Shown here one piece after another: positions 1 to 26,155 of a stretch of DNA of 26,155 nt. The DNA is from a virus, in the IMG/VR virus record IMGVR_UViG_3300005613_000362, positions 1-26,155 of that record. One strand, written 5' to 3'. The translations under genes and the position numbers were made by a program. A model generated the notes under the pieces. That model worked only from the letters and a program-made list of their open reading frames with translations. It searched no databases and was not told where the DNA came from. Position 1 is the stretch's first letter; every line of letters starts with the position of its first letter.

Positions 1-226
1 TAGACATTTGGGTGGGGATCACAATGAGTTTGGTACAGGTGATTTTGAGTACGCATCAGGGTTACGTAACAGGGGTTCTGATACTGTTAATGTTAGACGT
101 TACTACACAAGTAATACTGGTGGGTCACAAGGCCACACGCATGGGATTAACTCAGATGGTAGCCACACGCACACAGTAGATACGCGCGGTAAGTATTACA
201 AACTAGCATTTATTATGAAGTTATAA
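1..226 (+). CDS. Tail fibre / collar-type protein, C-terminal fragment
   Basis: The reading frame is open at the window start (codons from base 2), so this is the last ~74 codons of a longer gene. The fragment is rich in Gly, Ser and Thr and carries paired His-x-His motifs (GHTHG and SHTHT), then ends in YYKLAFIMKL. His-x-His pairs spaced like this occur in trimeric phage fibre tips, where they bind metal ions along the fibre axis, and an ending with a hydrophobic LAFIMK-like strand is common in tail-collar fibres. The TTG at position 8 could start a 72-residue ORF, but I see no ribosome site and consider it internal. It abuts the beta-propeller tail gene at 229. Likely role: receptor-binding or fibre tip. 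Which fibre class is not decidable from the fragment. Confidence 0.72.
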   Translation, partial: RHLGGDHNEFGTGDFEYASGLRNRGSDTVNVRRYYTSNTGGSQGHTHGINSDGSHTHTVDTRGKYYKLAFIMKL

Positions 227-228
227 CT

Positions 229-1707
229 ATGAGCCTAATACCTTTAGATATTCCACCAGGAATGTACCAAAACGGTACAGAGTATGAGCAATCGAACAGA
301 TGGCGAGATGGTTCATTGGTTCGGTGGGTTGAAGGCACTATGAAGCCAGTTGGCGGATGGTTGACTTTTACTCAAGAGGCATTGTCAGCACCAGCCAGAG
401 GTTTGCACGTTTGGAAGGATAACTCAGCAAACATTAACATTGCTGCTGGTAACTATAATACATTGTATTACGTTTCATCTACAGGGCAGGTTAATGACAT
501 TACACCTACTGGTTTAGTAGAAGGTAGTTTAAACGCTGCTTTGAATAATGGTTTTGGTGGTTATACATTCGGATCATCTGCTTACGGTACACAGCGAGAG
601 GCAGCAAGTAGTTATCAACCAGCCACAACATGGTCATTAGATAACTGGGGTGAAAACCTGGTAGCTTGCTCAACTGCTGACGGTAAATTGTATGAGTGGG
701 CGTTGAACCCAGCTGTACCTGCAGCACAAATCGCTAACTCACCAGAAGAAAACCAAGCAATGCTTGTAACCGAAGAGCGTTTTATTTTTGCGCTTGGTGC
801 TGATGGCGATCCGCGTAAAGTTGCATGGTGTGATCGAGAAAACAATACGGACTGGACGGCTACAGATATAAATGAAGCTGGAGATATTTTGCTTCAAACA
901 TCTGGAGCTATTCAGAATGGAGTGCGTGTACGCGGTAGAGCGTTAATCATTACTGATGTAGATGCTCACATTGCAACGTATCAAGGTTCTCCATATGTAT
1001 ATGGGTTTGAGCGTATTGGTACTGCTTGCGGCACTAACGCGCCAAAAAGCATTATCTCAGTGGATAACATGGCATTTTGGATGGGTACAAACGGTTTTTA
1101 CGTGTTTGATGGCTCAGAGCCTAAAGAATTGAATTGTGACGTCAGAGGGCGTGTATTTAAGAATATCAACCGTGGCCAGATTACACAAGTTTATGGTGTG
1201 CATTTATCGCAGTTTTCGGAAGTATGGTGGTTTTATGCTTCAGAAGGCTCGATTGAGAATGATTCATACGTTAGCTTTAACTATAAAGACAGCACATGGT
1301 CATTTGGTGATTTAGGACGATCTGCAGCGGTTGGTTTTGGTACGCAGCGTTATCCTATCTTTGCTTGCAACAATGGCAACTTGCACTATCATGAATACGG
1401 TAATAACCATAATGGTTATGATTGCTTTATTGAGTCAGCACCTATTAGTTTAGGCAATGGTGATCAAGTCATGAAGGTAACTAAAGTTATTCCTGATGAA
1501 ATTAACCAGGGTGACGTAGAGCTAACATTTAAGACTAGGTTTTATCCAAATGGAGAAGAAACAAGTCACGGTGCTTACTCTATGACAAATCCGACAAGCG
1601 TTAGATTTACAGGCAGACAATTTAGAATGCGAATTGATGCAACGCCTAATAAAAAATGGGGTGTTGGCACTATGCGTGTAGAAGCTATGGCTGGTGGTGG
1701 TCGATGA
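229..1707 (+). CDS. Beta-propeller-like tail nozzle/stabilisation protein
   Basis: 492 residues, starting two bases after the fibre stop and probably translationally coupled to it. The N-terminus (PLDIPPGMYQNGTEYE, then a RWRDGSLVRW...PVGGW stretch) is typical of a phage structural family found near P22-like portals. The body has repeated short blocks around aromatic and Gly residues, for example LDNWGENLVACS, WMGTNGFYVFDG and SFNYKDSTWSFGD, the pattern expected of blades in a beta-propeller. Known relatives in fold include the P22 gp10 stabilisation protein and the T7 gp12 nozzle, which close the short tail below the portal. I infer the same position here. No enzymatic motif is visible. The stop overlaps the next start (ATGA). 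Family assignment is from memory of such proteins, not from a search. Confidence 0.65.
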   Translation: MSLIPLDIPPGMYQNGTEYEQSNRWRDGSLVRWVEGTMKPVGGWLTFTQEALSAPARGLHVWKDNSANINIAAGNYNTLYYVSSTGQVNDITPTGLVEGSLNAALNNGFGGYTFGSSAYGTQREAASSYQPATTWSLDNWGENLVACSTADGKLYEWALNPAVPAAQIANSPEENQAMLVTEERFIFALGADGDPRKVAWCDRENNTDWTATDINEAGDILLQTSGAIQNGVRVRGRALIITDVDAHIATYQGSPYVYGFERIGTACGTNAPKSIISVDNMAFWMGTNGFYVFDGSEPKELNCDVRGRVFKNINRGQITQVYGVHLSQFSEVWWFYASEGSIENDSYVSFNYKDSTWSFGDLGRSAAVGFGTQRYPIFACNNGNLHYHEYGNNHNGYDCFIESAPISLGNGDQVMKVTKVIPDEINQGDVELTFKTRFYPNGEETSHGAYSMTNPTSVRFTGRQFRMRIDATPNKKWGVGTMRVEAMAGGGR

Positions 1708-2345
1708 GATTTCCACCGCCTCCAAGCGGTTCATCCTGGAAAGAATGGGGTGAACGCCTTAATGACTTTTTAAAGCGCACAACATCTAGGTTAGAGTTCA
1801 AGTCGCTTGGCGAGTCTATTAAAGATGATGCTATGCTCATGTGGGATAATGTAAACGGTTATCCAGTGGTTTCAAAGAATGGTGTCTGGCGGCAGGTTTT
1901 ACTTGGTGATGGTCAAGGGTTTTTATACAACACAAGTGATATAACCGCTGCAAGCATTGATACAGCATATCCAATACAGTTTAGTGGCGCATATGAAGGG
2001 CTTACTATAAACGGATCTGATATTACGTTTGATGAGGGTGGTACTTATTACCTATCATTTACCGCGCAAGTGTATTCAACATCCAGTTCATCTGTTACGT
2101 TTTACTTCTTTCCTAGATTAAATGGGCAAGATGTACCACTAGGAGCAACAAGAGCCACAACACATGATAATGGCAGAACAAGCCCAGTAAGTAAATCCGC
2201 TTTGTTTACAGTAGAGGCAGGTGATACAATAAACGCAATGTGGGCGGTAAGTAGTACAAGTGGAAGTTTAAAAGCTTTTACAGCAACAGCATTTGCACCA
2301 TCTACACCGTCAGTCACAATGTCTATACAAAGGGTCAAAGGTTAA
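1704..2345 (+). CDS. Virion protein with C1q/TNF-like jelly-roll domain
   Basis: 213 residues from the ATG at 1704, which overlaps the upstream stop as ATGA; a longer frame from 1656 would lie inside the previous gene and is not chosen. Residues 1-85 contain a Pro-rich start, a charged helix and a segment reading WDNVNGYPVVSKNGVWRQV, resembling the anchoring or linker part of small fibres. From about residue 95 there is an all-beta module: paired strands with ITFDEGGTYYLSFTAQV, FYFFPRLNGQDV and FTVEAGDTINAMWAV. The order 'G-x-Y-x-hydrophobic strand, then NG, then V-x-x-GD-x-I' is the usual pattern of C1q/TNF-like trimeric jelly rolls. Such domains are common tips of head or tail fibres. I infer a host-contact or decoration role; the location on the particle is unknown. 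Confidence 0.6.
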   Translation: MRFPPPPSGSSWKEWGERLNDFLKRTTSRLEFKSLGESIKDDAMLMWDNVNGYPVVSKNGVWRQVLLGDGQGFLYNTSDITAASIDTAYPIQFSGAYEGLTINGSDITFDEGGTYYLSFTAQVYSTSSSSVTFYFFPRLNGQDVPLGATRATTHDNGRTSPVSKSALFTVEAGDTINAMWAVSSTSGSLKAFTATAFAPSTPSVTMSIQRVKG

Positions 2346-2725
2346 TGCAAGATAGAAATAAAGCCTTATACAGCGAGCTAGACAGATGCAAGAAATGGAT
2401 TGAAGATGCGCTTGCGTATGGTGGTGGAACGCATGACTTTGAGGATGTTGTTGAAGGTGTGTTATCAGGGCATATGCAGCTATGGAGCGCAGAAACAGCT
2501 TGCGCTATAACAGAGATTATTGTTTTTCCTAAAAAGAAAGTATTGCACGTATTTTTAGCTGGTGGCTCAATGGAAGAAATTGTTAATATGAATGAGTCAG
2601 CAAGAGTATGGGGTAAAGCCCAGGGTTGTGAGAATATGACAATCGCAGGAAGAAAGGGCTGGGAAAAAGTTTTAAAAGGTCATGGCTATAAGCCAGTATT
2701 TACAACATTAAGTTTGGAGATTTAA
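2345..2725 (+). CDS. Conserved phage protein, possible GNAT-like fold
   Basis: 126 residues, start overlapping the upstream stop as TAATG. The sequence contains WIEDALAYGGGTHDFEDV, a GHMQLW segment, ITEIIVFPKKKVLHVFLAGG and a final AGRKGWEKVLKGHGYK. I recognise this combination as a small protein often found beside ejection-protein genes in podovirus-like phages and prophages. The closing part (a Gly/Arg segment, then W-E-x-x-L-x-x-x-G-Y) is reminiscent of the end of GNAT acyltransferases, but the acetyl-CoA loop (R/Q-x-x-G-x-G/A) is not clear, so enzymatic activity should not be assumed. Its place between fibre/tail and internal proteins suggests a role in assembly or as a minor virion component. 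Confidence 0.55.
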   Translation: MQDRNKALYSELDRCKKWIEDALAYGGGTHDFEDVVEGVLSGHMQLWSAETACAITEIIVFPKKKVLHVFLAGGSMEEIVNMNESARVWGKAQGCENMTIAGRKGWEKVLKGHGYKPVFTTLSLEI

Positions 2726-2726
2726 T

Positions 2727-3107
2727 ATGTCAGGTGGCGGTGGAAAAGGCGGAAGTCAGACACAATCAACAGAGATTCCAGAATGGTTACGTGATCCAAC
2801 AATTCGTAACCTGGAACGAGCTGAAACAGTACAGAAGATGGAGTATCAGCCGTGGACTGGAATTGATGTAGCAGCATACAATCCTACACAGGAAGCTGCA
2901 ATGCAAATGAATTTAAATACAGCAAACGCTTTCGGCATGATGCCAGAAGGCTACGGTGAGTTATCGCCAACTGAAGGAATGCCAGAAACAGTTACACAAG
3001 GTGGTTTTACTGGTTATTCATCTATTCCAATGTACGATTTAGCCGTTCAGGAAGCTGCAAAACGCGATCCTAGAACTGCGCAAATTCGTGAAGATCTATA
3101 TAAATAA
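2727..3107 (+). CDS. Small internal/ejection-type virion protein
   Basis: 126 residues, one base after the previous stop. The N-terminus is a run of Gly, Lys and Ser followed by IPEWLRDPTIRNLERAE, and the middle holds WTGIDVAAYNPTQEAAMQMN. The C-terminus reads PMYDLAVQEAAKRDPRTAQIRE. I recognise this arrangement from small proteins encoded just before large Ala/Gln-rich internal proteins in many short-tailed phages. No transmembrane segment or catalytic motif is visible. The following gene starts 10 bp later in another frame behind its own strong ribosome site (AAGGAG), so the two are separate genes rather than one broken one. Likely role: minor component of the DNA-ejection apparatus, inferred mainly from neighbours. 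Confidence 0.55.
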   Translation: MSGGGGKGGSQTQSTEIPEWLRDPTIRNLERAETVQKMEYQPWTGIDVAAYNPTQEAAMQMNLNTANAFGMMPEGYGELSPTEGMPETVTQGGFTGYSSIPMYDLAVQEAAKRDPRTAQIREDLYK

Positions 3108-3117
3108 GGAGTAAGCT

Positions 3118-4107
3118 ATGGCTGGTGCAGGAGCATATGGTGGCGCAATAAACGCTGATCCAATGACACAAGCGGCAAGCGCACAGAAAGGAGCTTTAGC
3201 TGGAACTGCATCAGGAATGATGTATCAGCCACAACAAGTTCAGGCTGGGCAATTAGCTACAACAGATATTTCACAATATCAAAACCCATATACGCAACAA
3301 GTTATTGATACGTCAATGCAAGACTTGGAGCGTCAGCGTTTAATGCAGCAAAACCAAATTGGCGCTCAAGCTACTCAGGCAGGTGCATTTGGTGGAAGCC
3401 GTGAAGGTGTTGCGCAAGCATTATCTAACGAAGCGTTTGCACGTCAAGGCGCACAGATGGCTTCAGGGTTAAGACAAGCTGGATTTCAGAATGCACAGCA
3501 GATGGCTCAAGCAGATATTGCAAGCCGTTTTAATGCAGCTACAGCAAACCAAGCAGCAGGATTATCAGGTGCGCAACAGCGTTTAGGTGCTGCAAACCAA
3601 TTAGGTGCTTTAGGTGCGCAATCTTATGGCTATGGTTCAGATATTCAATCTAACCTAGCACAGCAAGGACAGCAACAGCAAGCATTACAACAAGCTCTTA
3701 TTGATGCTGCAAAAGGTCAGTACGGTGCTTATACGCAATATCCTGCCGCGCAGCTAAGTCTGATGTCACAAGCATTAGGTTCGTCACCTTATGGTCAAAC
3801 AACAACATCTACTAAAGAGCCTGGATTGTTTGATTATCTAACCACTGGAGCAACAGTTGCTGCAGCTTTTTCTGATATTAGATTAAAGAAAGGCTTGAAA
3901 ACAATTGGTAAGCTAGATAACGGAATTAAGATTTATTCATGGAAGTGGAATGATGTGGCTGATGATATGGGTTACAGCGATGATTCATACACCAAAGGCG
4001 TTATTGCACAAGAGGTTCAAGAGATTGTACCAGATGCAGTTATGCAAGATGACAGCGGATTCCTAATGGTGAATTACGCACATCCAGAATTAAAAGGAGC
4101 ATTGTAA
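3118..4107 (+). CDS. Ala/Gln-rich internal virion protein with S74-like C-terminus
   Basis: 329 residues behind AAGGAG at 3107-3112. Residues 1-235 are dominated by Ala, Gln and Gly with helical heptad-like stretches (for example QNPYTQQVIDTSMQDLERQR and GAFGGSREGVAQA), typical of proteins packed in the head and ejected with DNA. A short hydrophobic patch (LTTGATVAAAF) precedes residue 252, where a peptidase S74 / intramolecular chaperone-like domain starts: S252-D-I-R-L-K257, then YSWKWN, then GVIAQEVQEIVPDAV. In endosialidase-type S74 domains the Ser and Lys of S-D-x-R-L-K are the self-cleavage dyad, and both are present here. The domain is only ~78 residues and stops at VNYAHPELKGAL, without the long C-terminal coiled coil of classical members. 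Whether it cleaves or only helps trimerise is open. Confidence 0.7.
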   Translation: MAGAGAYGGAINADPMTQAASAQKGALAGTASGMMYQPQQVQAGQLATTDISQYQNPYTQQVIDTSMQDLERQRLMQQNQIGAQATQAGAFGGSREGVAQALSNEAFARQGAQMASGLRQAGFQNAQQMAQADIASRFNAATANQAAGLSGAQQRLGAANQLGALGAQSYGYGSDIQSNLAQQGQQQQALQQALIDAAKGQYGAYTQYPAAQLSLMSQALGSSPYGQTTTSTKEPGLFDYLTTGATVAAAFSDIRLKKGLKTIGKLDNGIKIYSWKWNDVADDMGYSDDSYTKGVIAQEVQEIVPDAVMQDDSGFLMVNYAHPELKGAL

Positions 4108-4652
4108 TGAGTTTTAATACAATCATGAGTTATATGCCAGGCCAGCAACCAGGATCATCTTTTGGTGTTGATATTGCTGATTCTAACGCACTAGGCGGAA
4201 CTGGTGCGCCCGTTCCTAATCCGCCACAAGGTGTGCAGATGGGGCAAGTTGCAACTAATAACAATATGCCAGCAGGTCAGTTAGATTTTGGCGTAGCACC
4301 ACAAGGATCATCGCAAGACTTTGGGCAAGTAAAACTAGATGGGCAGTCAGCACAAAGTGGTATTTTAAATGAAGATTACGACATCATGAGTGGTGGTGGC
4401 AGTGACTTTGACTATAAATCTATGGTAAGCGGAATCGCTAAAAGCATGTCAGGTGGAGCAGGTCAATCACAACAAGCACAGCTAAAACCACAGTTAGGCA
4501 CGCCTAGAGGCTCACAAGCTGCTCCAGTGATGCTACCAACAGGAATTAATGCCAGCTCAGCTATGAACGCTATTCAAGGCGGTGGCATGGGTAGCGTAAT
4601 TGGTGGACAGCCAACACGTGATCAGTTGCTTGCAAAAATGATGGGGAACTAA
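4107..4652 (+). CDS. Gly/Gln-rich low-complexity virion protein
   Basis: 181 residues, start overlapping the upstream stop as TAATG. Composition is dominated by Gly, Gln, Ser, Ala and Pro, with no recognisable domain, no membrane segment and few charged residues. Motif-like stretches are MSYMPGQQPGSSFGVD at the start and a short helical end RDQLLAKMMGN. The order and composition suggest a small component of the set of internal proteins encoded from 2727 to 8137, perhaps a flexible linker or a protein unfolded during ejection. This is an inference from neighbours; nothing in the sequence shows a biochemical activity. Confidence 0.5.
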   Translation: MSFNTIMSYMPGQQPGSSFGVDIADSNALGGTGAPVPNPPQGVQMGQVATNNNMPAGQLDFGVAPQGSSQDFGQVKLDGQSAQSGILNEDYDIMSGGGSDFDYKSMVSGIAKSMSGGAGQSQQAQLKPQLGTPRGSQAAPVMLPTGINASSAMNAIQGGGMGSVIGGQPTRDQLLAKMMGN

Positions 4653-4653
4653 G

Positions 4654-6255
4654 ATGGCTGAAAAATCCTTAATTGGCATGATCAGAGATGGCTTGCTTGG
4701 TGAGCAAAGTGTGCAAACTGGTGGTGGCGTAGAAGTAATGCCAGCACAACAGCCACAAGTGCAATATCCAGAGCCAGATGCTTACGCAAAGCAAGCAATG
4801 GCACAAGAAGCCAATCAGCTTGGAATGCAAGACAATCTTAATAAGCCTACACTTGACTATGAACTAGGCGATTTTGCGCTTGACGAAAATAAAGTGAAAG
4901 AGTTTGGCGTTAGTACACAAGAACTTAATGAAGGTTTGCAAGCATTTAAAGGTGTAGAGCATGGCGCTAAAGTTTATGCTGATATTGAAAAAGATAAAGC
5001 TGAAGGTAAAGATACAACACAAAAAGAGTCATTCTTTGATCAGTTAGCCGATGGCGCTAAGAAAATGTTTGGCAATGAAGAAAAGATGCTAGGTTTAGCT
5101 TTAGCCTTTAACACTATGCGTATGACTCCAGATCAAGGTCTTGCATCGCATTTAAGTAATCGTCTTAAAACTATTCGCGAGAATAAATCGGTTGGACGGT
5201 CAGCAGATAGCGTTATGAAAGCTTTAGCTGCAGATGGTAGCCCGATTGCTAAAAAGTATGCTCAAATGGTAATGAATAACCCTAAAATGGTTAAAGAGAT
5301 CTATTCAGCATACATTAAGGAATCTGGTAAAACTACAGATAAATTTGAAACTGGAAGCGGATCTTACTTATCAAGCAAGTTTAATATTACAGGTTTAAGC
5401 CCAGATGCGGTTTACAAGTACAATCAAGCTACAGGTGATGTAACTCAAGTGAATGCAGCTGAAAAGCCGCAAGAAAAATACGTTACTGGTACTGGTTCAT
5501 TTATGAAGCAGAATTACGGTATAACAGGCTTGGATGATGATAAAACGTATTCAATAAATACAGCAACAAACCAGTTAAGTCAAATAGCCGCTCCAGACAA
5601 AGACCCAATTGCTGCATTAAATGCAAGAGCAAGTGCCGCTGGTCTTATTCCAGGAACTCAAGAGTATCAGCAATTTATGATTAACGCTGGTGCTGGAAAA
5701 AAAGGAATGCAGGTTAAAGTTAATGCTGACGGATCAGTAAGTTTTACGCAAGGCGGAACTGATTCAATAGATATGACTGAAGGACAGGCAAATACAAGTA
5801 TTTTTGCTAACAGAATGCAAGGTGCAAATAACATTATTGCAAACGTTGAGCAGTCTGGAACAAGCGTTAAACAGTTTTTAGCAAGCGGAATACCATTGTT
5901 TGATAACTTTTTAACTTCTGAAAAGTTTAAGATGTATGAGCAGGCAAAGAGTGAGTTTATAAATTCACTTTTAAGAAAAGAATCTGGGGCAGCTATTGGC
6001 CGCGATGAGTTTGATCGTTACAATAAGCAGTTTTTTCCAGAGCCAGGTGATACGCAGGCTATTATTGATCAAAAACGTAAAAACAGAAATGTAGTTACCG
6101 AAGCAATGTTTGGAACAATACCAGAAGCCGCACGTACACAAGCAAGTGGTAATGGAAGTAACGGCTTACCAAATCCAGAACAAGCCATGCAAATGCTAAA
6201 AGAACGGTATGGATATTCTGAACAAGATATAAAGAAACTACAGCAAGGGAAGTAG
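4654..6255 (+). CDS. Large internal/ejection-type virion protein with tandem repeat
   Basis: 533 residues, ATG one base after the previous stop. The N-terminal third is helical and charged (residues ~55-220). Residues ~231-272 and ~276-316 form two copies of a module: an aromatic-x-TGxGS start, a [FY]-x-ITGL core, then 'T-x-x-x-x-Q' strands. The copies differ at many positions, so the duplication is old. After residue ~330 the protein is helical again, with EQAKSEFINSLLRKESGAAIGRDEFDRY, a segment I have seen in large podovirus internal proteins, and a final EQAMQMLKERYGYSEQDIKKL. Likely role: one of the proteins stored in the head and injected to carry DNA through the envelope, like P22 gp16/gp20 or T7 gp15/16. 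No lytic transglycosylase motif is visible. Confidence 0.55.
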   Translation: MAEKSLIGMIRDGLLGEQSVQTGGGVEVMPAQQPQVQYPEPDAYAKQAMAQEANQLGMQDNLNKPTLDYELGDFALDENKVKEFGVSTQELNEGLQAFKGVEHGAKVYADIEKDKAEGKDTTQKESFFDQLADGAKKMFGNEEKMLGLALAFNTMRMTPDQGLASHLSNRLKTIRENKSVGRSADSVMKALAADGSPIAKKYAQMVMNNPKMVKEIYSAYIKESGKTTDKFETGSGSYLSSKFNITGLSPDAVYKYNQATGDVTQVNAAEKPQEKYVTGTGSFMKQNYGITGLDDDKTYSINTATNQLSQIAAPDKDPIAALNARASAAGLIPGTQEYQQFMINAGAGKKGMQVKVNADGSVSFTQGGTDSIDMTEGQANTSIFANRMQGANNIIANVEQSGTSVKQFLASGIPLFDNFLTSEKFKMYEQAKSEFINSLLRKESGAAIGRDEFDRYNKQFFPEPGDTQAIIDQKRKNRNVVTEAMFGTIPEAARTQASGNGSNGLPNPEQAMQMLKERYGYSEQDIKKLQQGK

Positions 6256-6259
6256 CGAC

Positions 6260-8137
6260 ATGGCTCAAAACGCATTAACAAAAGAGCAGCTGGAAGCGAT
6301 TGTTAGGAATTCTGGTGCTACAACAGCTCAGCCAGCTGAACAACAGCTAATTGATATTGTTCGTGGACAAGATAGTCAAGGTTTTGATACCGAAGCTGGT
6401 GTGCAGATTCCTAATGATGTAATGCCACCAATGGAAAGCGATTATACATTTGGCGAAAAAATGACAGGCGTTGGAGAAGCAATGCTTGGCACTGGTGCAG
6501 GTGCTGTTATTGGTTCGGTTGCTTACTTGAAAGGCTCGCTAGAAGCCATTGCAAACCAACTTGCAAACGGAACTATTGGAGAGCAACAAGCTGCAATGGA
6601 GTCACAGAAGCACGTACAAGATGCTATAGAGAAAGGTACTGAAGCGTTTATGCCAGAAACTCCTGCTGGACAGGAATATATGCGTAACATTGCAGAAGTG
6701 GTTGCACCATTTCAAGCTTTGGTTGGTTTGCCAGTCAATCAGATTACAGCACCTATGCAAGCTGCATCAATGTCAGCACAAATAACGCCATCAACATTTC
6801 TTAATCCATTAAAACCGCTAACAACACCGTTAAGTGCTGGAGCATCTGCAATTAAAGAAGATGTTATTGGTGGAGCAAAAGAAGTTGCTAGAGCTCAATT
6901 TGGTGTTGGTAGGGAAGCGGGAGTAACAGGTGAGATTGCTCCAGCTCCTATTAGCCAAACAGCTAAAACTATAATGGATAACCCATACAGTGCAGAAAGA
7001 TCATCTTACGAGCTAGTCGATGGAAGCGTTGTTAAAGATCCGTTAGCAGTAAATGTTGAGAGTTTGGGCTTTAGACCAAGAAGTATCGCAGCTATTAAAG
7101 CCGCATCACCAGAAGATAATATGCGCATGCTTAGAATGCTAGAAACTCATAAAGAGGTTAGCAATAACGCATCAAAAGCGCAGTATATGCACTACCTTGA
7201 TGAGGTCGGTGAAAAGCTAAAAAACCGTGTAAGCTTTGTAAATGCAACTAGAAAAAAAGCTGGTGAAGAAATTGAAAGAGTTGCTGAACAAGAGTTGAAG
7301 CAAACGCCACCAGCGCATGGTAGTGCTGTAAACCAATTTCTTAATGATTTGCGTGAAAAAGGTGTTGAGATTGAGTTTAAAGAAAATGGCGATATTGACT
7401 TGATCACAGATAACGCGTGGATACTTGAGCAAAATACTGCAAAAAACCTTATAAAGAGGGTTGTTAGTACATTGACAAGAAACCAACCTAAATCTGCTTA
7501 TGATGTACATAAGGCAAAGCAGTTTATTCAAAAGCAAGTTCCGTGGGGTAGTAAGCAATCAAACTTAGAAGAGGATGTGGTTCAAATACTCAAGAGATTG
7601 CAAAGAGGTTTAAACGAGTCTTTACAATTTCAGTCTGATAATTACAGAAAAGCAAACCAGACATATTCAGAAGCATTGCAAGTTTTAGAGCCTTTAGCTA
7701 AGATTGCTGGAAAGCAATTTGATATAGATGCTCCAAACGCGGGGTCGATACTTGGTCAGGAGTCAAGAAAGCTGTCATCAAACTACAAAGCTAGAAACAC
7801 TTTGAACGAGCTAATAAATCTTACAGATCAGTTTGGTAGCTCGTATGGCGGTAAGTTTGGTGATAACATACATGACTTAGCAGCATTTGGTGATGAGTTA
7901 AGTGTTTATTTTCCAGATGTAAAAAGCAGAACATTTAAGGCTGAAAGTGGTACGCCTAGCTTAATGGACATGGCAGATGTTGCAACTGATGGGGTAACAG
8001 TACCAGCGGCTAAAAAAGCATTTGGTGCGATAATTGGTAAATCTAGTAAGAAAGATACACAAGAAAAAGCTTATAATGCAATGCAAGAGTTTTTACAGCG
8101 TGAGATTTCCAGAAAGCGCAAGCAGAAAAAGGATTGA
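6260..8137 (+). CDS. Large internal/ejection-type virion protein
   Basis: 625 residues behind a GGGAAG ribosome site. It is mostly helical and rich in Ala, Lys, Glu and Gln. Residues ~70-100 contain a Gly/Ala-rich hydrophobic segment (GVGEAMLGTGAGAVIGSVAYL) that could insert into or cross a membrane, a feature fitting a DNA-ejection protein. The middle (~280-520) is a long helical region with conserved-looking SLGFRPRSIAAIKAASPEDNMRM. The C-terminus is strongly basic (QREISRKRKQKKD), which could hold DNA in the capsid. It lies directly upstream of the portal gene and in series with the other internal proteins, so I read it as the third large ejection component. No peptidoglycan hydrolase motif is seen. 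Confidence 0.5.
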   Translation: MAQNALTKEQLEAIVRNSGATTAQPAEQQLIDIVRGQDSQGFDTEAGVQIPNDVMPPMESDYTFGEKMTGVGEAMLGTGAGAVIGSVAYLKGSLEAIANQLANGTIGEQQAAMESQKHVQDAIEKGTEAFMPETPAGQEYMRNIAEVVAPFQALVGLPVNQITAPMQAASMSAQITPSTFLNPLKPLTTPLSAGASAIKEDVIGGAKEVARAQFGVGREAGVTGEIAPAPISQTAKTIMDNPYSAERSSYELVDGSVVKDPLAVNVESLGFRPRSIAAIKAASPEDNMRMLRMLETHKEVSNNASKAQYMHYLDEVGEKLKNRVSFVNATRKKAGEEIERVAEQELKQTPPAHGSAVNQFLNDLREKGVEIEFKENGDIDLITDNAWILEQNTAKNLIKRVVSTLTRNQPKSAYDVHKAKQFIQKQVPWGSKQSNLEEDVVQILKRLQRGLNESLQFQSDNYRKANQTYSEALQVLEPLAKIAGKQFDIDAPNAGSILGQESRKLSSNYKARNTLNELINLTDQFGSSYGGKFGDNIHDLAAFGDELSVYFPDVKSRTFKAESGTPSLMDMADVATDGVTVPAAKKAFGAIIGKSSKKDTQEKAYNAMQEFLQREISRKRKQKKD

Positions 8138-8141
8138 TTAA

Positions 8142-10259
8142 ATGGCAGATTTAAAACCATTGACGGACGATGAGATTGAGAGCATTGCAAGAGATGCAGT
8201 TACAGATGCTTTGAATTTCATCGAAGGTGAGATTGCACATGACCGAATTAAGGCTCAAAAGTATTATAACGGTGATGTGAGTATTGGTCATGAAGAAGGT
8301 CGATCAAAAGTAGTTGCTACCAAGGTTCGCGATACTATTCGCTCTATCAAGCCAAGCCTTATGCGCATTTTCTTATCAAACGAGAACTTTGTTGAGTACG
8401 TGCCTAAGTCGCCTGACCAGGTTGGTCAAGCTGACACAGCTACAAAATACATACATTATAAGTTCAATGAAAGCAACGGCTACAGAGTTTTATCTGATGC
8501 GTTTCATGATGCGCTTTTAAAGAAGTCTGGCATTGTAAAGTGCTACTGGGATGATTACACAGAATCAGAGATTTATGAGTTAACTAACCTTACCGAGCAA
8601 GAGCTTGCGGTTATCGCTCAAGAAGATGATGTTGAAATTATCGAGCAAGATTCAGAATTCAGATTTGAGTTAAATGAGTTTGGTATCGAGGCAGAAGTTC
8701 CAGAGTACAGCGTTAAAGTAATGCGCAAGAAGGAATGCGGAACTTTAAGAATTGAATCAGTTCCACCAGAAGAATTCTTTGTAAACCGAGAAGCAGCAAG
8801 CATTGATGATTGTTACGTATGCGGCCACAGAACAGAAATGCGAGTTGGTGATTTATTGCAGATGGGCTTTGATTACGATGATGTGATTGAGCTATCAAAC
8901 ATCTCAAATAATGATACGATGGCAGAAGCTGAAGCTTTAGAAAGACGTGGCTGGGATAACATGGAAGGAGAAGATGAGAATAATATCGATCCTTCAATGA
9001 AGATGGTTGCAGTTACTGAAGCCTATATTAAGATGGATGTTGACGGAACGGGAATAGCCCAGCTATATAAAGTTACGCTTGGCGGTGGTGATTACCAGTT
9101 GCTTGATTACGAGCCATGCACAATGATTCCGTTTGCTGTATTTGAGTCAGATCCAGAGCCACACGCATTTTTTGGTAATTCAATTGCAGATTTAATTGTT
9201 AATGATCAAGATGCTGCTACTTCAATGTTGCGTGGTGTATTAGACAATATCGCTATGACTAACTCACCAAGACTAGCAATGGTAGAAGGTCAGGTGAATG
9301 TTGATGACTTATTGAATAATGAGATTGGTGGTATCGTTAGAATGCGCCAATTAGGTGCTGTACAAGAGATGGCTGTACCATTCGTGGCAGGTCAGACGTT
9401 AGGCGCTTTGGAATACTACGACCAAATAATTGAGCAGAAAACAGGTGTATCAAGAGCATCAAACGGACTAGATCCAGATGCCTTGCAGAACACAACAGCA
9501 ACTGCGGTACAATTAACAGCTAGTGCTGGTGAAGCGCAGGTTGAGGTAATTGCTAGAAACCTTGCAGAAGGTGGTATGAAGAGATTATTTAAGCTAATGC
9601 TTAATATTCTAGTCAAAAACTCACCAGAAGAAGAGATGATTAGATTGTCTGGAGCAGGATTTGTACCTATTGATCCTAGAGTGTGGAATACTGACATGCA
9701 CATAGGAATCAATGTAGGGCTTGGCACAGGCAAAGATGATCAGAAAGCCGCTGCATTAGGTCAAACCTTGCAAACGCAAATGAGCATTTACCAGGCATAC
9801 GGAGCGCAGAACGGCATCGTATCTTTGACCAATATTAGAAACACATTATCAGATATTCTAGCGCTTGGTGGTTATCGCAATAGTGACCGTTACTATGCAC
9901 CAATGACACCAGAGATTGAGCAGCAAATGATGATGATGAAGATGCAGCAGGCTCAAGGACAACAGCCTCCAGCAGATCCAGCAATGATGCATGCTCAAGC
10001 ATTGGTCGAAGCTGAAAACATCAAGGCACAAGCTAAAGCACAAAGCGACATGCTAAAACTTCAGTTAGATGCACAGAAAGCAATCGCTGAAGATGACCGT
10101 AAACGTGATGAGCTTGATCAAAAGCTATTAACAGAAGCGGCTGAGATTTTAGGCAAGTATGGAACAGCAGTAGACGTAGAACGTATTAAGCGAATGCAAG
10201 ATGCGCCACGTTATGCGGACCAACAGCCAACAGCAGCAGCAACACAGGCTAGATATTAA
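8142..10259 (+). CDS. Portal protein (P22-like)
   Basis: 705 residues, behind AAGGA at 8130-8134. The N-terminus (LTDDEIESIARDAVTDALNFIEGEI, then RIKAQKYYNGD and EEGRSKVVATKVRDTIRSIKPSLMRIFLS) is the typical opening of P22-type portals: a helix, a 'YYxGD' turn and a basic stretch ending in 'PSLMR'. The central wing/stem part includes YEPCTMIPFAVFESDPEPHAFFGNSIADLI and VDDLLNNEIGGIVRM, also typical of the family. From ~residue 600 there is a long Met/Gln/Ala-rich helix, matching the C-terminal barrel helix of P22-like portals. Portals form a dodecameric ring at one capsid vertex, dock the terminase motor and join the tail. Length agrees with P22 portal (about 725). The stop overlaps the next start (TAATGG). 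Confidence 0.88.
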   Translation: MADLKPLTDDEIESIARDAVTDALNFIEGEIAHDRIKAQKYYNGDVSIGHEEGRSKVVATKVRDTIRSIKPSLMRIFLSNENFVEYVPKSPDQVGQADTATKYIHYKFNESNGYRVLSDAFHDALLKKSGIVKCYWDDYTESEIYELTNLTEQELAVIAQEDDVEIIEQDSEFRFELNEFGIEAEVPEYSVKVMRKKECGTLRIESVPPEEFFVNREAASIDDCYVCGHRTEMRVGDLLQMGFDYDDVIELSNISNNDTMAEAEALERRGWDNMEGEDENNIDPSMKMVAVTEAYIKMDVDGTGIAQLYKVTLGGGDYQLLDYEPCTMIPFAVFESDPEPHAFFGNSIADLIVNDQDAATSMLRGVLDNIAMTNSPRLAMVEGQVNVDDLLNNEIGGIVRMRQLGAVQEMAVPFVAGQTLGALEYYDQIIEQKTGVSRASNGLDPDALQNTTATAVQLTASAGEAQVEVIARNLAEGGMKRLFKLMLNILVKNSPEEEMIRLSGAGFVPIDPRVWNTDMHIGINVGLGTGKDDQKAAALGQTLQTQMSIYQAYGAQNGIVSLTNIRNTLSDILALGGYRNSDRYYAPMTPEIEQQMMMMKMQQAQGQQPPADPAMMHAQALVEAENIKAQAKAQSDMLKLQLDAQKAIAEDDRKRDELDQKLLTEAAEILGKYGTAVDVERIKRMQDAPRYADQQPTAAATQARY

Positions 10260-10498
10260 TGGAAGGCATTAAGGATAAAGCAGGTCGTTATAAGCGGCTT
10301 GCAAAAGACGATACTTTTATTGAGTTGATGGAAATTGTAAAAAGTCGCCAGGTAGAAGTATTTCTATCAAGCGATTCAGATGAGATAACTATTGACAAAG
10401 CGCACAATATTGTTTTAGCATTACGAGAAATCGAGGCTGTAATTCATTCTGTTTTAGCAGAAGAGTCAGTATTTGATAAAAAACAAACAAATAAATAA
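10259..10498 (+). CDS. Small conserved-position protein between portal and scaffold
   Basis: 79 residues, starting on the last base of the portal stop. It is helical, with alternating basic and acidic residues (RLAKDDTFIELMEIVKSRQVEVFLSSDSDEITIDKAHNIVLALREIEAVI). No motif or membrane segment is visible. Genes of this size and position are seen between portal and scaffold in several podovirus-like genomes. It may be a minor head-assembly factor or a head protein; the sequence does not decide. Translation is probably coupled to portal. Confidence 0.5.
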   Translation: MEGIKDKAGRYKRLAKDDTFIELMEIVKSRQVEVFLSSDSDEITIDKAHNIVLALREIEAVIHSVLAEESVFDKKQTNK

Positions 10499-10516
10499 TC
10501 TTAGGAGCAGTGCACC

Positions 10517-11566
10517 GTGGAAGCGACACTACCGCAAGACCAGGTCTTAACATTAGACCAAGCGGCTGACTTATTAGTACAGCCAGAAGAGCAATTTGAT
10601 GAAGTAGCAGAAACCGAAGAAGAGATGGCTAACCCAGACGAGGGCGTTATTGATGAAGCTGAGGAAGAAAGCGAAACTGATGATGGTGATGACATCGAAG
10701 ATGATGTTGATGCAGAAGACGATGAAGAAGATGAATATGATTCAGACGATTCAGAAGAAGATGCAGATGCTGAAGATTCAGAAGAAACGGACGAAGACGA
10801 GCAAGAGCCTGATAATAATCTCTACACTGTAAAAGTGGATGGAGAAGAGCAAAAGGTAACCCTTGACGAGTTGCAGAGAGGTTATTCTGGTCAGAAGTTT
10901 ATACAAAAGGGCATGCAAGAAAACGCTGAACTAAAAAAACAAGCGGAATCTGCATATGTAGCCCTTACGCAAGAACGACAAGAACTGCAAAATCTAGTGC
11001 AGCAAGTTCAAGCAGGTGCTTTAACACCACCAAAAGAGCCAGATATGGAAGCGTTCCGTGATGATCCGTTTGGATGGCACGAAGCTCAAATGTCTTACTC
11101 AAAGAAAATGCAAGAGTATAACGCACAAGTTGGTCAAGTTACTGAACAGCTCCAAAGACAGAGCCAGGCAGATATGCAACTTAGAGCGCAATATGCTCAA
11201 GCTGAAGCGCAAGAGCTAGTTAAAAAGCTGCCAGAGTTAAAAGATCCAGAGAAGGCTAAAGCTTTTTCAGAATCATTAACAGCGGCAGCGGAAAAGCTAG
11301 GGTACACCAAAGAAGAGATTGCACAGATAACGTCACATAGAGATATGGAAACTTTATACTACGCAAGCTTATGGTTAAAGTCGCAAGGTGGTGATAGTAA
11401 AAAGATTGTAGCTGAAAAGTCTAAAAGGGCTAGGAAGCCAATCAAGGCAGGTGTTAAGAAAACTGCGGGTAGAGGTCAGCAGCGCAAGTCACAGCTTGCA
11501 AAACTAAGACAGAGCGGAAGTATTGACGATGCTCTATCACTGATTTTAGATCCAACTTTAAAGTAA
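10517..11566 (+). CDS. Capsid scaffolding protein
   Basis: 349 residues from a GTG start with AGGAG 9 bp upstream; no in-frame ATG is better placed. Residues ~30-100 are almost continuously Asp and Glu, followed by a small beta segment (LYTVKVDGEEQKVTLDELQRGYSGQKFIQKG) that I recognise from phage scaffold proteins. Next comes a long Gln/Ala/Glu coiled coil (~125-250), and the end is strongly basic (KSKRARKPIKAGVKK ... GQQRKSQLAKLRQSG). An acidic head, coiled-coil middle and basic tail that binds coat protein are the usual properties of scaffolds, which leave or are cleaved after procapsid assembly. Its place directly before the coat gene agrees. A Met-rich ORF in another frame across the acidic part is an artefact of GAT/GAA repeats. 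Confidence 0.82.
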   Translation: MEATLPQDQVLTLDQAADLLVQPEEQFDEVAETEEEMANPDEGVIDEAEEESETDDGDDIEDDVDAEDDEEDEYDSDDSEEDADAEDSEETDEDEQEPDNNLYTVKVDGEEQKVTLDELQRGYSGQKFIQKGMQENAELKKQAESAYVALTQERQELQNLVQQVQAGALTPPKEPDMEAFRDDPFGWHEAQMSYSKKMQEYNAQVGQVTEQLQRQSQADMQLRAQYAQAEAQELVKKLPELKDPEKAKAFSESLTAAAEKLGYTKEEIAQITSHRDMETLYYASLWLKSQGGDSKKIVAEKSKRARKPIKAGVKKTAGRGQQRKSQLAKLRQSGSIDDALSLILDPTLK

Positions 11567-11587
11567 TTTAATACAAGGAATATTACT

Positions 11588-12550
11588 ATGGCACAGCCAA
11601 CTAACACTTTTGATTCTTATGATGCTACTGGTATTCGCGAAGATTTACGCGATGTAATCTATAACATCTCACCAGAAGAAACTCCTTTTTTGTCTAAATG
11701 TAAAAAGACAAAAGCAACTAACACTTACCACGAGTGGATGACTGATTCACTACGTGCTGCAGGCGCTAATGCTCACATTGAAGGTGATACAACAGTTGCT
11801 TCAGCTCGTACTGCTGCAGTTCGCCAGGGTAACTACACACAAATCTTTAAAGGCGCGGTATCAATTCCTGATACTGATGAAGGTCTTAAAAAAGCTGGAC
11901 GTGCAAAAGAGATTGCATACCAGACAATGAAGATCGCTAAAGAAATCAAGCTAGATATCGAAAAAGCTTTACTTGATAACAACGCACGCGAAGCTGGTAG
12001 CTCTACTGCTGCACGTGAATTAGCTGGTGTTGGCGCATTTATTGCAACTAACGAAGCTAACTTAGGTACTGGCGGTGCTGCACCTGCTGGAAACGGTACT
12101 GATGCACGTACTGACGGTTCTGATACTTCAGCGTTTACACAAGCTGATATGGATGCAGTAATGCAGTCAATTTGGGAAGAAGGCGGTACACCTAATTCGG
12201 TTTATCTATCTGCTTACCAGATGAACATCGCTTTAGGATTTACTGGTATGAACAACCAGCGTTCTACAATCGGTGCTTCAGTTGGCGGAACTAACGCAAT
12301 CGTTAATGCGGTTGATGTTTATGTTACACCTTGGGGTTCAGTATCATTCATGCCTTCACGTTTAGTACGTGGTCGCGATGTATTAGTAATGCAGGATGAT
12401 ATGTGGGAAGTTGCTGAGCTACGTCCTATGAAGAACACTGAGCTTGCTAAAACTGGTGATGCTACAACACGTCAGCTTGTTACTGAGCTTACACTAGTAT
12501 GTAAGAACGAAGCAGCTAACGGTATTGTTGCAGACTGCGCTACTGCTTAA
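11588..12550 (+). CDS. Major capsid protein (DUF5309/SU10-like, HK97-fold type)
   Basis: 320 residues behind AAGGAA. The opening TFDSYDATGIREDLRDVIYNISPEETPFLS is characteristic of the DUF5309 / phage SU10 group of major capsid proteins. It is followed by THEWMTD-type strands (here TYHEWMTDSLRAAGANAHIEGD), a TRRGNYTQ-like segment (RQGNYTQIFKGAVSIPDT) and a closing region MWEVAELRPMKNTELAKTGDATTRQLVTELTLVCKNE. These proteins adopt the HK97 fold and form the icosahedral shell. Codons are noticeably favoured toward CGT, GGT and ACT compared with early genes, as expected for a very highly expressed product. A strong terminator follows 22 bp after the stop, which would end the head operon or reduce readthrough into lysis genes. 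Confidence 0.88.
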   Translation: MAQPTNTFDSYDATGIREDLRDVIYNISPEETPFLSKCKKTKATNTYHEWMTDSLRAAGANAHIEGDTTVASARTAAVRQGNYTQIFKGAVSIPDTDEGLKKAGRAKEIAYQTMKIAKEIKLDIEKALLDNNAREAGSSTAARELAGVGAFIATNEANLGTGGAAPAGNGTDARTDGSDTSAFTQADMDAVMQSIWEEGGTPNSVYLSAYQMNIALGFTGMNNQRSTIGASVGGTNAIVNAVDVYVTPWGSVSFMPSRLVRGRDVLVMQDDMWEVAELRPMKNTELAKTGDATTRQLVTELTLVCKNEAANGIVADCATA

Positions 12551-12571
12551 TTGCTTTAGTAAGGTATAATG

Positions 12572-12600
12572 AAGGGGCGTTTAATTACGCCCTTTTTTTT
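12572..12600 (+). terminator. Rho-independent terminator after major capsid gene
   Basis: A hairpin with stem GGGCGT/ACGCCC (12575-12580 and 12587-12592) and a 6-nt loop is followed by eight Ts. Flanking AAG/TTT bases can extend the stem by three pairs. It lies directly after the capsid stop and probably limits transcription into the lysis cassette. Confidence 0.88.
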
Positions 12601-12620
12601 ACTTAAAATTCGAGGTATAT

Positions 12621-12911
12621 ATGAAGATTGCAGATAAGATGATCTATGATCACAAGACAGATAAAATAATTCATCAAAAGACTTACGACAATTCAGACAC
12701 TATTGCTAGAGTAGAAGATATAAAGCGCTCAGAGATTAATAAATTTGGATCAGATTATAAATTTGTTGGAAGTGTTCCAATGAACCTATTAAACGATTGG
12801 ATTAAAGAAGCTGGTTTGACTTGGGAAGACACAAATGAAGTCAACGAAGTAATGAAGAAAAAACTAATGTCAGGTGAGTTTGACAAACTAATGGCCTGGA
12901 AAGGATTTTAA
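12621..12911 (+). CDS. Conserved small phage protein downstream of capsid gene
   Basis: 96 residues behind CGAGGT. The pattern is an N-terminal strand-rich part with 'YDHKTDKIIHQKTYDNSDTIARVEDIKR', then FVGSVPMNLLNDWIKEAGLTWEDTNEVNEVMKKKLMSGEFDKLMAWKGF. I recognise the second half (G-x-[IV]-PM-x-x-x-x-W-x-x-EAG-x-x-W-x-D) as a small family commonly encoded right after the major capsid gene in podovirus-like phages and prophages. Its function is not known to me; the position suggests a minor head protein or an assembly factor. It is separated from the capsid gene by a terminator, so its level should be lower. Confidence 0.62.
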   Translation: MKIADKMIYDHKTDKIIHQKTYDNSDTIARVEDIKRSEINKFGSDYKFVGSVPMNLLNDWIKEAGLTWEDTNEVNEVMKKKLMSGEFDKLMAWKGF

Positions 12912-13307
12912 ATGCTTGGTATTTTATCAACCATATTTGGAAGTAAAGACGTTATCAATAAGGGCTTAGAGTTAATTGATGAGTCATTCACTAGCGCAGA
13001 AGAAGTTGCTGAAAATAAGACAAAGCTAATTGAGGCTAAAACACAAGCTAAAGTTGACTTGCTTAATGCATACAAACCTTTTAAAATTGCGCAAAGATAC
13101 ATAGCGCTTGCATTTACCTTCATTTTCGTGTTTATTATGCTCAACGGTGTACTAGGTGCGATGTATGGTGTTATTGATGTTGCAAGTGTAGAGAAAGCCA
13201 AAGAGTTTGCTAACTCTATGTGGTTGGGCGAAATTATGCTTACTATAATTGGGTTTTATTTCGGTGGCGGATTCTTAGAGAGTAGAAATGTGGGAAAGCA
13301 GAAATGA
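12912..13307 (+). CDS. Holin, 3TM/GTA type
   Basis: 131 residues, ATG immediately after the previous stop. The first ~60 residues form an amphipathic and charged part (a helix with AEEVAENKTKLIEAKTQAKVDLLNAY), followed by 'KPFKIAQRYIAL', a transmembrane helix at ~62-85 and another at ~104-124 ending GFYFGGGFLESR. The K-P-x-x-x-x-R-Y segment before the first membrane helix and the GGGF ending match the 3TM holin / gene-transfer-agent holin family. Holins open the inner membrane at the end of infection so the lytic enzyme reaches the wall. It overlaps the next lysis gene by 4 bp (ATGA), supporting a shared role. Confidence 0.75.
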   Translation: MLGILSTIFGSKDVINKGLELIDESFTSAEEVAENKTKLIEAKTQAKVDLLNAYKPFKIAQRYIALAFTFIFVFIMLNGVLGAMYGVIDVASVEKAKEFANSMWLGEIMLTIIGFYFGGGFLESRNVGKQK

Positions 13308-13708
13308 GTGAGTTAAAGCTAGAGCGCCAAGAATTTACAGATAAGCAGACTATTGGCTCAATCTATATAGATGGCGATTTTATCTGTTATTCACTTGAAC
13401 GCCCATGGATTGATAACGCAGCAAACATTAGCTGTATTCCAGAAGGTATTTATGATTTAGAATACCATAGCTATAAAGGCAGGCTAGATACCTATGCGTT
13501 AATAGGTGAAACTGTTAGCCATTATCCAAGCGATAAAGCAAGAAATTTAATACTTATTCACCCAGCCAATAGAGTTGAAGAGCTGCATGGTTGCATTGCG
13601 ACTGGATCAGACAAAAAAGATGGTGATATGGTTATGAGTATCAAAGCCCATAAAAAACTAATGAATGCTGTAAAAAGCAAAAATATAACTAAAATTACAA
13701 TTTTGTAA
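13304..13708 (+). CDS. DUF5675-family protein, probable lysis enzyme
   Basis: 134 residues, ATGA overlap with the holin gene. The features are a beta-rich N-terminus, 'ICYSLERPWIDN', 'CIPEGIYDLEYHSYKG', and then IHPANRVEELHGCIATG. This is the pattern of DUF5675. His86 and the His95-Gly-Cys97-Ile segment resemble the catalytic His and (S/T)HGC core of L,D-transpeptidase (YkuD) domains, which cut or form bonds in peptidoglycan via a Cys thioester. Partner spacing differs from classical YkuD, so this is a fold-level inference. No signal peptide is visible, which fits release through the holin. No muramidase, amidase or transglycosylase is present in the cassette, so this protein is the best endolysin candidate in the window. 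Confidence 0.68.
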   Translation: MSELKLERQEFTDKQTIGSIYIDGDFICYSLERPWIDNAANISCIPEGIYDLEYHSYKGRLDTYALIGETVSHYPSDKARNLILIHPANRVEELHGCIATGSDKKDGDMVMSIKAHKKLMNAVKSKNITKITIL

Positions 13709-13720
13709 GTGGAATACACC

Positions 13721-14173
13721 ATGCCAAACGAAAAGATATCAGTAATAACTAAAAATGTAAAAGACATTGTTTTCGTATGGGGGACTCTATCTGCAATTGT
13801 AGGCAGTTCCATCATGTATTTTAACGAATATTACAATTTATTTATTATGCATTCAACTGAGGTCGGCCTGGTTGCTTTAACAATAATCACTAGTGCTATT
13901 ATTTGGTTTAGCCTATCTTGCAAAACAAAAAACACCGATAAGAAGCTTGATAATTTAAAAGAAGACATTACTCAAGAGTTAAGCTCAATCCAAAAAGACA
14001 TGCTACGTTCAGACGTTGATAGATGGTACAAAGACCACATGAAAAATGAAAGTTTATCAGATGACGAGTTAAAGTATTTGCACTATTTAAAATCTAAATT
14101 AATTAAACATAAGGTTAATTCGTTTAGTGAGAGTAAAGTGAATAAACTCCTTAAGAAGTTTGATAGCTTATAA
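13721..14173 (+). CDS. Two-helix membrane protein of the lysis cassette
   Basis: 150 residues from the ATG at 13721, which has GTGGA about 8 bp upstream; a GTG at 13709 would add four residues. Two membrane helices are visible, at ~16-33 (IVFVWGTLSAIVGSSIMYF) and ~46-66 (VGLVALTIITSAIIWFSL), separated by a short Tyr-rich loop. The rest (~67-150) is a charged helical cytoplasmic-type domain with DKKLDNLKEDITQELSSIQKDMLRSDVDRWYKDHM. I do not recognise a family. Position after holin and DUF5675 suggests a second holin, antiholin or spanin-like partner. There is no lipobox or clear signal peptide for an outer-membrane spanin. A terminator follows two bases after the stop. Confidence 0.55.
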   Translation: MPNEKISVITKNVKDIVFVWGTLSAIVGSSIMYFNEYYNLFIMHSTEVGLVALTIITSAIIWFSLSCKTKNTDKKLDNLKEDITQELSSIQKDMLRSDVDRWYKDHMKNESLSDDELKYLHYLKSKLIKHKVNSFSESKVNKLLKKFDSL

Positions 14174-14175
14174 GT

Positions 14176-14195
14176 GCCGCTTTATGCGGTTTTTT
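14176..14195 (+). terminator. Rho-independent terminator after lysis cassette
   Basis: A compact hairpin, CCGC (14177-14180), loop TTTAT, GCGG (14186-14189), is followed by six Ts. A G-T pair can extend the stem. The stem is short but GC-only, so termination is probably partial; the next gene at 14216 has no promoter of its own that I can see. Confidence 0.75.
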
Positions 14196-14215
14196 AGTTT
14201 ATAAGGTGCAGAAAA

Positions 14216-15382
14216 GTGAATTACGAAGAACTAAAAGAGTTTTGCAATACAAGCTCACAGTCTGATGTTATTGATGCTTTGGTTAAGCATGGATCGCAGA
14301 CAAACGCAGCAAAAGCTTTAAACAAGTCAAAAGGTACTATCTCAAACACATTAGAGCGCATTCGTAAAAACGCTGCTAAACGTGGTTGGTCGCCTGAATT
14401 TGATATGACCAAGAAAACAGCACCAGGCTTTGCGGTTAAAGGTACATCTACTTTATACGACAAGGAAGGTAAGCAGATCATACAATGGGTTAAGACTAAC
14501 GCAGAGCTTGAATCTAATATTGAGATTGCCAAGCAGGTTGTTGACATATTTAAAAGCGATCTGCCAGTTTATAAACCTTCTAAATTTGCAGAGAATAGTC
14601 TGTTAAATGATCAATTACTAAACAACTTTATCATTAGTGATTTCCATCTAGGTATGCTTGCTTGGGGTGAAGAAACAGGTGATGACTGGGATTTAGAGGT
14701 CGCAGAAGATCTATTGATTAAGTGGTTTGACAAAGCAATAGAGTCAAGTCCAAACGCAAGAAAGGCCGTGTTGACTAATCTAGGTGACTTCCTGCACTGG
14801 GATGGAATGGACGCTGTCACACCGTCAAGTGGTCACGTATTAGATGCAGATTCACGTTTTCAAAAACTGGTAAGAGTCGCTGTAAGGCTAATTAGATCAG
14901 TTATTGATAAGTTGCTAGTAACGCATGAAGAGGTGCATTGCATTATGGCTACTGGCAATCATGACTTGGCTAGTTCGGTTTGGTTACGAGAGATGATTGC
15001 TCACGTTTATGAAAATGAGCCTAGAATTACCGTAGACCTATCACCAGACGTTTATTATTGTGTTGAGCATGGTGACACAAGCTTATTCGTACACCACGGC
15101 CACAAGCGCAGAATTTCGAACATTAGTGACGTTATGGCTGGTAAGTTCCGTGAAGTATTTGGTCGTACTAAATTTAGTTATTGCCACACTGGGCATTTGC
15201 ATCATGCGGAACTAAAAGAAACCAATCTAATGGTCGTTGAGCAGCATAGAACATTGGCAGCTAAAGATGCATATGCAAGCCAGGGCGGTTATTTATCAGG
15301 GCGTGATGCGCAGGTTATAACGTACCACAAAGCGTACGGTGAAGTATCAAGATTGAAAATAAGCCCAGATATGGTGCTTTAA
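14216..15382 (+). CDS. HTH plus calcineurin-like metallophosphoesterase
   Basis: 388 residues from a GTG with AAGGTG 7 bp upstream. Residues ~15-55 are a winged-helix/HTH-like segment (SDVIDALVKHGSQTNAAKALNKSKGTISN), followed by a linker with 'GTSTLYDKEGKQIIQWVKT'. The second half holds all metal-binding motifs of calcineurin-type phosphoesterases: D142-x-H144, G190-D191-F-L-H-x-D-G197, G247-N-H-D250, H293-H-G-H296 and G326-H-L-H-H330. The arrangement is complete, so it is expected to bind two metals and cut phosphodiester or phosphoester bonds. I recognise the HTH/linker/phosphoesterase architecture from other podovirus-like phages and prophages, where the substrate is unknown. It sits alone between the lysis terminator and the replication promoter. 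Confidence 0.82.
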   Translation: MNYEELKEFCNTSSQSDVIDALVKHGSQTNAAKALNKSKGTISNTLERIRKNAAKRGWSPEFDMTKKTAPGFAVKGTSTLYDKEGKQIIQWVKTNAELESNIEIAKQVVDIFKSDLPVYKPSKFAENSLLNDQLLNNFIISDFHLGMLAWGEETGDDWDLEVAEDLLIKWFDKAIESSPNARKAVLTNLGDFLHWDGMDAVTPSSGHVLDADSRFQKLVRVAVRLIRSVIDKLLVTHEEVHCIMATGNHDLASSVWLREMIAHVYENEPRITVDLSPDVYYCVEHGDTSLFVHHGHKRRISNISDVMAGKFREVFGRTKFSYCHTGHLHHAELKETNLMVVEQHRTLAAKDAYASQGGYLSGRDAQVITYHKAYGEVSRLKISPDMVL

Positions 15383-15402
15383 TATTTACTTAGTAAGAAA
15401 GG

Positions 15403-15431
15403 TTGACGGAATAAAATTATAAAAGTATAAT
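15403..15431 (+). promoter_or_regulatory. Strong sigma70-type promoter upstream of replication genes
   Basis: The -35 box TTGACG (15403-15408), a 17-bp spacer and a perfect -10 box TATAAT (15426-15431) give an expected start near 15438. It lies directly after the phosphoesterase stop and reads into the structured leader and the O/P-like genes. An AT-rich spacer and AT-rich -10 flanks add support. I infer an early promoter comparable in role to lambda pR. Confidence 0.88.
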
Positions 15432-15437
15432 TTACTG

Positions 15438-15560
15438 CGCATTGAATAGAGTGACACCGAAGCAATGCCAAAAATGATTGAATTATCTAAGCCGTTATCG
15501 GTAAAGGGGAAAGCGTATCAATCCGCTTGTGTCACCCCCTTTACCAATAGCGGTTTTTTT
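15438..15560 (+). ncRNA. Structured leader RNA with terminator and crossing helix
   Basis: About 120 nt between the promoter and the initiator gene. A long stem pairs 15492-15509 with 15536-15553 (18 positions, one G-U and one mismatch) and is followed by seven Ts: a terminator. Inside its loop, AAGCG (15511-15515) can pair with CGCTT (15524-15528). A second long helix, GTGACAC (15451-15457) plus AAGC (15460-15463), pairs with GCTTGTGTCAC (15525-15535), i.e. 11 pairs with a 2-nt bulge; its 3' strand abuts the terminator's 3' arm without a gap. The two long helices cross (pseudoknot order), while the small loop hairpin and the second helix exclude each other at 15525-15528. Likely outcomes: a terminated ~120-nt RNA, or readthrough under some control. 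I know of no named family that fits. Confidence 0.6.
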
Positions 15561-15578
15561 ATACCTGGAGAAAAGTAA
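15465..15578 (+). CDS. Possible 37-residue leader peptide through the terminator
   Basis: An ATG at 15465 opens a frame of 37 codons, MPKMIELSKPLSVKGKAY followed by QSACVTPFTNSGFFIPGEK, ending in TAA at 15576-15578. Its stop overlaps the start of the initiator gene as TAATG, the same junction used by many gene pairs in this window. The frame covers both arms of the terminator. Ribosome-site support is weak (GAAG at 15459-15462, too close and poor). If translated, ribosomes would prevent the hairpin from forming and couple translation to the initiator gene. A 37-codon open frame is not rare by chance, so this is a candidate only. Confidence 0.3.
   Translation: MPKMIELSKPLSVKGKAYQSACVTPFTNSGFFIPGEK
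15492..15560 (+). terminator. Rho-independent terminator/attenuator before initiator gene
   Basis: The long stem CCGTTATCGGTAAAGGGG / CCCCTTTACCAATAGCGG (15492-15509 with 15536-15553) with T7 at 15554-15560. It is placed only ~60-120 nt after the promoter, so it can act as an attenuator for the replication genes and also stop late transcripts arriving from upstream. Confidence 0.75.
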
Positions 15579-16246
15579 TGAGTATGAAATTAATGGTTGA
15601 GGTCTTTAATGTTGACTTTGGCTCACCAATAAAGAAGTTAATCATGTTAAAGCTTGCGGATAATGCTGATGATAAAGGTATGTGCTTTCCATCGATGGCT
15701 CATATAGCTGAAAAATGTAATTGCTCAAGAAGTTCAGTGGTTAGAAATATTAATGCGTTAAAAGCCAGTGGTTACTTATCAATTCAGCAGAGGCAAAAGC
15801 CAGGCTCAAAAGAGAAGCAATCTAATATTTATACTATCAATTTAGGTGGTGTCACAGAGGCACTAGGTAGTAGCAGAGAGCTACAAGGTAGTAGCACAGT
15901 GACACTAGGGGGTAGTAGCACAGAGCTACAGGAATCTATCACTTCTTTTAACCTACCAATAAACAATAAGGCAAAAGCTAAAGCTTCTGCTGTTGAAAGG
16001 CCAGATGGTGTATCTAATCAAGTGTGGTTTGATTTTAACAAACAGCGTAAGGCAAAGCTGACACAGACAGCATTAAATGGAATTATCAAACAATCACAGT
16101 TAGCAGGGCTTTCATTAAACGAAGCATTAACAGAGTCAGTTGAGCGTGGTTGGCAAAGCTTTAAAGCGGAATGGGTAAGAAACAAGAATGTTCAGAAAGG
16201 CTTAATGCAAACATACGAAGAACGAATAAATGACATTGATTGGTAG
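15578..16246 (+). CDS. Lambda O-like replication initiator
   Basis: 222 residues with CTGGAG 7 bp before the ATG. Residues 1-90 form the HTH domain common to phage replication proteins: VFNVDFGSPIKKLIMLKLADNADDKGMCFPSM, then HIAEKCNCSRSSVVRNINALKASGYL and a wing with SNIYTINL. Residues 91-120 are a repetitive linker (GSSRELQ, GSSTVTLG, GSSTELQ) encoded by in-frame DNA repeats that are likely the replication origin. Residues ~145-205 hold W-x-x-F-x-x-x-R-x-AKLTQTAL ... GWQSFKAEWV, the usual C-terminal module of these proteins, which contacts the helicase loader. As with lambda O, the protein is expected to bind repeats inside its own gene, melt the DNA and recruit helicase via the downstream P-like protein. 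Confidence 0.83.
   Translation: MSMKLMVEVFNVDFGSPIKKLIMLKLADNADDKGMCFPSMAHIAEKCNCSRSSVVRNINALKASGYLSIQQRQKPGSKEKQSNIYTINLGGVTEALGSSRELQGSSTVTLGGSSTELQESITSFNLPINNKAKAKASAVERPDGVSNQVWFDFNKQRKAKLTQTALNGIIKQSQLAGLSLNEALTESVERGWQSFKAEWVRNKNVQKGLMQTYEERINDIDW
15848..15931 (+). repeat. Iteron-like repeats inside initiator gene, probable origin
   Basis: Four in-frame units of 18-24 bp: an imperfect one at 15848-15865 and three that start with GGTAGTAGCA at 15866, 15887 and 15911 (21- and 24-bp spacing, about two helical turns). Units at 15866 and 15911 also contain GTAGC-5-GCTAC dyads (15870-15884, 15915-15929). GTGTCAC (15849-15855) and GTGACAC (15899-15905) are additional copies of the heptamer pair seen in the upstream leader. 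An AT-rich stretch follows (about 15932-15985). Iterons within the linker region of the O gene next to an AT-rich segment are the lambda origin layout. Confidence 0.65.
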
Positions 16247-16255
16247 GTGATAACC

Positions 16256-16786
16256 ATGAAGCAAATTAAAGCGATTACAGGCGATTTAGTATCAAACCTT
16301 GCAAATGATACTAATATTGCAATAAAACAGCAGGAAGGGCATCAGGTTTTCGTTTCAGAGGCAAAAAAGCTTACTGATTCACTTACTCCTGACGTTAAAA
16401 GAATGTTCAATGATTATATTGAGCAATTATTTGCATTAAAACCAACTATCAAACGGCAGCTTAAAACTGACACAGAGGTTAGGGCTTATAAGCAGCAGTT
16501 TGTTTTAGCTTTATCTCAGGCAAAGATAGACACGCCACAGAAGCTTGAGATTGGCTTAAATTACGCCAGGCTTGATAGCAAGCATCCATTTGTAGATATT
16601 GGGTTGTTTGTTAGCTGGTGCAAAGAAGGCTACGCTCAGATGCTAAAAGAAGAGATGATGCAAGAGAATATGCAGCGCATTGAAGATCAAAAATTCATGC
16701 TTGGTGCTAAACCATTTGAAGAGCGTAAGGCTGAAGCTAAAGCGAATATAAATAGCTTGCGTAATATAATTAAACAAAATAAATGA
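16256..16786 (+). CDS. Lambda P-like helicase loader
   Basis: 176 residues from the ATG at 16256, with AGGTG 6 bp upstream; a GTG at 16247 would add three residues and lacks a good site. The protein is helical. The middle has LKTDTEVRAYKQQFVLALSQAKIDTPQKLEIGLNYARLDSKHPFVDIGLFVSWCKEG, the pattern of phage replication protein P: a helical domain, an 'A...HPF.P..G.FV.WC' segment and a charged C-terminal helix. P proteins bind host DnaB helicase, bring it to the O-bound origin and keep it inactive until loaded. Placement directly after the O-like gene supports the call. A near-consensus promoter follows 7 bp after the stop. Confidence 0.75.
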   Translation: MKQIKAITGDLVSNLANDTNIAIKQQEGHQVFVSEAKKLTDSLTPDVKRMFNDYIEQLFALKPTIKRQLKTDTEVRAYKQQFVLALSQAKIDTPQKLEIGLNYARLDSKHPFVDIGLFVSWCKEGYAQMLKEEMMQENMQRIEDQKFMLGAKPFEERKAEAKANINSLRNIIKQNK

Positions 16787-16793
16787 ATAAAAG

Positions 16794-16821
16794 TTGACAA
16801 AGAAAGAATAAATAGTATAAT
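16794..16821 (+). promoter_or_regulatory. Strong sigma70-type promoter for the long early operon
   Basis: Perfect -35 TTGACA (16794-16799), 16-bp A-rich spacer and perfect -10 TATAAT (16816-16821), start expected near 16828. The short leader carries AAGGGAG before the ATG at 16850. No terminator is seen between here and 24360, so this promoter can drive all genes from 16850 to 24111. Confidence 0.88.
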
Positions 16822-16849
16822 CGGTAAGCGTAAACAAGGGAGATTACAG

Positions 16850-17005
16850 ATGTCAGATAAAGAATTATATGAGAGCGTTAAAGCTTGGATTGGTCAAGAG
16901 CCAGAAAAAGTTGCAGCAGCAGTTGCTTATCTGCTAATGAGCGATGGTGATCATGAAGAGGCTTTAAAAGTAGAGAAGGAGTTTCACAAATGGTTAAACA
17001 ACTAA
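16850..17005 (+). CDS. Small acidic protein, first gene of early operon
   Basis: 51 residues: MSDKELYESVKAWIGQEPEK, then VAAAVAYLLMSDGDHEEAL and a charged end with FHKWLNN. It has a strong ribosome site (AAGGGAG, 7 bp spacing) directly behind the consensus promoter, so it should be made early and in quantity. The sequence is helical and acidic with no known motif. Small acidic proteins first in an early operon are often inhibitors of host proteins, but nothing here shows a target. It overlaps the next gene by 16 bp. Confidence 0.75.
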   Translation: MSDKELYESVKAWIGQEPEKVAAAVAYLLMSDGDHEEALKVEKEFHKWLNN

Positions 17006-17592
17006 AAACCGTCAACATCAAAGGTAAGCAGTACGTTGAAGTAAACGAGCGTATCAGACATTTTAGGGAAAATTATGTAGATGGCGCTATTGAAACTGAG
17101 ATTGTTTCACACGTAGAGCATCCGCAAACTGGCAAAATGGTGATCATGTTTAAAGCTACTATTTTGGTAGGTGGTAACATTGTTGCAACTGGTCATTCAC
17201 AAGAAAAAGAAGGTGATGGATTTATCAATGCAACATCGTATGTTGAGAACGGTGAAACATCGGCAATTGGGCGTGCGCTTGGTGCATTTGGTATTGGTAT
17301 TGAAGGGAGTGTTGCAAGTGCTGAAGAAGTGCAAAACGCAATATTGCAGCAGTCACAGCCTGAGCCAGTAATGAAGTTTCCATTTAAGTCTAAAGCAGAG
17401 TTGAATCGCACTATTAAAAGTTTATGTGAGTGTTACGCGCACCGTGATCAAGAAAGCCTTGACGAGATAAAGTCAGAACTTGATACAGCGCAAAAGAAGC
17501 ATCTGGCTAGTTTGCTAGATAGCGACGATTATTACGATGCTATGCCAGCCAGAGAGTTGCTTGATATGTTAAAGAACGGAGTAAAGGAATGA
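16990..17592 (+). CDS. Rad52-superfamily-like single-strand annealing protein
   Basis: 200 residues, behind AGAAGGAG. The N-terminal ~115 residues read KGKQYVEVNERIRHFRENYVDGAIETEI, then VIMFKATILVGGNIVATGHSQEKEGDGFINATSYVENGETSAIGRALGAFGIGI. The 'SYVENxETSAIGRALGxxGIG' segment is shared by ERF/Sak-type members of the phage Rad52 superfamily, in which it forms part of the ssDNA-binding core. The C-terminal part (~130-200) is helical and charged. Such proteins anneal complementary single strands during phage recombination and replication; a partner exonuclease would be expected but is not seen in this window. SSB lies two genes downstream, a common partner. Exact subfamily (ERF, Sak, Sak3 or other) needs a profile search. 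Confidence 0.7.
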   Translation: MVKQLKTVNIKGKQYVEVNERIRHFRENYVDGAIETEIVSHVEHPQTGKMVIMFKATILVGGNIVATGHSQEKEGDGFINATSYVENGETSAIGRALGAFGIGIEGSVASAEEVQNAILQQSQPEPVMKFPFKSKAELNRTIKSLCECYAHRDQESLDEIKSELDTAQKKHLASLLDSDDYYDAMPARELLDMLKNGVKE

Positions 17593-17861
17593 TTACGGAC
17601 AAAATATCATTAGCAAGAAGAATACTACAGGGCAAGGCTAACGCAAGAGCTAGCAGTGTTGAATTTTTAAATGAGGTTTACTCTTACTTGCACGGTAATT
17701 CAAAACCAGACTTTAAAGTGTTTAATCCAGAGGCATGGACTAGAGCATATCGTAAAGTATTAGAGTCTGATCCAGGGTTAGATGAGCGAGAAGATAGAAA
17801 CGCTGCAAAAGTAAAACAGGTCAAGAAAGAACTTGGCTATAAAACGAAGAAAGAGGGTTAA
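17589..17861 (+). CDS. Uncharacterised basic protein between annealing protein and SSB
   Basis: 90 residues, ATGA overlap with the annealing protein and 3 bp before SSB. The first half is helical (ISLARRILQGKANARASSVEFLNEVYSYL), followed by FKVFNPEAWTRAYRKVLESDPGL and a basic tail (KVKQVKKELGYKTKKEG). Position between two ssDNA-handling genes suggests a recombination or replication accessory role. I do not recognise a family. Confidence 0.55.
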   Translation: MITDKISLARRILQGKANARASSVEFLNEVYSYLHGNSKPDFKVFNPEAWTRAYRKVLESDPGLDEREDRNAAKVKQVKKELGYKTKKEG

Positions 17862-17864
17862 ATA

Positions 17865-18317
17865 ATGATTTTATCAGGTGTAATTACATTAGGTCGCGAT
17901 GCAGAGCTTAAATACGCTCAATCAGGTACGGCTATTATTCAGTTAAATGGCGCTTATAACACGGGCTACGGACAAAATAAAGAGTCACATTGGTTGCGTG
18001 CCACTCTGTTTGGTAAGCAGGCAGAGGGATTAGCTCCACACTGCACAAAGGGAACTAAGCTGTTTATTAGCGGTAAAGACGTAAAGGTTAATACTTACAC
18101 TAAGCAAAGTGGTGAGCATGGCGCAAGCCTAGAGTGCGTTGTTTCAACAATTGATTTTGTTGGCGGTGGGCAGAAGCAAGAAAACCAAAGCCAAGGTGGC
18201 TCGCAGTACATGAATCAAAACGGGCAGCCAATGAATCCGCAGCAAGTTCAGAACCAGCAAGCTCATGCTATGCAGCAGCCTGCACATGGTTTTGACGACA
18301 TCAACGTTCCATTCTAG
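17865..18317 (+). CDS. ssb: Single-stranded DNA-binding protein
   Basis: 150 residues. Residues 1-105 form an OB fold with SGVITLGRDAELKYAQSGTAIIQLNGAYNTG, SHWLRATLFGKQAEGLAPH, KGTKLFISGKDVKVNTYTKQSGEHGASLECVV, which match phage and bacterial SSB strands closely. The rest is a Gln/Asn/Gly-rich flexible tail ending in DDINVPF, a variant of the acidic DDDIPF tip that docks replication and recombination proteins. Length is slightly shorter than E. coli SSB (178). It probably coats single strands at the phage fork and cooperates with the annealing protein upstream. RBS GAGGG is 9 bp before the ATG. Confidence 0.9.
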   Translation: MILSGVITLGRDAELKYAQSGTAIIQLNGAYNTGYGQNKESHWLRATLFGKQAEGLAPHCTKGTKLFISGKDVKVNTYTKQSGEHGASLECVVSTIDFVGGGQKQENQSQGGSQYMNQNGQPMNPQQVQNQQAHAMQQPAHGFDDINVPF

Positions 18318-18326
18318 GGGAAATAA

Positions 18327-18659
18327 ATGAACACCAAGATTAAGCACGTTATTAATCTGTTTGGTGGCCGCAAGCATCTAGCTAAAAAGCTAGGTGTTAG
18401 CCTTGCTACCGTAACAGTTTGGAAGAACTCAAGAAAGATACCAAAGTTCCAAAGTAAGACAGCAGACGAGCTATCTAGCCTGGGGTTGGACGATCACTTT
18501 TGGACAAAGCCGTTTTGCAAAGAGCTGAGAACGTTTGTAGGTCAAGATGTCAGTTTAGATGACTTAGTTAATGAGCGTGGATTTGATGAAAACTTGCACA
18601 TTAGCTTTTATGAATTGGCCGATGGCAGAGTTTTGTATTATCAAGTATTGGCAGATTGA
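18327..18659 (+). CDS. Cro-like HTH protein
   Basis: 110 residues behind AGGGGAAA. The first 45 residues are a Cro/YdaS-type helix-turn-helix: IKHVINLFGGRKHLAKKLGVSLATVTVWKNSRKIPK. The remaining ~65 residues are not an obvious DNA-binding part and include LDDLVNERGFDENLHI and a strand-rich end YELADGRVLYYQVL, longer than Cro itself. It is inside the early operon and not divergent from a repressor gene, so it is not a standard immunity switch. It may regulate early promoters; candidate operators are the dyads at 24133-24176 and 24221-24258. That link is a guess. Confidence 0.65.
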   Translation: MNTKIKHVINLFGGRKHLAKKLGVSLATVTVWKNSRKIPKFQSKTADELSSLGLDDHFWTKPFCKELRTFVGQDVSLDDLVNERGFDENLHISFYELADGRVLYYQVLAD

Positions 18660-18660
18660 T

Positions 18661-18804
18661 ATGAGCAGAAAAGATAAAACGTTTTTAAAAAAGATTTGGA
18701 TCTGGTTACGTACTGACCAGGGTTTGACAATTGCACAAGCTGAAAAGGCTATGGATTTAGATGTTGAAGAGTTTGATGCTTTAATTGATATGGAGCTAAG
18801 CTAA
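18661..18804 (+). CDS. Small HTH-like protein
   Basis: 47 residues from the ATG at 18661, one base after the Cro-like stop; an upstream start at 18571 would overlap that gene by 89 bp and is rejected. Sequence MSRKDKTFLKKIWIWLRTDQ then GLTIAQAEKAMDLDVEEFDALI. The second part has the shape of a short HTH ('G-T-x-x-Q-A-E-x-A-M-x-x-x-x-x-x-F'), as in small phage Nin-type proteins, but is too short to assign. TAATG coupling to the next gene. Confidence 0.55.
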   Translation: MSRKDKTFLKKIWIWLRTDQGLTIAQAEKAMDLDVEEFDALIDMELS

Positions 18805-19118
18805 TGTTACAAGCAGGTAATTTAATTGATCTGGATAAGGCAGATAGAGATAGATTTGATAACTTAGAAATTGGATCTGATACGTCATTTTTTGATTTGC
18901 CAGAAGATGCCAGGCATGAAGCTTTGAGAATCTATTTGGATTTTGATAACAGAAACGTGGTTACAAGAGAGTTAGACAGATCAAAGGCATTTAGAGGCGC
19001 GTTCCATGAGATTTTAAAACATAAGGGTATTGATGTTTACGATACTGAGTTTTATTTGCAGGCAGTGGACACTTGCAACAGATATTTTGATTTTATTGAA
19101 AGTGATGTTGCAGAATGA
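18804..19118 (+). CDS. Uncharacterised acidic early protein
   Basis: 104 residues, start overlapping the upstream stop (TAATG). It is Asp/Glu-rich and helical, with FFDLPEDARHEALRIYLDFDNRNVVTRELDRSKAFRGAFHEILKHKGIDVYDTEFYLQAV. No catalytic or binding motif is recognised. Position between the HTH genes and the Nin-type genes does not indicate a clear role. Confidence 0.55.
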   Translation: MLQAGNLIDLDKADRDRFDNLEIGSDTSFFDLPEDARHEALRIYLDFDNRNVVTRELDRSKAFRGAFHEILKHKGIDVYDTEFYLQAVDTCNRYFDFIESDVAE

Positions 19119-19201
19119 AGCAAGAGTGTGACATATACACAGTTGATATGTTTGAAGCAGATGCATTGTTATTAGATTTGGTTAGAGGGTTATTACTATG
19201 A
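19115..19201 (+). CDS. Possible 28-residue peptide with coupled start and stop
   Basis: An ATG at 19115 overlaps the previous stop (ATGA) and its own stop (TGA, 19199-19201) overlaps the next start (ATGA at 19198). The peptide, MKQECDIYTVDMFEADALLL then DLVRGLLL, fills the only gap in an otherwise continuous chain of coupled genes. No separate ribosome site is visible, so translation would depend on coupling. The double ATGA junction supports it, the short length argues against it. Confidence 0.42.
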   Translation: MKQECDIYTVDMFEADALLLDLVRGLLL

Positions 19202-19380
19202 AAAAAGCCGCTATGCAAAAAATAATCAGGGATTTAGAAAACGAAAACTTAGCCCTAATGTTTGAACGTGATATTGCTGAAAGATCTTTAACGTCAGCAG
19301 AGAAAGCACTCGTTTATAAAGATGGTGAGCTGGATAAAGCCTATAAAAAGATTGGTGAACTGGTAGTTGGCAATGAGTGA
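19198..19380 (+). CDS. Small coiled-coil protein
   Basis: 60 residues behind GAGGG. Most of the protein is a charged helix with heptad-like spacing (MQKIIRDLENENLALMFERDIAERSLTSAEKAL). It probably forms a dimer. No motif is recognised. It overlaps the NinB-like gene by 8 bp. Confidence 0.5.
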   Translation: MKKAAMQKIIRDLENENLALMFERDIAERSLTSAEKALVYKDGELDKAYKKIGELVVGNE

Positions 19381-19780
19381 AGTAATTATTAATAGTGATC
19401 AGTCACTAGAGGATTATATTGCCAATCTTAGGTCTGAGTATAAAGCGCACAGATACTTGCGAATGAGCATGAAAACAGGTATGCAAAGAACGCTCACCCA
19501 AAACGCAGCATTGCACAAATACTGTAAGCTGCTTGCTGATCATTTAAATGAAGCAGGCTTGGATATGAAGCAGGTCATAAAGCCAGAGATTGATATACCG
19601 TGGACTATGGAGAGCGTAAAAGAGAACTTATGGAAGCCAGTACAAATTGCAGTAACTGGTAAAGAGTCGACAACAAAACCGCTTGCCAGCGAGTATAACG
19701 AAGTGTATGAAGTGTTAAGCCGTCACTTGAGTATGAAGCTTGGGGTTGATGTTGCTTGGCCTACTAGAGAGGCAGAGTAA
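19373..19780 (+). CDS. ninB: NinB-family recombination protein (lambda Orf-like)
   Basis: 135 residues from the ATG at 19373; a TTG at 19367 would add two. After a variable N-terminus the sequence has 'GMQRTLTQNAALHKYCKLLADHLNEAGLDMKQV', 'EIDIPWTMESVKENLWKPVQ', 'ESTTKPLASEYNEVYEVLSRHL' and 'GVDVAWP', which follow the NinB pattern in order. Lambda Orf (NinB) is a ~146-residue dimer that binds SSB and single-stranded DNA and helps load annealing proteins in Red recombination, replacing RecFOR. The SSB and Rad52-like genes upstream in the same operon fit this role. NinG follows immediately, as in lambdoid nin regions. Confidence 0.82.
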   Translation: MSEVIINSDQSLEDYIANLRSEYKAHRYLRMSMKTGMQRTLTQNAALHKYCKLLADHLNEAGLDMKQVIKPEIDIPWTMESVKENLWKPVQIAVTGKESTTKPLASEYNEVYEVLSRHLSMKLGVDVAWPTREAE

Positions 19781-20356
19781 TTGGCCAACAGTAAACGGAA
19801 ATGTCCGCATTGTGGCAGCTACAATAGAGTAGGGGATGGCGTATTGATTAATAATCGCTTGTTCTGCTCATTTGATCACGCTACAGCATATGCATCAGAC
19901 AATAGGTTAAAAGGCAAGGCTGTTTTACAAAAGCAGCAACGCAAAGAAGCAAAGGAGAAAAAGGAAAAGTTAAAATCAAGAGCGGATCATCTTAAAGAAG
20001 CTCAACAAGCTTTTAATGCTTACATTCGAGCAAGAGATGAGAAACTGCCTTGTATATCATGTGGAAGGCATCATCAAGGCCAGTATCATGCTGGACACTA
20101 TCTAACGGTTGGCGCACACCCAGAGATGCGGTTTGACGAAAAAAACTGCCACAAGCAATGCTCTGCTTGCAATAACTATCTATCTGGCAACATCATAAAT
20201 TACCGTAAAAACCTAATACTACGTTACGGTGAAGAGATTGTTGACTATCTAGAATCACATCACCCCCAAACAAAACTTACAATTGAAGATATAAAAGAAA
20301 TCAAAATAAAGTATAAAAATCTTAAAAAAGAGATATTAAAAGGTTTACAAGGTTAA
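19781..20356 (+). CDS. ninG: NinG-family protein (lambda Rap-like)
   Basis: 191 residues from a TTG directly after the NinB stop, with AGAGAGG about 8 bp upstream; the nearby ATG is out of frame. The N-terminus has a zinc-binding C-P-H-C ... F-C pattern (residues 8-29), then a basic helix (~45-75), then AFNAYIRARDEKLPCISCGRHH, HAGHYLTVGAHPEMRFDEKNCHKQCSACNNYLSGN and YRKNLILRYGEEIVDYLE. This is the NinG/Rap pattern with both Cys/His zinc clusters intact. Lambda Rap cuts D-loops and Holliday-type branched DNA. Together with NinB, the annealing protein and SSB it makes a phage recombination set. Confidence 0.9.
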   Translation: MANSKRKCPHCGSYNRVGDGVLINNRLFCSFDHATAYASDNRLKGKAVLQKQQRKEAKEKKEKLKSRADHLKEAQQAFNAYIRARDEKLPCISCGRHHQGQYHAGHYLTVGAHPEMRFDEKNCHKQCSACNNYLSGNIINYRKNLILRYGEEIVDYLESHHPQTKLTIEDIKEIKIKYKNLKKEILKGLQG

Positions 20357-20407
20357 ATAAATATGGATAATACAAGGTGTAGGAACAAAAAAACATAAGG
20401 ATTAAAA

Positions 20408-20488
20408 ATGCTAAGTTTATCAAATATCATGTTTTATGTTGCAATCCAGGTTATCGGTGTTTATACACTTTTAAATTTTTTAGCGTAA
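20408..20488 (+). CDS. Single-helix membrane micropeptide
   Basis: 26 residues, MLSLSNIMFYVAIQVIGVYT then LLNFLA, almost all hydrophobic and long enough for one membrane helix. AAGGA lies 6 bp before the ATG and the stop is 10 bp before the next gene with its own strong site. The placement and ribosome site support translation. Small single-helix phage proteins often bind host membrane enzymes or alter lysis timing; no target is visible here. Confidence 0.58.
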   Translation: MLSLSNIMFYVAIQVIGVYTLLNFLA

Positions 20489-20498
20489 GGAGAGAGAG

Positions 20499-20744
20499 AT
20501 GACTTATTTATTAGATGATGAAGTTTATTTAGAAGAACGAGTTGAAGAAGCGATTGATGCAGCTATTGAGGATTTAGGTGTTTTAAACACTACATTGATG
20601 CCTGAATCGTTAATTGCTCAGCTAGAAACGGTGATTACTGAGTTTGAAGGCTGGGAGGAGTTTTTAATTCAAGATGCTCAAGAGAAAAAAGAAGAATACG
20701 CTGACTGGTTGTATAGCCAAATGAAAGATGGAGAGCTGCAATGA
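20499..20744 (+). CDS. Uncharacterised strongly acidic small protein
   Basis: 81 residues behind a perfect AAGGAGAGAGAG stretch ending at the ATG region. It is dominated by Glu and Asp (DDEVYLEERVEEAIDAAIEDLGVL; then EGWEEFLIQDAQEKKEEYADWL). Such acidic proteins can mimic DNA and block host DNA-binding enzymes, but composition alone is weak evidence. It overlaps the next gene by 4 bp. Confidence 0.55.
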   Translation: MTYLLDDEVYLEERVEEAIDAAIEDLGVLNTTLMPESLIAQLETVITEFEGWEEFLIQDAQEKKEEYADWLYSQMKDGELQ

Positions 20745-20941
20745 ACTTAGACTTTGATTTGGTTGATGTGGTTGTAGATGATTTATTGGCTGGTAATGAC
20801 GTTCAGATTGCCAGCAGCAACAGAACTTTTGTTACAGATGCAAAAGAAATCATAACATGGTATCTAGTTAAGAATCTAACGCCACAAGAGATTGCATACA
20901 CTGCAGCAGAGATTAAAAGATTAAATAAAGAGGGAGAGTAA
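20741..20941 (+). CDS. Uncharacterised small early protein
   Basis: 66 residues, ATGA overlap with the previous gene. The first half is acidic and hydrophobic (LDFDLVDVVVDDLLAG), the second half is helical (TDAKEIITWYLVKNLTPQEIAYTAAEIKRLN). No known motif. It is one of a chain of coupled small genes before the MazG-like gene. Confidence 0.5.
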   Translation: MNLDFDLVDVVVDDLLAGNDVQIASSNRTFVTDAKEIITWYLVKNLTPQEIAYTAAEIKRLNKEGE

Positions 20942-20942
20942 T

Positions 20943-21251
20943 ATGCAAAACATGGAAGACTTACAAATGGCAGTAGCAGTATGGGCAGAGCAAAAAGGCA
21001 TTATTGCAAACTCAGCACCATTAAAGCAGCACGTTAAAACTCAACAAGAAGTTACTGAGCTGTTAGAAGCTTTAGTTGATGGCAATGATCACGAAATTAA
21101 AGATGCGATTGGTGACATTGTGGTTACTTTAATTATCCAGGCGTACATGAATGGCACAACTATCAATGAGTGCTTAGAGCAAGCTTATAACGTAATCAGC
21201 AAGCGTAAAGGCAAAATGGTTAATGGTTTGTTTGTAAAGGATGGTGAGTAA
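20943..21251 (+). CDS. MazG-like nucleotide pyrophosphohydrolase
   Basis: 102 residues behind GAGAG. The all-helical MazG pattern is visible: Q35-E36-V-T-E39-L-L-E-A, then E51-I-K-D54-A-I-G-D58-I-V-V-T-L, then AYNVISKRKGKMVNGLFVK. E36, E39, E51 and D54 form the E-x2-E ... E-x2-D metal site of this superfamily. Such enzymes hydrolyse (d)NTPs to monophosphates and pyrophosphate, and phage forms may clean the nucleotide pool or lower ppGpp-type alarmones. Only one catalytic domain is present, the usual phage size. It is coupled to the next gene by TAATG. Confidence 0.82.
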   Translation: MQNMEDLQMAVAVWAEQKGIIANSAPLKQHVKTQQEVTELLEALVDGNDHEIKDAIGDIVVTLIIQAYMNGTTINECLEQAYNVISKRKGKMVNGLFVKDGE

Positions 21252-21430
21252 TGTTAGAAAATAAAGAAAACCCGTTAAACAAGCAAGGCAACCCAGGAAT
21301 TATATTCGCTAAAGGCACTGGCAAATACGACAAGCCAAGCAAGCCGTCAATTAAGCGAAATGAGGCTAAAAGAAAGTTTGAAGATATGCAGCACCAAAAG
21401 GAGTTTGAAAGATTATGGGCAAATCTATAA
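21251..21430 (+). CDS. Uncharacterised 59-residue basic protein
   Basis: Starts on the last base of the MazG-like stop (TAATG) and overlaps the next gene by 16 bp. Sequence begins MLENKENPLNKQGNPGIIFA, continues KGTGKYDKPSKPSIKRNEA and ends in a charged helix with FEDMQHQKEFERLWANL. It is rich in Lys, Asn and Pro and has no hydrophobic segment. No family recognised. Coupling on both sides supports a real gene. Confidence 0.62.
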   Translation: MLENKENPLNKQGNPGIIFAKGTGKYDKPSKPSIKRNEAKRKFEDMQHQKEFERLWANL

Positions 21431-21942
21431 AGAGAGATAGAACTCCTAGCTGGTATATTGACGGTGACATGGATAAGACATTAAACGTAATCTTTGATCT
21501 TATTAAGCAGCGATACAGAGATGATCAGATTGCAAAGCACTTTAACGTTCCGATCACAACAGTGAAAGGGTTTTTAGGCAAGAAGGTTAAAGATCAAGTT
21601 TTAGAGTTTAGAAAAACATTAGATGCGGATCATCCTAGATCAATAGGAAGATGTTTAAGGGCCAGATGGTTAATAAACGAATCAAGAGAGCAAACATCAG
21701 CGTTTATTACTGACAAGATTGTAGAGGGTTTAAGTAGAACTGAGATTGCGGCTATATTTACCGAGATGTCAGGAATTACAGTAACATCACCAATGGTTTG
21801 TACTTATATTGCAAATCACATGAATGTGAACAATACCGAAAAAAGGCTTGAAGAAAAAATGACACGCGATAACCGTTTTTTCTCTATTCACGTAGTAGGA
21901 ACTAAACCAGAAGCGTTAGATAGATTACAGGGTGTTGCATAA
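21415..21942 (+). CDS. Protein with two HTH-like segments, possible regulator
   Basis: 175 residues. Residues ~28-52 (IKQRYRDDQIAKHFNVPITTVKGFLG) look like an HTH: a charged helix, 'D-x-x-I-A-x-x-F-x-V', then 'T-T-V-K'. A second segment (~100-130, LSRTEIAAIFTEMSGITVTSPMVCTYIANHM) has the same form with an insertion. Two HTH segments joined by a helical linker suggest a DNA-binding regulator, and its late position in the early operon could fit a late-gene activator or Q-like function. That is speculation from position. It ends with a strand-like stretch VVGTKPEALDRLQGV. Confidence 0.5.
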   Translation: MGKSIKRDRTPSWYIDGDMDKTLNVIFDLIKQRYRDDQIAKHFNVPITTVKGFLGKKVKDQVLEFRKTLDADHPRSIGRCLRARWLINESREQTSAFITDKIVEGLSRTEIAAIFTEMSGITVTSPMVCTYIANHMNVNNTEKRLEEKMTRDNRFFSIHVVGTKPEALDRLQGVA

Positions 21943-21968
21943 GCAACCAAGAAGAGAGAGGTAAAAAA

Positions 21969-22298
21969 ATGAATATAACATTAAGCGGTGAGCAGTTTGA
22001 TCAAATAATTGAACAGGCGAACGGAGTCTTTGTTCCAGTCAGCAAAGTAGAGAGCCAAGTGGCTTGTATGCCTGAGGTTGATAATGAAGGAGTAAAGCTA
22101 AGACCATGTTTATTTGATGATGAAGAGGTGTTTATTGGTGCTGGTGAAGAAACCCCATTGCTAGACGTTATAAAAGACTTATGTGTGCATTATTACGAGC
22201 CAGATCATGATGCAATAGACGAATTAGTTAAAAATGTTATGTTGTCTGAGCTGCGTGAGTCAATACGGTACATAGAAGAATATAAAGGGTGGAGATAA
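21969..22298 (+). CDS. Uncharacterised acidic early protein
   Basis: 109 residues behind GAGAGAGG, the strongest site in this part of the operon. Starts MNITLSGEQFDQIIEQANGV and contains VKLRPCLFDDEEVFIGAGEETPLLDVIKDLCVHYYEPDHDAIDELVKNV. Two Cys residues are spaced far apart and do not form an evident metal site. Function unknown. TAATG coupling to the next gene. Confidence 0.52.
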   Translation: MNITLSGEQFDQIIEQANGVFVPVSKVESQVACMPEVDNEGVKLRPCLFDDEEVFIGAGEETPLLDVIKDLCVHYYEPDHDAIDELVKNVMLSELRESIRYIEEYKGWR

Positions 22299-22642
22299 TG
22301 AGTACACTGAAGACAGAGCGCTTGGAAAAACGTATAGCCAAGCTAGAAAAAGAAGCAGAGAGAGTTCATTTAATGCATCAGCTTGACCTGGAGCGTTTAA
22401 ATCGTCATTGGGCTGCAAAGTTTGACATGATTGTAGGAATGTTTGAGATCCAGGCGAAAGAAGCGGGAACAATATCAGAATTGCGTAAATGGTTTAGGGA
22501 ATGGACTGAAGATGTAAACGGTGTTAATGCTGAAGAAGATAACGCCAGCGAGTATATGGCAGATATTATTGAAAAGCATGGTTTTGAGTTTAATATTAAG
22601 TCGATTAATGTTACTCATAACGAGATACTGGAGAAATACTAA
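22298..22642 (+). CDS. Uncharacterised coiled-coil protein
   Basis: 114 residues from the ATG at 22298 (TAATG junction); a GTG at 22289 would add three. The N-terminal half is a continuous charged coiled coil (TERLEKRIAKLEKEAERVHLMHQLDLERLNRHW), the second half has KWFREWTEDVNGVN and an end with HGFEFNIKSINVTHNEILEKY. No motif. Probably a dimer. Confidence 0.5.
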   Translation: MSTLKTERLEKRIAKLEKEAERVHLMHQLDLERLNRHWAAKFDMIVGMFEIQAKEAGTISELRKWFREWTEDVNGVNAEEDNASEYMADIIEKHGFEFNIKSINVTHNEILEKY

Positions 22643-22938
22643 TGGACATTAAAACATCAACACTAGAAGAAGAGCGAGAGTTTGAATTACTTGCAGAGCG
22701 TATAAAGCCTAATGATGGCAATAAATACCACCGCGAAATATTTGACATCAACGGCAATAAAAGCATCACGGTTGACGTTTACAGTGTACTAGCCGCCTTT
22801 GAAGTCACTAACCCAGCATTGCAGCACTTAATTAAAAAAGCGTTATGCGCAGGCTTGAGAGGTCACAAAAACGAGCTAACCGATATGAACGACATAATCG
22901 AGTCAGCTTACCGCGCTAAAGATATGACGGGGACTTAG
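22642..22938 (+). CDS. Conserved phage protein of unknown function
   Basis: 98 residues, TAATG junction. The segment YHREIFDINGNKSITVDVYSVLAAFEVTNPALQHLIKKALCAGLRGHKNELTDMNDIIESAYRA has the pattern 'H/Y-R-x-I...V-D-V-Y-x-V-L-x-A-F-x-V-T-N-P-A-x-x-H-x-x-K-K-L-L-x-x-G-x-R-G-x-K', which I recognise from a small family present in many phages and prophages. Its biochemical role is not known to me. It precedes the methyltransferase gene by 4 bp. Confidence 0.58.
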   Translation: MDIKTSTLEEEREFELLAERIKPNDGNKYHREIFDINGNKSITVDVYSVLAAFEVTNPALQHLIKKALCAGLRGHKNELTDMNDIIESAYRAKDMTGT

Positions 22939-22942
22939 AGTG

Positions 22943-23734
22943 ATGATTAACTTAATGCAAGGCGACTGCCTAGAGCGTATGAAAGAAATACCAGATGGTT
23001 CGGTTGACCTAACCGTGACCAGCCCTCCATACGACAACCTCCGCACCTACAACGGCAATAACTCCCTGTGGGGTGAGCATGTATGGAAGGCTGTATTAAA
23101 AGACCTGTATCGAATAACTGCCAATGGTGGCGTGGTTGTGTGGGTTGTTGGCGATGCAACTATTAAAGGAAGTGAAACAGGCACAAGTTTTAAGCAAGCA
23201 TTATGGGCCATGGAATGTGGCTTTAATCTACATGATACGATGATATGGCATAAAGACGCGATCGCATTCCCAGATAAGAGCAGATATCAAGCCTGCTTTG
23301 AGTTTATGTTTGTTTTATCAAAAGGTAAGCCGATCAATTTTAATCAGATAAAAGATAGACTAAACAAATCTTATGGCCGTAAAGTAACAGGAACAGAAAG
23401 GCAGGCAAACGGAGCCATGAAAAAGGCTTGTTGCTACGGTGCTAAAATTAAGAAATTTAGTTCCCGCTGGAATGTGTGGCAAATACCTACTGAAAAAGGA
23501 AATTGCATAACAGGACACCCCGCTACATTTCCAGTTTCATTGGCGTCAGACCACATTATTTCATGGTCAAACGAGGGCGACACGGTGCTTGACCCATTTA
23601 TGGGCAGTGGCACAACGGGCGTTGCTTGCGTTAATACAAAACGAAGCTTTATTGGGATTGAATTAGATAAAAACTATTTTGAAATAGCAGAAAATCGTAT
23701 TTCTGAAGCGGGAGTTGAAAGTGATGACAAATAA
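22943..23734 (+). CDS. DNA N4-cytosine/N6-adenine methyltransferase, beta-type order
   Basis: 263 residues from the ATG at 22943; a GTG at 22940 would add one residue. Motif IV (T26-S-P-P-Y30-D) is near the N-terminus and motif I (D217-P-F-M-G-S-G-T-T225) near the C-terminus, giving the beta-class order. G7-D8-C and IGIELDKNYFEIAENRI are the usual flanking parts. TSPPY is used by N4-cytosine and some N6-adenine enzymes, so the base is open. No restriction partner is present, so the likely role is to protect phage DNA from host restriction or to adjust regulation by methylation. Codon use is slightly more GC-rich in the first 150 bp than in neighbours, which may indicate transfer. Confidence 0.88.
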   Translation: MINLMQGDCLERMKEIPDGSVDLTVTSPPYDNLRTYNGNNSLWGEHVWKAVLKDLYRITANGGVVVWVVGDATIKGSETGTSFKQALWAMECGFNLHDTMIWHKDAIAFPDKSRYQACFEFMFVLSKGKPINFNQIKDRLNKSYGRKVTGTERQANGAMKKACCYGAKIKKFSSRWNVWQIPTEKGNCITGHPATFPVSLASDHIISWSNEGDTVLDPFMGSGTTGVACVNTKRSFIGIELDKNYFEIAENRISEAGVESDDK

Positions 23735-23766
23735 ACATAAAATGTCAGAAACAAAGGAGAAGTGAC

Positions 23767-24111
23767 ATGAGTGAACTACCGTTAAAAGACGATATAACAA
23801 AATCTGCTATCGACTATCTAAAAAAGCAAGGCTATTCAATTGTTGAGTGGGTTGAGTTTGATGCTGATGATGAAAGTACGTGGCCTGATGAAGGAGCTGA
23901 TTGTATAGTTAGAGGTAAAAGTACCACAGACAATGCGACAAAAACAAGAACATACATAGCAAGATTTTACACACTTGGCAGTGAAAAATTAATTCAAGAG
24001 TACGGAAAAAAAGGCTACTGGATAAGACCAAAAGAAGATTTTTATGCTGACTTATCATTTTTTGAAGCAAGCCACTGGTCTTACCTACCACAACTAAATG
24101 TTAATGCTTAA
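23767..24111 (+). CDS. Uncharacterised protein, last gene of early operon
   Basis: 114 residues behind AAGGAG at 23754-23759. It is acidic with alternating strand and helix (DYLKKQGYSIVEWVEFDADDESTWPDEG, CIVRGKSTTDNATKTRTYIARFY, YWIRPKEDFYADLSFFEASHW). The many aromatic residues suggest a small folded domain, but I recognise no family. It is followed by the gene-free control region. Confidence 0.5.
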   Translation: MSELPLKDDITKSAIDYLKKQGYSIVEWVEFDADDESTWPDEGADCIVRGKSTTDNATKTRTYIARFYTLGSEKLIQEYGKKGYWIRPKEDFYADLSFFEASHWSYLPQLNVNA

Positions 24112-24132
24112 ATAGTGTTCATGAATCGTGAA

Positions 24133-24176
24133 ATACGCTACACCGTATAAAACTTAAATTATACGCTAAAGGGTAT
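24133..24176 (+). promoter_or_regulatory. Large dyad with two operator-like half-sites
   Basis: Arms 24133-24150 and 24159-24176 match in inverse orientation at 14 of 18 positions around an 8-bp centre; CGTATAA (24144-24150) and TTATACG (24159-24165) are perfect. Each arm also has an internal dyad of the ATACG-6-CGTAT type (perfect in the first, one mismatch in the second), so the arms also read as direct repeats 28 bp apart. This is the layout of a two-site operator for a dimeric HTH protein. Confidence 0.55.
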
Positions 24177-24220
24177 GACGGAAAACCAAACGGCAATAAA
24201 TAGATTAAATACTTTACATT

Positions 24221-24258
24221 TTGTTCAATATCAACAGAACGTAAAGAATATTGAACAA
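24221..24258 (+). repeat. 11-bp perfect inverted repeat
   Basis: TTGTTCAATAT (24221-24231) and ATATTGAACAA (24248-24258) with a 16-bp spacer. No T-run follows, so it is not a terminator. It lies just upstream of the -35 box at 24269, placing it where an activator or repressor could bind; a packaging or replication site is also possible. Confidence 0.6.
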
Positions 24259-24268
24259 GCAAATAATC

Positions 24269-24295
24269 TTTACATATTCGTATAAATCATATAAT
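24269..24295 (+). promoter_or_regulatory. Probable promoter for small RNA
   Basis: -35 TTTACA (24269-24274) and perfect -10 TATAAT (24290-24295) with a short 15-bp spacer; a weaker -10 TAATAT at 24292-24297 gives 17 bp. Start expected near 24302. The suboptimal spacing suggests dependence on an activator, with the inverted repeat just upstream as a candidate site. Confidence 0.5.
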
Positions 24296-24301
24296 ATGAA
24301 C

Positions 24302-24391
24302 CTAGCTTTAATTAATTAGTGCTCTCTCTACTACACATATTAAGGCCTCCTTATGTTTTAGCCCCAAACGCTTATGCTGATGGGGTTTTTT
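24302..24391 (+). ncRNA. Candidate ~90-nt small RNA with anti-Shine-Dalgarno motif
   Basis: Between a promoter and a Rho-independent terminator, with no plausible gene. Two C/U-rich stretches stand out: CTCTCTCT (24322-24329) and CCTCCTTA (24346-24353). The latter equals the last eight bases of bacterial 16S rRNA (the anti-Shine-Dalgarno tail). TAAGG directly before it can pair with its CCTTA part to make a 5-bp hairpin with a 3-nt loop, which would partly hide it. CU-rich seeds plus terminator are common in sRNAs that block ribosome sites. Alternative: only a leader remnant ending at the early-operon terminator. Confidence 0.42.
24360..24391 (+). terminator. Rho-independent terminator before terminase promoter
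   Basis: Stem AGCCCCA (24360-24366) with TGGGGTT (24381-24387), a 14-nt loop that may form a small inner pair, and a run of six Ts (24386-24391). It closes the early operon and the candidate small RNA just before the terminase promoter. Confidence 0.8.
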
Positions 24392-24416
24392 AATGCCTAA
24401 AGAAAATGCATATAAA

Positions 24417-24445
24417 TTTACAAGTTATTGATTTTAAAGTATAAT
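24417..24445 (+). promoter_or_regulatory. Promoter for terminase/late genes
   Basis: -35 TTTACA (24417-24422), 17-bp spacer, perfect -10 TATAAT (24440-24445); start near 24452. A dyad CCAATA-7-TATTGG (24458-24476) lies at about +7 to +25, a position where a bound repressor would block transcription or the RNA would form a 5' hairpin. A ~100-nt leader without a good gene precedes terS. A strong sigma70 promoter directly before terS implies that terminase transcription need not wait for a phage-specific factor unless the dyad is an operator. Confidence 0.82.
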
Positions 24446-24457
24446 AACAACAGTTAG

Positions 24458-24476
24458 CCAATAACTAGAGTATTGG
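24458..24476 (+). promoter_or_regulatory. Start-proximal dyad in terminase leader
   Basis: CCAATA (24458-24463) and TATTGG (24471-24476) with a 7-nt centre, located just downstream of the predicted start. It can act as a DNA operator or a 5' RNA hairpin. Confidence 0.45.
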
Positions 24477-24553
24477 TATGTATTTTATTTGCATAACAGG
24501 ATAATATATAGCTTGCAATAATGCATAAATAGATAAAGGCTTTGGACGTTGTT

Positions 24554-24973
24554 ATGACACAGAGTAATGAGAAAAGACCAGTAGGTAGACCAAGACGAGA
24601 GTTAAGCTCATTGGACGAAGGCTGGCAAGATAAATTGTTAATACTTGGCAAGCAAGGCGCAAGCGATATAGAAATGCGTTTTGAACTAGGCATTAGTGAT
24701 GATGTTTGGTATAGATGGATGGAAGAAGAGCCAGAATTTACCAAATCCGTAAAAAGGGCAAGACAAGCGTGCCAGATATGGTGGGAACGCACAGGCCGTG
24801 AGATGACGGTAGGAGAAGTGAGTGGTAATGCTACTACCTGGATCTTTAACATGAAGAACCGCTTCGGCTGGAAAGATAAGATAGAACAAGACAATCTATC
24901 AAGTGATAACTCATTTAAGCCTATGAAGATAGAGATCGTTGGAGTCACACAGAATGACTACAGCGAGAATTAA
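24554..24973 (+). CDS. terS: Terminase small subunit
   Basis: 139 residues from the ATG at 24554; a TTG at 24542 would add four residues, but its AAAGG is too close. Typical small-terminase pattern: an N-terminal KRPVGRPRREL, an HTH-like section with LLILGKQGASDIEMRFELGISDDVWYRWMEEEPEFTKSVKRA, then WWERTGREMTVGEVSGNATTWIFNMKNRFGWKDKIEQ. 'MKNRFGW+DK' is a strong family signature. The protein forms a ring that recognises the pac or cos site and hands DNA to the large subunit. It overlaps terL by 20 bp in another frame, so the two are translated together. Confidence 0.9.
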   Translation: MTQSNEKRPVGRPRRELSSLDEGWQDKLLILGKQGASDIEMRFELGISDDVWYRWMEEEPEFTKSVKRARQACQIWWERTGREMTVGEVSGNATTWIFNMKNRFGWKDKIEQDNLSSDNSFKPMKIEIVGVTQNDYSEN

Positions 24974-26155
24974 TGTTCCTGATGTACTAACACCAGTATT
25001 CCAGGGGAAGTATCGTTACCGTGGTGCATACGGTGGACGTGGTAGTGGTAAGACAAGAACGTTTGCATTAATGAGTGCTATTCGTGGTTATGAGTTAGCC
25101 ATGCAAGATAAGCGTGGTCAAATCATATGTGGACGTGAGTTCCAAAACTCATTGAGTGATTCATCATTCGCAGAAGTTAAAGCAGCCATCATGGAGGTGG
25201 ACTGGTTAGCAGAGTTTTATGAGATAGGTGCAAACTACATTAGAACTAAATGTGGTCGCATCTACTATACGTTCATAGGACTAAGACGAAACCTAGACAG
25301 CGTTAAAGGTCAGGCTCGTATTCACTTATGCTGGATAGATGAGGCTGAGAACTTATCTGACATGGCTTATGAGAAGCTAATTCCAACAGTACGTGAGCAT
25401 AATTCTGAGATATGGGTGACATGGAACCCCGAGAGCAAAGAGTCAGCAACACACAAGCGTTTTCGATTAGATCCACCAGATGATTCAATCATTGTTAAGT
25501 GTAACTACTCGGATAATCCGTGGTTTCCTGAAGTATTGGAAGCAGAGCGCCAGGACGATCTTGTAAAAAGACCTGAAGCTTACGACCATATTTGGGAAGG
25601 TGACTTTCTAACGCATAACGCTGGTGCTTACTACGCTATTGAGTTTAGAGACATCAAAGCATCAAATAGAATTACATATGTACCTTATGAGCCTAGTGTT
25701 GGTGTTATCACGTCATGGGATTTGGGTATGTCAGACCAAACATCTATTTGGTTTTTTCAGGTCATAGGTGCGGAGATACGAGTTATAGACTTTTATGAGA
25801 ACTCAGGTCATGGTTTAGATCATTACACTAGAGAGCTGCAGAACAAAGGCTATACTTACTCGGAGCATATCTTGCCACATGATGTAAGAGTCAGAGAGCT
25901 TGGATCGGGTAAGAGCCGTTATGAAGTGCTGCAGAAGATGGGATTAAATAATATTACCATTGCACCGCAGCTCGGCATAGATGACGGTATTCAAGCAGTG
26001 CGATCAATCCTACCTAGATGTTGGTTCGATGCAGAGCGTACAGAGAAGGGTGTTGACTGTTTAAGGCAGTATCACAGAGAATGGAATGAGTCGATGAAGA
26101 CCTGGCAAGGCAGACCGTCACATGACTGGGCATCACACGCATCAGATGGATTTAG
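24954..26155 (+). CDS. terL: Terminase large subunit, C-terminus cut by window end
   Basis: 400 residues visible; the frame is open at the window end, so the gene is partial. ATPase motifs: Walker A G27-GRGSGKT34, Walker B I128-D-E130 with the catalytic Glu, and a coupling-type segment WVTWNPESKES. The nuclease half has SWDLGMSDQTSIW (D256), LPHDVRVRELGSGKSRYEVLQKMG (D310) and SHDWASHASDG (D391, D398), the acidic residues expected for the RNase H-like metal site. The protein pumps DNA into the procapsid and cuts it at the end. The order terS-terL then continuing out of the window suggests further structural genes beyond 26155. Confidence 0.94.
   Translation, partial: MTTARINVPDVLTPVFQGKYRYRGAYGGRGSGKTRTFALMSAIRGYELAMQDKRGQIICGREFQNSLSDSSFAEVKAAIMEVDWLAEFYEIGANYIRTKCGRIYYTFIGLRRNLDSVKGQARIHLCWIDEAENLSDMAYEKLIPTVREHNSEIWVTWNPESKESATHKRFRLDPPDDSIIVKCNYSDNPWFPEVLEAERQDDLVKRPEAYDHIWEGDFLTHNAGAYYAIEFRDIKASNRITYVPYEPSVGVITSWDLGMSDQTSIWFFQVIGAEIRVIDFYENSGHGLDHYTRELQNKGYTYSEHILPHDVRVRELGSGKSRYEVLQKMGLNNITIAPQLGIDDGIQAVRSILPRCWFDAERTEKGVDCLRQYHREWNESMKTWQGRPSHDWASHASDGF

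Follow-up and report, generated by a model that had tools for sequence, protein, structure and literature searches.

In phage lambda, the Q-dependent late leader PR'-6S RNA-tR' comes from a promoter that makes a short leader ending at a terminator before an operon, and nut leaders have a comparable arrangement. In phage HK022, early transcripts begin with the structured put RNAs; these consist of two hairpins, act on terminators at a distance and have neither a double pseudoknot nor a built-in terminator. Type III toxin-antitoxin leaders (ToxIN) follow the order promoter, pseudoknot RNA, terminator and gene. To our knowledge, no kissing-loop or double-pseudoknot terminator has been described in the lambda late or nut leaders. 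Pausing in Q- and nut-dependent antitermination has been reviewed (PMC4496710), and pseudoknot control of plasmid initiators has been described for repZ of ColIb-P9 and repA of IncL/M plasmids (cited in PMC10724649), which are translational switches targeted by antisense RNA.

We analyzed a 26 kb viral contig (IMGVR_UViG_3300005613_000362; 26,155 nucleotides, hereafter the window), whose genes lie on the + strand. An earlier note on this DNA had described a promoter-linked RNA of pseudoknot order at the entrance to the replication genes; the promoter, terminator and crossing helices present in the sequence support that description, and the O-like initiator gene does lie directly downstream, so that the predicted leader RNA sits between this gene and an exonuclease-like gene. 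The features of the locus are as follows.

14216-15382, + strand: phosphoesterase/exonuclease-like gene, the 5' neighbor of the promoter and leader RNA
15403-15431, + strand: sigma70-type promoter, TTGACG-17-TATAAT, 11 of 12 consensus matches
15439-15468, + strand: P1, 5' hairpin GCAUUG/CAAUGC (arms 15439-15444/15463-15468) with an 18-nt loop; from the minimum free energy fold, with an equivalent in the class described below
15451-15457, + strand: PK1 5' strand GUGACAC within the P1 loop, pairing with 15529-15535
15460-15463, + strand: AAGC, a 4-bp extension of the crossing helix in the earlier note, pairing with 15525-15528 by sequence; an alternative to P4
15476-15481, + strand: PK2 5' strand GAUUGA in the linker, pairing with UCAAUC at 15518-15523; class equivalent with two-sided changes in 6 of 6 pairs (subtype 1)
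15489-15498, + strand: P2 5' strand, 10 bp including a G-U pair, partner 15547-15556; fold and terminator scan
15499, + strand: 1x1 mismatch C15499.A15546 between P2 and P3; sequence and fold
15500-15509, + strand: P3 5' strand, 10 bp, partner 15536-15545; fold
15511-15528, + strand: P4 hairpin AAGCG/CGCUU with loop UAUCAAUC; fold
15529-15535, + strand: PK1 3' strand GUGUCAC, located in the terminator loop immediately before the 3' arm; covariation of the corresponding helix in relatives
15536-15556, + strand: terminator 3' arm, P3 then P2; fold and terminator scan
15554-15560, + strand: T-run of seven T, the predicted RNA 3' end
15567-15570, + strand: Shine-Dalgarno GGAG of the O-like gene, from the sequence
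15578-16246, + strand: O-like replication initiator gene (phrog_678, E 7e-34)
16247-16786, + strand: P-like helicase loader gene (phrog_109, Phage_lambda_P)

The locus thus resembles PR'-6S RNA-tR' in its order of promoter, short leader, terminator and operon, but differs from it in that the window RNA precedes O rather than late genes; no Q or N homologue and no qut or nut element was identified in the window. It shares with the HK022 put RNAs its place at the 5' end of a phage early transcript and is set apart from them by description through its double pseudoknot and built-in terminator. Like repZ and repA, it has an RNA pseudoknot ahead of a replication-initiator gene, whereas here the pseudoknot surrounds an intrinsic terminator.

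Further elements lie elsewhere in the window. Within the O-like gene, four 15-bp imperfect palindromes of the GTAGCACAGAGCTAC type at 21-24 bp spacing (15849-15929) are probably the replication origin, resembling the lambda iterons; a DNA reading of the leader sites as O-binding iterons was rejected because the four clear iterons lie within O, and the leader site scored as an iteron ranked 53 in the window. Downstream, a perfect TTGACA-16-TATAAT promoter (16794-16821) separates the P-like gene from the small ORF that follows it, and a promoter-like site, a ~90-nt stretch and a terminator-like hairpin (GCCCCA..UGGGGUUUUUU) at 24269-24395 are followed by a second 11/12 promoter (24417-24445) 5' of the terminase genes. 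The elements before the terminase genes may form a late leader, in which no kissing pairing was seen by eye.

The consensus promoter reported ahead of the RNA was present, and its -10 box ends 7 nt before P1, a hairpin absent from the earlier list of elements. The claimed 18-position terminator stem (15492-15509/15536-15553) was likewise found, with 17 pairs and one mismatch, although the terminator is larger than first described, reaching 15489-15556 with 20 pairs and a T-run that overlaps and runs past the stem end. The fold of 15438-15562 is unusually stable (z = -4.7), with none of 200 shuffles as stable. When folding of the growing transcript was modeled, the terminator reached a probability of at least 0.94 once its 3' arm extended to 15542, and the crossing helix was dominant only near transcript ends 15535-15536. 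No antiterminator conformation, nor any upstream strand sequestering a terminator arm, was found in the window RNA by this folding. Since the terminator folds once its 3' arm has been made, there is no classical antiterminator switch here, and since the crossing strands lie clear of both terminator arms, the proposal of two mutually exclusive conformations was not borne out.

The 11-bp crossing helix was found as claimed, comprising 7 bp (15451-15457/15529-15535), a 2-nt bulge and 4 bp (15460-15463/15525-15528). Helices as strong between leader and loop occurred in 45 of 3000 dinucleotide shuffles and 20 of 3000 mononucleotide shuffles, and at 27 of 4296 places of the same geometry in the window. 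Because these three controls match its strength at p ~0.006-0.015 (~0.01), the assertion that chance pairing is unlikely is fair but mild for the helix by itself. The small hairpin described in the terminator loop (15511-15515/15524-15528) is present and excludes only the 4-bp part of the helix, as P4 does in the class model. A 7-bp kissing helix, PK1, together with the loop hairpin P4 is therefore a better description than one 11-bp helix. A second crossing helix, PK2, is missing from the earlier list. By approximate energy, the pseudoknot (~-38.6 kcal/mol, with a 9.6 kcal penalty) is close to the nested fold (-39.4 kcal/mol).

To find related RNAs, loci were fetched via the O protein, the exonuclease and the coat and were scanned for a promoter followed by a terminator with a long stem and a large loop. 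Besides the window, the scan matched a leader that recurs directly ahead of O-like genes, in seven O-fetched loci (L017, L045, L066, L068, L069, L034 and L245, the source of the last being a bacterial MAG). In these loci the loop of the 5' hairpin can pair with part of the terminator loop, with sequences differing by locus, and in all except L034 the linker is complementary to the loop of a hairpin inside the terminator. A pattern scan for this design, here subtype 1, returned at least 120 viral-contig stretches, counts for this subtype being lower bounds; many contigs are fragments. In its layout, 5-8 nt separate the promoter from the 5' hairpin, an outer stem of 9-10 bp and an inner stem flank a 1x1 mismatch, a T-run follows, and two helices cross the terminator loop. 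Across 21 diverse sequences, the 43 pairs in seven helices were 95% paired, and two-sided changes occurred in 30 of the 43 compared to 9-14 in slid-partner controls (170 versus 12-34 two-sided cells), including all six PK2 pairs. PK1 is invariant in this alignment only because the search pattern fixed it; members found otherwise carry UUGACGG/CCGUCAA (L073), UGGGGA/UCCCCA (L006), UUGGUCG/CGACCAA (L355, L369) or AUUGCCC/GGGCAAU (L034), and UUGGCGG/CCGCCAA is a further PK1 sequence in the class.

Among 102 listed subtype-1 members, 77 have a -10 box with at least 5/6 matches before P1, most often at 5-8 nt, and 99 have a T-run; the geometry of 9-10 bp, 1x1 mismatch and 8-9 bp is found in 93 of those 99. 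The T-run ends 8-11 nt before an ATG in 77 of 93 listed cases, and one replication-initiator family, with DUF1376 in three tested, accounts for 54 of the 93 downstream proteins in the listed cases, other downstream genes being homing endonucleases and small ORFs, with no toxins. In phage ctTH923 (MW202544), whose coat is 43% identical to that of the window, a subtype-1 RNA marks the point where a leftward operon (ssb, exonuclease, erf) meets the rightward operon. Stricter filters, which give low estimates, found subtype 1 in 2 of 300 and 1 of 369 bacterial genomes, so it looks phage-borne rather than like a host riboswitch.

Some subtype-1 leaders have additional complementarities. In some of them, such as L335, L339 and L255, the terminator 3' arm and T-run are complementary to the ribosome binding site (RBS) region, a possible anti-P2 hairpin; RBS complementarity of at least 6 bp was found in 16 of 71 leaders (permutation mean 5, maximum 12) and could mask or expose the start site when the RNA is read through. 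No downstream anti-P2 hairpin is present in the window. At L110:2389-2510 and L319 near 1228 (- strand), a subtype-1 structure lacking a clear T-run has its stem abutting the start codon; in both, the 3' arm of the stem has a possible pairing partner further downstream.

A second subtype, seen first in L338 and L341, was fetched with an inner-stem pattern that left PK1 free and comprises ~20 sequences. Its crossing helix is 10 bp in nearly all and has at least nine different sequences. In 16 sequences, the six kissing-loop pairs were 100% paired, with two-sided changes in five of six, and the whole structure had 10 two-sided pairs compared to 0-2 in slid controls. Its layout of P1, P2, 1x1 mismatch, 10-bp P3, P4, PK1 strand and P3 resembles that of the window RNA. 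We link the two subtypes because the subtype-2 model matches subtype-1 RNAs, albeit weakly. Subtype 2 occupies the same map position as lambda PR'-tR', with early DNA-metabolism genes on one side and packaging genes on the other: in L376 it is flanked by a resolvase/methyltransferase region and by the terminase, portal, scaffold and coat genes, and the head genes of L376 and of the window belong to the same PHROG families (phrog_1216, 1328, 3927). Six of 20 subtype-2 records also contain a subtype-1 RNA, on the same strand and 3-5 kb away in L338, L341 and L390; two such RNAs in one contig have kissing sequences that differ. In L338, L341 and L370-L391, several subtype-2 RNAs are followed by a common stretch resembling GACCGTACTGATCGCGTTAG.

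The window RNA is a distant member of this large class of short phage RNAs, in which a 5' hairpin pairs with the loop of its own terminator. Its 7-nt promoter spacing falls within the modal 5-8 nt of the class, and its 10-bp outer stem, C.A mismatch, 10-bp inner stem and T-run fit the class layout of 9-11 bp, 1x1 and 8-10 bp. With the two partner regions fixed in advance from the class before shuffling, a PK1 of at least 7 bp has a chance of 1e-3, and PK1 of at least 7 bp together with PK2 of at least 6 bp a chance of 3e-5 (9e-4 with loose partners); the 6-bp PK2 alone has a chance of 0.03 and was sought only after the class had been seen, and all of these values are conditional on this RNA having already been singled out in the window. 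A blind descriptor scan over the collected loci ranked the window RNA among class members. The subtype-1 and subtype-2 covariance models scored it at 14.3 bits (E 0.05) and 12.2 bits (E 0.27), which by these rough E-values is below significance, yet both models scored no other place in the window higher. We regard a covariance-model match as a supporting rather than a defining criterion, because the class definition rests on architecture.

The window RNA departs from subtype 1 in that its T-run ends 17 nt before the ATG rather than 8-11 nt, it has no P5 and its P1 loop is larger. No sequence homologue was found in viral contigs, phages, plasmids or E. coli; two exact patterns gave zero matches, and blastn returned only terminator/RBS junctions or the O gene itself. 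A recurrent junction, TTTTTTATGCCTG(GAGAAAA), directly follows terminators in unrelated phages (L162:1000-1030, L163:1000-1030, L213:13180-13200). Neither phages with related coats (45-75% identical), nor the leader of the O-like gene of Acinetobacter phage BS46, nor the regions 3' of the exonuclease in the coat-related L212 and L213 contained such an RNA (subtype 1 in the case of the former phages). At the same map position (13140-13346), L213, whose portal is the closest to that of the window among those fetched, has an ordinary terminator, a TTGACG-17-TATAAT promoter and early genes. The compensatory changes anticipated in related phages are therefore found in the class, in both subtypes, but covariation within the window RNA itself is absent because it has no sequence homologue. 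We consider it probable that the window RNA belongs to the class by architecture, not by sequence, although convergence on the same design could also give this result.

The earlier suggestion that the RNA class is undescribed agrees with our searches: none of the 4227 families of Rfam 15 matched the window RNA or either subtype at the gathering threshold, the sole match being a tRNA elsewhere in L375, and no description of such a class was found in the open-licence literature. The kissing-loop terminator class is thus apparently undescribed.

On balance, we favor the reading that the window RNA (~15437-15560) is an operon-leader kissing-loop terminator that most likely acts in cis as an attenuator. 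The leader would be transcribed from its own promoter, the 5' hairpin loop would pair with the strand inside its own terminator loop (PK1), and the linker would pair with the loop of the terminator's internal hairpin (PK2). The resulting double pseudoknot would fold compactly about a strong intrinsic terminator, which ends 17 nt upstream of the O-like start codon. Transcription from the leader promoter, and any entering from upstream late genes, would stop here by default, and the replication genes would be read only when the terminator is bypassed via a factor or polymerase state that the folded leader recruits or reports. The promoter, the fold, the covariation in the class and the position at operon entrances are supported by sequence and comparison; default termination, regulated read-through and a regulator are what we infer from them. 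Since the PK1 3' strand is made just before the terminator 3' arm, the 5' hairpin could dock while polymerase is at the terminator. The leader is thus a candidate for binding an antitermination factor or for affecting termination directly.

The main rival, which we consider unlikely, is a free small RNA with host or phage targets in trans, for which the terminator merely ends the RNA and the downstream gene is expressed by read-through or from upstream. The complete promoter-RNA-terminator unit, the strongly conserved subtype-1 core, the usual lack of a start codon right after the subtype-2 T-run and the contig with two such RNAs of different kissing sequences would all suit a free RNA. However, it would not need the subtype-1 T-run to abut the RBS, nor the structure to be kept before a gene without a clear T-run, as in L110, L319 and L256, and since the kissing strands covary mutually, their sequence is free and unlikely to recognize a fixed target. 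Less probable still is an ordinary strong terminator that closes the late operon at the end of the exonuclease gene, with an early promoter just upstream and crossing helices by chance. The mild significance of the 11-bp helix alone and the lack of sequence homologues fit such a terminator, but following an early promoter it would cut off that promoter's own genes, PK1 and PK2 fall in their predicted places, and the layout recurs with covariation in many phages.

It is improbable that the leader is a plasmid-type replication-control pseudoknot (repZ/RNAI) or a unit like type III toxin-antitoxin systems, in which the terminator would set the ratio of RNA to mRNA. A pseudoknot RNA ahead of a replication initiator and the ToxIN-like order of promoter, RNA, terminator and gene speak for this, as does the subtype-1 loop UUGGCG, which we take to resemble the loop motif of plasmid replication-control RNAs. 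Against it, there is no evident antisense partner, none of the plasmid-control or ToxI families in Rfam matched, repeats are absent, and the genes downstream are initiators, homing endonucleases and small ORFs in place of toxins. We see hardly any prospect for a 37-aa leader peptide (15465-15578) coupled to O via TAATG: although this is an open frame whose stop codon shares bases with the O start, it has no Shine-Dalgarno, its codon usage ranks lower than in any of 201 in-frame gene pieces and is like that of non-coding frames, and tblastn, pattern and profile searches found no homologues. On these grounds the ORF was rejected as a real gene.

For the class as a whole, we tentatively suggest that these RNAs may gate the timing of phage transcription, with docking, alone or with a factor, deciding between termination and entry to an operon, that of replication for subtype 1 and that of the late genes for subtype 2. 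Where one phage has both leaders, their differing kissing sequences would keep them from interfering with each other. A covarying RNA class that is common in environmental phages and absent from Rfam 15 stands at the entrances to replication and late operons, and its covariance models can be used to annotate phage leaders that so far carry no annotation. If termination is controlled, which could be tested in a reporter plasmid without the phage, these RNAs would represent a new way of timing phage gene expression, in which a terminator is tied to the 5' end of its own transcript.
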